Assembly: GCF_023736115.1 (NCBI RefSeq)
Contig: NZ_JAKQZC010000005.1
Coordinates: 310,001 to 374,000 of the forward strand
DNA length: 64,000 nucleotides
Origin: Salinicola avicenniae
GTDB lineage: Bacteria > Pseudomonadota > Gammaproteobacteria > Pseudomonadales > Halomonadaceae
Direction of reading: 5' to 3'
Shown here: one piece after another, positions 1-64,000 of the stretch
Numbering within the stretch: position 1 is the first letter of the stretch
Layout of the letters: each line of letters starts with the position of its first letter
The notes under the pieces: model-generated
Told to the model about the DNA's origin: nothing
Databases searched by the model: none
What the model saw: the letters and a program-made list of their open reading frames with translations, nothing else
Program-made: the position numbers and the translations under genes

Positions 1-578
1 AAGCGCCAGCGGCGACCGAGTGCCGCGCCGACTTCGCTGAAGGTGTAGCCAAACTGATTGGCCTCGAGCTCGTCTCGCGGCGCCCCCTGGTCGACCAGGG
101 TGTCGATACGCTGCATGACCTCGGGTTCAGCGATATGCATCAACGCGGACCCGACATGGTGCAGAATGCCACAAGTGAACGCAGTTTCCGGCGACAGCCG
201 TTCCAGGTGGCTGTGACGAACGATGGTACGGCTAAGATTGGCGACCATGAACGACTCTTTCCAGAACGCTTCGCGGTCCAGTCCAGGCACATCCTTGAGC
301 ATGCCGACCATGCCCGAGGCAATAACCAGCGTGCGCACACGGTCGAAACCCAACAACAGCAGGGCATCATCGATTGAAGAAACATTGCGTCCGACGCCAT
401 AACGGACGGAGTTGGCCGAACGCAACAGTTTGAGACTGAGACTCGGGTCCTTGCGGATGGTGGCTGATACACGGTGAACGCTGATCTTGTCATTGTCCAA
501 GCTGGCCATCAGCTCGGCCACGACAGCGGGAACGCTGGGTAATTGATGAATATGTTCGAAAAGTGAATCCAGTGACAT
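1..578 (-). CDS. HDOD domain protein, truncated by the window edge
   Basis: The frame opens at the ATG at 576-578, behind a purine-rich stretch with AGGAG, and runs off the window without a stop, giving 192 residues. The start MSLDSLFEHIHQLPSVPAV is the typical opening of an HDOD domain. It continues with a helical stretch containing IRKDPSLSLKLLRSANS and later GILHHVGSALMH. HDOD proteins are metal-free relatives of HD phosphohydrolases, usually signalling or regulatory modules in the cytoplasm. Known relatives often carry EAL, GGDEF or response-regulator parts, and any such part here would lie off the window. The gene is co-directional with the glycerol transporter operon but separated from glpV by about 166 bp with a hairpin, so it is probably not part of it. 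Target unknown. Confidence 0.75.
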   Translation of the reverse strand, partial: MSLDSLFEHIHQLPSVPAVVAELMASLDNDKISVHRVSATIRKDPSLSLKLLRSANSVRYGVGRNVSSIDDALLLLGFDRVRTLVIASGMVGMLKDVPGLDREAFWKESFMVANLSRTIVRHSHLERLSPETAFTCGILHHVGSALMHIAEPEVMQRIDTLVDQGAPRDELEANQFGYTFSEVGAALGRRWR

Positions 579-670
579 GGTTTAACTCCTGCTATCCCAT
601 GCCATGGTAGCGGCCACCACGACAAAAGTCGTGCATGACACCAGAGGCAAAACGCCTCGTCGCGACACGA

Positions 671-701
671 AGTGCCCCGCCGACAGCCGGTCGGCAGGGC
701 A
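671..701 (-). terminator. Hairpin downstream of glpV
   Basis: A 12-base inverted repeat with one mismatch (673-684 against 690-701, loop 685-689) lies about 45 bp after the glpV stop. A second small hairpin (GAGGC AAAA CGCCTC) lies at about 641-655. There is no convincing T-run, so it may be a weak terminator or an RNA-stabilising end. Confidence 0.35.
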
Positions 702-744
702 AATACCACCTACGATATCAATCCGCTGTTTTTACCCCTCGTGT

Positions 745-2487
745 TCATCCTTCCTGCCAGGACTGCACCATCTCGTCGTAGGGCACCGTTCGCCCCTGCG
801 GCTTCTCGTTATCGAGTGGCGGCTTGGGCGCCCCCGGCTGATCCAGCCAGTACTGCGCATCGCGCGGCTCATTCAGGCGCGGACCGCATTGCGGCTGCAC
901 GTTGGCGCGCTCCAGGCGCTCCATGATACGGTCCTGGGCCTCCGCCAACCCGTCGAGCGCCGCCTGAGCAGTAGTCTCGCCACTGGCTGCCCGCGAAATA
1001 TACTGCCACCACAGCTGCGCCAGCTTCGGATAGTCGGGCACATTGGTCCCGGTCGGCGACCACTGCAGGCGTGCGGGGCTACGATAGAACTCCACCAGCC
1101 CCCCCAAACGCGGCGCCGCATCGCTCATGGCCTGGGACTGGATGTCCGACTCGCGGATCGGCGTCAACCCGACCAGCGTCTTCTTCAACGAGACCGTCTT
1201 GGCCGTCACGAACTGCGCATAGAGCCACGCGGCCAGTCGGTTATCCGTCGGTGTAGAATCGAGAAAGGTCCAGGAGCCGACGTCCTGATATCCTTTCTTC
1301 ATACCCTCCTCCCAGTATGGGCCGACCGGTGACGGCGCCATGCGCCACTTCGGCGTGCCATCGTCGTTGACCACCGGCAGGCCGGACTCGGTCATGTCCG
1401 CGGTGAAGCCTGTGTACCAGAAGATCTGCTGGGCGATATTGCCCTGCGCCGGCACCGGCCCGGCTTCCGAGAACGTCATGCCCTGCGCCTCCGCGGGTGC
1501 GTAATCGTGCAGCCAGTCGATGTACTTCTGAGTAGCGAAAACCGCCGCCGGCGCATTGGTCGCCCCACCGCGCGTCACGCTCGAACCGACCGGGTGGCAC
1601 TCCTCGACTCGGATACCCCACTCGTCGACCGGCAGCCCGTTGGGAATCCCCTTGTCACCAGCGCCGGCCATCGAGAACCAGGCGTCGGTGAAGCGCCACC
1701 CTAACGACGGGTCCTTTTTCCCGTAATCCATGTGTCCATAGATGCGCTCTCCGTCGATCTCGCGCACCTCGTTGGTGAAGAAGTCGGCAATATCTTCATA
1801 AGCCGACCAGTTTACCGGGACCCCGAGCTCGTAGCCGTAGGCCTCCTGAAAACGCGCCTTGATCTCGGGATCGTCGAACCAGTCGGCACGAAACCAGTAG
1901 AGATTGGCAAACTGCTGATCGGGTAGTTGATAGACCTTGCCGTCGGGCCCGGTCGTGAAGGAGAGTCCGATGAAATCGTCGAGATCCAGCGTCGGCGAGG
2001 TCACCTCCGCACCATCACCCTCGATCATGTCCGAAATGGGCACGACCTTACCGTAGCGCGCGTGAGTCCCAATCAGGTCGGAATCGTTGACGTAGCCGTC
2101 GTAGATATTGCGACCGGACTGCATCTGCGTCTGCAGCTTCTCGATCACATCGCCTTCCTGAACCAGATCGTGAGTGACCTGGATGCCGGTAATTTCCGTG
2201 AAAGCTCTGGCCAGAACCTCTGACTCATACTTGTGCGTAGTAAGCGTCTCCGACACGACGTTGATCTGCATGCCCCGGTAGGGCTCGGCGGCATCGATGA
2301 ACCATTGCATCTCTTCCCGCTGCGCGTCCGGTGACAGCGTCGACGGTGTGAACTCCTCGTCGATCCAGCGCTGCGCCGCCTCCTGGTACGGGTCGGCCAT
2401 CGCCGTCGCAGAGATGGCCAGCAGGCCCATGACACCCATTGTCAACGGCACTCGGCGACGAGCCCCGACGTGTAATCGCTCGAACAT
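745..2487 (-). CDS. glpV: Glycerol ABC transporter substrate-binding protein GlpV
   Basis: Periplasmic solute-binding protein of about 580 residues, the last gene of a six-gene glycerol importer operon. I chose the ATG at 2487 (MFERLHVGARRR) because GAGGA sits about 8 bases upstream. The frame could start 8 codons earlier. Residues 1-31 form a signal peptide with an Arg cluster, a hydrophobic core and a predicted cut after ATAMA. The mature part has the extracellular solute-binding family 1 look, with a conserved Trp- and Tyr-rich core (for example DQQFANLYWFRADWF). At about 580 residues it is longer than typical sugar-binding proteins, matching the GlpV group first described in Rhizobium. 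Assignment to glycerol rests on the operon: paired ATPases, the DUF2160 protein, and glpFKRD next door. Confidence 0.85.
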   Translation of the reverse strand: MFERLHVGARRRVPLTMGVMGLLAISATAMADPYQEAAQRWIDEEFTPSTLSPDAQREEMQWFIDAAEPYRGMQINVVSETLTTHKYESEVLARAFTEITGIQVTHDLVQEGDVIEKLQTQMQSGRNIYDGYVNDSDLIGTHARYGKVVPISDMIEGDGAEVTSPTLDLDDFIGLSFTTGPDGKVYQLPDQQFANLYWFRADWFDDPEIKARFQEAYGYELGVPVNWSAYEDIADFFTNEVREIDGERIYGHMDYGKKDPSLGWRFTDAWFSMAGAGDKGIPNGLPVDEWGIRVEECHPVGSSVTRGGATNAPAAVFATQKYIDWLHDYAPAEAQGMTFSEAGPVPAQGNIAQQIFWYTGFTADMTESGLPVVNDDGTPKWRMAPSPVGPYWEEGMKKGYQDVGSWTFLDSTPTDNRLAAWLYAQFVTAKTVSLKKTLVGLTPIRESDIQSQAMSDAAPRLGGLVEFYRSPARLQWSPTGTNVPDYPKLAQLWWQYISRAASGETTAQAALDGLAEAQDRIMERLERANVQPQCGPRLNEPRDAQYWLDQPGAPKPPLDNEKPQGRTVPYDEMVQSWQEG

Positions 2488-2559
2488 GGCGTTTTCCTCG
2501 TTATCGTCCATCAGTGAGTCGCTGCATGCCCCCGCAGCGTTGAGCCGGACCTGCCTTGC

Positions 2560-2832
2560 CTACCCCCATTTCATGATGATGATCATGACCACCAGAGAGC
2601 CGATGCTGGCGCCCCATAGCGGCCAGTCGGTCAAGGCCAGCACCAGCAGGTGCCCATAGGCTGCGACCAACAGCCCGATAAAAAGGCGATCGCCGCGGGT
2701 CGTCGTGAGGGGCAAGAACCCCTTGCGTTCATGCCCCGGCGACAGCACCTGCCAGGCCGTCATCGCCGACAGCAGCAGCGCGATGCCGGCGAAGAACAGC
2801 GCCGTCGGTAGTGTCCAGGCCATCCATCCCAT
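2560..2832 (-). CDS. glpU: Small membrane protein GlpU (DUF2160)
   Basis: A 90-residue inner-membrane protein with two or three hydrophobic segments (about residues 6-30, 48-66 and 72-88) and a short polar loop HERKGFLPLTTTRGDR. A strong AGGAGG precedes the ATG. It lies between permease glpQ and binding protein glpV, which is the position of glpU in the rhizobial glpSTPQUV operon. The family (DUF2160) is known almost only from this transporter. Its precise role is not established; an accessory subunit of the permease is the natural inference. Confidence 0.85.
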   Translation of the reverse strand: MGWMAWTLPTALFFAGIALLLSAMTAWQVLSPGHERKGFLPLTTTRGDRLFIGLLVAAYGHLLVLALTDWPLWGASIGSLVVMIIIMKWG

Positions 2833-2856
2833 AGCGCCTCCTGTCGAAGCCGACGA

Positions 2857-3657
2857 TCACACGCGCCCTAGGGCAAAACCCTTGGCGACGTGATTGCGAA
2901 CGAAATAGATCACCGCGACGCCTGGCAACAGCGCCACGACGCCGGCCGCCGCCAGCACCCCCCAGTCGATGCCTGCGGCGGATACCGTGCGCGTCATCTG
3001 CGCGACGATCGGTTTGGCGTCCACCGAGGTCAGCGTGCGTGCCAGCAGCAGCTCGACCCAGGAGAACATGAAGCAGAAAAAAGCGGTGACACCGATGCCC
3101 GGCCGAATCATCGGCAGAAAGATCCGAACGAAAAACTTCGGAAAGGTGTAACCGTCGATATAGGCGGTCTCGTCGATCTCCTTGGGCACCGACGACATGA
3201 AGCCCTCGAGAATCCAGACCGCCAGCGGCACGTTGAACAGGCAGTGAGCGAGCGCCACGGCTATCGGCGTATCGAATAGCCCGACCGCAGAATAGAGCTG
3301 GAAGAACGGCAACAGGAAGACCGCAGGTGGCGCCATGCGATTGGTCAACAACCAGAAGAACATGTGCTTGTCGCCGAGAAAGCGAAAGCGTGAGAAGGCA
3401 TAGGCGGCCGGCAGCGCCACCAGTAGCGAAATCACTACGTTCATCGAGACATAGGTCAGCGAATTGAGATAGCTGGTGTACCAGCTCGGCTCGGTGAAGA
3501 TGACCCGGTAATTGTCGAGCGTCGGCGCCGTCGGCCAGAGCGTGAGCCCGCCGAGGATTTCGCGATTCGACTTCAGCGACATGTTCACCAGCCAGTAGAT
3601 CGGCACCAGCACGAACAGCAAATAGAGCAGCATCACCAGACTTTTTCGAAGAGTCAT
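2857..3657 (-). CDS. glpQ: Glycerol ABC transporter permease GlpQ
   Basis: Inner-membrane permease of 266 residues with about six transmembrane helices. The carbohydrate-uptake-type EAA loop is visible around EGFMSSVPKEIDETAYIDG, which contacts the ATPases. The ATG follows the glpP stop by only a few bases, with GAGG as ribosome binding site inside the glpP tail (TGAGGCGATC). This fits tight co-expression with GlpP, its heterodimer partner. Here glpQ means the permease, not the unrelated glycerophosphodiesterase of enteric bacteria. Confidence 0.85.
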   Translation of the reverse strand: MTLRKSLVMLLYLLFVLVPIYWLVNMSLKSNREILGGLTLWPTAPTLDNYRVIFTEPSWYTSYLNSLTYVSMNVVISLLVALPAAYAFSRFRFLGDKHMFFWLLTNRMAPPAVFLLPFFQLYSAVGLFDTPIAVALAHCLFNVPLAVWILEGFMSSVPKEIDETAYIDGYTFPKFFVRIFLPMIRPGIGVTAFFCFMFSWVELLLARTLTSVDAKPIVAQMTRTVSAAGIDWGVLAAAGVVALLPGVAVIYFVRNHVAKGFALGRV

Positions 3658-3664
3658 GATCGCC

Positions 3665-4514
<850 letters not shown>

Positions 4515-4528
<14 letters not shown>

Positions 4529-5627
4529 GCGCGACCTCCACCAGCTGATCGTCCGCATAGGCGCGTAGCCACGTCAGCGGCAGATCGATACCGACACGCC
4601 CTTCCGGCACCGTCACCTCCTCGGCGACGCGCGCCTTGATGACCGATTCCGCGGGCGTCGACAGGCGAATATCGACAATCCGAAACGTGCCCTGATCCTG
4701 GACCTGAGCGACCGTGCCGGTCAGCGGCGCCGTCTCGGCGTTCACCAGCGACACGAACTCGGGTCGAATGCCGACCTGCAGGCGCCGCCCCGCCTGCCCT
4801 GCGAAGGCTTCGCGCCAGGCGCGAGGAAAAGGATAAGGCGCCCCTGCCAACGTGACGATATCGCCATCCCGAGAGACATCGAGCAGGTTCATTCCCGGGC
4901 TGCCGATAAAGTAGCCGACAAAGGTGTGACGAGGATTCTCGAACAGCTCGCGAGGCGTCCCGAACTGGACAATCTGGCCGTCGTACATCACCGCGATCTT
5001 GTCGGCGAAGGTCGACGCCTCGAGCTGATCGTGCGTGACATAGATCATGGTCACGTCGAAACGCCGATGGATCTCCTTCAGCTTGCGCCGCAGCCGCCAT
5101 TTCAACTGCGGATCGATCACCGTCAACGGCTCGTCGAACAGAATCGCCGCCACGTCGTCCCGCACCAGGCCGCGCCCCATCGAGACCTTCTGTTTCTCGT
5201 CGGCACTCAGATGGCGCGCCCTGCGCTGCAGCACCCCCTCGATCTCCAGGGCCTTGGCGACCTCCCTGACACGGGCGTCGATGGTGTCACGGGGCTGGCC
5301 CTGATTGCGCAGCGGGAAGGCCAGATTGTCGTAAACCGTCATGGTGTCGTAGACCACCGGGAACTGGAAAACCTGGGCGATATTGCGCTGCTGCGGCGTC
5401 AGGTCATTTACCGGCCTGCCATCGAAAAGCACCCGCCCCTCGCTCGGCGCCAGTAGCCCGGAGATGATGTTGAGCAGCGTGCTCTTGCCGCAGCCCGACG
5501 GCCCCAGCAAGGCATAGGCCCCGCCCTGCTCCCAGACATGCGCCATCGGCCGCAGCGCGTAGTCGGTTGCCGGCGCCGCGCGTCCGCCATAGCGATGGGC
5601 CAGCTGTTCCAGTCGAATCTCGGCCAT
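4515..5627 (-). CDS. glpT: Glycerol ABC transporter ATP-binding protein GlpT (degenerate signature)
   Basis: Cytoplasmic ABC ATPase of 370 residues. The Walker A motif GPSGCGKST is intact at about residues 42-50, the Q-loop lies near QVFQFPVVYDT, and Walker B reads AAILFDEP (about 160-167). The signature, normally LSGGQ, is LSADEKQK at about 140-147, and the D-loop reads TVID rather than SALD. The C-terminal third is a TOBE-like regulatory domain. Its start has GAGGAAAC upstream, overlapping the glpS stop. Together with GlpS it should form an asymmetric ATPase heterodimer. The name follows the rhizobial operon; it is not the enteric glycerol-3-phosphate antiporter GlpT. Confidence 0.85.
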
Positions 5628-5636
5628 GATGTTTCC

Positions 5637-6785
5637 TCAAACCCGGGAGAGTGAAGGCTGCGGTGCCGAAGGCGAGAGCAGCAGATTGCCTTCGGCATCG
5701 AAGACGAACAGGCGACGACAGGCCACCTGCATCGTCAGGGCCTGGTCGACATCCAGCTCGTGAATCCCCTCGAGATGCGCCACCATTTCGAGATCACCAT
5801 GGCCGATATGCAGGAAAGTTTCCGAGCCGCTGATCTCGGCCACCCGGACGTAGGCGGGAAAGCGCCAGACCACCTCCCCGGCCGAGTCCACTGCGCTACC
5901 ACTCTGGCGCCCAGGGCTGCCGGCTTCCGCTGCGGGAACGCTCAGAAGGTGATGTGGCCGAACGCCGAGCGAGTAATCTCCGTCCGGCAGCGTCTGCCAG
6001 ACCGATGGCACCGGCAACGCCCCCTTGCCGATATGGCACTCTTGCCCCCGACGACGCATCGCCACTAGATTGATTGGCGGCTCGCCATAAAGCCTCGCGG
6101 CTTCGCGATTGCAGGGCGCGCGATAGACCTGATCGCTGGAGCCGCTCTGAATGATTCGCCCCTCGTGCAGAAGCGTGGTGGTACCGCCGAGCGCCAGTGC
6201 CTCGGCCGGCTCCGTGGTGGCGTAAACCGCAATGGTGTGGCGGGAGGCGAACAGCTTGCGCATCTCGTGACGCAGCGCCTCGCGCAGCTTGTAGTCGAGG
6301 TTGACCAATGGCTCGTCGAAGAGAATCACGTCGGCATCCTTGACCAGCGCCCGGGCCATGGCCGTACGCTGCTGCTGCCCGCCAGAAAGCGCCTGCGGAT
6401 AGCGGTCCAACAGGTTGTCGATGCCCAGCATCGCCGCCGTCTCTTCGACACGTCGCGTCACCTCGCGACGCGCCACTCTCGCCTGGCGCAACGGCGAGGC
6501 GATATTGTCGAACACCGTCAGCGTGGGGTAGTTGATGAACTGCTGATAGACCATGGAAATATTGCGTCGCCGCACCGGCTCGCCGGTCACGTCGCGACCG
6601 TCGACGAGAATGCGACCACGATCCGGTCGATCCAGGCCTGCCATCAGACGCATCAACGTGGTCTTGCCGGCCAGGGTATGTCCGAGCAGGACGTTGAAGG
6701 AGCCTGGCTCGAGCGTCAGGCAAGCATTATCGATATAGGTCTCGCCATGCATCGTCAGCGTGACGCCGTCGAGTTGTAATGACAT
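5637..6785 (-). CDS. glpS: Glycerol ABC transporter ATP-binding protein GlpS
   Basis: First gene of the transporter operon. The reading frame is open for a further 72 codons upstream, but homology starts at MSLQLDGVTLTMHG, so I use the ATG at 6785 (382 residues, GGGAG about 12 bases upstream). Walker A is GHTLAGKTT (about 35-43), the signature is the canonical LSGGQQQR, and Walker B with D-loop is VILFDEPLVNLD. The C-terminal part is a TOBE-like extension. Unlike GlpT, this subunit keeps a normal signature, so it can complete the ATP site formed by the Walker A of its partner. A possible GlpR site lies at 7010-7029. Confidence 0.85.
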   Translation of the reverse strand: MSLQLDGVTLTMHGETYIDNACLTLEPGSFNVLLGHTLAGKTTLMRLMAGLDRPDRGRILVDGRDVTGEPVRRRNISMVYQQFINYPTLTVFDNIASPLRQARVARREVTRRVEETAAMLGIDNLLDRYPQALSGGQQQRTAMARALVKDADVILFDEPLVNLDYKLREALRHEMRKLFASRHTIAVYATTEPAEALALGGTTTLLHEGRIIQSGSSDQVYRAPCNREAARLYGEPPINLVAMRRRGQECHIGKGALPVPSVWQTLPDGDYSLGVRPHHLLSVPAAEAGSPGRQSGSAVDSAGEVVWRFPAYVRVAEISGSETFLHIGHGDLEMVAHLEGIHELDVDQALTMQVACRRLFVFDAEGNLLLSPSAPQPSLSRV

Positions 6786-7009
6786 TCGCGGCGCGCTCCC
6801 CTGTTCTTTTTCGAGCATCCTAGAACACCCGTTTAAGAAAGCTATACGACCAAAACAGGAGAGCAAAAAAGCGTCTATGCTCCCGATCCAAGCATCTGAA
6901 TTAAGGGAACAAAAAAAGTTTGTGACCTTAGTCTCAACCACTAATGTTGAACGGCGATATCGGAAAAATGCGATAGGGACACCTGCCAGAACAGTCTGCA
7001 CCTCGTCCT

Positions 7010-7029
7010 ATTTTTCGTTACGCAACATC
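7010..7029. promoter_or_regulatory. Possible degenerate GlpR operator upstream of glpS
   Basis: The sequence ATTTTTCGTTACGCAACATC keeps the TTCG left half-site core and the AACAT right arm of the enteric GlpR consensus, but mismatches several other positions. Its location about 225 bp upstream of glpS is far but possible. Inferred only. Confidence 0.3.
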
Positions 7030-7118
7030 GTCCGATGCCTTTCGATGGTCATAGTGCCGGGCGTATTTCGAGCGAGGAATAACACAGCGGGTGTACCGAC
7101 ACCGGTCAGCGATTCAGA

Positions 7119-7155
7119 TTGGTCGGTAACTCAGGAGTTGGTCGGTAACTCAGGA
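7119..7155. repeat. Two-copy 19-bp tandem repeat
   Basis: The unit TTGGTCGGTAACTCAGGA occurs at 7119-7136 and again at 7138-7155, identical over 18 bases with a one-base spacer. It sits just beyond the tRNA-Val terminator. Function unknown. Confidence 0.85.
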
Positions 7156-7178
7156 AAGAGAAAGCGGGGGCTGAAACG

Positions 7179-7207
7179 AAAAAACCTCGAGCCGAGGCTC
7201 GAGGTTT
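7179..7207 (-). terminator. Rho-independent terminator of the tRNA-Val operon
   Basis: An 11-bp perfect stem (7182-7192 with 7197-7207, loop of 4) is followed on the minus strand by a run of six T. It lies 7 bases past the CCA end of the distal tRNA-Val. Confidence 0.9.
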
Positions 7208-7213
7208 CGAATC

Positions 7214-7290
7214 TGGTAGGACCGAGCGGATTTGAACCGCTGACCTCCACGATGTCAACGTGGCGCTCTAACCAACTGAGCTACGGTCCT
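7214..7290 (-). tRNA. tRNA-Val (anticodon GAC), distal copy
   Basis: A 77-base tRNA with encoded CCA. Acceptor stem AGGACCG pairs with CGGTCCT; D-loop AGTTGGTTA; anticodon stem CCACG/CGTGG with loop TTGACAT, giving anticodon GAC; T-arm AGCGG TTCAAAT CCGCT. It is identical to the copy at 7334-7410 and separated from it by 43 bases, so the two are one transcript. Confidence 0.97.
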
Positions 7291-7333
7291 GAAACAGTGC
7301 GTCATCGGCGTCCAACCCAGTACTGCGAACGAT

Positions 7334-7410
7334 TGGTAGGACCGAGCGGATTTGAACCGCTGACCTCCACGATGTCAACGTGGCGCTCTAACCAACTGAG
7401 CTACGGTCCT
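7334..7410 (-). tRNA. tRNA-Val (anticodon GAC), promoter-proximal copy
   Basis: Identical over all 77 bases to the copy at 7214-7290, with encoded CCA and anticodon GAC. A good promoter lies 37 bases upstream (7447-7474). Confidence 0.97.
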
Positions 7411-7446
7411 ACTGTTCGGCAGTGCTTGCCGTGACAACGGATGCGA

Positions 7447-7474
7447 ATTCTACCGGCGCGGCGGTGAATTGCAA
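7447..7474 (-). promoter_or_regulatory. Promoter of the tRNA-Val pair
   Basis: Reading the minus strand, TTGCAA (7474-7469), a 16-base spacer and TAGAAT (7452-7447) form a good sigma-70 promoter. The -10 element ends 36 bases before the first tRNA-Val. Confidence 0.7.
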
Positions 7475-7480
7475 CCCTCT

Positions 7481-7502
7481 GATGATAAAAAATTTTATCA
7501 TC
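7481..7502. repeat. AT-rich perfect palindrome between glpF and tRNA-Val
   Basis: GATGATAAAA and TTTTATCATC form a 10-bp inverted repeat around a 2-base centre. It lies just upstream of the tRNA promoter, so it could be part of glpF termination or an upstream element. Role uncertain. Confidence 0.5.
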
Positions 7503-7543
7503 CCCACGCGGCTTCGCGCGTCGCTCGATCGCAGACACCGCAG

Positions 7544-7568
7544 CTGTCCGCCGGCACCCGGCGGACAG
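7544..7568 (-). terminator. GC-rich hairpin downstream of glpF
   Basis: A perfect 11-bp stem CTGTCCGCCGG/CCGGCGGACAG with a 3-base loop, 17 bases after the glpF stop. There is no T-run directly after it. A likely transcript end or stabilising structure. Confidence 0.5.
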
Positions 7569-7585
7569 GCACAGGAAGCCCGGGG

Positions 7586-8314
7586 TTAGACCGGCAACAA
7601 GCGATGCCACATGCCCGCCGCGACCACGGCCCCGAGCATCGGGCCGACGACCGGAATCCAGGCATACTGCCACCCCGAGTCACCTTTGCCATGAATCGGC
7701 AGAACCGCATGGGCCAGACGCGGCCCGAGATCGCGAGCCGGATTGATGGCGTAACCCGTCGGCCCACCCAGCGACAGGCCAATCGCCCACACCAGCATGC
7801 CCACCAGGTAGGGCATGAGGCCGCCCCCGATTCGCCCCGAGCTGGCAATGGCACCGATGCCGAAGATCAGCACCAGTGTGCCGATCAGCTCACACAGCAG
7901 ATTGCCGGTGCGATGAGCCACCGCCGGGTCCGTGCAGAAAACCGCGCGTTTCAAATCACTGCTTTCGGTACGCTTCCAGTGTGGCAGATAGGCCAGCCAG
8001 ACACCGATGGCCCCGGCAAACGCCCCCGCCATCTGCGCGACAATCATCGATCCGACGAGCTCGGCGCCCGTATGGATACCCAGAATCCACTTGGAGAGCG
8101 TCACCGCCGGATTGAGGTCGGCTTGCGGTGAGCCCGTTGCCATGGCGACGAAAACCCCGATCATCACGGCGAAGCCCCAACCGGTCGCGATCACGATCCA
8201 GCCCGAGCCGTTCCCCTTGGTATCGGTCAACAGCACGTTGGCGACCACACCGCCGCCGAACACGATCAGAAACATCGTACCCAGAAATTCGCCCCGCATG
8301 ATGTCCCATATCAT
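7586..8314 (-). CDS. glpF: Glycerol uptake facilitator (MIP/aquaporin family)
   Basis: Six-helix channel of 242 residues with the two NPA boxes of the MIP family: DLNPAVTL (about 66-73) and [11 protein letters not shown] (about 189-199). The Asp following the second NPAR is the mark of glycerol-conducting members rather than water-only aquaporins. Its ATG overlaps the glpK stop (ATGA), so the two are translationally coupled. Here glpK comes first and glpF second, the reverse of the enteric order. It supplies a passive route for glycerol beside the ATP-driven GlpSTPQUV importer. Confidence 0.9.
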
Positions 8315-9816
8315 GCTCCGGCCTCGCTGGTCTCACGCTGCTTGACGCGTTCAATGGCATCCAGCCAGCCATCGTAGAGACGCTGCCGTTCCGCCTCGGG
8401 CATGCGCGGCTCGAAGGTGCGCTCGCAGTCCCAGAGCTGAGCGATCTCGTCGAGATTCTGATACCAGCCGATCTGCAGGCCGGCGAGATAGGCCGCCCCC
8501 AGCGCCGTCGTTTCGAGAATCGTCGGCCGGTCGACCGGCACACCCAGCATGTCGGCAAGGAACTGAATGACCCAGTTGTTGCTGACCATGCCGCCGTCGA
8601 CTCGCAGCCGATCGATCGGCGTACCGATATCGGCGTCCATGCATCCCTGTAGATCACGGGTCTGATAGCAGACGGCCTGCAACCCCGCCGCGACGATTTC
8701 GGCAATCCCGGTATCGCGGGTCAGGCCGAAGATAGCCCCACGGGCCTGTGGGTCCCAGTGCGGCGCCCCCAACCCGGTAAAGGCAGGCACCAGATAGACG
8801 CCGTGGCCGATCTTGGTGGTCCGCGCCAGCGCCTCCGTCTCCGAGGCGGCACCGAAAAGCTTCAAGCCATCGCGCATCCACTGCACCGTCGCGCCCGCGA
8901 CGAAGATGCTCCCTTCCATGGCATAGGTGGGCTTGCCGTTGAGCCGATAGGCTACCGTGGTCAGCAGCCGATTGTCCGAGATTGCGGGCGTGTCCCCCGT
9001 GTTCATGATCATGAAGCAGCCGGTGCCATAGGTGCTCTTGCACATGCCCGGCGAAAAGCAGGTCTGGCCGATCAACGCGGCCTGTTGATCGCCGGCAATG
9101 CCCGCCACCGGAATGGGCCCGCCCAGCAGCTGTGGACTGGTAACCCCGAACTCGGTACTCGAATCGAGCACTTCCGGCATCAGCGAACGGGGAATGTCGA
9201 ACAGTGCCAGCAGCTCGTCGTCCCAGGACTGGGTATGGATATTGAACAAACAGGTGCGGCAGGCGTTGGTGGCATCGGTGGCATGCACCCGCCCGTCGGT
9301 CAGGCGCCACAAGAGAAAGCTGTCGATCGTGCCGAAAGCCAACTCGCCCCGCTCGGCGCGCTCGCGGGCGCCCTCCACGTTCTCCAGCAACCATCGCAGC
9401 TTGGTTGCGGAGAAGTACGGATCGATCAACAGGCCGGTACGAGACTGGATGAATGACTCATGCCCCTGACCGATCAACTCACGACAGTACGCACTGGTGC
9501 GGCGATCCTGCCAGACGATCGCGTTGTAGAGGGGCTCCCCGGTCCGACGATCCCAGAGGACGGTGGTCTCACGCTGATTGGTAATACCGATACCGGCAAT
9601 ATCGCTGGAGGAAATGGACAGGTTCTGCATCACCTGACGGCAGGTCCGCAGCACGGACTGCCAGATATCCTCGGCGTGATGCTCGACCCAGCCATCATGG
9701 GGAAAATGCTGGGCGAACTCCTCCTGAGCCACGCCGGCAATCTGCCCCTGGCGATCGAACAGAATGGCCCGAGAGCTGGTCGTGCCCTGGTCGATCGACA
9801 GAATGTATGAAGCCAT
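8311..9816 (-). CDS. glpK: Glycerol kinase
   Basis: FGGY-family kinase of 501 residues, the usual GlpK length, which phosphorylates glycerol with ATP to sn-glycerol-3-phosphate and traps it in the cell. The N-terminal phosphate loop [13 protein letters not shown], the substrate region [17 protein letters not shown] with IVWQDRRT, and the later [10 protein letters not shown] are all present. AAGGAGAG precedes the ATG. It shares a 243-bp divergent intergenic region with glpR that contains two palindromes, a plausible place for repression. Confidence 0.95.
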
Positions 9817-9921
9817 CGTTTCTCTCCTTGATGTAACGAACCTGGGTACCGATGATCAGTACGCCGCGAGCGCAAGGTTCACAAAGCGTCATCAACCCTA
9901 TTTTCATTTTCGATTGACAAC

Positions 9922-9937
9922 AATACGAATTCGCATT
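9922..9937. promoter_or_regulatory. Near-perfect palindrome in the glpK-glpR intergenic region
   Basis: AATACGAATTCGCATT is symmetric except for one base pair. It carries the TTCG/CGAA half-site cores found in GlpR operators, but with a tighter arrangement than the enteric consensus. A candidate operator for GlpR acting on glpK or on itself. Confidence 0.4.
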
Positions 9938-9944
9938 CCAACAC

Positions 9945-9960
9945 TTAGACCATGGTCTAA
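9945..9960. promoter_or_regulatory. Perfect 16-bp palindrome in the glpK-glpR intergenic region
   Basis: TTAGACCATGGTCTAA is fully self-complementary and lies 7 bases from the palindrome at 9922-9937. It does not resemble a GlpR site. It may bind another regulator of the divergent promoters, or be chance. Confidence 0.35.
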
Positions 9961-10074
9961 AACCTGGTTGCCGGCCAGCGCCCCGCCGGAGCACCGATGG
10001 ACCAGGGGTTTTGGTAAACTGCGTGTCATGATGCCACTTTCCAAGGCCGCCCGAGGCGCATGCAGGACAACAGA

Positions 10075-10881
10075 ATGACACAGCAGGAACGCCACGAAGC
10101 GATCGTCGAACTGGTCCGCCGCCAGGGCTATGCCTCCATCGAGCAACTGGCCAAGGATTTTGCCGTCACCCCGCAGACCGTCCGCCGCGACCTCAACCAG
10201 CTCGCGGACGAGGGCATCGTCAAACGCGTCCATGGTGGCGCCGGGCTGGAATCGAGCACCGTCAACACGGCCTACCACACGCGCAAGACGCTCAATCTGG
10301 ATGCCAAACGCCGGATCGCGGAAATGCTGGCGGCGCAGATCCCGGACTCCGCGTCGCTGTTCATCAACATCGGTACCAGTAACGAATTCATCGCCGAAGC
10401 GCTTTGTCACCACAGCGGTCTCGAGGTGATCACCAACAACCTCAACGTTGCCGCCATCCTGCAGCACAAGACCGACTTCAATGTCATCGTCGCCGGCGGC
10501 CAGGTGCGCTCCCGCGATGGCGGCATCATCGGCGAGGCGACCATCGATTTCATCAACCAGTTCAAGGTGGATTTCGGCATCATCGGGATCAGCGGCATCG
10601 ACCGCGACGGTTCGCTACTGGAGTTCGACTATCAGGAAGTCCGCGTCGCCCAGGCGATCATTCGCAATTCGCGTCAGGTCCTCCTCGCCGCCGACCACTC
10701 CAAGTTCCACCGCAATGCGGTCGTGCGTCAGGGCAATCTCAGTCAGGTTCATGCGTTCTTCACCGACCGCCAGCCACCCGAGCCACTGTTGCGACTGATG
10801 CGTGAACACGATGTCGCCCTGCACGTCGCCGAACCGCTCCTCTCCGCCGACACCAACCGCTCCCTGGCCATGGACGACTGA
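10075..10881 (+). CDS. glpR: DeoR-family glycerol-3-phosphate regulon repressor
   Basis: Cytoplasmic repressor of 268 residues. I use the second Met ([16 protein letters not shown]) at 10075 because AGGACAAC lies directly upstream. The DeoR helix-turn-helix is clear: [20 protein letters not shown] and [12 protein letters not shown]. The sugar-phosphate sensing part follows, with [31 protein letters not shown] and LLAADHSKF. In characterised members glycerol-3-phosphate releases it from DNA. It is divergent from glpK and upstream of glpD, whose promoter region contains a near-ideal GlpR site. Confidence 0.92.
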
Positions 10882-11171
10882 CACGGGACATCTCCGTCCC
10901 GCCTCGTTGTCTTCTTGGCGCACGCTCGCTCGAGAACATCTCAGGGCTATGCCATCCGAGCGAAGATAGCGATCGCGATGTTCAGTCGAGGTTGGCTATC
11001 CGGCGCCCGTCTCGGGCAGGCCAGACAGCTGTGTTGGCGCAAGATAGCCTCCCCCGCCGGCTGCGCTCCTCTACGTCTGCCGCCGGTTGTATCGCATGCC
11101 TGCCGTTGCCGATGCCTCCCAATCGCCGGAGAAACCGCTCGACGCCCCTTGATGTTCGAAATTGATTACAC
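10882..11171. other. Non-coding region between glpR and glpD
   Basis: A small hairpin GGGAC/GTCCC (10885-10900) directly follows the glpR stop. The rest up to the operator shows no convincing gene; a reading frame across it lacks any recognisable protein character. A GlpR half-site, ATGTTCGAA, lies at 11152-11160. Confidence 0.5.
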
Positions 11172-11191
11172 TATGTTCGCATACGAACATC
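11172..11191. promoter_or_regulatory. GlpR operator upstream of glpD
   Basis: TATGTTCGCATACGAACATC contains the perfect inverted repeat ATGTTCG/CGAACAT with a 4-base centre. It matches the enteric GlpR consensus (WATGTTCGWTAWCGAACATW) at nearly every position. It lies about 50 bp before the glpD start, so binding should block glpD transcription. Confidence 0.85.
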
Positions 11192-11239
11192 GCGGGATGA
11201 TCTTCCTTGTGAATCGACGCAGCCCTCACGGAGAGCGCC

Positions 11240-12763
11240 ATGACTTCAGCGACCCAGCCTCATGTCCATGACATCCTCGTCGTCGGCGGCGGCATCAACG
11301 GCACCGGCATCGCCAACGACGCGGCGGGGCGCGGGCTCTCCGTGCTGCTCTGCGAACAGGCGGATCTCGCCAGCGCTACTTCGTCCGCCAGCAGTAAGCT
11401 GATTCACGGCGGACTGCGCTATCTGGAACATCGTGAATTCCGCCTCGTCCGGGAGGCGCTCAAGGAGCGCGAGGTCATGCTGCGCAAGGCGCCGCATATC
11501 GTCTGGCCTCTGCGTTTTATCCTGCCCCACCAGCCGCATCTGCGACCCGCCTGGATGATCCGGGCCGGGCTCTTTCTCTACGATCATCTTAGCCATCGGG
11601 ACAGCCTTCCCAATGCCTGTACGCTCAAGTTCGATGGAGCAGGACCGCTGGTACCGGCGATCAAGCGCGGCTTCGAATATTCCGACTGCTGGGTCGATGA
11701 CGCCCGACTCGTTGTTCTGAATGCCCTCCAGGCACAAGATAAAGGCGCCGATATCCGCGTACGAACCCGCTGCGTATCGGCGCACGAGGAGAACGGCGAA
11801 TGGGTCGTGGCGCTAGAAGATCAGACCACCGGCGAACGCGAGACGGCCAGAGCCAAGGTGCTGGTCAATGCCAGCGGCCCCTGGGTCGAGTCGTTCGTCA
11901 AGGGCAACGCGCAACGGGACTCCCGCTACGGGATTCGCATGATTCAGGGCAGCCACCTGATCGTGCCGCGCCTGAACGAGGACGAACGCGCCTATATCCT
12001 TCAGAACGAGGATGGTCGCATCGTCTTCGTACTGCCCTATCAGCAGCAGTACAGCCTGATCGGTACCACCGACCGGCGCTATCAGGGCGACCCCTCGGCT
12101 GTCGGCATCAGCGATGATGAGGTCGAGTATCTGCTCGATGTACTCAACGCCCATTTCGTCAAACAGCTGACCCGAGATGACGTCATCGCCACCTATTCGG
12201 GCGTGCGCCCGCTGTGCGACGACGAGTCGGAGAACCCCTCGGCCATGACGCGCGACTACACGCTGGATCTCGACCGGCATGGCGCACCGCTGCTCTCCAT
12301 CTTTGGCGGCAAGATCACGACCTACCGCAAGCTCGCCGAGGCCGCCTTGCACAAGCTGGATACGCTGCTGCCGGCCATGGGCGCACCATGGACCGCCGAG
12401 TCTCGGCTGCCGGGCGGTGATATTGTCTCTCGCCAGCAGTTTACCGAGCAGCTGCTGGCAGATTATCCCTTCCTGGGTCAGGAGCGAGCCCAGCGCTTCG
12501 CCTCCAGCTACGGCACGCTCTGCCTCGAGTTCCTCGACGGCAAGCAGAGTCAGGAAGCGTTGGGCCAGCACTTCGGTGCCGGTCTGACCCGTGCCGAAGT
12601 CGACTACCTGGTGGATCATGAATGGGCGCGATCCAGCGAAGATATTCTCTGGCGCCGCACCAAGCTGGGGCTTCGTCTCGATGCCGCGCAGCACCAGAGC
12701 CTTGAACACTATCTCGTCAACCGCGCCACCGGCCACTCTGCCGCGCAAGCCGCGACCGCATGA
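11240..12763 (+). CDS. glpD: FAD-dependent glycerol-3-phosphate dehydrogenase
   Basis: Membrane-associated aerobic enzyme of 507 residues oxidising glycerol-3-phosphate to dihydroxyacetone phosphate and passing electrons to the quinone pool. The N-terminal dinucleotide motif VVGGGINGTGIANDAA and the family block SSASSKLIHGGLRYLEH are present, followed by GIRMIQGSHLIVPRL and IFGGKITTYRKLAE. GGAGAG precedes the ATG. The gene completes the pathway from GlpF/GlpSTPQUV and GlpK. A GlpR site in its promoter indicates induction by glycerol-3-phosphate. Confidence 0.95.
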   Translation: MTSATQPHVHDILVVGGGINGTGIANDAAGRGLSVLLCEQADLASATSSASSKLIHGGLRYLEHREFRLVREALKEREVMLRKAPHIVWPLRFILPHQPHLRPAWMIRAGLFLYDHLSHRDSLPNACTLKFDGAGPLVPAIKRGFEYSDCWVDDARLVVLNALQAQDKGADIRVRTRCVSAHEENGEWVVALEDQTTGERETARAKVLVNASGPWVESFVKGNAQRDSRYGIRMIQGSHLIVPRLNEDERAYILQNEDGRIVFVLPYQQQYSLIGTTDRRYQGDPSAVGISDDEVEYLLDVLNAHFVKQLTRDDVIATYSGVRPLCDDESENPSAMTRDYTLDLDRHGAPLLSIFGGKITTYRKLAEAALHKLDTLLPAMGAPWTAESRLPGGDIVSRQQFTEQLLADYPFLGQERAQRFASSYGTLCLEFLDGKQSQEALGQHFGAGLTRAEVDYLVDHEWARSSEDILWRRTKLGLRLDAAQHQSLEHYLVNRATGHSAAQAATA

Positions 12764-12838
12764 GCGCAATGGGTGTCGCGCTTCTCTGCTACCCTGTGAG
12801 GCTCGCGACATCCATTTCTATCAACGAGGTATGGCCAG

Positions 12839-13906
12839 TTGCTCCAAGTCTTATTCACGCTGCTCGGCTGCCTGATACTGGCAGTCACCCTGGTTCCCTA
12901 CCTTCGCATCCGCCATTGGAGTGTCCGCAGCTTTGACTTCCCGCTGCTCCAGATCGCCTGCCTGGCAACCGTCCTGGCGCTGGTTCAGCTAGCTTTCGCA
13001 CCCGATACCTGGCTTGACTGGTGTGGCGTTGCCGCAAGTCTGACCGCCGCGGTCATCCAGTGGTTGCGCATCTATCCCTGGACACCCGTCGCCCGTCGCA
13101 CTGTGGTAAATGCCGCCGGCGAGCCCTCGCCGCATGATCTGACCCTGATGGTTTCCAACGTTCTGACCCCCAACCGGCAATCGGACAAGCTGATCGCGCA
13201 TGTCAAACGTCACCAGCCCGACATGTTGCTGACGCTGGAGTCGGATCAATGGTGGGGAGATCGCCTCGACGAGGCTATCGCGACCGAGATGCCGGAAGCT
13301 GTGCGCATCCCGCTGGACAACCTCTATGGCATGCATCTCTATTCTCGCCTGCCACTGGAAGACGTCGAGATCAAATGGCTGATACAGGATGATATTCCCT
13401 CGATCCATGCCTGGGTTCGACTGGAGAGCGGTCGCCGGGTGCGCTTCCATGCGCTTCACCCGCGTCCACCGGCGCCTTCTGAGAGCGAGGAGTCGCTGTG
13501 GCGGGATGCCGAACTGCTGCTCGTCGGTGAGCAAATCGCCCGCAGCGCCAATCCGACCATCGTCGCCGGCGACCTCAATGATGTGGCCTGGTCGCGCACC
13601 ACCAAGCTTTTCTGCAAGGTCAGCCATATGCTCGACCTACGTCGCGGCCGCGGTCAGTACAGCACCTTCCACGCCAAATATCCGATGCTACGTTGGCCGC
13701 TGGATCACGTCTTCGTCACGGACCACTTCACGCTTGTCGACATGCACCGCCTGAGCGAAATCGGCTCCGATCACTTTCCGATTATGGTCACGGTGCGCTA
13801 CAACCCTTCGCGCGCGGAGGAGAACGAGCCGGAAGGAGCCGACAACGAGGAGCAGGAAGCCGCCGAAGAGACGATCGAAGAGGCACGGGAAAGAAACGAC
13901 ATCTGA
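12839..13906 (+). CDS. Membrane-anchored endonuclease/exonuclease/phosphatase family protein
   Basis: A 355-residue protein. The likely start is TTG at 12839, with AGGT 8 bases upstream; the nearby ATG at 12831 is out of frame. Three hydrophobic segments (about residues 3-20, 31-52 and 58-76) anchor it. An EEP-fold domain follows at about residues 100-320, with SNVLTPN, LTLESDQWW, a mid-domain HPRPP, catalytic GDLND and the terminal SDHFPI motif. These are the metal and catalytic residues of the DNase I-like fold. The C-terminus is a strongly acidic 30-residue tail rich in Glu. Substrate cannot be told from sequence: nucleic acid, phospholipid or phosphoester are all possible. Confidence 0.8.
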   Translation: MLQVLFTLLGCLILAVTLVPYLRIRHWSVRSFDFPLLQIACLATVLALVQLAFAPDTWLDWCGVAASLTAAVIQWLRIYPWTPVARRTVVNAAGEPSPHDLTLMVSNVLTPNRQSDKLIAHVKRHQPDMLLTLESDQWWGDRLDEAIATEMPEAVRIPLDNLYGMHLYSRLPLEDVEIKWLIQDDIPSIHAWVRLESGRRVRFHALHPRPPAPSESEESLWRDAELLLVGEQIARSANPTIVAGDLNDVAWSRTTKLFCKVSHMLDLRRGRGQYSTFHAKYPMLRWPLDHVFVTDHFTLVDMHRLSEIGSDHFPIMVTVRYNPSRAEENEPEGADNEEQEAAEETIEEARERNDI

Positions 13907-13982
13907 ACGTGGCGCATTCATCGTTTGCGCTGCGCTTTTGACCCAGCGCACCCTTGACCCACAGCACCGGTTGACCAGCATG

Positions 13983-14007
13983 AAAAACGGGGCTGCAATA
14001 GCCCCGT
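13983..14007 (-). terminator. Rho-independent terminator of the pycAB operon
   Basis: An 8-bp stem ACGGGGCT/AGCCCCGT (13987-13994 with 14000-14007) is followed on the minus strand by five T. It lies 51 bases after the pycB stop. Confidence 0.85.
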
Positions 14008-14057
14008 CAGGTGTCATTCGCCGCTGTTCGCGAACGGCGTGTCATGTATCGACCTTA

Positions 14058-15875
14058 TTACTCGATCTCGATCAGCACCTCGCCCGGCGTGACCCGATCG
14101 CCTTTCGCCACATGCACGGCCTTGACCGTACCGGCAACCCGCGCCTGGACCTCGGTCTCCATCTTCATCGCCTCGGTAATCAACACGGCCTGGCCTTCCT
14201 GGACGCTGTCGCCTTCGGCCACCAGGACGTCGACGATGTTGCCCGGCATCGAAGTCGATACGTGTCCCGGCGAGCTGGCCTGTGAACGCCCGGCGCCTTT
14301 GCTCTCCTGCACGAACTCGTCCTTGGCCTCGAACACGACCTCTTCAGGCATGCCATCCAGCGTGAGATAGACGCGGCGCTTGCTGCCGTTGCCACTGCCG
14401 ACGCCGGTGATCTGAACCTCGTATGATTCGCCGTGCACGTCGATGACGAACTCGGTCGGTACGCCTTCCGAGACCGGCCGTCCCGCGCCGCCGGTCGCCT
14501 CGGCCGCCGGAATGGCTTCCGGCACCAGCGTGCCGTCGCGCCGCCCCTGCAGATAATCGCGACCGAGATCGGGGAACATCGCAAAAGTCAGCACATCCTC
14601 CTCGCGCTCGGCGAGATCGCTGATCTCCTGTTCCAACCTGGCCATTTCCGGGCTGAGCTGGTCCGCCGGACGTCCTTCGTCGACCGGCTCGCTACCGATG
14701 GCCTTGCGCCGAATTTCGGCATTCACTTCCGCGGGCGGCTGGCCGTACCCACCCAGCAGATAGCGCTTCACCTCGTTGGTGATCGACTTGTAACGCTCGC
14801 CGGTCAACACGTTCATCGCCGCCTGCGTGCCGACGATCTGCGACGTCGGCGTCACCAGCGGCGGGTAGCCAAGGTCGGCCCGCACGCGAGGAATCTCGTC
14901 GAACACGTCCTGAATGCGACCCAGCGCATTCTGCTCCTTCATCTGATTGGCGAGATTGGACATCATGCCGCCCGGCACCTGCCAGATCTGGACGCTGACA
15001 TCTTCACGCGTGTATTCGCTTTCGAAGGCCGCATACTTCTTGCGCACCTCGCGGAAGTAGTCGCCGACTTCCTTGAGTGCCACCAGGTCCAGCCCGGTAT
15101 CGTGGGCGGTCCCCTGAAACGCCGCGACCATTGCCTCGGTAGACGGATGGCTCGTGCCGCCGGCGAACGCGGAAATACAGGTGTCGATATGGCGACAGCC
15201 TGCCTCGACGGCCTTCATCTGGCTCAGCGAGGCCAGCCCTGCGGTCGCGTGGGCATGCAGGTGAATCGGGACCTCGACCGCGCTGACCAGCGATTCGATT
15301 AGCTCACCGGTCGCGTAGGGCGTCAGCAGTCCCGCCATATCCTTGAGCGCGATCGAATCGGCGCCCATGTCGACCAGACGCTTGGCCTGTTCGACATACA
15401 TTTCTCGTGTGTGCACTGGGCTAACGGTATAGCAGATCGTCCCCTGCGCATGCTTGCCGCTCGCCTTGACCGCCTTCATCGCGGTCTCCAGGTTGCGCAG
15501 ATCGTTCAACGCATCGAAGACGCGAAAAATATCGATCCCATTCTCGGCCGATCGGGCCACGAACCGCTCGACCACGTCATCGGCATAGTGACGATAGCCG
15601 AGCAGGTTCTGTCCGCGCAGCAGCATCTGCAGCGGCGTGTTGGGTAGTGCCTCGCGCAGCGATTGCAGACGCTCCCACGGGTCTTCCTTCAGGAAACGCA
15701 CGCAGGCATCGAAGGTTGCGCCCCCCCAGACCTCCAAGGAGTGGAAACCGATGGCGTCCAGCTTGGCGCAGATCGGCAGCATATCCTCGGTGCGCATACG
15801 CGTGGCGATGAGCGACTGGTGGCCGTCGCGCAGAACGACATCGCTGATGCTGACGCGTGACTCGGCTTGGTTCAT
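14058..15875 (-). CDS. pycB: Pyruvate carboxylase subunit B (carboxyltransferase plus biotin carrier)
   Basis: A 605-residue protein close to oxaloacetate decarboxylase alpha subunits. The carboxyltransferase barrel shows LRDGHQS near the start, SIALKDMAG and the metal-binding HLHAHATAGLA. A PYC/OADA domain and a Pro/Ala linker follow, and a biotinyl domain with EAMKMET places the biotinyl lysine near residue 571. AGGAGAG precedes the ATG. With PycA it carboxylates pyruvate to oxaloacetate (anaplerosis). I prefer this to a sodium-pumping decarboxylase because the neighbour is a biotin carboxylase and no OadB/OadG membrane subunits are present. Confidence 0.9.
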   Translation of the reverse strand: MNQAESRVSISDVVLRDGHQSLIATRMRTEDMLPICAKLDAIGFHSLEVWGGATFDACVRFLKEDPWERLQSLREALPNTPLQMLLRGQNLLGYRHYADDVVERFVARSAENGIDIFRVFDALNDLRNLETAMKAVKASGKHAQGTICYTVSPVHTREMYVEQAKRLVDMGADSIALKDMAGLLTPYATGELIESLVSAVEVPIHLHAHATAGLASLSQMKAVEAGCRHIDTCISAFAGGTSHPSTEAMVAAFQGTAHDTGLDLVALKEVGDYFREVRKKYAAFESEYTREDVSVQIWQVPGGMMSNLANQMKEQNALGRIQDVFDEIPRVRADLGYPPLVTPTSQIVGTQAAMNVLTGERYKSITNEVKRYLLGGYGQPPAEVNAEIRRKAIGSEPVDEGRPADQLSPEMARLEQEISDLAEREEDVLTFAMFPDLGRDYLQGRRDGTLVPEAIPAAEATGGAGRPVSEGVPTEFVIDVHGESYEVQITGVGSGNGSKRRVYLTLDGMPEEVVFEAKDEFVQESKGAGRSQASSPGHVSTSMPGNIVDVLVAEGDSVQEGQAVLITEAMKMETEVQARVAGTVKAVHVAKGDRVTPGEVLIEIE

Positions 15876-15907
15876 GGCTCTCTCCTGATTCTTGTCGGTT
15901 CAGCGTG

Positions 15908-17323
15908 TCACAGTCCGGCGTGGGCCGAGATGGCCGCCGCGATCGCCAGCGCCACCTCTTCGGGATTGCGCTTGACGGAGTAGTTGAGCAGTTCCGGGTG
16001 CGCCGGCACGAAGCCCGTATCGAAATGACCGCTGCGGAAATCCGGGTGACGCAGGATCTCCTGGTAGTAAGGTGCGGTGGTCTTGACCCCTTGCAGACGC
16101 ATGTCGTTAAGCGCGCGAATGCCGCGATCCAACGTCTCTTCCCAGGTCATTCCCCAGACGATCAGCTTCAGGCACATGGAGTCGAAATAAGGCGGAATGG
16201 TGTACCCCGTATAGATCGCGGTATCCGTGCGCACGCCTGGCCCGCCCGGCGCGTAATAGCGGGTGATACGTCCGAAGCTCGGCAGGAATTCGTTCTTCGG
16301 GTCTTCGGCGTTGATCCGGAACTGGATCGCGTAACCCTGGTGACGGATATCCTCCTGGCGATAGGCCAGTTTCTCCCCCGCTGCCACGCGCAGCTGCTCG
16401 CGCACGATATCGACGCCGGTGATCGCCTCGGTGATGGTGTGCTCGACCTGCACCCGTGTGTTCATCTCCATGAAGTAGACCTCGTTGTCCTTGACGAGGA
16501 ACTCCACGGTGCCGGCATTTTCATAGCCGACGGCCTCGGCCGCGCGCACTGCCATCTTGCCGACGTAGTTACGTTGCTCGGGGGTCAGCTGGGGGCTGGG
16601 GGCAATCTCGATCAGCTTCTGATTGCGGCGCTGGATAGAACAATCGCGCTCGAACAGGTGGATCACCCCGCCCTGGCGATCCGCCAGAATCTGCACTTCG
16701 ATGTGATGCGGATCGACGACGCACTTTTCCATAAACACTTCAGCGCTGCCGAAGGCTTTGGTGGCTTCGGAGATCACCCGCTCCCAGGCCTGCTCGAGCT
16801 GCTCGGGCGTATCGCAGCGGCGAATACCGCGACCACCGCCGCCGGACGTGGCTTTCAGCATCACCGGGTAGCCGATCTCGTCGGCCACCGACAACGCTTC
16901 TTCACGATCGGCCAGATTGCCGTCGGAGCCCGGCGTCACCGGCACCCCGGCCTCCCGCATCGCACTGCGAGCCGCCGTCTTGTCGCCCATTTTGGCGATA
17001 ACGCCCGCACTGGGGCCGACGAAGACGATACCGGCCTCGGCACAGATCCTGGCGAATTCGGCACTCTCGGAGAGAAAGCCGTAACCCGGGTGGATCGCAT
17101 CGCAGCCGGTTTCGCGTGCCAAGTTGACGATACGACGCGGATCGAGATAGCCGGCGAGGGGCTCGTCGCCGACGAAATGCGCTTCGTCAGCGCGCTTGAC
17201 ATGCAGCGAGAAGCGATCGGGTTCGGTATAAATCGCGACCGAACGGATGCCCATCTCGGCACAGGCCCGTACAATACGCACGGCAATCTCGCCACGGTTG
17301 GCGATGAGTATTTTCTTGAACAC
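15908..17323 (-). CDS. pycA: Pyruvate carboxylase subunit A (biotin carboxylase)
   Basis: A 471-residue ATP-grasp enzyme that carboxylates the biotin on PycB with ATP and bicarbonate. It starts with GTG at 17323, with GGAGG 8 bases upstream. Key blocks are ANRGEIAVRI, the ATP-binding KATSGGGGRGIRR, FMEKCVVDPHHIEVQI, and the catalytic EMNTRVQVEHTITE. It resembles AccC, but the downstream pycB and divergent LysR gene match the Pseudomonas pycA-pycB-pycR layout, so this is not the acetyl-CoA carboxylase subunit. Confidence 0.9.
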   Translation of the reverse strand: MFKKILIANRGEIAVRIVRACAEMGIRSVAIYTEPDRFSLHVKRADEAHFVGDEPLAGYLDPRRIVNLARETGCDAIHPGYGFLSESAEFARICAEAGIVFVGPSAGVIAKMGDKTAARSAMREAGVPVTPGSDGNLADREEALSVADEIGYPVMLKATSGGGGRGIRRCDTPEQLEQAWERVISEATKAFGSAEVFMEKCVVDPHHIEVQILADRQGGVIHLFERDCSIQRRNQKLIEIAPSPQLTPEQRNYVGKMAVRAAEAVGYENAGTVEFLVKDNEVYFMEMNTRVQVEHTITEAITGVDIVREQLRVAAGEKLAYRQEDIRHQGYAIQFRINAEDPKNEFLPSFGRITRYYAPGGPGVRTDTAIYTGYTIPPYFDSMCLKLIVWGMTWEETLDRGIRALNDMRLQGVKTTAPYYQEILRHPDFRSGHFDTGFVPAHPELLNYSVKRNPEEVALAIAAAISAHAGL

Positions 17324-17420
17324 CGTATGACCTCCGGATGCGCGTGGCCGTGTTTGTTATCGTCACCCTACGCTAGCCATCCGCAAGCCAATAGAAAAAT
17401 TGATATTTCTTTGCCAACCT

Positions 17421-17436
17421 ATAAGTCAGACCTTAT
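17421..17436. promoter_or_regulatory. Candidate LysR-type binding site between pycA and pycR
   Basis: ATAAG and CTTAT form an inverted repeat spaced by 6 bases in the 135-bp divergent region, 22 bases before the regulator start. LysR regulators usually bind interrupted palindromes of this sort in the shared promoter. Confidence 0.5.
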
Positions 17437-17458
17437 ACCTGTCCGCGAGGGCACCCGA

Positions 17459-18445
17459 ATGACGCGTCCCAATCTGCTCAACCGCTTGACGTTTCGCCAG
17501 CTTCAAGTCTTCCAGGCCGTCCATCGCCAGCAATCCTACTCGCGGGCCGCGGAACAGCTCGGATTGACTCAGCCGGCGGTGAGTGCCCAGATTCGCCAAC
17601 TCGAGCAGGCGCTCGGCCAACCACTGTTCAAGTACGCGGGCAAAACCCTGCATGTACTGCCGGCCGCAGATGCGCTGGCCGCATCGGTACAGGCCATATT
17701 CGGGCAGGTCTCGAGCCTGCAGATGGAGCTATCGGAGCTGGCAGGGACGATCCGGGGCGAGCTCAATATCGCGGCGGTCTCGACGGCCCAGTACGTAGTG
17801 CCGCACATTCTGGCGCGCTTCCGCGCGCGCTATCCAGAGGTGCAGATTCGGCTGCGCGTCTGCAATCGCGTGCAGGCGCTGGAACGCCTCGCCGAACGGC
17901 GCGACGATCTGGTGATCATGGGAATGGTGCCGGACGACCCGAATCTGGTATTCATGCCGATTCTCGACAACGAACTGATTCCGGTGGTCTGGCCGGGCCA
18001 TCCGCTGGTCACGGCGGATCGCCCGACACTGGAAGATTTCGCTCGCCACTATCTACTGATGCGCGAGCCGGGCTCCGGGGCCCGTACGGCCTTCGAGGAT
18101 TTCGCGGTGCGCGAGCGTATTTCTCTGCATCACACCCTTGAATTGGGCACCAACGAAGCGATCAAACAGGGCGTCATGGCGCATCTCGGCGTCGCGGTGC
18201 TGCCACGCCTGGCAGTACAGCTCGAGCTTGCTTCCGGCCTTCTGGCCAGCCCGAGACTGCCTGGATTCCCGCTCCGCCGCTCGTGGTGCACGGTCTACCC
18301 AAAAGACCGCTATCCCACGCCCGTCACCGAACTCTTCCTGCGTTTCGTGCGCGAGCTGCTGCCCGAACTCAACGCCCACTTCCGCGCACCGATGACGCCA
18401 ATCGACACGCCGACACTACTCTGCCTACCGGCGCAGGACGACTGA
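17459..18445 (+). CDS. pycR: LysR-family regulator of pyruvate carboxylase
   Basis: A 328-residue regulator. The reading frame stays open more than 500 codons upstream, but that part is antisense to pycA. The true start is the ATG at 17459 (MTRPNLLNRLTFRQLQVF), with GAGG 9 bases before. The N-terminal winged helix-turn-helix reads SYSRAAEQLGLTQPAVSAQIRQLEQ. A type 2 periplasmic-binding-fold effector domain follows (about residues 90-300). The divergent position next to pycAB, as in Pseudomonas, suggests it controls them. The effector is unknown. Confidence 0.85.
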   Translation: MTRPNLLNRLTFRQLQVFQAVHRQQSYSRAAEQLGLTQPAVSAQIRQLEQALGQPLFKYAGKTLHVLPAADALAASVQAIFGQVSSLQMELSELAGTIRGELNIAAVSTAQYVVPHILARFRARYPEVQIRLRVCNRVQALERLAERRDDLVIMGMVPDDPNLVFMPILDNELIPVVWPGHPLVTADRPTLEDFARHYLLMREPGSGARTAFEDFAVRERISLHHTLELGTNEAIKQGVMAHLGVAVLPRLAVQLELASGLLASPRLPGFPLRRSWCTVYPKDRYPTPVTELFLRFVRELLPELNAHFRAPMTPIDTPTLLCLPAQDD

Positions 18446-18478
18446 AGCGGGCATGAAAGGTCTTCAGCCGAATCGGGC

Positions 18479-18991
18479 TCAGCCCTGATTCTGCTGCAGA
18501 CGAGCCACGTGTAGCTTGATCAGCTCTTCGGCCTGGGCCGCCAGCAGCGCCAGACGGTGCATCTCGTTGTCTTCGAAGGCCCGTGGCATCGTACCAATGA
18601 TGCACAGCGTGCCCACGCAGAGATCCGGCGCCGCAAACAGCGGGTAGCCGGCGTAGAAGCGAATGAAGGGTGAACCGGTCACCAACGGGTTGTCCGAGAA
18701 TCGTGGGTCCTTCAACGCATTACAGACAACCATCGGCATGCCGTCGGCCACCACATGGCCGCAGAAGGAGATCCGTCGCGGCGTCTCGCAGACACTCAGC
18801 CCCTGACGCGATTTGAACCACTGACGATCTTCGTCGATCAGCGTGATCATGGACATCGGCAGATCGAAAATCTGTGTCGCCAGCTCGGTCAGACGATCGA
18901 AACCGGCATCGGCGCCGGAATCCAGTAGCTGCAGGTCACGCAGCAGGGCCATTCTTTCGGCTTCGTTGGCGGGCACTTCAGGTGCAATCAT
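18479..18991 (-). CDS. GAF domain protein
   Basis: A soluble protein of about 170 residues made almost entirely of one GAF domain. I use the ATG at 18991 (MIAPEVPANEAERMALL); a TTG start 12 codons earlier is possible. It carries a typical stand-alone GAF pattern: FDRLTELATQIFDLPMSMITLIDEDRQWFKS, continuing SFCGHVVADG and FYAGYPL. These small GAF proteins often precede GGDEF or kinase modules, but here it is alone, convergent to pycR. Ligand and partner unknown. Confidence 0.8.
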   Translation of the reverse strand: MIAPEVPANEAERMALLRDLQLLDSGADAGFDRLTELATQIFDLPMSMITLIDEDRQWFKSRQGLSVCETPRRISFCGHVVADGMPMVVCNALKDPRFSDNPLVTGSPFIRFYAGYPLFAAPDLCVGTLCIIGTMPRAFEDNEMHRLALLAAQAEELIKLHVARLQQNQG

Positions 18992-19203
18992 GGTATGAAC
19001 TCTTGGTGAATCGGAGAGATATCGCAAGTCGCGCTGAGACCGGTTACATACTCAGAGCGAACTGTTGACGAGAGCATCACGTCAAAGACCCGAACGCGAC
19101 ACTCGAAGTCTCCCCCTCGCTTGCCCGGCGCCAGGCCGGTCTACTGGATAGCATCATACCTTTGAACGAGGCTTGTCAGTCAATCGGTCGCCAACAAACG
19201 ACA

Positions 19204-19230
19204 AAGGCCCGCCACAGATCGGCGGGCCTT
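19204..19230 (-). terminator. Terminator downstream of lipA
   Basis: A 10-bp perfect stem AAGGCCCGCC/GGCGGGCCTT with a 7-base loop lies 25 bases after the lipA stop. On the minus strand the stem ends in TT and is followed by TGT, a short U-run. It closes the twelve-gene operon. Confidence 0.75.
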
Positions 19231-19255
19231 GATTATCTACAGCACAATGAAGCGG

Positions 19256-20245
19256 TCACTTCACCTCGACACCATGCGCCTGTTTGTCCGCGTGATAAGA
19301 GGAGCGCACCAACGGACCGGAAGCCACGTGGGTAAAGCCCATCTCCTTGCCTTGTTCGGCGAACCAGTCGAACGTACTCGGATGCACCCAACGATCAACG
19401 GCAAGGTGGTTACGCGACGGCTGCATGTACTGCCCCAGGGTCAGCATGTCCACGTTGTGCGCGCGCAGGTCACGCATCACTTCCAGCACTTGCTCATCGG
19501 TCTCGCCCACGCCCAGCATCAGGCCCGACTTGGTCATCACCTCAGGGCGACGCGCCTTGTAACCCTTGAGCAGGTCAAGCGACCATTGATAGTCCGCCCC
19601 GGGGCGAACCTTGCGATAAAGCGACGGCACGGTCTCGAGGTTATGATTGAAGACGTCCGGCGCTTCGCCTTCTAGGATGTCGAGCGCCACCTGCATGCGG
19701 CCTCGGAAATCGGGCACCAGCACTTCGATCTCGATCTCCGGGCTGTCACGCCGGATTTCACGGATACAGTTAGCGAAGTGCTGCGCCCCGCCATCTCGTA
19801 GGTCGTCGCGATCCACCGATGTCACGACCACATAGTTGAGACGCATCTCCGCAATGGCCTCGGCCAGTTCACGCGGCTCGTTTTCGTTGAGGGCGTTAGG
19901 CCGACCGTGCGCGACATCACAGAACGGACAGCGGCGCGTACAGATATCGCCCATGATCATGAAGGTGGCCGTGCCACCGCTGAAGCACTCTCCCAGATTG
20001 GGGCAGGATGCCTCTTCACAGACGGTATGCAGCCCGTGCTTGCGCAGCGTCTGCTTGATGTGGGTGACTTCCGGCGAGACCGGCATACGCACCCGCAGCC
20101 AATCCGGCTTCTTGGGCAAGGTCTCGGTCGGGATCACCTTGACGGGAATCCGTGAGACCTTGTCGGCGCCGCGCAGCTTGACGCCGCGCTCGGCGCGCCG
20201 CGGTTTCTGGGCCTCGGGCGGTTGCGTGACGGTCGTCTCGGTCAT
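19256..20245 (-). CDS. lipA: Lipoyl synthase
   Basis: Radical-SAM enzyme of about 329 residues that inserts two sulfurs into octanoyl groups on lipoyl domains. I use the ATG at 20245 ([10 protein letters not shown]), with AGGATGGGAA just upstream; two earlier in-frame starts exist. The auxiliary cluster motif [12 protein letters not shown] and the radical-SAM motif [10 protein letters not shown] are both intact. The C-terminal RSSYHADKQ, holding the conserved Ser ligand, is present. It follows lipB, which supplies the octanoyl substrate. Confidence 0.95.
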
Positions 20246-20280
20246 AGTTCCCATCCTGATAAGTCGTTGAATGCCGCCAG

Positions 20281-20958
20281 CTAGGCACTGGCTGTCAATG
20301 CGAAAGCCCCGGGGCGCCCCTGACATACCTGCAGCGACGTTTCGAGCCGTCGCGCCAGGCAGCTCGCTAGCGCCTTGCCCACCTCGGGCGCGGTAACGGC
20401 CTGGTCCGTGTGGTCGCTCAGTTGCGTCATGCTGAGCCCCGCGTAGCCGCAGGGGTTGATGCGCGAGAACGGCGTCAAATCCATATTCACGTTGAGTGCG
20501 ACGCCATGAAAACTGCAGCCCCGCCGGATGCGCAGCCCCAGCGAGGCAATCTTCGCCTCGCCGACATAGACGCCCGGCGCATCCGGGCAGGCGCGAGATG
20601 CAACGCCGTAGTCTGCCAGCAGATCAACCACGCTTTCCTCGAGTAGCGTGACCAGCTCGCGCACCCCCAAGCCGCGCCGACGAACGTCGAGCAACGGATA
20701 GAGCACCACCTGGCCCGGGCCATGATAAGTCACCTGCCCACCCCGATCGGTCGCGACGACCGGGATATCACCCGGCATCAGCAAATGCTCCGACTTGCCC
20801 GCTCGCCCCTGCGTGAAGACCGGATCATGCTCGACCAACCAGAATTGATCGGGCGAATGGGCATCGCGTGCATCGGTATAGCGTGACATCGCCTGCCAGA
20901 CCGACTGATAGGCTTCACGGCCCAATTCGTATAACGCGAGACCGCCCGAGTCGCTCAT
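20281..20958 (-). CDS. lipB: Octanoyl-ACP:protein octanoyltransferase
   Basis: A 225-residue enzyme transferring octanoate from acyl-carrier protein to lipoyl-dependent proteins. The family blocks [30 protein letters not shown], the Lys-containing [17 protein letters not shown] and INPCGYAG (with the catalytic Cys) are all seen. The start is the second of two near-identical 17-base copies around the ybeD stop (20948-20981), so there is no ordinary Shine-Dalgarno and translation is probably coupled to ybeD. Confidence 0.93.
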
Positions 20959-20981
20959 AGCACCGATTCGCTCATAGCACC
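20948..20981 (-). repeat. 17-bp tandem duplication at the ybeD/lipB junction
   Basis: Two adjacent 17-base copies (20948-20964 and 20965-20981) differ at one position. On the minus strand each carries CTATGAGCGA. The first holds the ybeD stop overlapping an ATG, and the second holds the lipB ATG. Between them a six-codon frame (MSESVL, stop) is created. Confidence 0.9.
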
Positions 20982-21259
20982 ATGTGCACGCGGCCGGTCG
21001 CCTTGAGCTCGCGAAACAGCGAATCCAGCTGCGCCTCGCCGGTCGCGTGAATGACCACGCGCATCGACTGAAAGCGGCCGTTGCGGCTATCGGAGAGCTT
21101 GATGGTCGACGGATCGAAACCGGGAGCGTGGCGCTCCACGATCTGGCTGGCAACGGCGACAAAGTCTTCGGCAGCGTCGCCCACGATCCTGATCGGGTAG
21201 TCGCAGGGAAATTCGACCTTGGGCCGCGGCAGATCAACGTCGTTGGGTGTCTGTGTCAT
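20972..21259 (-). CDS. ybeD: YbeD family protein (DUF493)
   Basis: A small cytoplasmic protein of about 95 residues with the DUF493 pattern: [13 protein letters not shown] near the start, [20 protein letters not shown], and [18 protein letters not shown] at the end. The start at 21259 (MTQTPND) has no strong ribosome site, and an earlier Met at 21289 is possible. It sits between dacC and lipB as in many gammaproteobacteria. The fold resembles the regulatory ACT domain; biochemical role is not settled. Confidence 0.88.
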
Positions 21260-21387
21260 GGTATCGAACGCTGGATAATTTCCGACCATTCTACTCAACA
21301 TCTCGCGACGGACCAACTCATGTTGCTGTCGCGAGCGCTCGAACGGACGCCGGTAGCCACCATGATACGGTAGCTACCGGTCGATCC

Positions 21388-22605
21388 TTAGTTGAAGAAG
21401 CCGGTCACGAAGAGGACCACACTATCCCACAGACGTTTGAAGATGCCGCCCTCTTCGACGGTCTCCAGCGCGACCAGCGGTTCCTGACCCAGCACCTCGT
21501 CACCGGACTTGATCTCTAGCGTACCGACCTGCTGGCCTGCCTGTAGCGGCGCATGAAGGGTTTCCGGCAGATTCAGCCGTGCCGTCAGATTCTCGGCACT
21601 ACTGCGCGGCACCGTCATGCTGACATCGCTCTGCACCCCGAGCCGCACGGTATCACTGGCACCGCCCCAGACACGTGCCTCGTTCAGTACGGAGCCGGCA
21701 TCGTAAAGCTTGCGGGTCTGGAAGAAACGGAAACCGTAGTTGAGCAGGCGCTGGGTTTCGGCGGCACGCGCTTCGTCGGAATCGGTCCCCATCACCACTG
21801 CAATCAGACGCGTGTCCTGCTTCTTGGCTGATGCGACCAGGCAGTAGCCAGCGGCTTCGGTATGACCGGTCTTGAGACCATCGACGTCGGGATCACGCCA
21901 CAGCAGGCGATTACGATTCGGCTGACGAATATCGTTCCAGGTGAAGTACTTTTCCGAGTAGACCGCGTAGTGGTCAGGAAAATCGCGGATGATATGGCGC
22001 GCGAGTCGTGCCAGGTCATGGGCGGACGAGTAGTGATCGTCATGCGGCAACCCGGTCGGGTTCATGAAGTGGCTGTTGCTCATGCCCATACGCTGGGCCT
22101 GCTGATTCATCAGGTCGGCGAACGCGGATTCGCTTCCGGCCACGTATTCGGACAACGCGACGCTGGCGTCGTTGCCGGACTGTACGACCACCCCGCGCAG
22201 CAGATTCTGGACGCTGACCTGCGTGCCCTCCTGGATGAACATGCGGGAGCCGCCGGTGCGCCAGGCATTCTCGCTGATGCTGACCATGTCGGTGTCGTCG
22301 ATGCTGCCGCGATCGATCTCCTGCTCGACGATATAGGCGGTCATCATCTTGGTCAGGCTCGCCGGCGGCAGACGCTGATCACCGTTGTGATTGACCAAGA
22401 GCTTGCCGGTGGATGCATCCATCAGCACCCAGGAGGACGCCGCAAGATCCGGCGGAGAGGGAATGAGCTGCTCCGGCTGGGGGTCCGTCGACATCTGGCT
22501 ATCTGGCGTGGGTTGCTGTGCGCTGACCGGCGATGAAAGCAGTCCCAGGCAGAGTGACGCAGAGATGACCAGGCGAGAAAATGACGAAGTGAACAACGCT
22601 TTCAT
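21388..22605 (-). CDS. dacC: D-alanyl-D-alanine carboxypeptidase (PBP5/6 type)
   Basis: A 405-residue periplasmic enzyme trimming the terminal D-Ala from peptidoglycan stem peptides. It has a signal peptide (cut near VSAQQ), the active-site SLTK, the second motif SGN, and the KTG motif in DGLKTGHTEAAGYC. The C-terminal beta domain is followed by an amphipathic end FKRLWDSVVLFVTGFFN that ties it to the inner membrane. It lies between rlpA and ybeD in the elongation cluster. The symbol dacA would be equally acceptable. Confidence 0.92.
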   Translation of the reverse strand: MKALFTSSFSRLVISASLCLGLLSSPVSAQQPTPDSQMSTDPQPEQLIPSPPDLAASSWVLMDASTGKLLVNHNGDQRLPPASLTKMMTAYIVEQEIDRGSIDDTDMVSISENAWRTGGSRMFIQEGTQVSVQNLLRGVVVQSGNDASVALSEYVAGSESAFADLMNQQAQRMGMSNSHFMNPTGLPHDDHYSSAHDLARLARHIIRDFPDHYAVYSEKYFTWNDIRQPNRNRLLWRDPDVDGLKTGHTEAAGYCLVASAKKQDTRLIAVVMGTDSDEARAAETQRLLNYGFRFFQTRKLYDAGSVLNEARVWGGASDTVRLGVQSDVSMTVPRSSAENLTARLNLPETLHAPLQAGQQVGTLEIKSGDEVLGQEPLVALETVEEGGIFKRLWDSVVLFVTGFFN

Positions 22606-22631
22606 GGCAATCGAATTCTCACTGAACAGGG

Positions 22632-23591
22632 TTACTGAATAGGCGGTACGACGAACGCCTGGCCATAGCCGGCGTCGTTCAGGGTTGCCCGGAGGGCTTC
22701 CAAGGACGTCAGATCATGGATGGGGCCGACCTGAACGCGGTACAGAGAGGCCGCATTGTCGATGCGGACGGGCTGCGACAGCAACCCTTGTAGACGTTTT
22801 TTCAACGCCAGTGCGTTATCCCTTGAGCCGAGCGCGGCCACCTGGAGATAGCGAACGGTCGTCCTGGCGCTCTCGACCGGGTCGGCGGACGCTGCCGTTG
22901 TGGCTGCCGGGACAGGCCGGGTGGCCTCACGACTCGCCATCGCGGACGCGACAGCAGACTCAGACGACCCGGCATTGGCCGGCGCAGCAACGGTGCCGGG
23001 AGCCACGGGCGTGCGGGCGCCTGCCCCGCTCGCTTCACCGGCCTGGCCACCCTGCTCACGCGCCCAGGCTCGCGGGTCGATCGCCTCGACCCGAACGCGC
23101 CCGGTTCCCTGGTCGAGGATATCGAGGCGCGCGGCCGCCGCGTAAGAGAGATCGATCAGACGGTCGCCGTGAAACGGACCGCGGTCATTGACGCGCACGA
23201 TCACCTGGCGTCCGTTATCGAGATTGGTAACGCGGGCGTAGGTCGGCAACGGCAGTGACCGATGTGCCGCGCTCATGCGGTACATGTCGTAAGTCTCGCC
23301 GTTGGCGGTGTCATAGCCCTGAAACTTGGCCCCGTAGAAGGAAGCCCGCCCCTCGGCCACGTACCCTGTCGGATCATTCAGCACATGGTAGGTCTTGCCC
23401 CACACCGTATAGCTCGAGCGATTGCCGCTACGCGAGCGAGGCTCGACGCGCGGCACGGCATCCGGAACCTCGGAGACATCCTGCGGCACATCCGGATAGG
23501 CGTCGTTCTGCATCGCGTAGCGCCCTCCACCACTACCGGCACAGCCGGCCAGGAGCAGCGCAAGCACGCCGGCAAGCCACCAGCCTCTCAC
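22632..23591 (-). CDS. rlpA: RlpA septal lytic transglycosylase lipoprotein
   Basis: Outer-membrane lipoprotein of 319 residues starting with GTG, which overlaps the mltB stop (GTGA); GAGGAGG lies inside the mltB end. The lipobox LLAGC puts the lipidated Cys at residue 17. A double-psi beta-barrel domain (about 75-170) contains NDRGPFHGDRLIDLS with the catalytic Asp region. An Ala/Pro-rich linker and a C-terminal SPOR domain (about 244-319) that binds denuded glycan follow. It cleaves naked glycan strands at the septum. Confidence 0.92.
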   Translation of the reverse strand: MRGWWLAGVLALLLAGCAGSGGGRYAMQNDAYPDVPQDVSEVPDAVPRVEPRSRSGNRSSYTVWGKTYHVLNDPTGYVAEGRASFYGAKFQGYDTANGETYDMYRMSAAHRSLPLPTYARVTNLDNGRQVIVRVNDRGPFHGDRLIDLSYAAAARLDILDQGTGRVRVEAIDPRAWAREQGGQAGEASGAGARTPVAPGTVAAPANAGSSESAVASAMASREATRPVPAATTAASADPVESARTTVRYLQVAALGSRDNALALKKRLQGLLSQPVRIDNAASLYRVQVGPIHDLTSLEALRATLNDAGYGQAFVVPPIQ

Positions 23592-24637
23592 AGGGCATCC
23601 TCCTCGCTCGCCGTCTGGATGGCCTGTGCCAGCGTCGCGACCGCCATGGCGTAGAGATGGCTGTGGTTATATCGGGTGATCACATAGAAATTGCGCAGGC
23701 CGAGGACATAGCGAACGTGACCATCCGCATAGTCGAGCGCGATCGGCAAGACCTTGTCCTCCGCCGCCAGCTGTCCGGCAGTCGGCTCGATGCCCGCTGC
23801 AGCCAGCGCCGCCAGCGAGGTATCCGGCGGCACTGTCTGATTGAAGACGATCGAAGGGGGCTGGACGTCGGGACCGCTGGCTTCGACCAGCACGGCCTGC
23901 CCCCGCTGCCAACCATGTTCGCTGAAATAATTGGCGATGCTACCGATGGCGTCCACCGGATTGTTCCAGAGGTCCCGGAGGCCGTCGTCATCGAAGTCGA
24001 CAGCGTAGGCCTGATAACTGGTCGGGATAAACTGCGGATAGCCCATGGCCCCGGCATAGGAGCCGTACTGAGAGGCCGGATCGACGCCTTGGCCCAGCGT
24101 AATCTGAAGAAAGGCCATCAACTCGCCGCGAAAGAACTGCCCCCTTTCGGGATGATGAAAGGCCAGTGTCGACAGCGAGTCGAGTACACGGTGCGAGCCC
24201 TTGTGCTGGCCGTACTGAGTCTCGACCCCGAGAATGGCGACAACCACTTCCGGCGGCACACCATAACGCTGCTGCGCCCGCTCGAGAGCATCACGATGCG
24301 CCTCGAGAAACGCCACGCCCTGGCGCACCCGCTCGGGCTGAATAAAGATGTCACGATACTGATCCCAGCGCAGGCGGCGTTCCGCCGCGTGACTCATGGC
24401 GTCAAGCACTTGCGGACGAAACCTTGCTTCGCGCATGGCCGCCTCGAGCTTCTCGGCCGGCAATCCATCCTGTTGTGCCAGGGATGCCACCATCTCGCGC
24501 ACCTCGGGATGGGTGGCGGGATCGAAATTGTCGTTGGCCCTGGTACCGGGCGCTGACGCCATCAGGCAAGCCAGACCGACAAGACCGAGAACAGCCCGGC
24601 TTTTCTCTTTCCAGCAATATGTCCAGCAAAACGGCAT
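23588..24637 (-). CDS. mltB: Lytic murein transglycosylase B
   Basis: A 349-residue peptidoglycan-cleaving enzyme. GGGAG lies 9 bases before the ATG. It has an N-terminal hydrophobic export signal (about 13-35, ending near TRAND) without a clear lipobox, so it is probably soluble rather than lipid-anchored as in E. coli. The catalytic Glu is in ILGVETQYG, and GAMGYPQFIPTSYQAYAVDFD is the family core. It sits between rodA and rlpA. Confidence 0.92.
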   Translation of the reverse strand: MPFCWTYCWKEKSRAVLGLVGLACLMASAPGTRANDNFDPATHPEVREMVASLAQQDGLPAEKLEAAMREARFRPQVLDAMSHAAERRLRWDQYRDIFIQPERVRQGVAFLEAHRDALERAQQRYGVPPEVVVAILGVETQYGQHKGSHRVLDSLSTLAFHHPERGQFFRGELMAFLQITLGQGVDPASQYGSYAGAMGYPQFIPTSYQAYAVDFDDDGLRDLWNNPVDAIGSIANYFSEHGWQRGQAVLVEASGPDVQPPSIVFNQTVPPDTSLAALAAAGIEPTAGQLAAEDKVLPIALDYADGHVRYVLGLRNFYVITRYNHSHLYAMAVATLAQAIQTASEEDAL

Positions 24638-24676
24638 GCCCTATCGCTCCCTGCTAGCGGACCGCCCGACCCAGCC

Positions 24677-25819
24677 TCAGTGCGTCAAGAGACGACGGTG
24701 GGTGTGAATCGACATGAGAATACCGAACCCGGCCATCAAGGTCACGCTGGAGGTCCCGCCGTAGCTGACCAGCGGTAGCGGCACCCCGACCACCGGCAGA
24801 ATGCCGCTGACCATGCCGATATTGACGAAGACGTAAATGAAGAAGGTCAGAACGATACTGCCCGCCAGCAACCGTCCGTAGGTATCCTGGGCGCTATTGG
24901 CCATGACCAGACCGCGCGAGACCAGCAGCAGGTACAGCACCAGGATGGTGAGCATGCCGATCAGGCCGAACTCTTCCCCCAGCACCGCGACGATGAAGTC
25001 GGTATGGCGTTCGGGTAGAAACTCCAGCTGAGACTGGGTGCCGAGCCCCCAGCCCTTGCCCTCGATGCCCCCGCTGCCGATCGCCGTCTTCGACTGGATA
25101 ATGTTCCAGCCGGCGCCGAGCGGATCGCTCTCCGGATTCAGAAAGGTCAGCACACGCTGGCGCTGGTAGTTGTGCATGTTCATCCATAATAGCGGCGCCG
25201 CCCCCGCCGCCATGGCGATCAGCGTCAGGATGAACTTCCATGACAGGCCCGCCAGCAGGATGACGAACGCGGCAGCGGCCGTCACCAGCATCGACGTACC
25301 CAGATCGGGCTGACGCGCAATCAACAGGACCGGCACGGCAACAATGACCGCACAGACGAGAAGATCTTTCCACGACGGTGGCAGCGGCCGCCGGTGCAGG
25401 TAGGCCGCCAACATCATCGGCATGGCGATTTTCATCACTTCCGAAGGCTGAAAGCGTAGCGGACCGATCTGCAGCCAGCGCTGTGCGCCCATGCCGATGT
25501 CGCCCATGACTTCTACCGCGACCAGCATCATCAACCCGGCACCGTAGGCCAAAGGCGTCCAGCGGTAGAGCGTCACCGGCGAGAACTGCGCGATGATCGT
25601 CGCACCGAGTAGCGCCACCCCCATGCGAATGGCCTGCGCCAGCGTTGTATGACTCGACATGCCGCTGGCGCTGTAGAGCACGACCAACCCAAACGAGACC
25701 AGCAACAGCAGAATCGACAGCAGCCACGGATCGAGATGCAGACGCAGCCAGAGCGAACGTTTGCGGCCGACACGGGCGCGTTGTCCACCCGGCGCGGTGC
25801 GTTGGAAATCAGTCGCCAT
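24677..25819 (-). CDS. rodA: Rod-shape SEDS glycosyltransferase RodA
   Basis: A 380-residue integral membrane peptidoglycan polymerase with about ten helices. The SEDS signature block appears as the loop ERHTDFIVAVLGEEFGLIG with the essential Asp, and the C-terminal GVPLPLVSYGGTSSVTLM is typical. Its start overlaps the mrdA end by 11 bases, matching obligatory pairing of RodA with PBP2 in the elongasome. Confidence 0.95.
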   Translation of the reverse strand: MATDFQRTAPGGQRARVGRKRSLWLRLHLDPWLLSILLLLVSFGLVVLYSASGMSSHTTLAQAIRMGVALLGATIIAQFSPVTLYRWTPLAYGAGLMMLVAVEVMGDIGMGAQRWLQIGPLRFQPSEVMKIAMPMMLAAYLHRRPLPPSWKDLLVCAVIVAVPVLLIARQPDLGTSMLVTAAAAFVILLAGLSWKFILTLIAMAAGAAPLLWMNMHNYQRQRVLTFLNPESDPLGAGWNIIQSKTAIGSGGIEGKGWGLGTQSQLEFLPERHTDFIVAVLGEEFGLIGMLTILVLYLLLVSRGLVMANSAQDTYGRLLAGSIVLTFFIYVFVNIGMVSGILPVVGVPLPLVSYGGTSSVTLMAGFGILMSIHTHRRLLTH

Positions 25820-27704
25820 CGAGCCCCTCGACCTCTTCGTTGATCGTGGCAGCCGGCAGATCCTCGTCCTCTGCCCGCGGCTGCAGCCAGGCGTCCGAGA
25901 TCGCGGTGCCCAAACCGGAAACCCCGCCGCCCGCGTTCTCGACGATTACGGCCAGCGCGATCTGCGGATCCTCGACCGGCGCGAAACCGATGAATAACGC
26001 GTGGTCACGCAAGCGCTCTTCCAACTCATCGGCGTTGTAGCGCTGGTTCTGCCCCAGCGAGAAGACCTGTGCCGTGCCAGTCTTGGCCGCCATGTTGTAC
26101 TCGAGGCTGGCACCCGCCCTGCGGGCGGTTCCTTCATTGCCGTTCAGCACCGCTTCCATGCCTTCGTAGACATCGTCCCACCACTGTCGGTTGTCCATCT
26201 GCACGTCGGGCTTGGTATCCGAAAACGGCGGTGTCACCGGCGTATCACCAATGCGCTTGGCAAGGTGCGGCCTGACCCACCGCCCATGATTGGCCAACGT
26301 GGCGGTCGCCGTGGCCAACTGCAGCGGCGTGGCCATGAAATACCCCTGCCCGATACCCGCCGACAGCGTCTCGCCGGGGTACCACGCCTGATTGTACTTC
26401 TCGCGCTTCCACTCTCGAGAGGGCATCAAACCGGGCAGTGCGCCCTGAACATCCAGCGAGGTTACCTCGCCAAAGCCGAACTCGTGCATGACCGATGACA
26501 GCCGATCGATGCCCAGGCGATAAGCCATGGTATAGAAATAGGTATTGTTGGAGACCTCGATCGCCCGCTGCAGGTCGACACGCCCATGCCCCCAGCGCAA
26601 CCAATTGTGGTAGCGCCGGGAATCGTTCGGCAGCTGAAAGTAGCCCGGATCGTAAATAATATCGTCGGGTTCCACCACGCCATACTCGAGCGCCCCAAGC
26701 GCCTCGAAGGGTTTAACCGTGGAGCCTGGCGGATACTGCCCGCGGGCCGCCCGATTGTAGAGCGGCAGATCGATATCTTCCTGCAGCTCGCGGTAGTCGT
26801 CGTACGAGATACCCGTTACGAACTTGTTGATATCGAACCCGGGCGCCGAGACCATGGCCAGAATGTCTCCGGTCTTGGGCTGGATGGCGACGATCGCCCC
26901 TCGACGTCCGTCCAGCAGATCATAAGCCATGTGCTGGAGGCGACTGTCGATCGTCAGCGTCACATCTTCGCCCGGCTCGGGTGGATCACGCTCGAGCTCG
27001 CGCAGCACGCGGCCACGCGCGTTGGTCTCGACCTTGCGCAGTCCGGCACGACCGTGCAACTGGGATTCATAGGTGTCCTCAACGCCGGTCTTGCCAATGA
27101 AATGCGTGCCGGCGTAGTTGCCGGGATCGAGATCGGCCAGCTCTTCGGCATTGATGCGCCCGACGTAGCCGAGCACGTGAGACATCACGATGGGATCGGG
27201 ATAGTAGCGCATCAGCTGCGCCTCCACCTCGACGCCGCTCAACAGATAGCGATTGACCGCCAGCCGCGCGATCTGATCCTCGCTGAGATCGCTCATCAAT
27301 AACGCTGGCTGATAGGGCCGCTGTCGCTGCCGCGAACGCTCGCGGAAGGTCGCGACCTCATCCTCGGGGAGATCCAGAATCTGCACCAGCCGTTCAAGCG
27401 TGGCATCGAGATCATCGACCCGCTCGCGCACGATCGTCAGGTTATAGGTGGGGCGATTCTCCGCCAGCAGCTTGCCGTTCCGATCGTAGATCAGGCCACG
27501 CCGAGGCGGCAGTGGCTCCACGCGCATGCGGTTGTTATCCGAACGCGTGATGAATACGTCGTGCTCGAACACTTGCAGGTAGACCAGCCGCGAGACCAGC
27601 CCGATGGCCATCAGCAGAATGAGCAGCGCGGCAACCAGAGAACGGTTGCGGAAGAGGCGAGCTTCCTGCTCGTGACTCTTGATCTTCTGACGAGACTTAC
27701 GCAT
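25809..27704 (-). CDS. mrdA: Penicillin-binding protein 2
   Basis: Inner-membrane peptidoglycan transpeptidase of about 631 residues, partner of RodA in lateral wall synthesis. I use the ATG at 27704 (a GTG lies 3 codons earlier); no clear Shine-Dalgarno is visible for either. One membrane anchor lies at about 20-40. The dimerisation domain starts PPRRGLIYDRNG. The transpeptidase motifs are GSTVKP (Ser near 328), SNN and KTGTAQ. Length and order match the family. Confidence 0.95.
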   Translation of the reverse strand: MRKSRQKIKSHEQEARLFRNRSLVAALLILLMAIGLVSRLVYLQVFEHDVFITRSDNNRMRVEPLPPRRGLIYDRNGKLLAENRPTYNLTIVRERVDDLDATLERLVQILDLPEDEVATFRERSRQRQRPYQPALLMSDLSEDQIARLAVNRYLLSGVEVEAQLMRYYPDPIVMSHVLGYVGRINAEELADLDPGNYAGTHFIGKTGVEDTYESQLHGRAGLRKVETNARGRVLRELERDPPEPGEDVTLTIDSRLQHMAYDLLDGRRGAIVAIQPKTGDILAMVSAPGFDINKFVTGISYDDYRELQEDIDLPLYNRAARGQYPPGSTVKPFEALGALEYGVVEPDDIIYDPGYFQLPNDSRRYHNWLRWGHGRVDLQRAIEVSNNTYFYTMAYRLGIDRLSSVMHEFGFGEVTSLDVQGALPGLMPSREWKREKYNQAWYPGETLSAGIGQGYFMATPLQLATATATLANHGRWVRPHLAKRIGDTPVTPPFSDTKPDVQMDNRQWWDDVYEGMEAVLNGNEGTARRAGASLEYNMAAKTGTAQVFSLGQNQRYNADELEERLRDHALFIGFAPVEDPQIALAVIVENAGGGVSGLGTAISDAWLQPRAEDEDLPAATINEEVEGLDGD

Positions 27705-27794
27705 GCGGCGCACTAACTAACGGAAGGACGTTCCGCGAAAGCGGGAGATAGCGTTCAGGGAGGTCGAATGACTGCAAGCGACGGACTCTCTGGA

Positions 27795-28262
27795 TCAACG
27801 GTGGTAAGGGTGACCTGCGAGCAAGGTCCAGGCGCGATAGAACTGTTCAGCCAGCACGACCCTCACCAACGGATGCGGCAGCGTCAGCGCCGACAGCGAC
27901 CAGGACTGTCGGGCGCGCGCCACGACGCGCGGGTCGAGGCCATCGGGGCCGCCAACGACCAGCGCCACATCCTGCCCCTCGAGGCGCCACCGACCCAGGT
28001 TGTCGGCAAGGCGCTCGGTCGTCCAGGCAGCGCCTTCGACCTCGAGCGCCACGACTTGTTCCTGATCGCGGAGCTTCTCGAGCATTCTGTCGCCTTCGAC
28101 CTGAATCGCCCGGGCCACATCGGCGTTCTTGCCCCGCGCCCCGGCCGCAATCTCGACGATGTCGAACGGCATCTCTCGCGGCAGGCGTTTGCGGTACTCC
28201 TCCACCCCGGCATCGACCCAGGCTGGCATACGGGAACCGACGGCGAGCAGCCGTACCTTCAT
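27795..28262 (-). CDS. rlmH: 23S rRNA (pseudouridine1915-N3)-methyltransferase RlmH
   Basis: A 155-residue SPOUT methyltransferase, exactly the usual length. I start at the ATG that overlaps the rsfS stop (ATGA at 28259-28262). The SAM-knot segment [13 protein letters not shown] and the C-terminal EQFYRAW...GHPYHR are conserved. It modifies helix 69 of the large ribosomal subunit. Confidence 0.95.
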
Positions 28263-28636
28263 CCCCGCAACTCTTGCTGTCCGCTGTGACGGCTGGCCTG
28301 CTGGGTGTCGGCCGGCAGATCGGACCACAGCCGCTCGAGATCATAGAGACGGCGCGTCTCGGGCATCATCACATGCACCACGACATCGCCGAGATCGACC
28401 AGCACCCACTCGCCGCTATCCTGTCCTTCGATGCCCAGCGGTCGCAAGCCGGCGTCCTTGACCTTCGAAACGACGTTATCCGCCAAGGCGGCGACGTGGC
28501 GCGAGGATGTGCCGTTAGCCACGACCATCATGTCGGTCACGCTGGTCAGTTTCGCGACGTCGAGTTCGACGACATCACGCGCCTTGAGTTCCTCAAGCGC
28601 CTCGATGACCAGCGATTTCAGAGTATCTTTCTGCAT
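28259..28636 (-). CDS. rsfS: Ribosomal silencing factor RsfS
   Basis: A 125-residue protein that binds uL14 and blocks subunit joining in starvation. Family blocks [30 protein letters not shown] (first half) and [16 protein letters not shown] are seen. GAGG precedes the ATG. It is translationally coupled to rlmH and follows nadD. Confidence 0.95.
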
Positions 28637-28694
28637 AGCTCCTCATAGGGGAATCGCAATCCCTGGAATTCGGGAATCGCGCATTCTACTCCGA

Positions 28695-29387
28695 TCACCC
28701 ATGAACGCCAGACCCGCGGGCCCGATACAGGCCATGGCTGGCAATGTAGTCTTCCACGCTGGGCGGCAGCAGGTAGCGCACACTCTGACCGGCTTGCAGC
28801 CGACGACGCACCTCCGTGGCGGCAATCGCCATGCGGCTCGGCAGCCGCAGACGCAAAAGACCACCGTAGGGTGCCTGCATCAGCTCATCGACGCTGGCCG
28901 CCTCCCGCCCCGAGATCAGCGCTGCCAAGGCCGGCTCCAGCGGCGACTCATGGTCAGGCCGATCAAGCACCACGATATGCGCCAGCGAGAAAAGCCGCTC
29001 GTGCTGGTGCCAGTTCGGCAGCCCGAGAAAAGCGTCGTGACCGACCGCCATGACCAGCCTCGCGGTATCGCCGAGCTCGTCGCGCAGCGAGGCCAGTGTG
29101 TCTACCGAATAAGAGTGACCGGTGCGCCGAATCTCGCGATCGTCCGCCACCAGGCCCGGCGTATCGCCAATGCCGGCGGCGAGCATCGCCAGACGATGCT
29201 CGGCGGAGATACCCGGCGCCTCTCGATGCGGCGGCACGTGTACGGGAATCATGTGCACGACATCTAACGCCAGCACTTCGCGAAGCTCGATGGCGCTACG
29301 CAGATGCCCGAGATGCACCGGATCGAAGGTACCCCCGAGCATCGCAACTCTGGCCGGCACGCCCGCTGTTGAGCTACTGACGGACAT
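28695..29387 (-). CDS. nadD: Nicotinate-nucleotide adenylyltransferase
   Basis: Cytoplasmic enzyme of about 230 residues forming deamido-NAD from NaMN and ATP. The nucleotidyltransferase motif [12 protein letters not shown] is near the start. I take the ATG at 29387 (MSVSSSTAG), 14 bases inside the proA end; two further in-frame Met codons lie within 21 bases upstream, so the exact start is uncertain. Further blocks are SYSVDTL and the C-terminal ATEVRRRL. Confidence 0.92.
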
Positions 29388-30657
29388 GGCCATCGCCGAA
29401 AACCACATACTTGCGCGTGGTCAGCCCTTCGAGGCCAACCGGACCGCGCGCATGCAGTTTGTTGGTGGAGATGCCGATTTCCGCGCCCAGCCCGTACTCG
29501 AAACCGTCGGCGAACCGCGTCGAAGCGTTGACCATGACCGAACTCGAATCCACCTCGGCGAGAAACCGCCGCGCCAGCGTGAAGTTTTCGGTGACGATGG
29601 CGTCGGTGTGCTGAGAACCGTGGCGATTGATATGCGCGACCGCCTGATCGAAATCATCGACTACACGGATCGCCACGATCGGCGCCAGATACTCCTCGTC
29701 CCAATCCGATGCCTGCGCGGCCAGCGCGTCCGGCAGCAACGCGCACGTCTGCGGACAGCCACGCATCTCCACGCCCTTGTCCCGATAGATGGCGGCGATT
29801 CGCGGCAGCGCCTCGCCGGCCACCGCGCCATGCACCAGCAGTGTCTCCATGGTATTGCACGGCGAGTAGCGCTGCGTCTTGGCGTTGTCGGCAATCGCGA
29901 CGGCCTTATCGAGATCCGCATGGGCATCGATATAGACATGGCAAACGCCATCGAGATGCTTGATGACTGGTACCGTGGCTTCCTTGGCGATCCGCGCGAT
30001 CAATGACTTGCCACCGCGCGGCACGATAACGTCGACAAAGGTTGGCATGGTGATCAGCTCGCCGACAGCGGCGCGATCGGTCGTCGCCACGACCTGCACG
30101 GCCGTCGGCGGTAGCCCCGCATCTTCAAGACCGGCGCGAATGCAGGCGGCAATCGCCGCGTTGCTCGAAGAGGCTTCGGAGCCCCCGCGCAGAATGCAGG
30201 CGTTACCTGACTTGAGGCAGAGGGTGGCGGCTTCGACCGTCACGTTGGGCCGCGACTCGTAGATGATGCCGACGACGCCCAGCGGCACCCGCATCTGACC
30301 GACCTGGATGCCGCTGGGGCGATAGCTCAGCCCATCGATCTGTCCCACCGGGTCCGCTAGTGCCGCGACCTGGCGAACGCCGGCGATCATCGCTTCGATA
30401 CGGGCAGGCGTCAGCGCCAGGCGATCGAGCAGCGCGTCACTCAGCCCCGCGTCGCGCCCGCGCGCCAGATCCTGCTGGTTAGCCGACTCGAGACTCTCTC
30501 TCGCGGCATCCAGACGCGCGACAATCGCCGCCAGCGCGGCATTCTTGCGGCCGCTATCGATCCCTCGCAGCGTGGCGCTCGCCTGACGCGCCTGTTCTCC
30601 CAGTCGCTGCATATAGCCGGGAATATCGTCGACCTTCTCGGTCGCTTTGTCCTGCAT
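29374..30657 (-). CDS. proA: Gamma-glutamyl phosphate reductase
   Basis: NADPH-dependent enzyme of about 427 residues making glutamate-5-semialdehyde for proline synthesis. I use the Met at 30657 (MQDKATEK), with GGGA upstream; an ATG 14 codons earlier is possible. The glutamyl-phosphate reductase blocks [30 protein letters not shown] and HLDGVCHVY (catalytic Cys) are present. It heads the twelve-gene run towards lipA. Proline is also a compatible solute. Confidence 0.93.
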
Positions 30658-31075
30658 GGCGTACTGTCCCGTGTCGGTCTTCAAACCCGGCATTGCCACC
30701 CGTCGGCAGCATTGCCACTATTATGAGTCACTTCGATCACTATGAGTCACTTCAATCGCTATGCGTGCTTCGATCGTGAGCGTCACCGGTGTCCAGAGGT
30801 CGCCCCGATCGCGATGGTCAACTGTCAAAGGCCTTTTCACCTACCGTTAGGCCCACCGGCTCACTCTCACTGAAGAGACTGGCCGATGTGCCCTGGCGAG
30901 CCCCTTGACCCGTGCCATCGGCCGCGATGCTTTCTACCTCATCGCCAAGCGGACCAAAATGCGCTTAACACATTGTCTTCGATCGTAATTCGCGCTATGC
31001 GCCCGGTAACACGGCATGCGATAGTGAACGCCAATCGACGTGCGCAGAATCGTAATCGGCCCAATATAAGACACC
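30658..31075. other. Non-coding divergent region upstream of proA
   Basis: About 420 bp between the proA start and the first pseudo-GGDEF gene. It must hold the promoters of both. It contains a three-copy degenerate repeat (30722-30777). A sequence CAATATAAGACACC just before the start at 31076 could be a -10 region but lies very close to the ATG. A reading frame beginning at 30886 shows no protein character. Confidence 0.45.
30722..30777. repeat. Three-copy degenerate 19-bp tandem repeat
   Basis: TATGAGTCACTTCGATCAC (30722-30740), TATGAGTCACTTCAATCGC (30741-30759) and a diverged third copy TATGCGTGCTTCGATCGT (30760-30777) follow head to tail. They lie 65 bp upstream of the proA start. Confidence 0.8.
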
Positions 31076-31900
31076 ATGCAAAGCAAGTACAAAAGCCTCG
31101 GCACACGGATGCTGCTGATTCCGGCCGCGTTACTGGCATTCGCCACCGGCTGGTTCGGCGGAGACGTCCTGCGGATCGTCGCCTGGATGGCGGGAGCGCT
31201 TCTGCTGGTTCTCGCCGTGCGCCCCGCCTACCTCCGCCGCTACCTGCCGCTGATCGCGCTGGCGGTCGCTATCGCCATGCTCGCGAGCGGGCGAGGTTCT
31301 GCGCTGCCCTGGCTCTGGATTATCCCGCTCTGCCTTCAGAGCATCCCGGGGCGCTGTGGCACGATCGTCAATATCATGGTCTACGTGGGTACGCTCGGCT
31401 ATGCCGCGATCACACTATCGCCACCTTCAGCCCTGGTCGCCGGCATCTCGCTATCCGTGATCTGGCTGCTATGCTTGGAGTATCGCCGATCTGCCTCACC
31501 GATTTCGGCACCGGAAACCCACTGGCTCATGCCGGCTAGCCGTCTCGACGCCGACGTGCAGGATGAATTGCGTCGCAGCGAGCGCGAAGCCCTCCACGGC
31601 GAGGTCACCATATTCGGCTGCGCCCACCCCACCACAGGACAGATGAACGAGTTCTGCCAGGTGCTGCACGACAATCTGGCGCTCTATGAGCGCGCCTATC
31701 ATCTTGACGGCCAGGACATTGCCGTATTGCTCGTGGCGACAAACGCCGAGGCCGCGTATGAGCGCCGCCAACAGCTTGAACACGCCATCTCGCCGCACCG
31801 TGTGATCTCGTCGACCCCGCTGCGCGACGTAGGCGGCCGATTCCGGAGTTATCGTTCGCGACCTCAGTCTCCCCAGCAGGAGGCCGCCACGTGGTCGTAA
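31076..31900 (+). CDS. Membrane protein with degenerate GGDEF-like domain (first of pair)
   Basis: A 274-residue protein not matching any named family I know. Five or so hydrophobic helices fill residues 10-140, and a cytoplasmic domain of about 110 residues follows. That domain keeps the outline of a GGDEF fold: a heptad-like helix with ELRRSEREA, strand EVTIFGCAH, helix, then YERAYHLDGQDIAVLLVATNAEAA. The last aligns with the canonical RYGGDEFAVLLP...A segment, with DGQDI (211-215) replacing GGDEF. Catalytic acids are not conserved and the RxxD inhibitory site is absent. No good ribosome site is visible. The next gene overlaps its end. Confidence 0.6.
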   Translation: MQSKYKSLGTRMLLIPAALLAFATGWFGGDVLRIVAWMAGALLLVLAVRPAYLRRYLPLIALAVAIAMLASGRGSALPWLWIIPLCLQSIPGRCGTIVNIMVYVGTLGYAAITLSPPSALVAGISLSVIWLLCLEYRRSASPISAPETHWLMPASRLDADVQDELRRSEREALHGEVTIFGCAHPTTGQMNEFCQVLHDNLALYERAYHLDGQDIAVLLVATNAEAAYERRQQLEHAISPHRVISSTPLRDVGGRFRSYRSRPQSPQQEAATWS

Positions 31901-32814
31901 GCCGCTATAAGCTCACCGCTCAGGTGCTGGGCCTGGCGCTGTTTTCGGCGCTCGCCCTGTGGCATTACCTGATGCGCCATTACGACCTGATCCTGCCGCC
32001 GGCCCTGCTTGCCTCCGCACTGCTGATCTCCATGCCCCTGCAATGGTTGGGGCGCCTGCGACCGGCACTGGCCGATTATTTTCTTCTGATCGGCGCGCTG
32101 GCATTGTTCGCGCTAGAGGCGCCAAGCACCGCCCAGGGCATGCTCTGGGCCGGACTCCCCGCCATCGTCAGTCTGCTGGTGCTTTCGCTACCTCTCGCCC
32201 TGCTCCTCAACCTGTGCCTGGTGCCTGCCTGGCTCGCGCTGCTGGGCGACATTCACGTGACCGCCCAGAATCTCGCGATGGGCTGGTGGCTGACCATCAT
32301 GGCCACGGCACTGGTTCAACTCTTCATCTCCGCCCCGCGCCCCGGACGATTCAGCCTGATGCCCTGGCTGCGTGAACGCCGCCTCTCCTCCACGTGCATC
32401 CGCGAACGCCTGCGCGTAGAGGTCGCGCGCGCCACGGCAATGGACCGGCCACTAAGCGTACTCGTGCTTTATATCCCGCAACTGGACCAGGCCGACGATC
32501 AATTCGGTACCCAGCTTCGCGAAACCCTATCGGAAACATTCAGCGAAGTCGTCACCCACAACAGTCGACACAATGACCTACTTGGCGAGTGTCGCGAGAA
32601 CGTTTTCTGGCTCGCGCTGCCAAACTCTCGCGAGGCCGGCGCTCTGGCCGCCGCCAAACGGCTTTCGAACGCGATCGTGGCCATCTCTCAACCCGAGATC
32701 GGCCCACTCGAAAGCTGCACCCGCGTCTGCACGCTGGTCGATGGCGAAGAGGCGGATCACTTTCTCGAACGCCTCGATCGGGCCGCCGACAAACTATTGG
32801 AACCGCAAGCTTGA
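31891..32814 (+). CDS. Membrane protein with degenerate GGDEF-like domain, RxxD retained
   Basis: A 307-residue protein starting with GTG, with an ideal AGGAGG 6 bases upstream inside the end of the previous gene. Residues 10-150 hold about five membrane helices. The cytoplasmic domain begins CIRERLRVEVARATAMDRPLSVLVLYI, like the start of a GGDEF domain. The stretch RHNDLLGECRENVFWLALP aligns residue for residue, without gaps, with a canonical RESDLVARYGGDEFAVLLP. So RxxD (226-229) is kept in the inhibitory-site position, while GGDEF has become RENVF (235-239). It cannot be a cyclase but could bind c-di-GMP. Function inferred. Confidence 0.6.
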   Translation: MVVSRYKLTAQVLGLALFSALALWHYLMRHYDLILPPALLASALLISMPLQWLGRLRPALADYFLLIGALALFALEAPSTAQGMLWAGLPAIVSLLVLSLPLALLLNLCLVPAWLALLGDIHVTAQNLAMGWWLTIMATALVQLFISAPRPGRFSLMPWLRERRLSSTCIRERLRVEVARATAMDRPLSVLVLYIPQLDQADDQFGTQLRETLSETFSEVVTHNSRHNDLLGECRENVFWLALPNSREAGALAAAKRLSNAIVAISQPEIGPLESCTRVCTLVDGEEADHFLERLDRAADKLLEPQA

Positions 32815-34217
32815 ACGTCACGGACTGGCTCTATTCTCTTGGCGCGTCGCCCGGCTGGATGGCGCTAATCATTTTCGGCCTGGCACTGATCGAGTCGCTG
32901 GCCATCATCGGCATCGTGGTTCCCGGCGTCGCGATGCTGGGCGCCGCTGCCTCGGTCGCCGGCCACGCCAACCTGGCAATCTGGATCATGCTGCTGGCAG
33001 GCGCATCCGGCGCTTTCGTAGGCGACAACCTGAGCTTCTGGCTCGGGCGAACGCAGCGCACTCGCCTTCCCCGTTGCTGGCCACTCCGGCGTCATCCTGA
33101 ATGGCTGGAGCGAGGGACCGCCTTCTTCCAGCGCTACGGGCTCCTTTCCGTGGTGATCGGCCGATTCGTCGGCCCGGTCCGCCCTTTCGTGCCCATGGTG
33201 GCCGGCATGCTGTCCATGCCGACGCGCCGCTTCACGTTGATCAATGCTGTCTCGGCCCTCGCTTGGGCACCGGTCTACCTGCTCCCGGGGTATTGGCTCG
33301 GTCGCTCATGGACCGAGATCGCCCAGCTGCCAGCTGGCACCGAGCGCTGGCTGGTGGCGCTGTCATTGTCTCTTCTGCTACTGGGCGTAATCTTCTCCTG
33401 GTTCCGCTACCAACTGAGCGGTGACGGGCGGCTACACCGTTGGCTAGATAGTCGACTGGATGGCGGCGGCTGGCTGGCGGGTCTGTGGCGCGGCCTGAGT
33501 TCTCCCGCGCCGGACAGAGAGTTTCCCCTGGCTTCGCTGTCGCTGCTGTTCACCAGTCTGATCGCGCTGATTGCCTGGACTACCTGGGTGCTGCTGCATC
33601 ACGGGCCGCTGCCGATGGATCAACAGATCCACTCGCTAGCGGCCATGCTGCAACAGCGCTGGCTGGTCGGCACCAGCGAGACGCTGGCGGAGGTCGGTGA
33701 TGCCTTCGGCATCGGCGTGCTGATGGCACCCTGGCTACTATGGCTGCTATGGGCACGGCGCTTTGCGGCGCTCCTGCACATTGGCGGCGCCCTGGTCACA
33801 ATCGCGGTCGCGAACACCGTCTTCAAGGCACTGGCGGGGCGTACCAGGCCGGATACACCGGACTATTTGACCGGCTCGATGTCCTACCCCAGCGCGCACA
33901 CCTCGACCATCGTGGTGGTCGTGGGGCTGACCGCGGCGTTCGCCGCCCAGGCACTACCGCAGCGTTATCGTGCCTACGCCTACTGGAGCGGTATCCTCCT
34001 GTGCGCCCCCATGGCGCTGTCACGGCTGGTGATCGGCGTGCACTGGGCCAGCGACCTGATCGGCGGCGCCCTGCTGGGTCTGGTCGTCTGCGCCCTGGCC
34101 AGGATCAGTTACCAGCGCTTTCAGCGCCCGGATCGCGACATGCCACCCTGGCTCGCACTGGCGGCGACGTCACTGCTGCTGATCGTGGCACGCGTGATCT
34201 GGTTTGCGCCGGTCTAA
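32811..34217 (+). CDS. DedA-PAP2 fusion membrane protein
   Basis: The reading frame is longer, but homology starts at the TTG at 32811 (NVTDWLYSLGASPGW), which overlaps the previous stop as TTGA; GGAA lies upstream. It encodes 468 residues. The N-terminal half (1-200) is a DedA domain with the acidic motif LALIESLAIIGIVVPG, GAFVGDN and the Arg motif GRFVGPVRPFVPMVAGM. The C-terminal half (230-450) is a PAP2 phosphatase with KALAGRTRP, SYPSAHTS and SRLVIGVHWASD, all three catalytic motifs intact. Known DedA members translocate undecaprenyl phosphate, and PAP2 enzymes dephosphorylate lipid pyrophosphates. A joint lipid-carrier role is inferred. Confidence 0.85.
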   Translation: MNVTDWLYSLGASPGWMALIIFGLALIESLAIIGIVVPGVAMLGAAASVAGHANLAIWIMLLAGASGAFVGDNLSFWLGRTQRTRLPRCWPLRRHPEWLERGTAFFQRYGLLSVVIGRFVGPVRPFVPMVAGMLSMPTRRFTLINAVSALAWAPVYLLPGYWLGRSWTEIAQLPAGTERWLVALSLSLLLLGVIFSWFRYQLSGDGRLHRWLDSRLDGGGWLAGLWRGLSSPAPDREFPLASLSLLFTSLIALIAWTTWVLLHHGPLPMDQQIHSLAAMLQQRWLVGTSETLAEVGDAFGIGVLMAPWLLWLLWARRFAALLHIGGALVTIAVANTVFKALAGRTRPDTPDYLTGSMSYPSAHTSTIVVVVGLTAAFAAQALPQRYRAYAYWSGILLCAPMALSRLVIGVHWASDLIGGALLGLVVCALARISYQRFQRPDRDMPPWLALAATSLLLIVARVIWFAPV

Positions 34218-34295
34218 CGCCAACCCGCACTGGACAACCACCGGAAACCCCACTCACCCTGAATCTGTGGGTACCGCGGCCGGGTATCGACGGCG

Positions 34296-34979
34296 CTATT
34301 CGGCGCGCTCACCCCAGGCAGGCATCAACGACTGGTCGATTCCCAGCTGATTGAGCAGGCGTGCGACGATGAAGTCGATCATATCGTCGACGCTCTGCGG
34401 CCGATGGTAGAAGCCGGGCGCCGCGGGCAGCATGACCGCGCCCATGTTCGTCAGTTTGAGCATGTTGTCGAGGTGGACCGCCGATAGAGGCGTTTCCCGA
34501 GGCACCAGAATCAGCTGCCGGCGCTCCTTCAGCGCCACATCCGCGGCGCGCTCGATCAAGTTGTTGCTGGCCCCGGTCGCCACGGCGGAGAGCGTACCGG
34601 TCGAACACGGGCAGATGACCAGCGCTCGCCAGCGACCCGAACCCGATGCCACTGGCGCCATCCAGTCCTCTCTGCCGAAGCAACGAATCTGCGAGTCTCC
34701 GGCACCGGTACGCGCCGCCAGAACCGCCGCCAGTCGATCCGGCTGGGCAGGCAAGTCAATGTCGGTCTCGACGGCGATGACCCGATGCGCCGCCTTCGAC
34801 ACCATCACGTAGATTTCGTGACCGGCAGCGACCAGGCACTCGATCAAGCGCAGCCCGTACTGCACGCCGGAAGCACCGGTCAGCGCCACCGCGACCGGTG
34901 GCGCGTAATGCGTCGTGTCCGACGTTGCGGCGGGGGCCGAACGGTCGCGCTCAATCGCTACCTCAGGGCGTCGTGACAT
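34296..34979 (-). CDS. ubiX: UbiX-family flavin prenyltransferase
   Basis: A 227-residue cytoplasmic enzyme that prenylates FMN to make the cofactor of UbiD-type decarboxylases in ubiquinone synthesis. I use the ATG at 34979 (MSRRPEV), which overlaps the mpl end by 17 bases. Conserved blocks are ALTGASGVQYGLRLIE, ICPCSTGTLSAVATGASNNL, and VPRETPLSAVHLDNML. The family length is nearer 190-210; the extra N-terminal 25 residues are low-complexity. The pairing with mpl is also known in Pseudomonas. Confidence 0.93.
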   Translation of the reverse strand: MSRRPEVAIERDRSAPAATSDTTHYAPPVAVALTGASGVQYGLRLIECLVAAGHEIYVMVSKAAHRVIAVETDIDLPAQPDRLAAVLAARTGAGDSQIRCFGREDWMAPVASGSGRWRALVICPCSTGTLSAVATGASNNLIERAADVALKERRQLILVPRETPLSAVHLDNMLKLTNMGAVMLPAAPGFYHRPQSVDDMIDFIVARLLNQLGIDQSLMPAWGERAE

Positions 34980-36330
34980 GTCGTGCCTCCAGTGCCGCGA
35001 GAAGCTTGGCATGAATGCCGCCGAAGCCGCCGTTGGACATCACCACGATTCGGTCTCCAGGTCTCGCCGCCGCGACGACGTCGCTGACCAGCGCGTCCAG
35101 ATCAGTCTCGACCTGACTGGTCGCGTGGGCGGCGACCACGCTCGCCAATGACCAGTCCAAGCCGGGCGGCTGGTACCACCAGACGCGGTCGGCGGACTGA
35201 ACGCAATCGGCCAGCCGCGCCTTCATCTTACCTTGGCGCATGGTATTGGAACGCGGCTCGATCACCGCAAGCAGCCGCCCGGGAGCCGCGTCGCCCAGGC
35301 CCTCCAGCGTCAGGGCAATAGCCGTCGGATGATGGGCAAAGTCGTCGATGACCTGAATACCCTCGACTTCACCGCGAACCTCCTGACGCCGTCGCGGCGC
35401 CACGAAATCACCCAGCGCACGACAACCCGCCGCCGGATCGATGCCCAACTGGCTTGCCGCTGCCAAGGCCGCGACCGCGTTGGCGGCGTTGTGACGGCCG
35501 CTCATCGTCCATTCGACACGCTGCTCGGTCAGCCCGCGGCGCACGCCAAAGCCACCGCGGCCCGGCTGCCAGTCGATCTGCCAGTCATTGCCGTCCCCTT
35601 CGCCGAAGCGTTCGATCGGCGTCCAGCAGCCTTGGGCTAGCACCCGCTCTAGCGCGGGTTCCCCGCCGGCCACCACAAGCGCCCCCTTGCCCGGCACCGT
35701 GCGCACCAGATGATGAAACTGACGCTCGATAGCCGCGAGATCCTCGAAGATATCCGCATGATCGAATTCCAAGTTATTGAGAATCGCCACGTCCGGACGG
35801 TAATGCACAAACTTGGAACGCTTGTCGAAGAAAGCGGTGTCGTACTCGTCCGCCTCGACGACAAAGGGCGCACCGGCCGCCCCAAGGCGCGAAGAGACGC
35901 CGAAGTTACCCAGTACGCCGCCGATCAGGAAGCCCGGCTCCTGGCCATTCGCCTCGAGCAGCCATGCCAGCATACTGGCAGTGGTGGTTTTACCGTGTGT
36001 ACCGGCGACCGCCAACACCGGCCGCCCCGGCAACACGTGCTCCGCAAGCCACTGGGGGCCGGACACGTAAGGCAGGCGCGCATTCAACAGCGCCTCGATC
36101 TCAGGGTTGCCACGTGACAGCGCGTTGCCAACAACGACCAGGTCGGGATGCGGCTCGAGGTTGGCCGCGCGATACCCCTCCATAAGAGTGATGCCCATCT
36201 CCTCGAGCTGGGTACTCATCGGGGGGTAGACGTTGGCGTCGGAGCCGGTCACGTGATGCCCGAGCAGCTTGGCCAGTCGCGCCAGACTGCCCATGAAAGT
36301 CCCACAGATACCTACGACGTGAACGTGCAT
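34963..36330 (-). CDS. mpl: Murein peptide ligase Mpl
   Basis: Mur-ligase family enzyme of 455 residues that joins recycled L-Ala-gamma-D-Glu-meso-Dap to UDP-MurNAc. Start at 36330 (MHVHVVGICGTFMGSLARL), with GGGAGAG 5 bases before; the frame is open further upstream without homology. The ATP loop is AGTHGKTTTASML, with the central-domain EADEYDTAFFDKRSKF and later DDFAHHPTAI. It works in peptidoglycan recycling. Confidence 0.95.
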   Translation of the reverse strand: MHVHVVGICGTFMGSLARLAKLLGHHVTGSDANVYPPMSTQLEEMGITLMEGYRAANLEPHPDLVVVGNALSRGNPEIEALLNARLPYVSGPQWLAEHVLPGRPVLAVAGTHGKTTTASMLAWLLEANGQEPGFLIGGVLGNFGVSSRLGAAGAPFVVEADEYDTAFFDKRSKFVHYRPDVAILNNLEFDHADIFEDLAAIERQFHHLVRTVPGKGALVVAGGEPALERVLAQGCWTPIERFGEGDGNDWQIDWQPGRGGFGVRRGLTEQRVEWTMSGRHNAANAVAALAAASQLGIDPAAGCRALGDFVAPRRRQEVRGEVEGIQVIDDFAHHPTAIALTLEGLGDAAPGRLLAVIEPRSNTMRQGKMKARLADCVQSADRVWWYQPPGLDWSLASVVAAHATSQVETDLDALVSDVVAAARPGDRIVVMSNGGFGGIHAKLLAALEARHVTTP

Positions 36331-36745
36331 GCCACTCTCCCTACGCTGAACCGGCGAGACTAGCATGGCGCCGAAAACCGGACCACCGCAGGCCCCTTCC
36401 ACGCCTGCCACAAGCGGCGCGCGCGATGTCCTTGCCACCACGACCATCGACGCTCGCCGCCTTATCTCAACGCTTTGTCGCAGAAAAATGACCGGTATCC
36501 GCACCGGCGTCTCGTATTAACAGCCATCAGCCTTTCGGCTATGCTGGCCCCGCACCCGTGACTTGCACCACTTTCGAACACCGGGATCGGGCCATCGACC
36601 CCTGGCAGCGCTCTCGCAGGCCCTGCCGGGCAGGTCGCCTCGAGTCTGCGGCCCAGGGAAGCGGCCTGGCGGACTCGGTCCGGCACGACGGCGGATCCAG
36701 GCACCGATACCGGCGACTACTGCCCCTCAGGAGATCAGAGCCGAC
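36331..36745. other. Non-coding divergent region between mpl and pfp
   Basis: About 415 bp with no convincing gene. A plausible promoter for the downstream phosphofructokinase is at 36517-36545, leaving a 5' leader of roughly 190 bases. I see no recognised riboswitch in it. Confidence 0.5.
36517..36545 (+). promoter_or_regulatory. Putative sigma-70 promoter of pfp
   Basis: TTAACA (36517-36522), a 17-base spacer and TATGCT (36540-36545). Two mismatches in each half from consensus is acceptable, and the position is upstream of the only plus-strand gene here. Confidence 0.5.
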
Positions 36746-38005
36746 ATGGCCAAGCACAACGCCTTCTACGCCCAGTCCGGTGGCGTCACCGCCGTCATCA
36801 ACGCCAGCGCCTGCGGCGTGATCGAAGCCTGCCGCCGCCACCCGGACCGCATCGGTCATCTCTACGCGGGACGCAACGGGATTATCGGCGCGCTGCTGGA
36901 AGACCTGATCGACACCAATGACGAAAGCGACGACGCAATCGCGGCGCTGCGCCATACGCCGGGCGGCGCCTTCGGCTCCTGCCGCTACAAGCTGAAATCG
37001 ATCGAAAGTCATCGCGCGGAGTACGAACGGCTGATCGAAGTCTTCAAGGCCCACGACATACGCTACTTCTTCTACAACGGCGGCGGCGACAGCGCCGACA
37101 CCTGCCTGAAGGTCTCCCAGCTGTCCGAGACGCTCGGTTATCCGCTGACCGCGATCCATGTGCCGAAGACAGTCGACAATGATTTGCCGATCACCGACAA
37201 CTCTCCGGGCTTCGGCAGCGTTGCCAAGTATGTCGCCACCTCCACGCGAGAAGCCGCTCTCGATATCGAATCGATGTGCTCTACGTCGACCAAGGTCTTC
37301 ATCCTCGAGGTCATGGGACGACACGCGGGCTGGATCGCTGCCGCCGGCGCACTGGCGGGCGATTCTCAGAAAGAGGCCCCGCATGTCATCATCTTTCCGG
37401 AGATTGCCTTCGAGCGTGACAAGGTGATGGCGCGTATCGACGATGCCGTCAAGCGCCATGGCTTCTGCGTGATCGTGGTTTCGGAAGGCGCCCAGCATGC
37501 CGACGGCACCTTCCTCGCCGATGCCGGTAGCACCGACGCCTTCGGCCACAAGCAGCTGGGCGGCGTCGCCCCGGCCCTGGCCTCGATGGTCAAGGAAGAC
37601 CTAGGCCACAAGTATCACTGGGCCGTCGCGGACTATCTGCAGCGGGCGGCACGCCACATCGCCGCCAGGACTGACGTCGAGCAGGCCTACGCCGTCGGTG
37701 AGTCCGCTGTCGAACTGGCGCTCGACGGACAGAACGCCATGATGCCGGCTATCAAGCGCGTCTCGGAATCCCCTTACGAGTGGTGCATCGAGGCTGCCCC
37801 CCTCTCGCAGATTGCCAATCACGAGAAGTTCATGCCGCGCGACTACATCAGCGAAGACGGCCTGCACGTGAGCGAGGCCGGGCGGCGTTATCTTGCGCCG
37901 CTGATTCTCGGCGAGGATTTCCCGCCGTTCGACAACGGCCTGCCGCGCGTCGCCAAACTGAAGAAGACACCGGTAGCGCGCAAGCTGGCCGATTTCGAAC
38001 TGTAG
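36746..38005 (+). CDS. pfp: PPi-dependent 6-phosphofructokinase
   Basis: A 419-residue cytoplasmic enzyme interconverting fructose-6-phosphate and fructose-1,6-bisphosphate with pyrophosphate. I use the ATG at 36746 (MAKHNAFYAQSGG), with AGGAG upstream. The motif PKTVDNDLP has Lys where ATP-dependent enzymes have Gly, the residue change linked to PPi use. The catalytic region reads NGGGDSADT, and EVMGRHAGWIA is the substrate loop. The reaction is reversible, so it may serve glycolysis or gluconeogenesis, for example from glycerol. Confidence 0.9.
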   Translation: MAKHNAFYAQSGGVTAVINASACGVIEACRRHPDRIGHLYAGRNGIIGALLEDLIDTNDESDDAIAALRHTPGGAFGSCRYKLKSIESHRAEYERLIEVFKAHDIRYFFYNGGGDSADTCLKVSQLSETLGYPLTAIHVPKTVDNDLPITDNSPGFGSVAKYVATSTREAALDIESMCSTSTKVFILEVMGRHAGWIAAAGALAGDSQKEAPHVIIFPEIAFERDKVMARIDDAVKRHGFCVIVVSEGAQHADGTFLADAGSTDAFGHKQLGGVAPALASMVKEDLGHKYHWAVADYLQRAARHIAARTDVEQAYAVGESAVELALDGQNAMMPAIKRVSESPYEWCIEAAPLSQIANHEKFMPRDYISEDGLHVSEAGRRYLAPLILGEDFPPFDNGLPRVAKLKKTPVARKLADFEL

Positions 38006-38125
38006 ACTTCAAAGACGGCAGGCTTCCTCCCGAGCCCGCCACAGCCCCAGCACGCAGCGCCGTCAATCGACGGCGCTGCTGTCGTTCAACACCCGTCCAC
38101 CAGCCGCTTGTTACACGCAAATCGT

Positions 38126-38154
38126 TTGACAACCCTCCCGCGTTTTGGAATAAC
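38126..38154 (+). promoter_or_regulatory. Putative sigma-70 promoter of the polyamine locus
   Basis: A perfect TTGACA (38126-38131), a 17-base spacer and AATAAC (38149-38154). It lies 32 bases before the first ligase gene. Confidence 0.55.
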
Positions 38155-38186
38155 CGAAGCATCCTACGACAATAACGATCCCCGCC

Positions 38187-39581
38187 ATGAGCGACCCCGA
38201 CGAAGGCACCGACGAGCTTCGGGAAGCCCGTGTTTTTCTGCAGGAACACCCTCGAATTCAGAGCGTCGACTTTCTGATCAGCGACCTCAATGGCGTGCTG
38301 CGCGGCAAGCGTGTCCCCCGCGAGAACGTACTCAACGTGTTGACCTCGGGCATGCGCCTGCCAGCATCCGTCTTCGCCCTGGATATCTGCGGCAATACCA
38401 TCGAGGAGACGGGCCTGGGACTTTCCTCGGGCGATGGTGATCGTCGCTGCCGCCCTGTCGCCGGCACCCTGGTCGCCGCCCCCTGGGCGCGGCGCGACAA
38501 CCAGGCCCAGATGCTGATGACCATGGAAGAAGCCGACGGGGCGCCCTTCGCCTGCGATCCGCGTCATCTGCTGTCGCGTCTCGTCGAACGTTTCCATGCA
38601 CTGGCATTGACACCGGTGATTGCCGTCGAGCTCGAGTTCTATCTGATCGACCGCGAACGCGACGGTGTCGGCGCTCCCCAGCCACCGCGCTCGCCGGCAA
38701 CCGGCGAGCGTGCCAGCCAAAGCCAGCTCTACTCGATGACCGAGCTGGACGAATACGCCGACTTCCTGGAAGACATTACCGCGGCGGCGCGCCGGCAAAG
38801 ACTGCCCATAGACACCGCGCTGAAGGAGTGCGCGCCCGGACAGTTCGAGGTCAACCTGCTGCACCACGCTGATGTCCTGCGCGCCTGCGACGAAGCGGTC
38901 ATGCTCAAGCGCCTGATCAAGGGCGTCGCGCTCCGCCACGGGTTCGAAGCCACCTTCATGGCCAAGCCTTACAGTCAGGAAGCCGGCAACGGCACGCATG
39001 TGCACATCAGCTTGCTGGATAGCGCCGGTCGAAATGTCTTTGCCTCCGGCGATGACGATCCGCTCGGCAGCGTCGTCCTGAAACAGGCCATTGCCGGGCT
39101 GGTCGAACTGATGCCGGCATCGATGGCAATTTTCGCGCCCAACCTCAACTCCTATCGGCGCTTTCAACCCCACCTCTACGTACCCATGGCACCGACATGG
39201 GGGTTCGACAACCGCTCTGTCGCGCTGCGGATTCCATCGGGCAGCGCCCAGGCTCGTCGGATCGAGCATCGAGTTGCCGGTGCCGATGCCAACCCTTATC
39301 TCCTGGTGGCAGCCATGCTCACCGGTATCGACTATGGCCTGCAGCATCGGCTGACACCGCCGCCACCGATCTGCGGCAATGCCTACGAGCAGGTCGTCGA
39401 GCCCAGCTTGCCGATCAGCTGGCCTCAGGCCCTGGAGGCATGGCACGAGAGCGCGGCCTTCGCCGAGCGCTTTGGCGCGATCTTTCACGGCGTCTACCAT
39501 GCGAATCGACGGGCCGAATACGAACTCTCCCGGCAAGCCATCAGTGCGCTGGAGTATCGCTGGTATTTGCGCAATGTCTGA
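38187..39581 (+). CDS. Gamma-glutamylpolyamine synthetase, GS-like (first copy)
   Basis: A 464-residue member of the glutamine-synthetase superfamily close to PuuA/SpuB, which ligate glutamate to putrescine or other polyamines using ATP. GS metal and substrate residues are present: AVELEFYLID, GNGTHVHISLLD, the NSYRRFQPHLYVP segment, GFDNRSVALR and RVAGADANPYLL. It starts at 38187 without a clear Shine-Dalgarno and opens the operon ahead of the ABC genes. It is distinctly different from the second copy at 43743-45107, so the two probably prefer different amines. Exact substrate inferred. Confidence 0.85.
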   Translation: MSDPDEGTDELREARVFLQEHPRIQSVDFLISDLNGVLRGKRVPRENVLNVLTSGMRLPASVFALDICGNTIEETGLGLSSGDGDRRCRPVAGTLVAAPWARRDNQAQMLMTMEEADGAPFACDPRHLLSRLVERFHALALTPVIAVELEFYLIDRERDGVGAPQPPRSPATGERASQSQLYSMTELDEYADFLEDITAAARRQRLPIDTALKECAPGQFEVNLLHHADVLRACDEAVMLKRLIKGVALRHGFEATFMAKPYSQEAGNGTHVHISLLDSAGRNVFASGDDDPLGSVVLKQAIAGLVELMPASMAIFAPNLNSYRRFQPHLYVPMAPTWGFDNRSVALRIPSGSAQARRIEHRVAGADANPYLLVAAMLTGIDYGLQHRLTPPPPICGNAYEQVVEPSLPISWPQALEAWHESAAFAERFGAIFHGVYHANRRAEYELSRQAISALEYRWYLRNV

Positions 39582-39689
39582 GCGACCGAAGCCGCCCCCT
39601 GGCTGCCGAACGCGACCGAACCATCGGCAGACCGCTCTCACGGCTCGACACCTCGGAACGCCTCCAACGGCAACAGGAACCCGTGACTG

Positions 39690-40811
39690 ATGAACGAGTC
39701 TTCCTCCGCGATCGTCTCCCCGGAATCAACAACCGCTATTGGGGGACAGGCACGCGATGCGTCGGCGATCACGCTGACGAACCTGCACAAACGCTTCGGC
39801 CACGACGCTATCGCGCTCGAGGGCGTCGATCTCGATATCCACGCCGGCGAGTTCTTCACCCTGCTGGGCCCCTCCGGCTGCGGCAAGACTACGCTACTAC
39901 GCATCCTGGCGGGGCTTGAAGCGCCTGACCAAGGCAGCCTGACGATTGGCGGTCACCCCGTGACCGACACGCCGCCTCACCTGCGCAGCGTCAATACGGT
40001 ATTTCAGTCCTACGCGCTGTTTCCGCATTTGTCGGTACGCGACAACCTCGCCTTTGGTCTGCGCATGAAAGGCATGGCCGCCGCGGCGCGACGCCAACGC
40101 GTCGACGATATCGCCGAGTTCATCAAACTGGGGGCCCTGCTCGAGCGCCGCATCGATCAGCTCTCCGGCGGCCAGCGCCAGCGCGTGGCCCTGGCACGAG
40201 CCCTGGTCTGTGAGCCCGACGTGCTGCTGCTTGACGAGCCGCTCTCGGCGCTGGATGCGGGACTGCGCTCACAGCTTCAGGTCGAACTGCAGCGCACCCA
40301 GAAACGGCTCGGCATGACCTTTGTCTTCGTCACGCACGACCAGGAAGAGGCAATGGTCATGTCGGATCGCATCGCCGTGCTCGATGGTGGCGTGATCCAG
40401 CAGGTTGGCCCGCCGGCCGACGTCTATGAGCGGCCGGTGAATGCGTTCGTGGCGCGCTTCATGGGGCACGTCAATCTGTTCGAGATCTACGCCGCCGATG
40501 GCAACCAGGCCCACACCGCACTCGGCTGGCTGACGCTGCCCCGCTCGCTCGCCCCCGAGGAGCGCAAGGGAGTATTGCTGATTCGCCAGGAGGTGATCGA
40601 ACTGGACGCCGATGCCACGGAGAATGCCAACGCCCTGACAGCGACGGTCCGCGAGCGTCTCTATCGTGGCAGCCGCATCGAGTATCGTCTCGATGTCGGC
40701 GGTGTCACTCTGATGGCGACCGCCAGCAATCTTGGTCAGCGTCTGCACTCGGTCGGCGACCAGGTCAAGGTCAGCATCTTTGCGGACGATATCGTCAGGC
40801 TCGATGCCTGA
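39690..40811 (+). CDS. Polyamine ABC transporter ATP-binding protein (PotA/PotG/SpuF type)
   Basis: A 373-residue ABC ATPase. Walker A is GPSGCGKTT, the signature LSGGQRQRVALARAL and Walker B with D-loop VLLLDEPLSALD, all canonical. The C-terminal TOBE_2 domain is typical of polyamine and related importers. AGGAA precedes the ATG. It energises import through the two following permeases; the substrate is assigned from the neighbouring ligases and binding proteins. Confidence 0.9.
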   Translation: MNESSSAIVSPESTTAIGGQARDASAITLTNLHKRFGHDAIALEGVDLDIHAGEFFTLLGPSGCGKTTLLRILAGLEAPDQGSLTIGGHPVTDTPPHLRSVNTVFQSYALFPHLSVRDNLAFGLRMKGMAAAARRQRVDDIAEFIKLGALLERRIDQLSGGQRQRVALARALVCEPDVLLLDEPLSALDAGLRSQLQVELQRTQKRLGMTFVFVTHDQEEAMVMSDRIAVLDGGVIQQVGPPADVYERPVNAFVARFMGHVNLFEIYAADGNQAHTALGWLTLPRSLAPEERKGVLLIRQEVIELDADATENANALTATVRERLYRGSRIEYRLDVGGVTLMATASNLGQRLHSVGDQVKVSIFADDIVRLDA

Positions 40812-40833
40812 CACCGATGCCCAGGGAGCCCAC

Positions 40834-41757
40834 ATGGCAGAATCGCCCTTTCCGCTGGCGGCGCATAGCCGCTCGATCTCACCGGATACGCGCCACCTTT
40901 TATGGAGTATCGCGCCCGGTGCGATCTGGATCGTGATATTCCTGGTGCTGCCAAGTCTCTACCTGATCGGCGTCGCCTTCATGACCAACGGCGCCTACGG
41001 TCAGCCGCAGATGCCGTTGACACTGGACGCTTTTCGCCAGCTCGCGGGCTTCGGCTTCCTGGGCTGGAGCCCGGGCAATCTCTACACGCTGCTGCGCTCG
41101 CTGTGGCAGACGGTCGTCGCCACAGGACTCGTCATCCTGATCGCCTATCCGCTGGCGTATTACATTTCGACCTGCCGCGAGAAATGGCGCGCGATCATGC
41201 TGTTGGCCGTAGTGGTGCCATCCTGGACCAATCAGGTCATTCGCGCCTTCGGCTGGATGAACCTGCTGTCGCCGGGTACCCCGATGGCGGAAACGGCCCA
41301 GTTTCTCGGCCTGATCCCGCCCAATATGGGCCTTTACCCCTCTAACTTCGCGGTCACGCTCGGGCTGATCTACAATTTTCTCCCGTTCATGGTGCTGCCG
41401 CTGTATGCCGCCTTCGAAAAACTGGACCTGAGCCTCGTCGAGGCCGCTCGCGATCTGTATGCCTCTCCCGTCAGCGCCTTCCGCCACGCGGTCTTTCCGC
41501 AGACGCTGGCGGGGCTGCTGGCCGGAACCGTGCTGGTGTCGATCCCGGCCTTCGGCATGTACGTGGTTCCCGAACTCCTCGGCGGCGGACGCGCGATGAT
41601 GCTTGGCAACCTGGTCGCCAACCAGTTCGCCGGCGGTTCCAACTGGCCGCTGGGCGCCGCCGGCGCATTGATCATGCTGCTGGCCACGCTGGGCGGACTC
41701 TATGCGATGCGCAAGGTGGGCAAGCGCCTGGGCGGCGGCGAGGAGGTGGTGATATGA
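40834..41757 (+). CDS. Polyamine ABC transporter permease (PotH/SpuG type)
   Basis: Inner-membrane permease of about 307 residues with six helices. I use the ATG at 40834 (MAESPFPLAA), with AGGGAG 6 bases upstream; an earlier ATG at 40804 overlaps the ATPase stop but lacks a ribosome site. The EAA loop is LSLVEAARDLYASPVSAF. The N-terminal cytoplasmic extension matches PotH-like rather than PotB-like proteins. Confidence 0.88.
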   Translation: MAESPFPLAAHSRSISPDTRHLLWSIAPGAIWIVIFLVLPSLYLIGVAFMTNGAYGQPQMPLTLDAFRQLAGFGFLGWSPGNLYTLLRSLWQTVVATGLVILIAYPLAYYISTCREKWRAIMLLAVVVPSWTNQVIRAFGWMNLLSPGTPMAETAQFLGLIPPNMGLYPSNFAVTLGLIYNFLPFMVLPLYAAFEKLDLSLVEAARDLYASPVSAFRHAVFPQTLAGLLAGTVLVSIPAFGMYVVPELLGGGRAMMLGNLVANQFAGGSNWPLGAAGALIMLLATLGGLYAMRKVGKRLGGGEEVVI

Positions 41758-42563
41758 GAACCTCTCGCTTCCGCCGTGGTCTGGCGCTGTTCTGGTGGCT
41801 GATCGTGGCCTTTCTGTATTTGCCGCTGGCAGTCATCGTCTTCTACTCATTCAACGCCGCCAACAGTGCCGCCTACTTCGCCGGCTTCTCGCTGCGCTGG
41901 TACCAACGCTTGGCGCACAACGACCAGCTTCTGGGGGCACTCTCCAACTCGTTGATCCTGGGCATCGCCTCCTCCCTGATAGCGCTGATCGTCGGCACCC
42001 TCATCGGCTATGGCCTCTATCGCCACCGCGCACGCCGCCTCGGCTGGCTCATCGTGCTGATCTACCTGCCGATCGTGATGCCGGATATTGTCTTCGGCAT
42101 CTCGGAAATGACCTTCTTCGTCACGCTAGAGCGCCACTTCGGCGTCCTCGGGCCCAGCCTCCTGACGATGATCATCGCCCATGTCACGTTCCAGCTCCCC
42201 TTTGTCGCGCTGATCGTCTACTCGCGATTCGTCGGCCTGGACCCGACGCTGTTCGAAGCGGCCAAGGACCTGTATGCCTCCCCCTGGCAGCGGGCCCGTC
42301 ACTTCCTCTTGCCCACGTTGAAACCCTCTCTGATCGCGGCGTTCTTCCTCTCGTTCACCCTATCGGTGGACGACTTCGTGATCAGTTTCTTCACCGCCGG
42401 CCCGGAAAATGCCACGTTACCTATCTACATCTGGGGCGCGATTCGCCGCGGCGTCTCGCCGGAGATCAACGCCATCGCCACCCTGATGATCGCGACGGTC
42501 ATGCTGGCCGCCATCCTCAGTCTGCTGTTCAATCGTCGTGATCGCCCCGGTCGCGATTCATGA
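41754..42563 (+). CDS. Polyamine ABC transporter permease (PotI/SpuH type)
   Basis: Second permease subunit, 269 residues and six helices, starting in an ATGA overlap with the previous gene. The EAA loop is PTLFEAAKDLYASPWQRA. The typical late segment LSVDDFVISFFTAGP of PotC/PotI proteins is present, which marks this family strongly. Confidence 0.9.
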   Translation: MRTSRFRRGLALFWWLIVAFLYLPLAVIVFYSFNAANSAAYFAGFSLRWYQRLAHNDQLLGALSNSLILGIASSLIALIVGTLIGYGLYRHRARRLGWLIVLIYLPIVMPDIVFGISEMTFFVTLERHFGVLGPSLLTMIIAHVTFQLPFVALIVYSRFVGLDPTLFEAAKDLYASPWQRARHFLLPTLKPSLIAAFFLSFTLSVDDFVISFFTAGPENATLPIYIWGAIRRGVSPEINAIATLMIATVMLAAILSLLFNRRDRPGRDS

Positions 42564-42583
42564 CCTTCAGGAGAGTTGCCTCG

Positions 42584-43657
42584 ATGCCCACAACAACCAT
42601 CACGAAGTCGCTATTCGTCGCGCTCGCCGGCGGTCTGCTGGCTGGCCCGGTCAGTGCCCAGGAGGAGAATAAGCTATATCTCTTCAACTGGACGGAATAC
42701 ATGGATCCCGCGGTCATCCAGGCTTTCGAGGATCAGTACGACGTCGAAGTCGTCGAGAGTTACTACAACTCGTTGCCGGAAATGACCGCCAAACTCAACG
42801 CTGGCGGCGTGTCGCAATATGACATCATCGTGCCTTCCAACTACTACGTGCCACGGCTGATCCAGAGCGGTCTCGTCCAGCCGCTGGATAAATCGAAACT
42901 GTCGAATCTCGACAATGTCATGACGGAATTCGCCGACCCGGCCTACGATCCCGGCGCGCAATATTCGGTGCCTTATCAGTGGGGAACGAGCGGTATTGTC
43001 TACGACACCGACACCTTTCCCGACGCCCCGAAAAGCTGGTCACTGCTGTTCGACTCGGACGTCAATCCGGACCAGCCTTTTGCACTGATGGGCGATGGCC
43101 AGGTCACCATGGGCGCCGCTTGCGCCTATCTCGGCAACGGCTACGACTGTGACGATCCAGAGGCGTGGCAAGCGGCCGCCCGACTACTGCTGGATACGAA
43201 GCATCGTGCGACCTTCAGCGGCTTCACCGACGGTACCCCCGTACTGCAGCAGATTCAGCGCGGCGTAGTGCGAGCCGGCGTCTCCTACAACGGCGACTAC
43301 CTGCAGCAGAAGCAGGAAAACCCGGAAGCCTTCGAACATATCGCGTTCATGATCCCGGACGAAGGCACGGAGATGTGGGTCGATACCATGATGATTCCAG
43401 CCGAAGCGCCACATCCGACGCTGGCGCACCAGTTCATCGACTTTGTGCTGGATGCAGAGATAGGCGCTCAGCTCTCGAACTACATCTACTACGCCAGCCC
43501 CAACCGGGCAGCACAGCCGATGCTGGATACCGTACTGACCGAGCCGCCGGTATTGCCGACCGATTCGGACCGGGCGCGACTCGCCTTTACCCCGAGCCTC
43601 GACGGCCAGAACCTGCAGCACTTCCAGCAGCTCTGGAGCGAAGTGCAGTCACGCTAA
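42584..43657 (+). CDS. Polyamine-binding periplasmic protein (PotF/SpuD type), first copy
   Basis: A 357-residue solute-binding protein. I start at the ATG at 42584 (MPTTTITKSLF), with AGGAGAG upstream; the ATG at 42560 overlaps the permease stop. It has a signal peptide (cut after PVSAQ). The hallmark LYLFNWTEYMDPAVI at the mature start and YDIIVPSNYYVPRLI belong to polyamine binders. The later SVPYQWGTSGIVYDTD and VSYNGDY segments line the ligand cleft in relatives. About half-identical by eye to the second copy downstream. Confidence 0.88.
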   Translation: MPTTTITKSLFVALAGGLLAGPVSAQEENKLYLFNWTEYMDPAVIQAFEDQYDVEVVESYYNSLPEMTAKLNAGGVSQYDIIVPSNYYVPRLIQSGLVQPLDKSKLSNLDNVMTEFADPAYDPGAQYSVPYQWGTSGIVYDTDTFPDAPKSWSLLFDSDVNPDQPFALMGDGQVTMGAACAYLGNGYDCDDPEAWQAAARLLLDTKHRATFSGFTDGTPVLQQIQRGVVRAGVSYNGDYLQQKQENPEAFEHIAFMIPDEGTEMWVDTMMIPAEAPHPTLAHQFIDFVLDAEIGAQLSNYIYYASPNRAAQPMLDTVLTEPPVLPTDSDRARLAFTPSLDGQNLQHFQQLWSEVQSR

Positions 43658-43742
43658 CCTCGATAACGCGCGGTATCCGAAAGACCGCGCCGCGCTTTGC
43701 CTCGAGGCGGGCGTCATCGACCCGGCTTCAAAGGAAGGTGTC

Positions 43743-45107
43743 ATGAGCGATACGCAGCGTCACGTGCTCGAGGAGTGGTTCGACCGGCACGGCATCACCG
43801 AAGTGGAGTGCCTGGTCTCGGACCTGACCGGCATCCTCAAGGGCAAGATCATGCCTGCGGGCAAGTACCTGCGCGGCGGCCGTACCCGCTTGCCGGATTC
43901 CATCTTCATCCAGACCGTCACCGGCGGCTATCCGGACGATGACGACATCCGCTTCTGGAATCCGGCGGAGCTGGACATGCAACTGGTACCGGATCCCAAT
44001 TCGGCCTATCTGGTTCCCTGGGCCGACGATCCCACGGCACAGATCATCCACGACTGCCTCTACATGAACGGCGAACCGGTGGAGCTCTCGCCGCGTCACG
44101 TGCTCAAGCATGTTCTATCGCTCTACGAGGCGCGGGGCTGGCAGCCGATCATGGCGCCGGAGCTGGAGTTCTACCTGGTCAAGACCAACACTGACCCGGA
44201 CTATCCGCTGGAGCCACCCATCGGTCGTTCCGGCCGACAAGAGAGTAGCCGCCAGTCGTTTTCGATCGATGCGGTCAACGAATTCGATCCGCTGTTCGAG
44301 CAGATGTACGACTACTGCGAGGCCCAGCAGCTCGATATCGACACCTTGACCCACGAAGAAGGTGCCGGCCAGATGGAGGTGAACTTCCGTCACGGCGATC
44401 CACTGCGCCTCGCCGACCAGGTCGTCATCTTCAAGCGCACCCTGCGCGAGACAGCACTGCGCCATCAGATGTACGCCACCTTCATGGCCAAGCCGATGGC
44501 CAACGAACCCGGCAGCTCGATGCACCTGCACCAGAGCCTGATCGACCGCACCCAGGGCCATAACCTCTTCGCCGGCGAGGATGGACAACCCGCCGCCCTC
44601 TTCCATCACTATATTGGCGGGCTCCAGCAATACCTGCCGGCAGCGATGCCGTTCTTCGCCCCCAACGTGAACTCCTACCGTCGACTACTACCGGGCAGCA
44701 GCAACAGCTCGGTACCGATCAACACCGAGTGGGGATACGATAACCGTACGGTGGGCCTGCGCGTGCCGGTCGGCTCCCCGTCGGGTACCCGCGTGGAAAA
44801 CCGTCTCGCCGGAGCTGACGCCAACCCCTATCTGGTCATGGCGGCATCACTCGCCTGCGGCTATCTCGGCATGCTGGCACAGCTCGAACCGCGAGCCCCA
44901 CTCACCGGCTCGGCCTGGGCCGCTGGACATACCCTGCCGGATGACATGGGCCCCGCGCTCAACGCGCTGGGCGACTGCGCGCCCCTCGCCGACTTGCTCG
45001 GCGAGCGTTTTACCCGCAGCTATCTCGCGGTCAAGCGCGCCGAGCACTCTGCCTACTTTCGCGTCATCAGCTCCTGGGAGCGAGAGCATCTGCTGCTGCG
45101 CGTCTAA
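43743..45107 (+). CDS. Gamma-glutamylpolyamine synthetase, GS-like (second copy)
   Basis: A 454-residue GS-superfamily ligase of the PuuA/SpuB group with a strong AAGGAAGG ribosome site. GS motifs are PELEFYLVK, GSSMHLHQSLID, NSYRRLLPGSSNSS, GYDNRTVGLRVP and RLAGADANPYLV. It is closer to SpuB-like enzymes than the first copy. It sits between the two binding-protein genes, so uptake and glutamylation genes alternate along the transcript. The glutamylated product would then be oxidised by PuuB-like enzymes. Confidence 0.87.
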   Translation: MSDTQRHVLEEWFDRHGITEVECLVSDLTGILKGKIMPAGKYLRGGRTRLPDSIFIQTVTGGYPDDDDIRFWNPAELDMQLVPDPNSAYLVPWADDPTAQIIHDCLYMNGEPVELSPRHVLKHVLSLYEARGWQPIMAPELEFYLVKTNTDPDYPLEPPIGRSGRQESSRQSFSIDAVNEFDPLFEQMYDYCEAQQLDIDTLTHEEGAGQMEVNFRHGDPLRLADQVVIFKRTLRETALRHQMYATFMAKPMANEPGSSMHLHQSLIDRTQGHNLFAGEDGQPAALFHHYIGGLQQYLPAAMPFFAPNVNSYRRLLPGSSNSSVPINTEWGYDNRTVGLRVPVGSPSGTRVENRLAGADANPYLVMAASLACGYLGMLAQLEPRAPLTGSAWAAGHTLPDDMGPALNALGDCAPLADLLGERFTRSYLAVKRAEHSAYFRVISSWEREHLLLRV

Positions 45108-45237
45108 GGCAGCGCTCAAGCCGGCAGCATCGACCTGATCGCCCGACCGATGCCACCCCGGATTCGCTTACCTGTCCATACCACCATCCGTCCGGTCAGC
45201 CACCATCGGCGAACCGGCCAGCCAGGGAGATCTCCGC

Positions 45238-46296
45238 ATGGTTCGCCTCACTCCGACGCTGCTGCTGCCGCTGACGCTATTGGCCACCAGCGCCCTTGCC
45301 CAGGAAAGCGACAAGCTCTACCTGTTCAACTGGACCGAGTACGCCGACCCCGAGGTGATTGCGGCGTTCGAGCGCGAGACTGGCGCCGAGGTCGTGCAGA
45401 GCTATTTCACGTCCAACGCCGAAATGTTTGCCAAGCTGGTCGCCGGTGGCGATGCACAATTCGACGTCGTGGTACCGACCGACTATTACGTGCCGAGACT
45501 GGTTGACGCCGGGCTGATCCAGCCACTGGTGGATGGCATTGAAGGTCGCAACCATCTGATGCCGGCGTTCCGTCAGCCCGACTACGATCCACTGGACCGT
45601 TTCAGTGTGCCGTATCTGTGGGGCGTCACCGGCATCGTCTACGATAGCGCCGTCTTCCCCGATCCCGCTCCCTCCTGGTCGCTACTGTTCGACCCCGAGG
45701 TCAACCCCGACCAACCCTTCGCGCTGCTCGGCGGCGATCCGCAGGTACTGTTCGGTATGGCTTGCGCCTACCAGGGCAACGGCTTCGACTGTACCGACCA
45801 GAGCGCCTGGATCGACGCCGCGAAACTCGTCAGCCAGACGCTCGATCGACCCAACTTCACCGGCTTTGCCGACAGCACGGCGGCTATCGACCAGGTCGCG
45901 CGCGGCGTCACTCGTGCCGCCGTTACCTACAGCGGCGATCTCGACTATCGCAAGGCCGATGCGCCACAGACCTACGCTTCGCTGAAGTTCTTCATCCCCG
46001 AAGAGGGCTCGCAACTAGGGGTCGATACGCTGGTCATTCCCCGCCGCGCGCGCCATCCGGAACTGGCCCGCGAATTCATCAGCTTCATGCTGCGACCCGA
46101 AAATGCCGCTCGCAGCGCCAGTTACGCCTATTACCGCACCCCGAATGCCGGTGCGCTGCCGTTGCTGGACGAACCGCTTCGCACGGCCTCCCAGCTTAAC
46201 GACGAGCAGCGCCTGCACCTCTCTGCCACGCCGGAACTGGCCGGCGATCAGCTGCAGCTGTTGCAGCAGTTGGCCACCGAGGCACGCAGCCGCTGA
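45238..46296 (+). CDS. Polyamine-binding periplasmic protein (SpuE/PotF type), second copy
   Basis: A 352-residue solute-binding protein with a signal peptide (cut near ALAQE) and AGGGAG before the ATG. It shares LYLFNWTEYADPEVI and VVPTDYYVPRL with the first copy, but differs in the cleft (YLWGVTGIVYD; VTYSGDL). No second permease set follows, so it presumably feeds the same ABC core with another polyamine, as SpuD and SpuE do in Pseudomonas. Confidence 0.87.
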   Translation: MVRLTPTLLLPLTLLATSALAQESDKLYLFNWTEYADPEVIAAFERETGAEVVQSYFTSNAEMFAKLVAGGDAQFDVVVPTDYYVPRLVDAGLIQPLVDGIEGRNHLMPAFRQPDYDPLDRFSVPYLWGVTGIVYDSAVFPDPAPSWSLLFDPEVNPDQPFALLGGDPQVLFGMACAYQGNGFDCTDQSAWIDAAKLVSQTLDRPNFTGFADSTAAIDQVARGVTRAAVTYSGDLDYRKADAPQTYASLKFFIPEEGSQLGVDTLVIPRRARHPELAREFISFMLRPENAARSASYAYYRTPNAGALPLLDEPLRTASQLNDEQRLHLSATPELAGDQLQLLQQLATEARSR

Positions 46297-46584
46297 TCAT
46301 CGCCTGACCGCGACGTCAGTAACGGCGTTGCCGGTCAGCGACATCGCCACCGCGCATTGTGAAAACAGCGTTCAATAACCCACCTCCTTGGCACGTCCGC
46401 AGCCTGGCTGCACTAAACTGCAAAGCGTGATCCACTCGGGCCGTTCGCGCCCCAACGCGGCCGTCACCGCGAGGTCGATCACCTTGGAATGGGCGCTCAG
46501 GCGCCACCGCGACAGGGAAGTCGCCGCTATCAACAAGCCGCGCAGTGAGCGGCCAGGCCTTTCGCCAGGCCGTGAGGTTTTAAG
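46297..46584. other. Non-coding region upstream of the glycine-zipper gene
   Basis: Some 290 bp between the second binding-protein gene and the leader hairpin. It has several small GC-rich inverted repeats (for example around 46550-46575, AGGCC/GGCCT), but no recognisable terminator with a T-run. A short frame at 46388-46648 looks non-coding. Confidence 0.45.
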
Positions 46585-46625
46585 GATTCGCCCTGGAGAA
46601 CGAGCACCGTTCCAGCGGGCGAATC
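46585..46625 (+). promoter_or_regulatory. Large leader hairpin just before the ribosome site
   Basis: A 9-bp perfect outer stem (46585-46593 with 46617-46625), then small internal loops, a 2-bp step and a 5-bp inner stem (598-602 with 608-612 of this kilobase) close on a 5-base loop. The AGGAGG-rich ribosome site begins 1-2 bases after the stem, and the ATG follows at 46641. Such placement can affect ribosome access or mRNA stability. Confidence 0.6.
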
Positions 46626-46640
46626 GGGAGGAGGAGCATC

Positions 46641-47177
46641 ATGAATAAAGCGATCATCATCGGCAGCACGATTGCGGTGCTTGGCATCGGCGTCGGTGCC
46701 TACCAGGCCGGCAGCGATGAACCCGATTACGCCGACATCATCAGCGTCGAGCCGATCGTGGAGACCACCGAAACGCCGCGACAGGTGTGCGAGGATGTCA
46801 CCGTAACGCATCAACGCCCGGTTCAGGACGAACACAAGATCGCCGGCACCGCGATCGGTGCGATCGTCGGCGGCGTGGTGGGCAACCAATTCGGTGGCGG
46901 TAGCGGCAAGAAGATCATGACCGCTGCCGGGGCCGTCGGCGGCGGCATCGCGGGCAATCAGGTGCAGGGCCGCATGCAGCAGGGCGATACCTATACCACG
47001 ACCGAACAGCGGTGCAATACGGTGACCGACAGCCAGGACAACACCGTCGGCTACGCCGTACGCTACCGCTACGAGGGCGAAGTCCACGACGCACGGCTGG
47101 ACGACGAGCCCGAGGGAGATCGCGTGCTCATGCGCGACGGTCAACCGCAGTGGCAGGCCACTTCGCCGACGCCCTGA
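46641..47177 (+). CDS. Glycine-zipper 2TM domain envelope protein
   Basis: A 178-residue protein with an N-terminal hydrophobic segment (about 4-24) lacking a lipobox. A glycine-zipper domain with two membrane-spanning Gly repeats follows: TAIGAIVGGVVGNQFGGG and TAAGAVGGGIAGNQVQGR (about 70-115). A Cys at residue 54 (RQVCEDV) and another at about 129 (QRCNTV) could form a disulfide. It is related to the 17-kDa surface antigen/SlyB/YcfJ group, which affects outer-membrane stability. GGGAGGAGGAGC gives a very strong ribosome site. No evident link to polyamine genes other than position. Confidence 0.82.
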   Translation: MNKAIIIGSTIAVLGIGVGAYQAGSDEPDYADIISVEPIVETTETPRQVCEDVTVTHQRPVQDEHKIAGTAIGAIVGGVVGNQFGGGSGKKIMTAAGAVGGGIAGNQVQGRMQQGDTYTTTEQRCNTVTDSQDNTVGYAVRYRYEGEVHDARLDDEPEGDRVLMRDGQPQWQATSPTP

Positions 47178-47417
47178 ACGCAAGGCGCTACGGACTAGGC
47201 GTTACCCCATCTGCCAACGCGGCGATAGGCCACCGTCGCAGCGTTGGCATCCCCTCACGCGTCATGGCGACGGCCTCGTTGATCGAGCATTGTGACTTCC
47301 GCCCCCCGCGCTTTAGCGCTATCGTCGGCCGATGCCCACCGCTCGAGAGCCACCGTGGACCAGCGACCAATCGCCACCGACAACGCCATACCTTCCCGCG
47401 ATGATCGAAACCCCGTC

Positions 47418-48698
47418 ATGCGCGTCGACCATCCGCGCTCCTACTATGCAGCCTCCGCCAACGCAGCGCCGGTACGCCCGCCGCTTACCGGCGGGAAGCG
47501 GGCCGATGTCTGCGTCATCGGGGGTGGCTTCACCGGGCTCTCTTCCGCACTACATCTGGCCGAGCGGGGTTTCGATGTCACCTTGCTGGAAGCCTCTCGG
47601 ATCGGCTTTGGCGCCTCGGGCCGCAACGGCGGGCAGATCGTCAACAGCTACAGCCGTGACATGGATGTCATCGAGGCGAAATACGGCGGGACCACGGCCA
47701 GGGCGCTGGGGAGCATGGCGTTCGAGGGCGCGCAGATTATCCGTGAGCGCGTTGCCACCTATGACATCGCCTGTGACCTGAAGGCGGGCAACCTCTTCGC
47801 GGCCTGCACCGACAAGCAGATGCGTGGTCTGGTGGCGCACAAGGCACTCTGGGAACGGTACGGCCACTCGGCGCTGTCGTTGCTCGACAGCCGGACGTAT
47901 CGTGACGAAATCGGCTCGCCGCGCTATGTGGGCGCCCTGCTCGATCAGGCCGGCGGGCACCTGCATCCCCTCAATCTGGCTCTCGGCGAGGCCGCCGCTT
48001 TCGAGGCACTGGGTGGCACCATTCACGAAGCCTCGCCGGTCGTGGAGCTTGTTCATGGCGCGCCGGCCCGCGTTCGTACCGCTCAGGGTGAAATCCGCGC
48101 CGACCACGTCATCGTGGCGGGCAACGCCTACCTGAGTGGCCTGCTACCGGCGCTTGAGGGGCGCTCCATGCCCTGCGGGACACAGATGATCGCGACGACG
48201 CCACTGGAAGCCTCGGTCGCCCATCAACTGCTTCCCCACGACCGCTGTGTCGAAGACAGCAACTACCTGCTTGATTACTATCGACTCTCCGCGGGCCGAC
48301 GCCTGCTATATGGCGGCGGCGTCACCTACGGCGGAGGAGACCCGGCCAGCATCGAAGCGAGCATTCGTCCGAATCTCGAACGGACCTTTCCCCAACTGCG
48401 AGGCATCAAGTTCGATTATGCCTGGAGCGGCAACTTTCTCCTCACGCTCAACCGGCTGCCGCAGTTCGGCCGCATCAATGGCAACGTGCTCTACGCTCAG
48501 GGCTATTCCGGGCATGGCTTGACCTGTACGCACCTGGCCGGACGCCTGATGGCGGAAGTGCTATGTGGCGAGCATGACCGCTTTGACGCCTTCGCTGGCA
48601 TCCCTCATACCCCTTTCCCGGGCGGACGCCTGTTCCGCGTTCCTCTGACGACGCTGGGCGCCTGGTTCTACCGTCTCCGTGACCGCCTAGGCGGCTAG
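47418..48698 (+). CDS. PuuB-like FAD-dependent oxidoreductase (plus-strand copy)
   Basis: A 426-residue DAO-family flavoenzyme. The likely start is the ATG at 47418 (MRVDHPRSYYAA); no clear Shine-Dalgarno is visible, and a GTG at 47292 is an alternative. The FAD-binding VCVIGGGFTGLSSALHLAE and the following GFGASGRNGGQIV are hallmarks of gamma-glutamylputrescine oxidase and relatives. The late YAQGYSGHGLT and PFPGG segments also fit. It would oxidise the gamma-glutamylated amine to an aldehyde, releasing ammonia and hydrogen peroxide. Substrate assignment rests on the neighbouring PuuA-like genes. Confidence 0.83.
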   Translation: MRVDHPRSYYAASANAAPVRPPLTGGKRADVCVIGGGFTGLSSALHLAERGFDVTLLEASRIGFGASGRNGGQIVNSYSRDMDVIEAKYGGTTARALGSMAFEGAQIIRERVATYDIACDLKAGNLFAACTDKQMRGLVAHKALWERYGHSALSLLDSRTYRDEIGSPRYVGALLDQAGGHLHPLNLALGEAAAFEALGGTIHEASPVVELVHGAPARVRTAQGEIRADHVIVAGNAYLSGLLPALEGRSMPCGTQMIATTPLEASVAHQLLPHDRCVEDSNYLLDYYRLSAGRRLLYGGGVTYGGGDPASIEASIRPNLERTFPQLRGIKFDYAWSGNFLLTLNRLPQFGRINGNVLYAQGYSGHGLTCTHLAGRLMAEVLCGEHDRFDAFAGIPHTPFPGGRLFRVPLTTLGAWFYRLRDRLGG

Positions 48699-48725
48699 CC
48701 CAGTCGATCGCAGCAATAGCTCGCG

Positions 48726-50006
48726 CTATAACCGGTCGCGCAGCCGATAGAACGTTGTCGCTAGCGCCAGCAACGGTACCCGCAGGCGCTCGCCACCCGG
48801 AAAACGGCGATGGTCGATAGCCGCGAAATCATCGAACCGCTCGGCCTGACCGCCAATCGCGTCGGCCAGCAGTTGCCCGGCAAGCCCTGCCAGGGTCATG
48901 CCATGCCCGGAATAGCCCTGGGCATAGAAAATATTGCTGTCGACCCGGCCGAAGTCCGGCGCGCGGTTGCGAGTGATGCCGACATCCCCCCCCCAACGGT
49001 AGTCGATACCGACATTCTGAAGCGCCGGGAACAGGGAGCGCATCTTGTCACGCATGCGCGAGTCCAGACCCCGTGGCGGCTGCCCGGTATAGCTGACTTC
49101 ACCGCCGTACAGCAGGCGTCGATCGGCAGAGAGTCGGTAGTAATCGAGCACGAAATTGGCATCGGAGACCGCAGCGTTGCTGGGCAGTATCGCGCGCGCG
49201 GTAGCCGCTTCTAGCGGCTCGGTGGCGATGATGTAGTTGGCGACCTTCATCAGACGCCCCGCCAGCGCCGGGACTAGGCCATCCAGATAAGCATTGCAGG
49301 CGATCACCGCGAATGCGCAGCGCACCGAGCCTGCCGCAGTCACCACCCTTGGTTGGCGGCCGGACTCGACCCGCAGCGCCGGCGTGCCTGTATGCACCAC
49401 GGCGCCTGCCCGTTGTGCCGCTTGCGCCAGTCCCAGGGTGTAATTGAGCGGATGCAGATGACCGCCCTCGGCGTCGTAAAGTCCGCCGAGGTAGCCCTCG
49501 GCGCGGACATGGGCCTGAAGCCGTTCGCGATCCAGCCAATGCTCACCGTGGTAACCGTAGCGCTCGGCCATGCGCTCGGCATGCCGGCGCATGGCGCTGA
49601 CATGACGCCGCTTGACCGCCACATGGACATAGCCCCAGACAAGATCGCAGGGAATCTCGTGTCGCCGCACCAAGGACTCGGTCAAACGCACCGATTCGCA
49701 GCTCATCTCCCACAGCCGACGTGCCGCTTCTTGCCCCACGGCCCTCTCGATCGTCGACATGTCGGTACCGAAGCCGGGCAGGATCTGCCCGCCGCTGCGC
49801 CCGGAAGCCCCGTGGCCGATCTCGCCCGCCTCGAGCAGCACCACGCGATAGCCCCGCTCCGCCAGATGCAGCGCCGCCGAACAGCCGGTCACGCCGCCGC
49901 CGACGATACACACATCGGCCGTCACATCACTATCGAGTGTCGACGAGGGTGCGAGCGTGACACGCCGACTGGCCTGATAGTAGGAGTCAGGAATGAATCG
50001 CTGCAT
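48726..50006 (-). CDS. PuuB-like FAD-dependent oxidoreductase (minus-strand copy)
   Basis: Also 426 residues and clearly paralogous to its convergent neighbour (27 bp apart). The FAD motif is VCIVGGGVTGCSAALHLAE, followed by GHGASGRSGGQIL; the end has FYAQGYSGHGMTL and RRFPGG. Both proteins finish in the same pattern FYRLRDRL. It opens at 50006 (MQRFIPDSYYQAS), with a weak GGGA upstream. Divergence between the two is high enough for different substrates, perhaps matching the two ligases. Confidence 0.83.
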   Translation of the reverse strand: MQRFIPDSYYQASRRVTLAPSSTLDSDVTADVCIVGGGVTGCSAALHLAERGYRVVLLEAGEIGHGASGRSGGQILPGFGTDMSTIERAVGQEAARRLWEMSCESVRLTESLVRRHEIPCDLVWGYVHVAVKRRHVSAMRRHAERMAERYGYHGEHWLDRERLQAHVRAEGYLGGLYDAEGGHLHPLNYTLGLAQAAQRAGAVVHTGTPALRVESGRQPRVVTAAGSVRCAFAVIACNAYLDGLVPALAGRLMKVANYIIATEPLEAATARAILPSNAAVSDANFVLDYYRLSADRRLLYGGEVSYTGQPPRGLDSRMRDKMRSLFPALQNVGIDYRWGGDVGITRNRAPDFGRVDSNIFYAQGYSGHGMTLAGLAGQLLADAIGGQAERFDDFAAIDHRRFPGGERLRVPLLALATTFYRLRDRL

Positions 50007-50121
50007 GACGTTCGCTATCCCGTGTCATCTCACTGAAAGCCCTGTGAAAAAGTGCCAAGGCCATCGTAGCGGGACAACGAGACGCGTGGTAGCACCCGCA
50101 GCGGCAACAACACCATTACAT

Positions 50122-50143
50122 GCGGATTAGACCACTGATCCGC
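50122..50143 (-). terminator. Small hairpin downstream of moeB
   Basis: GCGGAT and ATCCGC form a 6-bp stem 8 bases past the moeB stop. No T-run follows on the minus strand; low confidence as a terminator. Confidence 0.3.
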
Positions 50144-50150
50144 GAAACGC

Positions 50151-50897
50151 TTAGCGCATCGAGCACACTGGGCATTGCGGGTCGCGTGGCAGCGCGAAAC
50201 GGCGCCACTCGCCAGCAAGTGCATCGAACGTGGCGAGCCCCGAGTGCGGCCGACCCGCGCCAGTAATGAGTTTGAGCGCTTCCAGTGCCTGGAAACTACC
50301 GATGATGCCGACCAGTGGTGACACCACACCGCTCTCGGCACAACTCAAGGCATCGTCGTCGCCGGCTTCGCCGTAGAGACAGGCGTAGCAGGGCGATGCC
50401 TCCGTTCGCGGATCGAAGACCGCCAACTGCCCGGAAAAACGGATGGCCGCACCGCTTACCAGTGGTGTTCGCGAGGCGACACAGGCACGGTTGATGGCGA
50501 AACGACTGGAAAAACGATCGGTACAGTCCAGCACGATGTCGGCATTCTCGACGGCTTCACGCAGGTCGTCGCCGGTCAGGCGACGAGCCAGTGCCTGCAC
50601 GCTAGTCTCCGGGTTAAGCGCCTGCGCCGCCGCGGCGGCCGATTCGGCCTTCGAATTGCCGATGCCCGCCGTGACGTGCGCGATCTGGCGCTGCAAGTTG
50701 GATAGCTCGATGACATCGTCATCGGCGATCGCCAATCGCCCGACACCGGCACCCGCCAGATAGAGCGCCGCCGGCGACCCCAGCCCCCCGGCACCGATGA
50801 TCAATACGTGTGACCGCAGCAGGCGCTCCTGACCGACGATGTCGATCTCTTCCAGCATGATATGGCGGCTATAGCGCAGCAACGCGTCGTCGTTCAT
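50151..50897 (-). CDS. moeB: MoeB-type ThiF-family adenylyltransferase
   Basis: A 248-residue E1-like enzyme that adenylates the C-terminus of the small molybdopterin synthase subunit. The nucleotide loop is IIGAGGLGSPAALYLAGAG, and SNLQRQIAH is the family block. Zinc ligands CYAC and CPVC are both present. GGGAAGGA precedes the ATG. In many gammaproteobacteria moeB follows prmC directly; here an Lrp-family gene lies between them. ThiF or HesA function cannot be excluded. Confidence 0.87.
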   Translation of the reverse strand: MNDDALLRYSRHIMLEEIDIVGQERLLRSHVLIIGAGGLGSPAALYLAGAGVGRLAIADDDVIELSNLQRQIAHVTAGIGNSKAESAAAAAQALNPETSVQALARRLTGDDLREAVENADIVLDCTDRFSSRFAINRACVASRTPLVSGAAIRFSGQLAVFDPRTEASPCYACLYGEAGDDDALSCAESGVVSPLVGIIGSFQALEALKLITGAGRPHSGLATFDALAGEWRRFALPRDPQCPVCSMR

Positions 50898-50930
50898 TGT
50901 CCTTCCCGTCGTGATCAGGCACGCCTGCCA

Positions 50931-51431
50931 TCATTTGGGTTCCGCTGGCTCGAGTTCGGGAATCGGCAACGCCAGCTCTTCCTTGACCTCCTCCATGACG
51001 ACATAGCTCTTGGACTCCTTGACCCCCGGTAAGGTCAGCACCACATCGCCAAGCAGCTGACGGTAGGCAGACATTTCAGGGATCCGGCATTTGAGTATGT
51101 AGTCGAACTGGCCGGAGACCAGGTGGCACTCCTGGATCTGCGGGAGTGTCGCCACCGCCTTGCGAAATTCGTCGAACACGGCCGGCGACTGGGTATTCAG
51201 GCTGATCTCGACGAAAACCAGCAGGTTGGCCCGTAGCGCACCGGGGTCCAGCACCGCCTTGTAGCCGCGGATCACACCCGCTCTTTCCAGTCGCTTGACG
51301 CGCTCGAGACAAGGCGTGGTCGAAAGGCCGACCTGCGATGCCAGATCCACGTAGGAGATGCGGGCATTGTCCTGGAGACAGCGCAGAATGTTGAGGTCGA
51401 TTCGATCCAGAGATCGCGATTTGGCTTTCAT
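50931..51431 (-). CDS. lrp: Lrp/AsnC-family transcriptional regulator
   Basis: A 166-residue regulator close in length to Lrp (164). The N-terminal helix-turn-helix reads NARISYVDLASQVGLSTTPCLERVKRLE, then GYKAVLDPGALRANLLVFVEI begins the RAM ligand-binding domain, ending EVKEELALPIPE. It resembles global Lrp rather than the specific AsnC types. It has its own upstream gap of 189 bp to prmC, so it is likely transcribed separately. Targets unknown; neighbouring amine and amino-acid genes are candidates. Confidence 0.87.
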   Translation of the reverse strand: MKAKSRSLDRIDLNILRCLQDNARISYVDLASQVGLSTTPCLERVKRLERAGVIRGYKAVLDPGALRANLLVFVEISLNTQSPAVFDEFRKAVATLPQIQECHLVSGQFDYILKCRIPEMSAYRQLLGDVVLTLPGVKESKSYVVMEEVKEELALPIPELEPAEPK

Positions 51432-51620
51432 TGCTGTAATTGTTCCAAGCCGTTGATTGATCGGTTTTTCATGACTTCACGCGCGTCCTGCTCACACTCG
51501 GCATGACGCACCATTTCATAGCGGCATTATTACTAACACAGCAAGATAACGCTCACTAGCCGCGATCTCGCTTACCGTTCAACGCACAGGTAACTCAAAA
51601 CCACAGACGGCAACGACAAT

Positions 51621-52448
51621 TCAACACCATTGCCCGCCGGAAACCCGCTCGTGTCCGCCCAGATCGCGATACGATTCGACCTGCTGGAAACCTCGCTGCG
51701 TCAGCGCGTCGCGCACCGCCGCCGCCTGGTCGTAGCCATGCTCCAGCCACAGCCAGGCACCGGAACGCAGATGGTCTGGCGCCATCTCGACAAGATGGAG
51801 CAGCGCGGCCATTCCATGCGCTTCGGCCACCAGCGCAGAGCGCGGCTCGAAGCGGACATCAGCTTGCCCGAGATGCGGATCGTCATTGGCGATATAGGGC
51901 GGATTGGAGACGATCAGGTCGTAGCGTTCGCCCGGCATGGCGGCAAACCAGTCGCTCTGGCGAAAGGTGGCGTTGACGATACCCAACGCTTGCGCATTGG
52001 CGCGTGCCAGCGCGACCGTCTCCTCGGTCAGGTCGGCGCCGGTGACTTGCCATTGCGGTTTTTCGCTGGCGAATGCCAGGGCAATGGCACCGGTCCCCGT
52101 CCCCAGATCGAGCAGCGCGCCTTGCTCGCCGGCACAGGCCAGAGCGACTTCGACGAGGCACTCCGTATCGGGCCGCGGGATCAGCGTCGAGGCAGACGTC
52201 TGCAGTGACAGTCCCCAGAACTCTCTCACGCCGGTCAGATAGGCGACCGGGCAGCCACCGACGCGCCGCTCGATCAGGTCAACGAACGTGGCCAGCTCGG
52301 CCTCCGTCAACTCGCGGTCACCCCAGGTATAGAGCCAGGTCCGGTCTCGGCTGCAGACGTGGCTCAGCAGCACTTCGGCGTCCAGACGCGGAGTCGGCGA
52401 ACCTTCGAGCCGAAGCGCCGCCTCGCGCAGGGCATCGTCGACCGTCAT
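51621..52448 (-). CDS. prmC: Peptide chain release factor N5-glutamine methyltransferase
   Basis: A 275-residue SAM-dependent enzyme that methylates the Gln of the GGQ motif in release factors. The SAM loop is [16 protein letters not shown] and the catalytic NPPY is in [11 protein letters not shown]. Its ATG overlaps the prfA stop (ATGA), so enzyme and substrate are translationally coupled. Confidence 0.95.
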
Positions 52449-53533
52449 TCCTCGGCCTGCAGCGCCGCCAGCTGGTCAGCCTGGTACTCGTTGACCAGTG
52501 GTACGATGACCTCGTCGAGCTCGCCGCCGAGCACTTCCCCGAGCTTGTAGAGCGTCAGATTGATGCGGTGATCGGTAAGCCGCCCCTGAGGAAAGTTGTA
52601 GGTCCGGATGCGCTCGCTGCGGTCACCGGAGCCGACCAGCGAACGTCGGGTATCGGCCTGCTGCTGGCGCTGGGAGTCAACGGCCGCCTGCTTGAGCCGT
52701 GCCGCCAACAGCGACATCGCCTTGGCCCGGTTCTTATGCTGGCTGCGCTCCTCCTGGCACTCGACCACGAGCCCGCTCGGCAGGTGGGTGATGCGGATCG
52801 CCGAATCGGTGGTGTTGACGTGCTGGCCACCCGCACCGCTGGAGCGGAAGGTATCCACCCGCAGGTCATTGGTGTCGATATCGACCTCACCGACCGCGCT
52901 GGCTTCGGGCATCACCGCCACCGTACAGGCAGAAGTATGTATCCGCCCCTGAGACTCAGTCGCCGGCACGCGCTGCACGCGATGGGCACCGGACTCGAAC
53001 TTCAGCGACGCATAGACGTTCTCGCCCTTCACCCGTGCGATGATCTCCTTGTAACCGCCCTGCTCGCCGTGGCTGGCACTGACGACCTCCACGTTCCAGC
53101 CACGCTTCTCGGCATAACGCGAGTACATGCGAAAGAGATCGCCGGCGAACAGCGCAGCCTCGTCGCCGCCGGTTCCGGCGCGAACCTCCAGAAAGACGTT
53201 GCTGTCGTCGTCCGGGTCCTTGGGCACCAGCAGCCGCTTGAGGGTCTCCTCCAGCGCGTCAAGGCGAGTGCGCGACTCGCGCCACTCCTCTTCGGCGAGC
53301 TCGCGCATATCGGGATCGCTGTCCTGACGCATCTGATCGGCCGCCTCGATGTCGCTTTCCGTGCGGCGATAAGCGAGCCATGCCTCGAGCAACGGCTCGA
53401 GTTCGGCATATTCGCGGGAGTAATCACGGAAGCGGCGCTGGTCGGCAATGACTTCGGGATCGGAGAGTAACGCCGCCAGCTCTTCAAAACGTTCCTGAAA
53501 GGCGTCGAGTCGTTCGCGCAGAGACGCTTTCAT
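52445..53533 (-). CDS. prfA: Peptide chain release factor 1
   Basis: A 362-residue factor recognising UAA and UAG. The codon-reading tripeptide PAT lies in [15 protein letters not shown], and the catalytic GGQ in [15 protein letters not shown]. It starts in an ATGA overlap with hemA and ends in one with prmC. Length and order are conserved. Confidence 0.96.
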
Positions 53534-54804
53534 GCAGAATCCTGTGTTGTGGCGGAGGCTTCCAGCAGCAGACTATCCGCCGCCTGAATGATGTCCTGAC
53601 GGGACTGTCCCGACGCCTCGCGCAACCGCAGGGTCGGAACGTGCATCAGTTTGTTCGCGAGCTGGTGGGAGAGCCGCTTGATGACGGCTTCCGGATCCTC
53701 GCCGCGCGCCAGCTGCGCCAAGGCTTCCGCCTCCGAGGCCTGGCGCAGCGCCTCGCCGTGCTGACGATAGCGCCGGATGAGATCCCCGGCGCCTCGGACG
53801 CGACGCTCGTGCTGCCACTGGCCGACGCCGCTATCGATCAGCGCCTCCGCCTCGCGGGCGGCGACCTCTCGATGCCGCCGATTCTCGGCAATGACCTGCT
53901 GCAGGTCATCGACGCTGTAAAGAAAGACATCGTCGAGATTCCCCACCTCAGGCTCGATATCCCGCGGCACGGCGATATCGACCATGAGCATCGGGCGATG
54001 CCGACGCACCTTCAGCGCGCGCTCGACCATACCCTTGCCGAGGATCGGCAGGTCGCTGGCCGTCGAGGCGATCACGATATCCGCCTGTTCGAGTGCCTGT
54101 GGAATACCGCCCAGCTCGATGGCCCGCCCGTCACAGGTTGCGGCCAGCGCCTGCGCCCGTGCCAGGGTCCGGTTGGCGACGGTCAGCCCCATGATGCCGG
54201 CCTCGCGCAGATGCTGCGCCACCAGCTCGATGGTCTCGCCGGCGCCGATCAACAGCGCCCGCGCCCGGCTGAAGTCGTCAAAGATTCGACTCGCCAGACT
54301 GACGGCGGCATAAGCGACGGAGACAGGATTTTCGCCAATGGACGTCTCTGTGCGCACCTGCTTGGCGACGGAGAAAGTCTGCTGGAACAGGCGCTCCAGC
54401 TCACTGCCCAGTCCAGCGTGCTGACGCGCCATCTGGTAGGCGTCCTTGAGCTGGCCAAGGATCTGCGGCTCACCCAGCACCATGGAGTCGAGGCCTGCTG
54501 CCACGCGCATCAGGTGTCGCGCCGCTTCGCCCTCGTGATAGTGGTAGGCGCAGTTGAGCAGCTCGTCGATGGGCATCTGATGGAAGCCGCTCAGCCAGTC
54601 GAGCAGCTGACGCTCACCCTCGGCGACGGTGACGCAGTAGAGTTCGGTCCGATTGCAGGTCGACAGGATCGCCGCCTCCTGCACGTCGGGCAGCCCTCGT
54701 AGCTGCACCAGCGCGGATTCGAGCTGGGCCGGCGAAATGGCGACTCGCTCGCGCATCTCGATGGCGGCGGTTCGGTGGTTGATACCCAGAGCTAGCAGCG
54801 TCAT
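53530..54804 (-). CDS. hemA: Glutamyl-tRNA reductase
   Basis: NADPH-dependent first enzyme of tetrapyrrole synthesis by the C5 route, 424 residues from the ATG at 54804 ([13 protein letters not shown]). The catalytic Cys is in [15 protein letters not shown] binding in [13 protein letters not shown], and a C-terminal dimerisation helix follows. A frame extension of 12 codons upstream lacks homology. Confidence 0.95.
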
Positions 54805-55055
54805 GAAATCACGGTCATTAGTCTTGCATGGGGCTGGCACTTGCGCCGCGCATCAGCGCTGCGGCAGGCCGGAATCGGGAGCGCGCGGAGGCAACCTCAC
54901 GACCCGCTCCCCGAGTCATCTCGACCGACTGTCAGGTTCCCGCCGAGACAACGCGAGCCGGACGCTCCGCACGATGCCAGTGCGGCCCGCCCGGCCCCGG
55001 TGGCGCCATTCTAGCACAGCCCGCGCGGACTGAGCAGGCGGCCCCCTTGTCAAGA
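54805..55055. other. Non-coding divergent region between hemA and the TPR lipoprotein gene
   Basis: Gap of about 300 bp to the next start, with the plus-strand promoter at its right end (55056-55083). The hemA promoter should lie in the left part; I could not place it with confidence. Confidence 0.45.
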
Positions 55056-55083
55056 TTGACCCCGGCCCGCCAGCCGTTATGCT
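55056..55083 (+). promoter_or_regulatory. Putative sigma-70 promoter of the TPR lipoprotein-lolB-ispE operon
   Basis: TTGACC (55056-55061), a 16-base spacer and TATGCT (55078-55083), 28 bases before the ATG at 55112. A good match in both halves. Confidence 0.6.
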
Positions 55084-55111
55084 GGAACGACCGATCGATC
55101 TCGAGGGCGGC

Positions 55112-56905
55112 ATGTCCACACGTCTTTTCTTCGCCGCCGGCTGCGCGGCCCTGCTGGCTGGCTGCCAACACATATCGACCGACGGACCGTCTGCGCCGGC
55201 GGACGACCCGATGCGGACAGCGCCGCCCATCACGCGAGGCTTCGATGCGCAGGGCCTCTCCGATGTCCTGCTTTCCGAAATGGCTGGCCAGCGCGGTGAT
55301 TTTCAGCGTGCCGCCGAAGGCTACCGGGCCGCCGCCGAGCGTTATCGCTCGGCGGCGCTTGCCGAACGCGCCACGCTGGCCGCGCGCTATACCGATGATA
55401 CCCGGCTACTGCAGTCGAGCGCCGACCTTTGGCAGCGCCTGGCACCAACGGCCACGGCACCGCGTGAACTGCTGTCGGGCATGGCCATCGATCGCGGCGA
55501 CTGGCCAACCGCCTTGCAGTATCGGCTGGCCCTGACTGACAGCGGCGAGGATGCCCAGCTACTGGAATTTAGCGAGCTGGCCATGCAGGCGGGCGCCGAC
55601 CTGCCGACACTTCTGGCACAGCTTCGTGATTTCGCGCGCACGCACCCGACACATGCCGACGCCCAGATGGCCACCGCGCGCCTGGAAGCGGCAACCGGAG
55701 AGACAGACCGCGCCCAGCAGCGGCTATCAAGGCTGGCAGCCTTACATCCCGAGGTGCCGGCGCTCTGGCTGACCCGTTCGCAGATTGCCGTCGAGAACGG
55801 CGATAATGCCACGGCAATCGCCAGCGCACGCCGTGGCCTAGAACTGGCGCCCGATGACAGCCGTTTCCTGCTGGCACTGGCACAAGCCGAGATTGCCAGT
55901 GGCGATATTGCCGCCGCGGAGCAGCGAGTCGACCTCTTGCTGGCGCGTCACGATGAAACCCCAACCCTGCGACTCGCCCTGGCGCGACTCTACCTGGAGG
56001 CCGACGCGCTGGAGCCCGCGCGACGCCTGCTACTACCGCTACTGGACCGCGACGAGACGCCGCCGGCGACCTACCTGTTACTGGGAAGCATCGCTGAGAC
56101 CCAGGAAGAGCCGGACAACGCGCTGCTCTACTATCGACAGGTACCACCGGGACCGGGATTCCTCGACGCACGCGCCATGGCCGTGCAGATGCTGGTCGAT
56201 GCCGACCGACTTGACGACGCACAGCGTTTCCTGCGTATCGAAAGCCTGCGTCACCCAGAGCAGCGTGCTTCGCTGACCCAGATCGGCCTCCAGGCCTTCG
56301 ACGCCGCTGGCCACACAGCCGTCGGCGATGAGCTGCTCGACGACGCCCTGCAGCAGGCACCAGATGATACCGACCTGCTCTATGCACAGGCGATGCGTGA
56401 TTACACACGCGGTGATGTCGGCACCATGCTCTCTCGGTTGCGGCGCATTATTCAGCTCGACCCCAACGATGCCGCCGCGCTCAACGCGCTCGGGTACACC
56501 CTGACCACCACGACCGAGCGCTACGACGAAGCTCTGACATTGCTCGAGCGCGCCCATGCGCTCGAGCCCGACAGCCCGGCGATCCTCGATAGCCTCGGCT
56601 GGGCACACTTCAAGCGCGGCGATACCGATACGGCGCTGGACTACCTAAGTCGCGCCTATTCAGCGCAGCCCGACCAGGAAGTGGGCGCGCATCTGGCCGA
56701 AGTGCTCGCCACCCAAGGCCGGACGCGCGAGGCGCGCCGGATTGTCGAGGCCGCACTCGCCGCCGGGGCGCCGCATCCCGATATCGATGAGTTGCTGAAA
56801 CGCTACCCTCAGCTCTCGACGGCAACCGATGCAAATTCCCACCAACCAACCTCCCCGACCGATTCGACAGGACGTCACGATGCCGTTTCTCCCCCAGGCC
56901 AGTGA
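55112..56905 (+). CDS. TPR-repeat lipoprotein
   Basis: A 597-residue lipoprotein. I use the ATG at 55112 (MSTRLFF), with GAGGGCGG upstream. The lipobox LLAGC gives a lipidated Cys near residue 18. The rest is an array of tetratricopeptide-like helical pairs, best seen in the C-terminal third (DAAALNALGYTL; AILDSLGWAHFKRGDTDTAL). The conserved spot upstream of lolB, divergent from hemA, is shared with Pseudomonas. It probably acts as an outer-membrane scaffold; partners unknown. It overlaps lolB by 26 bases. Confidence 0.85.
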   Translation: MSTRLFFAAGCAALLAGCQHISTDGPSAPADDPMRTAPPITRGFDAQGLSDVLLSEMAGQRGDFQRAAEGYRAAAERYRSAALAERATLAARYTDDTRLLQSSADLWQRLAPTATAPRELLSGMAIDRGDWPTALQYRLALTDSGEDAQLLEFSELAMQAGADLPTLLAQLRDFARTHPTHADAQMATARLEAATGETDRAQQRLSRLAALHPEVPALWLTRSQIAVENGDNATAIASARRGLELAPDDSRFLLALAQAEIASGDIAAAEQRVDLLLARHDETPTLRLALARLYLEADALEPARRLLLPLLDRDETPPATYLLLGSIAETQEEPDNALLYYRQVPPGPGFLDARAMAVQMLVDADRLDDAQRFLRIESLRHPEQRASLTQIGLQAFDAAGHTAVGDELLDDALQQAPDDTDLLYAQAMRDYTRGDVGTMLSRLRRIIQLDPNDAAALNALGYTLTTTTERYDEALTLLERAHALEPDSPAILDSLGWAHFKRGDTDTALDYLSRAYSAQPDQEVGAHLAEVLATQGRTREARRIVEAALAAGAPHPDIDELLKRYPQLSTATDANSHQPTSPTDSTGRHDAVSPPGQ

Positions 56906-57563
56906 TCGGCCGCCCCTTCGCTCCCCGGCTCGCGAGCCTTCCCGCGCTACTTGGCGGTGGCCACCGCTCGGTGCGCTGCTGCTGAGTGCTTGGCTGGCAG
57001 GCTGCGCCAGTCAGGCGCCGACGCCCGACATGCCACGTCAACCCGACGACTGGCAGAACCAGCAGCCAGCGCTCGAGGCGCTGACTCACTGGAATCTGGC
57101 CGGCAAGGTCGGTCTGCGGACACCGGAGGACAGCACCAGCGCCAATCTCGACTGGCAGCAGGCACCGACGCACTACCGCATGCTGATCAGCGGCCCGTTT
57201 GGGGCCGGCCGTAGCGTGCTGGAAGGCCGCGACCGACGCGTCACGCTGACCACCGGAGACGGCACCTTCGAAGCCGCATCCCCCGAAGCCCTGATGATGC
57301 AGCAGCTTGGCTGGTCGCTACCAATCTCGGCGCTCGATTACTGGATCAAGGGCTTGCCAGCGCCTGGCGCGCCACATCAGGTGACCGCCGACGAGTTCGG
57401 CTTCCCCGATACATTGCGTCAGGCCGGCTGGGATATCGACTATCGCGCCTGGACCTATGCCGGCGGCCTGTGGCTACCCAGCCGACTCGTCATGACCTAT
57501 GACGACATCCGCGCCACTCTCGTCGTCAACCGCTGGTCTCCCGGGCAGGACACGCCTCGATGA
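56880..57563 (+). CDS. lolB: Outer-membrane lipoprotein receptor LolB
   Basis: A 227-residue lipoprotein that takes lipoproteins from LolA and inserts them in the outer membrane. I use the ATG at 56880 (MPFLPQASD), with AGGACG before it, inside the end of the TPR gene. The N-terminal extension is unusually long and polar before the hydrophobic stretch and lipobox LAGC. HWNLAGKVGLRTPEDS and the following DWQQAPTHYRMLISGPFG are LolB blocks, as is DYWIKGLPAPGAP. Confidence 0.92.
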   Translation: MPFLPQASDRPPLRSPAREPSRATWRWPPLGALLLSAWLAGCASQAPTPDMPRQPDDWQNQQPALEALTHWNLAGKVGLRTPEDSTSANLDWQQAPTHYRMLISGPFGAGRSVLEGRDRRVTLTTGDGTFEAASPEALMMQQLGWSLPISALDYWIKGLPAPGAPHQVTADEFGFPDTLRQAGWDIDYRAWTYAGGLWLPSRLVMTYDDIRATLVVNRWSPGQDTPR

Positions 57564-58447
57564 AATCGCTGACGCTGCCATCACCGGCCAAGCTCAATCG
57601 TCTGCTGCGGATCACCGGGCGCCGCGCGGATGGTTACCACGAGCTGCAGACCCTGTTCCAACTGCTGGACTACGGCGATACGCTGCACGTCACCGCCCTA
57701 CCGCCCGGCCACGAAACGATCGAACTGACTTCAGACCTTGCCGGGGTCGCGGCCGAGGACAATCTCATCGTGCGGGCCGCACACCTGCTTCAGCGTACGA
57801 CCGGCTGCCGCCAGGGCGCTCGAATTCGCCTCGACAAGCGGCTTCCCTTGGGTGGGGGACTCGGCGGTGGCAGCTCCAATGCTGCCACCACGCTGCTGGC
57901 ACTGAATCGACTATGGGCGCTCGATCTTGACCTGGAGCGCCTGGCGACGATGGGGCTCGAACTCGGGGCCGACGTACCGGTTTTCGTGCGCGGACAGACC
58001 GCCTGGGCCGAAGGGATCGGTGAAAAACTGGAACCTGTCACGCTTCCGCCCTCATGGTTCGTGATCATTCACCCTGGCGTCTCTGTCTCGACGCCTGCGG
58101 TCTTTGGACACGCAGATTTGACACGCGACAGCGCGGTCATTACTATGCGTCGCGCACTCGACGGGGCCACCCCCGAAACGGTGTGGCGCAATGACTGCCA
58201 ATCTGTGGTCAGAGCGCTCTATCCCGAAGTGGATCGTGCACTGAACTGGCTTGGCCAGTACGGTGACGCCATGCTGACCGGGACCGGAGCCTGCGTCTTT
58301 TGCCCGATGGATGATGAGGCCAGTGCCGATCGCGTACTGCGCCATGTCCCCAAAGGGTGGCAAGCCTTCAAGGCACAGGGAGATAACCTGTCTTCCCTGC
58401 ACCGAACGCTGGAGGCTGACGAGGTCCGAAATAGAGACCCGGCGTGA
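57560..58447 (+). CDS. ispE: 4-diphosphocytidyl-2-C-methyl-D-erythritol kinase
   Basis: GHMP kinase of 295 residues in the MEP isoprenoid pathway. The start overlaps the lolB stop (ATGA). Substrate part PAKLNRLLRITGRRADGYHEL and the ATP loop PLGGGLGGGSSNAATTL are characteristic. Length matches the family (about 283), with a slightly longer C-terminus. Confidence 0.95.
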   Translation: MKSLTLPSPAKLNRLLRITGRRADGYHELQTLFQLLDYGDTLHVTALPPGHETIELTSDLAGVAAEDNLIVRAAHLLQRTTGCRQGARIRLDKRLPLGGGLGGGSSNAATTLLALNRLWALDLDLERLATMGLELGADVPVFVRGQTAWAEGIGEKLEPVTLPPSWFVIIHPGVSVSTPAVFGHADLTRDSAVITMRRALDGATPETVWRNDCQSVVRALYPEVDRALNWLGQYGDAMLTGTGACVFCPMDDEASADRVLRHVPKGWQAFKAQGDNLSSLHRTLEADEVRNRDPA

Positions 58448-58567
58448 TGCGACATACGTGATTCTGGGCAGTTTTCTCAGACCGTTATCGCCACCGCGAC
58501 TGGTTTTGTCTCCGGACCTAGCCAAAGGTTAGCGCGATTACGCATAATGAGCGCTGCCGATGTTTGC

Positions 58568-58642
58568 TGGGGTATAGCCAAGTGGTAAGGCACCGGTTTC
58601 TGGTACCGGCATTCCCAGGTTCGAATCCTGGTACCCCAGCCA
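58568..58642 (+). tRNA. tRNA-Gln (anticodon CTG)
   Basis: A 75-base tRNA with encoded CCA. Acceptor TGGGGTA/TACCCCA, anticodon stem CCGGT/ACCGG with loop TTCTGGT giving CTG, and T-arm CCAGG TTCGAAT CCTGG. Its place between ispE and prs is conserved in related bacteria. CATAAT at 58543-58548 is a likely -10. Confidence 0.96.
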
Positions 58643-58911
58643 CTTCCCTGAATTTCTCGACAAGCCTGCATACGGAAAACGGGACGCGATGGCCATTCAG
58701 CCCACACGATTTCCCTACCGGCGTTGCGGTTGCTTCTCCTGCCGTTTCGACACGCCCCGCTGCCGGGTCGCCTTGTGCCGTTTTCACGTCACACGTCGCC
58801 TGCCTGCAGAGGTCGGTGTCGCGGCGTCAGCGCCCCGCAGGCTTGCCCGCCGCTCCAACGGCAAACGAATGCTCTCTCCCGACCTTCAACAGCTCTCAAA
58901 GGTGGCCGCGC

Positions 58912-59853
58912 GTGTCTAAATTGATGGTTTTCACCGGTAATGCCAACGTTGGACTCGCGTCCAAAGTAGCCGAATGCCTGGACAATCGACTCGGCCATGC
59001 CACGGTCGGACAGTTCAGCGACGGCGAGATCGCCGTCGAGATCAACGAGAACGTTCGCGGCAAGGATGTCTTCATCCTGCAGTCGACCTGCGCACCGACC
59101 AACGACAACCTGATGGAACTGATCCTGATGGTCGATGCTCTGCGTCGCGCCTCCGCTACGCGCATCACCGCCGTTGTCCCCTACTTCGGCTATGCCCGCC
59201 AGGACCGCCGCGTGCGTTCGGCGCGCGTCCCGATTTCGGCAAAGGTCGTCGCCGACATGATGGTCAAAGCCGGCGTCGACCGCGTGATGACCATGGATCT
59301 TCACGCCGACCAGATCCAGGGCTTCTTCGATGTGCCGGTGGACAACGTCTACGGCTCGCCGATCCTGCTTGACGATATCGAGCGTCAAAACTACGACAAT
59401 CTCGTCGTGGTCTCCCCTGACGTCGGCGGCGTGGTACGTGCCCGCGCCATCGCCAAGCAGCTCAACGTCGACCTGGCCATCATCGACAAGCGCCGCCCGC
59501 AGGCCAACCAGGCGCAGGTCATGCATATCATCGGCGACATTCAGGATCGCACCTGCGTGGTGGTCGACGACATGGTCGACACCGCCGGCACCCTGTGCAA
59601 GGCAGCAGAGGCGCTCAAGGATCGCGGCGCCCGCCGCGTGGTCGCCTACGCGACGCATCCGATCCTTTCCGGCCCCGCCGTCGACAATATTAGCGGTTCG
59701 GTGCTTGACGAACTCGTCGTTGCCGATACCATACCGCTCTCCGAACCTGCGCGTCGCAGTGGCAAGATTCGTCAGTTGACGGTCGCCGGCCTCATCGCCG
59801 AAGCCATTCGCCGTGTCAGCAACGAGGAATCCGTCAGCGCAATGTTCCACTGA
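58912..59853 (+). CDS. prs: Ribose-phosphate pyrophosphokinase
   Basis: PRPP synthetase of 313 residues. It starts with GTG at 58912, with AAAGGTGG upstream; an ATG 4 codons later is the alternative. Sequence [17 protein letters not shown] begins the family. The metal and ribose-phosphate blocks are [18 protein letters not shown] and [12 protein letters not shown]. The frame remains open upstream through the tRNA-Gln gene, which is not coding. Confidence 0.96.
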
Positions 59854-59856
59854 CCG

Positions 59857-59930
59857 CTTCACGGCTCGACCGTGAAGACGAGCAGGACATTCGTACGGAG
59901 ACATGAGCGACTGCCGTGTGGGTAGTCGCT
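59857..59930 (+). promoter_or_regulatory. Paired hairpins between prs and rplY
   Basis: CTTCACGG/CCGTGAAG (59857-59864, 59870-59877) forms a perfect 8-bp stem with a 5-base loop. AGCGACT/AGTCGCT (59906-59912, 59924-59930) forms a second 7-bp stem. Neither has a T-run. They may be a weak attenuator or an rplY leader structure. Confidence 0.45.
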
Positions 59931-60001
59931 TCAATGGAAACGACAAGGTCTGGTCGCGGGCCTTGGCGATTTCCTTTATCGACCGATAGAGGTGACACTC
60001 A

Positions 60002-60649
60002 ATGTCCCAATACACACTGAATGCCAACGTTCGTACGGAGCTGGGGAAAGGTGCGAGCCGCCGCCTGCGCCGCAAGAACGAACAGGTTGCTGCCATCATC
60101 TACGGTGGCGAAGCCGCTCCGCAGCCGATCACCATCGACAAGCCGGCCTTCTACAAGGCGATCGAAGACGAAGCCTTCTTCTCCTCGGTCATCGACCTCA
60201 AGGTCGACGGCAAGAGCGAGCAGGTTGTCATCCGTGACCTGCAGCGCCATCCGTACAAGGCGCTGATCACCCACGCCGACTTCATGCGTGTCGATGCGAC
60301 TCACGAGCTGACCCTGAACGTGCCGCTGCACTTCCTCAACGAGGAAACCTGCAAGGGCGTCAAGGACGAAGGCGGTGTACTGCACGTGCTCAACAACGAC
60401 GTTCAGATCAGCTGCTTGCCGTCCAAGCTGCCTGAGTACCTGGAAGTCGACGTTGCCAACCTGGGCCTCGGCGAAACCATTCACCTTTCCGACATCAAGC
60501 TGCCGGAAGGCGTGACGCTGGTTGAACTGAGCCATGGCGAAGAGCACGACTATGGCGTCGTCAGCGTTACCCAGCCGACCGTCAGCCGTGAAGACGAAGC
60601 TGCCGGTGAAGGCGTCGACGAAGACGGCGAACCGAAAGACGAAGCATAA
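60002..60649 (+). CDS. rplY: 50S ribosomal protein bL25 (CTC form)
   Basis: A 215-residue 5S-rRNA binding protein of the long CTC type rather than the 94-residue E. coli form. The N-terminal L25 domain ([33 protein letters not shown]) is followed by a beta-rich C-terminal domain. A Glu/Asp-rich acidic tail of about 20 residues ends it. AGAGGTGA precedes the ATG. Confidence 0.95.
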
Positions 60650-60683
60650 GCCTTCGTCCAAGACCGGATAACAGGCAGTCGGC

Positions 60684-61268
60684 ATGGCAGTGAAAGCGAT
60701 CATTGGCCTCGGTAATCCCGGGGCGGAATACGAAGACACCCGCCACAATGCCGGCGCCTGGCTGGTCGAAAGACTCGCTCGGGACGCTGCCGAAACACTG
60801 CGTTCCGAGCGAAAATTTTTGGGTCTTCACGCCAAGATCCGCCTGGGCAGGCATGACCTTCACCTGCTCAACCCCACCACATTCATGAATCGCAGCGGTG
60901 CCTCCGTGGCCGCGCTGTGCCAGTTCTTCAAGATCGCTCCCGACGAGCTGCTTGTGGCCCACGACGAGCTGGATATCGCTCCCGGGTGTGCGCGCTACAA
61001 GACCGGCGGCGGGCATGGTGGCCATAACGGTCTGCGCGACATCATCAGCGCGCTGGGCAACGCCAACAGCTTCCATCGTCTACGCATCGGCATCGGCCAT
61101 CCCGGCAGTGCCAAGCTGGTAACCAACTACGTGCTCGGCCGCCCCGGCAAGCAGGAACGCCAGGTGATCGACGACGCCATCGACGAAATCATCACCACCC
61201 TTCCTGACGCGATCGGTGGGGATTGGACGCGCGCGATGCAGCGCCTGCACAGTTTCAAACCGGCCTGA
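60684..61268 (+). CDS. pth: Peptidyl-tRNA hydrolase
   Basis: A 194-residue enzyme that recycles dropped-off peptidyl-tRNA. Catalytic His is in [14 protein letters not shown], and substrate residues are in [10 protein letters not shown] and [10 protein letters not shown]. The conserved [12 protein letters not shown] loop is present. Order rplY-pth-ychF is conserved. Confidence 0.96.
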
Positions 61269-61381
61269 CCCTCAGTCCCGACCGCTAGGAGTGGCCCACG
61301 CCGGCCGCGTCCCGTAGAATGCCCGCCATCCAGGGCGTTGCCCTCTCGTTGTTTCAGTATCGAATCTCTCAGGATCAGACC

Positions 61382-62473
61382 ATGGGTTTCAATTGCGGCA
61401 TCGTCGGTTTGCCCAATGTCGGTAAATCGACTCTCTTCAATGCGCTGACACGCTCCGGCATCGACGCCGAGAACTTCCCGTTCTGCACCATCGAGCCGAA
61501 TACCGGTATCGTGCCGATGCCGGATCCGCGTCTCGACAAGCTCACCGAGATCGTCAAGCCGGAAAAGGTCGTCCCCAATACCATGGAGTTCGTCGATATC
61601 GCCGGACTGGTCGAAGGCGCGTCCAAAGGCGAAGGACTCGGCAACCAGTTCCTGGCCAATATCCGCGAGACCGACGCCATTGCCCACGTCGTGCGCTGCT
61701 TTGACGACGACAACGTCATCCACGTCGCCAATCAGGTCGATCCGACCGCGGATATCGAGACGATCAATCTCGAGCTGGCACTGGCCGACCTGGATGCGGT
61801 CGAACGCGGCATCCAGCGTCTGACCCGCGTGGTCAAAGGTGGCGACAAGGACGCCATCGCGACCAAAGCGATACTCGACCGAATTCAGCCGCACCTGGCC
61901 GAAGGCAAGCCATTGCGCAGCTTCGGCCTGGATGCCGACGAACAGCGCCAGGTTCGCAGCTACGGCTTTCTGACGCTGAAACCCACGATGTATATCGCCA
62001 ACGTCAACGAAGACGGTTTCGACAACAATCCGCATCTCGATACCGTGCGCGCGATCGCTGCGGAAGAGAACGCCGTCGTGGTGCCAGTCTGCAACAAGCT
62101 CGAGGCGGAAATCGCCGAGCTCGAGGACGAAGAGCGCACCATGTTCCTCGAGGAGATGGGCATGGAAGAGCCCGGGCTCGACCGCGTCATTCGCGCCGGT
62201 TTCGGTCTGCTCGGCCTGCAGACCTATTTCACCGCCGGGGTGAAGGAAGTCCGTGCCTGGACGGTGAAGATTGGCGCCACCGCACCGGAAGCCGCTGGCG
62301 TCATCCATACCGATTTCGAGAAAGGCTTCATTCGCGCTGAAGTGGTCAGCTATGACGACTTTGTCACGCTGGGCGGCGAGAGCGGCGCCAAGGAAGCGGG
62401 CAAGTGGCGCCTCGAGGGCAAGACCTACATCGTGCAGGATGGCGACGTGATGCACTTCCGTTTCAATGTCTAA
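61382..62473 (+). CDS. ychF: Redox-regulated ATPase/GTPase YchF
   Basis: A 363-residue Obg-family P-loop protein (same length as E. coli YchF). I use the ATG at 61382 ([12 protein letters not shown]), with CAGGA upstream. Walker A is [14 protein letters not shown]. The usual NKxD specificity motif is replaced by ANVNED, which explains ATP preference. The C-terminal TGS-like domain has [11 protein letters not shown] and [11 protein letters not shown]. It binds ribosomes and affects stress translation in relatives. Confidence 0.95.
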
Positions 62474-62503
62474 TGCCCGCCCGCGCTTTTTTGATAAAAA
62501 GCG

Positions 62504-62531
62504 TTGACGTTTCATCGGCTTATGGTATTAT
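62504..62531 (+). promoter_or_regulatory. Promoter of tRNA-Met
   Basis: TTGACG (62504-62509), a 16-base spacer and TATTAT (62526-62531), followed by a GC-rich stretch TCGCCCCCG. Such discriminators mark stable-RNA promoters under stringent control. Confidence 0.8.
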
Positions 62532-62567
62532 TCGCCCCCGTCGACAAACGCTACGGCGAACGACGAA

Positions 62568-62644
62568 GGCTACGTAGCTCAGCTGGTTAGAGCACATCAC
62601 TCATAATGATGGGGTCCCCTGTTCGAATCAGGGCGTAGCCACCA
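62568..62644 (+). tRNA. tRNA-Met (anticodon CAT), elongator
   Basis: A 77-base tRNA with encoded CCA. Acceptor GGCTACG/CGTAGCC begins with a G-C pair, so it is not the initiator. Anticodon stem CATCA/TGATG with loop CTCATAA gives CAT. Nearly identical to enteric elongator tRNA-Met up to the variable loop. Confidence 0.96.
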
Positions 62645-62652
62645 GATACGCA

Positions 62653-62688
62653 AAAGCCCACCGAATTCGCTTCGGTGGGCTTTTTCTT
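62653..62688 (+). terminator. Rho-independent terminator of tRNA-Met
   Basis: A 13-bp perfect stem (62653-62665 with 62671-62683) closes on a 5-base loop and is followed by TTCTTT, giving a T-rich run. It ends 9-44 bases after the tRNA. Confidence 0.92.
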
Positions 62689-62779
62689 TGCCTGCGGTTA
62701 CCGCACGATAGCTGCCGCCCGATACACCACGCTACCTATCCAAGACGCGTTGGTGCAGGCGGCAGCGACCCGGGCGAAC

Positions 62780-63643
62780 TTAAACCGCGCGGCGGCGGCT
62801 CTCCTCGATGTAGGCGGCTCGCAGCCGCAACGCGACCTCTCCCGGGACACCATCACCAATCGGCACACCGTCCACGGCAATCACCGGCGTCACAAAAGAT
62901 GTGGCCGAGGTCACGAAGCATTCCCTGGCCTGCTTCGCCTCTTCCACGCTGAACGCGCGCTCCTCGATATCCAGAGAGAGCGCCTCAGCGATTGCCATCA
63001 CGGCAGCCCGCGTAATGCCAGGCAAGATGGCGCTGGAGAGCTCGCGCGTCACCAGCACCCCCTCCCACGTCAGCATCCAGGCGTTGTTGGAGGCCCCTTC
63101 CGTCACCTTGCCGGCCTCGACCATCCAGGCGTCGTCTGCCCCTGCCGCCTTCGCCGCCATCTTCGCCATGGAGGGATAAAGCAGCTGCACGGTCTTGATA
63201 TCACGTCGGGCCCACCGCCAATCGGGTTGCGTGGCGACACGAATGCCTTCACGGCCCGAGCGGCTTTCCAGTAGAGGCTTGGCCTGCGTGAAGAGGACGA
63301 GCGTTGGCGTGAGATCCGCCGAGGGAAAATCGAAGTCTCGATCTCCCGGGTTGCCGCGTGTCAGCTGCAGGTAGACCAGCCCCTCGGCCAAGTCATTGCG
63401 ACGTACCAGCTCGCGATGAATCTCGAGCAACGCCTCGTCTGCCCAAGGCAGGGGCAGCTCGAGCTCGGCCGCCGAACGACGCAGACGCCGCATATGCCCC
63501 TCGAAATCGACCAGCTTGCCACCGAGCACCGAGCAGACTTCGTAGACCCCATCGGCGAACAGGAAGCCGCGATCGAAGATGGAGACCTTCGCGTCCTGCT
63601 CCGCCACATAGTTGTTATCGATATAGACCGTGCGTTGTGTCAT
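62780..63643 (-). CDS. dat: D-amino-acid aminotransferase (class IV, PLP)
   Basis: A 287-residue fold-type IV aminotransferase that swaps amino groups between D-amino acids and 2-oxo acids (for example D-Ala with 2-oxoglutarate giving D-Glu). The start is MTQRTVYIDNNYVAEQDAKV, with ...SIFDRGFLFADGVYEV typical of the class. The catalytic Lys is in RRDIKTVQLL, and the cofactor-phosphate loop in VTEGASNNAWML. Branched-chain aminotransferase or 4-amino-4-deoxychorismate lyase are less likely by these motifs. It ends convergent with the tRNA-Met terminator. Confidence 0.88.
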   Translation of the reverse strand: MTQRTVYIDNNYVAEQDAKVSIFDRGFLFADGVYEVCSVLGGKLVDFEGHMRRLRRSAAELELPLPWADEALLEIHRELVRRNDLAEGLVYLQLTRGNPGDRDFDFPSADLTPTLVLFTQAKPLLESRSGREGIRVATQPDWRWARRDIKTVQLLYPSMAKMAAKAAGADDAWMVEAGKVTEGASNNAWMLTWEGVLVTRELSSAILPGITRAAVMAIAEALSLDIEERAFSVEEAKQARECFVTSATSFVTPVIAVDGVPIGDGVPGEVALRLRAAYIEESRRRAV

Positions 63644-63790
63644 TTCTCTACCGTCTCTGGTTATCGGTTGCCACTTCCGATCCGGGGGCGCTGTCGGCGC
63701 TCAGGCCCCCTGCGCCAAGGTTGGTGACAGTGTCAGTCGCAAGCCCCAGTCACCATCGCGACGAGGTCGCCACGGGATCGGTAATCGACT

Positions 63791-64000
63791 TCAGCCCCAA
63801 AGCGCCGCCGACGCTGGATGTATCCCCTCGCTGTCGAAACGCATGCCAGGATCACGGTCCTGCGCCAGCAGCAAAGGGCCGTCCAGATCGACGATCGCCG
63901 CCCCCTGTGCCACCAGCAGCGCCGGCGCCATCGACAGCGAGGAGCCGACCATGCAGCCGACCATGATATCGAATCCCTGCGCCAGCGCCGCCTGTTTCAG
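63791..64000 (-). CDS. Enolase-superfamily epimerase, 3' end only (DgcA-like)
   Basis: The last 69 codons of a gene that begins off the window; read on the minus strand to a TGA at 63791. The end carries FDIMVGCMVGSSLSMAPAL followed by VDLDGPLLLAQDR and closes HPASAALWG. These are the C-terminal features of dipeptide epimerases, and the ALWG end suggests the N-acetyl-D-glutamate racemase (DgcA) subgroup. Co-orientation with dat suggests D-glutamate handling. Assignment to the superfamily is good; the substrate is inferred. Confidence 0.65.
   Translation of the reverse strand: MKQAALAQGFDIMVGCMVGSSLSMAPALLVAQGAAIVDLDGPLLLAQDRDPGMRFDSEGIHPASAALWG

Follow-up and report, generated by a model that had tools for sequence, protein, structure and literature searches.

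Conserved inhibitory-site residues in an apparently non-catalytic membrane GGDEF protein encoded with a paralogue and a DedA-PAP2 protein beside proA suggest a c-di-GMP receptor

What could be the function of two membrane proteins with GGDEF-like domains that are encoded directly ahead of, and overlapping with, a gene for a DedA-PAP2 fusion? The locus lies in a window of 64,000 nucleotides from Salinicola avicenniae (NZ_JAKQZC010000005.1, positions 310,001 to 374,000); all positions given here are those of the window, and all features lie on its + strand. Gene g1 (31076..31900) encodes a membrane protein with six longer predicted helices and a strongly eroded GGDEF-like domain, g2 (31891..32814) a membrane-anchored GGDEF protein in which the catalytic residues are lost and the inhibitory site (I-site) is complete, and g3 (32811..34217) the fusion protein. 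As claimed in a preliminary description of this DNA, the three frames overlap. The overlap of g1 and g2 is 10 nt (31891..31900), a length identical in 17/17 Salinicola loci, and the stop of g2 and the start of g3 share the 4 nt TTGA (32811..32814), with a 4-nt overlap in 26 of 28 family loci. The three genes are presumably translated together.

The GGDEF fold of g2 (32383..32805, about residues 165-305) was supported by both profile and structure. Its former active-site motif now reads RENVF (32593..32607, residues 235-239), and among 50 g2 sequences from four families none had the GG(D/E)EF signature or the metal-binding Asp (PleD D327), while equivalents of PleD K332, N335 and D344 were present in only 2, 3 and 1 of them. 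An I-site role of PleD R313, R359, D362 and R390 is described in passages of PMC7288161, PMC8041772 and PMC12943098. All four residues are present in g2 of the window: R180 (32428..32430) corresponds to R313 of the secondary I-site, R226 and D229 form the primary RxxD site (32566..32577; R359 and D362 in PleD) at −9/−6 of the motif site, and R257 (32659..32661) is the equivalent of R390. The first three were found in 50/50 sequences and the last as R in 48 and as K in the other 2, with the whole quartet at exact PleD spacing in those 48. Only five columns were invariant over the 50 sequences (E177, R180, R226, D229 and R294), and three of these are I-site residues. The g2 protein thereby inverts the usual conservation of GGDEF domains, since the active site varies freely and the inhibitory site is frozen. 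The genome has 20 GGDEF matches, g2 included; a complete quartet was seen in 2 of the 15 intact domains (3 if K is counted, L088) and in none of the 4 other degenerate ones. The RxxD loop itself was poorly predicted in the g2 structure model.

PelD, whose domain is a degenerate GGDEF domain preceded by a GAF domain, is one of the closest known parallels. Like g2 it is a membrane protein without the catalytic motif but with RxxD and a third arginine, and R367, D370 and R402 are reported in passages of PMC2170427 to be required for c-di-GMP binding and function. In contrast to PelD, no GAF match was obtained for g2 among Pfam matches at E<=10, and its model leaves about 20 residues between the membrane part and the GGDEF domain. 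The distance between the first and the third arginine is 31 residues in g2 and PleD, as compared to 35 in PelD, and g2 is accompanied by a paralogue and, in most cases, by a DedA-PAP2 protein. With PleD-type product-inhibited diguanylate cyclases g2 shares the four I-site residues and the exact distances between them, but not the catalytic and metal residues, and no cyclase activity would be expected from it. Because the catalytic residues are lost and the inhibitory site is kept, g2 probably acts as a receptor for c-di-GMP in the manner of PelD, possibly jointly with g1. The conserved residues indicate a capacity for c-di-GMP rather than binding as such. The link to c-di-GMP that had been suggested earlier is strengthened by this combination, and the alternative of another nucleotide as ligand is unnecessary.

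The partner g1 is a more eroded paralogue of g2. Its GGDEF-like domain, delimited by the range of structural matches, covers 31508..31846 (residues 145-257); the RxxD site is lost and R167, the equivalent of the secondary-site arginine PleD R313, is kept. None of 51 g1 sequences had the GG(D/E)EF signature or a complete I-site (RxxD plus the R390 and R313 equivalents), and the metal-binding Asp (PleD D327) was found by column in two, the window g1 not among them. A g1 profile built from the family only barely matched intact GGDEF domains (probability 5.3), and the g1 structure model gave no Foldseek match at 0.001. The picture of two membrane pseudo-GGDEF proteins stands, with a fold that is clear for g2 and, on weaker evidence, probable for g1.

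The lipid phosphatase motifs of PAP2 enzymes are KX6RP, PSxH and SRX5HX3D. All three are complete in the PAP2 domain of g3 (33771..34118) and in 21 of 22 g3 homologues, the window included (L061 fails), so that the DedA part is indeed joined to an intact PAP2 domain. The DedA (VTT) domain (32919..33293) contains R118 and R124, with E28 just upstream, and these equivalents of YghB E39, R130 and R136 were found in 14/14 sequences aligned and in 22/22 g3 homologues, as in the UptA/YghB-type DedA undecaprenyl-phosphate flippases. Unlike these, g3 has a fused PAP2 domain and V40 where YghB has D51. The acidic residue was absent from all 22 homologues (V in 17, A in 2, T in 2, I in 1), although two f21 genomes encode DedA-only proteins, taken here as relatives of PA4029, in which it is kept. 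YghB D51 is listed in passages of PMC10127716 among the residues essential in COG0586 proteins of E. coli and B. subtilis. Because this acidic residue is missing, a lipid-moving role of the DedA part is uncertain.

The proximity of the three genes is not confined to one genome. Of the 37 family genomes sampled, 29 had the trio next to proA, as did two families beyond this one, and in a third (f38) the g1-g2 pair had this position. In the 19 loci kept for counting (L067-L081 and L083-L086) the pair adjoined proA throughout, the order pair to g3 was kept in three families (f1, f7 and f20), and wherever a locus read had both, the pair was located between proA and g3. The trio is nevertheless no obligate unit, because 2/37 family genomes (G019 and G020) have the pair but gave no g3 match at E<=1e-10 over the whole genome, and 6/37, from six family genera, have g3 but lack the pair. 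In those genera g3 adjoins proA, as it does in G040 and in the four f21 loci that were read, again with no pair, while the seven f38 loci read have no fused DedA-PAP2 after the pair and at most a DedA protein without PAP2 nearby. RxxD is kept also in G019, G020 and f38, which argues that selection on it is independent of g3.

The family f21, presumably Pseudomonas, may connect g3 to a studied protein, as g3 is likely the syntenic counterpart of PA4011 (PapP) of P. aeruginosa. The two have the same domain order and a similar length (437 aa for PA4011) and apparently occupy the same chromosomal slot, as f21 loci show DedA-PAP2 beside proA. In L106 and L107 the order is mrdA-rlmH-rsfS-nadD-proA followed by a methylpurine-DNA glycosylase and then DedA-PAP2. 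The glycosylase is present in 3/4 f21 loci and absent in L108; the comparison with PA4010-PA4011 draws on published descriptions of these genes. According to passages of PMC7916210, PA4010 is a 3-methyladenine DNA glycosylase that shares an operon with PA4011, and the latter is PhoP-regulated and tied to outer-membrane integrity. Loss of PA4011 lowered the emergence of colistin resistance according to passages of PMC12893004, where its function is called elusive. The difference is that the four f21 loci read have no pseudo-GGDEF pair.

In our best reading, g1 and g2 together form a receptor for c-di-GMP, its binding predicted from the residues, and this pair would often act on a lipid phosphatase of the PapP type. 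It is possible, and we propose it tentatively, that this receptor arose from diguanylate cyclases and changes the activity of g3. We infer c-di-GMP binding, the g1-g2 contact, the action on g3 and the nature of the lipid as follows. The g2 protein would derive from a diguanylate cyclase whose catalytic site was erased and whose I-site was kept, and g1 would be its paralogous partner, which in the window's family has lost its own RxxD and still offers the secondary-site arginine. At high c-di-GMP a dimer of the nucleotide would bind RxxD and R257 of g2 and reach across to the secondary-site arginine of a neighbouring domain, either g1 R167 or R180 of a second g2, thereby locking two cytoplasmic domains together and changing g3 activity through the membrane helices. 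The PAP2 centre of g3, which by a general rule for such enzymes (stated in passages of PMC12826051) would be located outside the cytoplasm, would dephosphorylate a lipid, perhaps undecaprenyl-PP, and the DedA part may present or move the same lipid. A stricter version is rather unlikely: an ancient and as yet undescribed signalling complex whose dead heteromeric GGDEF pair would sense c-di-GMP by an I-site split between the two proteins, with the primary site in g2 and the bridging arginine in g1, and would gate the phosphatase directly. If true, a biofilm messenger would determine how an envelope lipid is supplied or recycled.

Quite possibly the pair is a c-di-GMP receptor with another target, such as the cell-elongation machinery encoded nearby or a system for exopolysaccharides or adhesins, and g3 has simply been its neighbour beside proA for a long time. 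The loci with either the pair or g3 on its own fit this, as does the conservation of RxxD independently of g3; the recurrent 4-nt overlap of g2 and g3, the order kept in three families and the position of the pair between proA and g3 argue against it. That g1 and g2 are eroding cyclase remnants, kept by the operon or for a nucleotide-free membrane-sensor function, agrees with the loss of active-site motifs in all members examined and with the strong divergence of g1. It is unlikely, as one would not expect drift to leave an I-site quartet intact at exact spacing in 48/50 g2 across four families, and of all loci read, G013 (g1 and g2) and G024 (g2) alone showed broken frames.

The preliminary description had specifically suggested coupling to undecaprenyl-carrier recycling. 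In its full form g3 would be a recycling machine under c-di-GMP control, with PAP2 acting on C55-PP and DedA flipping C55-P. Both domains are from families implicated in the C55 pathway, E28, R118 and R124 are kept, and passages of PMC9876793 and PMC10127716 take DedA-PAP2 fusions as a clue to C55 recycling. We regard this as distinctly unlikely and the coupling as doubtful, since the D51 equivalent is replaced in all g3 homologues and kept in the f21 DedA-only proteins, the genome also encodes homologues of DUF368/PopT and BacA, and PA4011 is reported in passages of PMC12893004 not to compensate for a missing PA4029 flippase and is considered there unlikely to take part in C55-P flip-back. 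Finally, some degenerate GGDEF proteins are active according to the title and abstract of PMC3974145, and g2 or a g1-g2 heteromer could in principle have an altered active site that still produces a cyclic dinucleotide; the absence of the metal Asp from every g2 and the rarity of the K332, N335 and D344 equivalents make this highly improbable.

The targets of known c-di-GMP receptors with a dead GGDEF domain include a polysaccharide system (PelD) and, in the reported case of SgmT, a histidine kinase, and our literature search found no such receptor described as acting on lipid-carrier or lipid-phosphatase machinery. Whether further controls exist on the sharing of the undecaprenyl-phosphate pool is asked in passages of a review (PMC12826051). 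Our results suggest that a biofilm signal may control the cell's envelope-lipid handling, and the locus is a concrete candidate for such control with specific residues named; it may also give PA4011/PapP a regulatory context in related bacteria.

A minor observation concerns a likeness to the membrane sensor domain MASE6. Although g1 and g2 of the window gave no match, two f38 g1 proteins reached the Pfam cut-off, a third matched below it, and 2 of 22 aligned g2 sequences matched weakly.

The overlapping three-gene module proposed in the preliminary description is present on the plus strand, where g1 (31076-31900, 274 aa) and g2 (31891-32814, 307 aa, GTG start) encode membrane pseudo-GGDEF proteins and g3 (32811-34217, 468 aa, TTG start) a DedA-PAP2 fusion. 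The trio is flanked by proA (29374-30699) and ubiX-mpl (34296-36504), both on the minus strand; nadD, rsfS, rlmH and mrdA (minus strand) lie on its upstream side and a phosphofructokinase-type gene (plus strand) on its downstream side, the names of these flanking genes being read from translations. The g2/g3 overlap is exactly 4 nt in 26 of 28 loci from the family of the window genome (own family), counting locus L045 (genome G024), in which the g2 frame is broken. Between g1 and g2 the overlap measures 10 nt in 17/17 Salinicola loci and 0 to 26 nt in 10 of the other 11 own-family loci, and L045 has a 78-nt gap there instead. Many own-family g1 proteins share an M-x-S-K-Y-K start (31076 onward in the window), and a similar SRYK is found near the start of most Salinicola g2.

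For g2 we compared 50 sequences, from 51 loci minus the broken L045. As first described, this is a pseudo-GGDEF domain without its active site, since neither the GG(D/E)EF motif nor the metal aspartate was found in any of the 50. The equivalents of the four c-di-GMP inhibitory-site (I-site) residues of PleD are nevertheless kept: R180 (R313) and the RxxD residues R226 and D229 (R359/D362) in 50/50, and R257 (R390) in 48, K standing there in the other 2, with the ungapped R313-to-R390 spacing of PleD in all 50 (PleD numbering from papers). Just five columns are invariant, E177, R180, R226, D229 and R294. Among 15 intact-motif GGDEF domains of the window genome the quartet occurs in 2 (3 when K at R390 also counts, which adds L088) and RxxD in 8, and the quartet is absent from all 4 other degenerate domains; the quartet residues are therefore unneeded for the fold. 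According to two papers, the four PleD residues bind c-di-GMP, R313 being supplied by a neighbouring molecule (PMC7288161, PMC8041772). PelD reads c-di-GMP similarly to what we propose for g2, and R367A, D370A and R402A each abolish its c-di-GMP binding and function (PMC2170427). Judged from these residues, g2 is probably a c-di-GMP receptor.

The partner g1 is eroded, with the quartet in 0/51. RxxD is kept in 19 loci of three other families (f7, f20, f38) plus L047; the remaining 31, all own family, have E in place of the D and have lost the R except in L043. The R313 equivalent is kept in 50/51, which together with the loss of RxxD in most own-family members suggests that g1 may supply the c-di-GMP dimer bound to g2 with its bridging arginine. 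In predicted structures, g1 and the membrane parts were modelled poorly.

We sampled 58 genomes, the window genome included, of which 37 belong to the own family. The three genes, whose joint travel the preliminary description proposed to survey, lie together next to proA in 29/37, but pair and g3 are separable (2 pair-only, 6 g3-only). The 29 comprise 18/18 Salinicola genomes, counting the fragmented G013, and 11 further genera (L035-L045). In G019 and G020 the g1-g2 pair is present but g3 is without a match anywhere in the genome (E<=1e-10), and in six (G023, G025, G031-G034) the slot holds g3 alone. For several genera g1 was recognised from its position and alignment and not from the single-sequence search, whose matches at E<=0.001 cover 23/58 genomes. 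In G013 (Salinicola tamaricis, L034) g1 and g2 are broken up together with their neighbours mrdA, proA, mpl and pfk, which makes assembly or sequencing errors likely. No ubiX was seen in this slot either in the six genera with g3 alone (L052-L057), a hint of one shared rearrangement. EamA-type transporter genes occupy the proA-ubiX slot in two own-family genera (L037:3664-4542; L047:5425-6285, where g3 is missing).

Across the order, 293 genomes were searched with a g1 profile to which f7 and f20 each contributed one member, at most 8 candidates per genome being scored; 32 genomes matched at E<=1e-20 (own family 9, f7 2, f20 12, f38 9). The pair is divergent from proA in 19/19 loci read outside the own family, out of 23 (f7 2/2, f20 10/12, f38 7/9). 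A DedA-PAP2 gene follows it in 12/12 loci of f7 and f20. In f38 a DedA-only gene lies directly after the pair (L077) or ~1 kb beyond (L078, L080, L081), and no DedA gene was found within the fetched stretch of L075, L076 and L079. In six of the seven f38 loci (L075, L076, L078-L081) g2 is closely followed by a gene on the other strand, some 280-330 aa long, that reads like a class I methyltransferase. Among 274 genomes of the class, again with at most 8 candidates scored per genome, the pair was not found outside the order, the sole match besides the window genome being an intact GGDEF protein. From this distribution, the g1-g2 pair is an old, conserved unit and g3 a frequent, non-obligate companion.

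Both domains of g3 are clear, and all three PAP2 motifs are intact in 21/22 aligned homologues, including window g3. The DedA part retains the counterparts of YghB E39, R130 and R136 in 22/22, but at the D51 position all 22 have a non-acidic residue (V, A, T or I); according to PMC10127716, proteins of E. coli and B. subtilis require these acidic and basic residues. D51 is kept in DedA-only proteins of two genomes of family f21, which we took as relatives of PA4029, the C55-P flippase of P. aeruginosa. Three f21 loci (L106, L107, L109) have proA, a methylpurine-DNA glycosylase gene and DedA-PAP2 in a row, in agreement with the description of the P. aeruginosa PA4010-PA4011 operon in PMC7916210; L108 is without the glycosylase. 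Loss of PA4011 (PapP) reportedly makes colistin resistance emerge less and leaves the outer membrane less intact in the presence of polymyxin B (PMC12893004, PMC7916210), and PA4011 does not replace PA4029 and is judged likely uninvolved in C55-P flip-back (PMC12893004). The window genome also has DUF368/PopT and BacA homologues, and one other VTT-domain protein, by our reading of a different DedA type. Because of the absent D51, the PA4011 parallel and these homologues, g3 is best regarded as a putative lipid phosphatase of the PapP type, whose DedA-like part would handle lipid, and not as the housekeeping flippase. That g3 is instead a c-di-GMP-controlled undecaprenyl-phosphate flippase is thus very unlikely, given the missing D51 and the PA4011 judgement. 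Of the earlier idea coupling c-di-GMP to undecaprenyl recycling, the nucleotide side gains from the intact g2 I-site, but the recycling side is weakened by the missing D51 and by the PopT and BacA homologues.

In the proposed mechanism g2, together with g1, would read c-di-GMP at the membrane; binding would lock the g1 and g2 domains, which would then act via the membrane helices to change g3. If g2 is a receptor, we consider it an even question whether g3 is its target. The complete proposal, a c-di-GMP receptor pair acting on a PapP-type phosphatase, is accordingly tentative. A receptor pair with a target other than g3 is about as likely, and likewise short of probable, as pair and g3 are separable and RxxD persists in loci that lack g3. 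Each component of the trio is of a known kind; searches of open-licence papers listed no example of the trio combination, and none of a dead-GGDEF I-site receptor linked to a lipid-phosphatase system.

Besides g3, a longer protein of the DedA-PAP2 kind (591-771 aa by open frame) is encoded elsewhere in 6/18 Salinicola genomes: G004 (L062), G013 (L063, where LssY_C matches weakly and short of the cut-off), and as matches in G002, G007, G008 and G017, the last containing a TGA. The window also carries two tandem tRNA-Val (gac) genes (7214-7410, minus strand), which score equally against Rfam and are separated by 43 nt.
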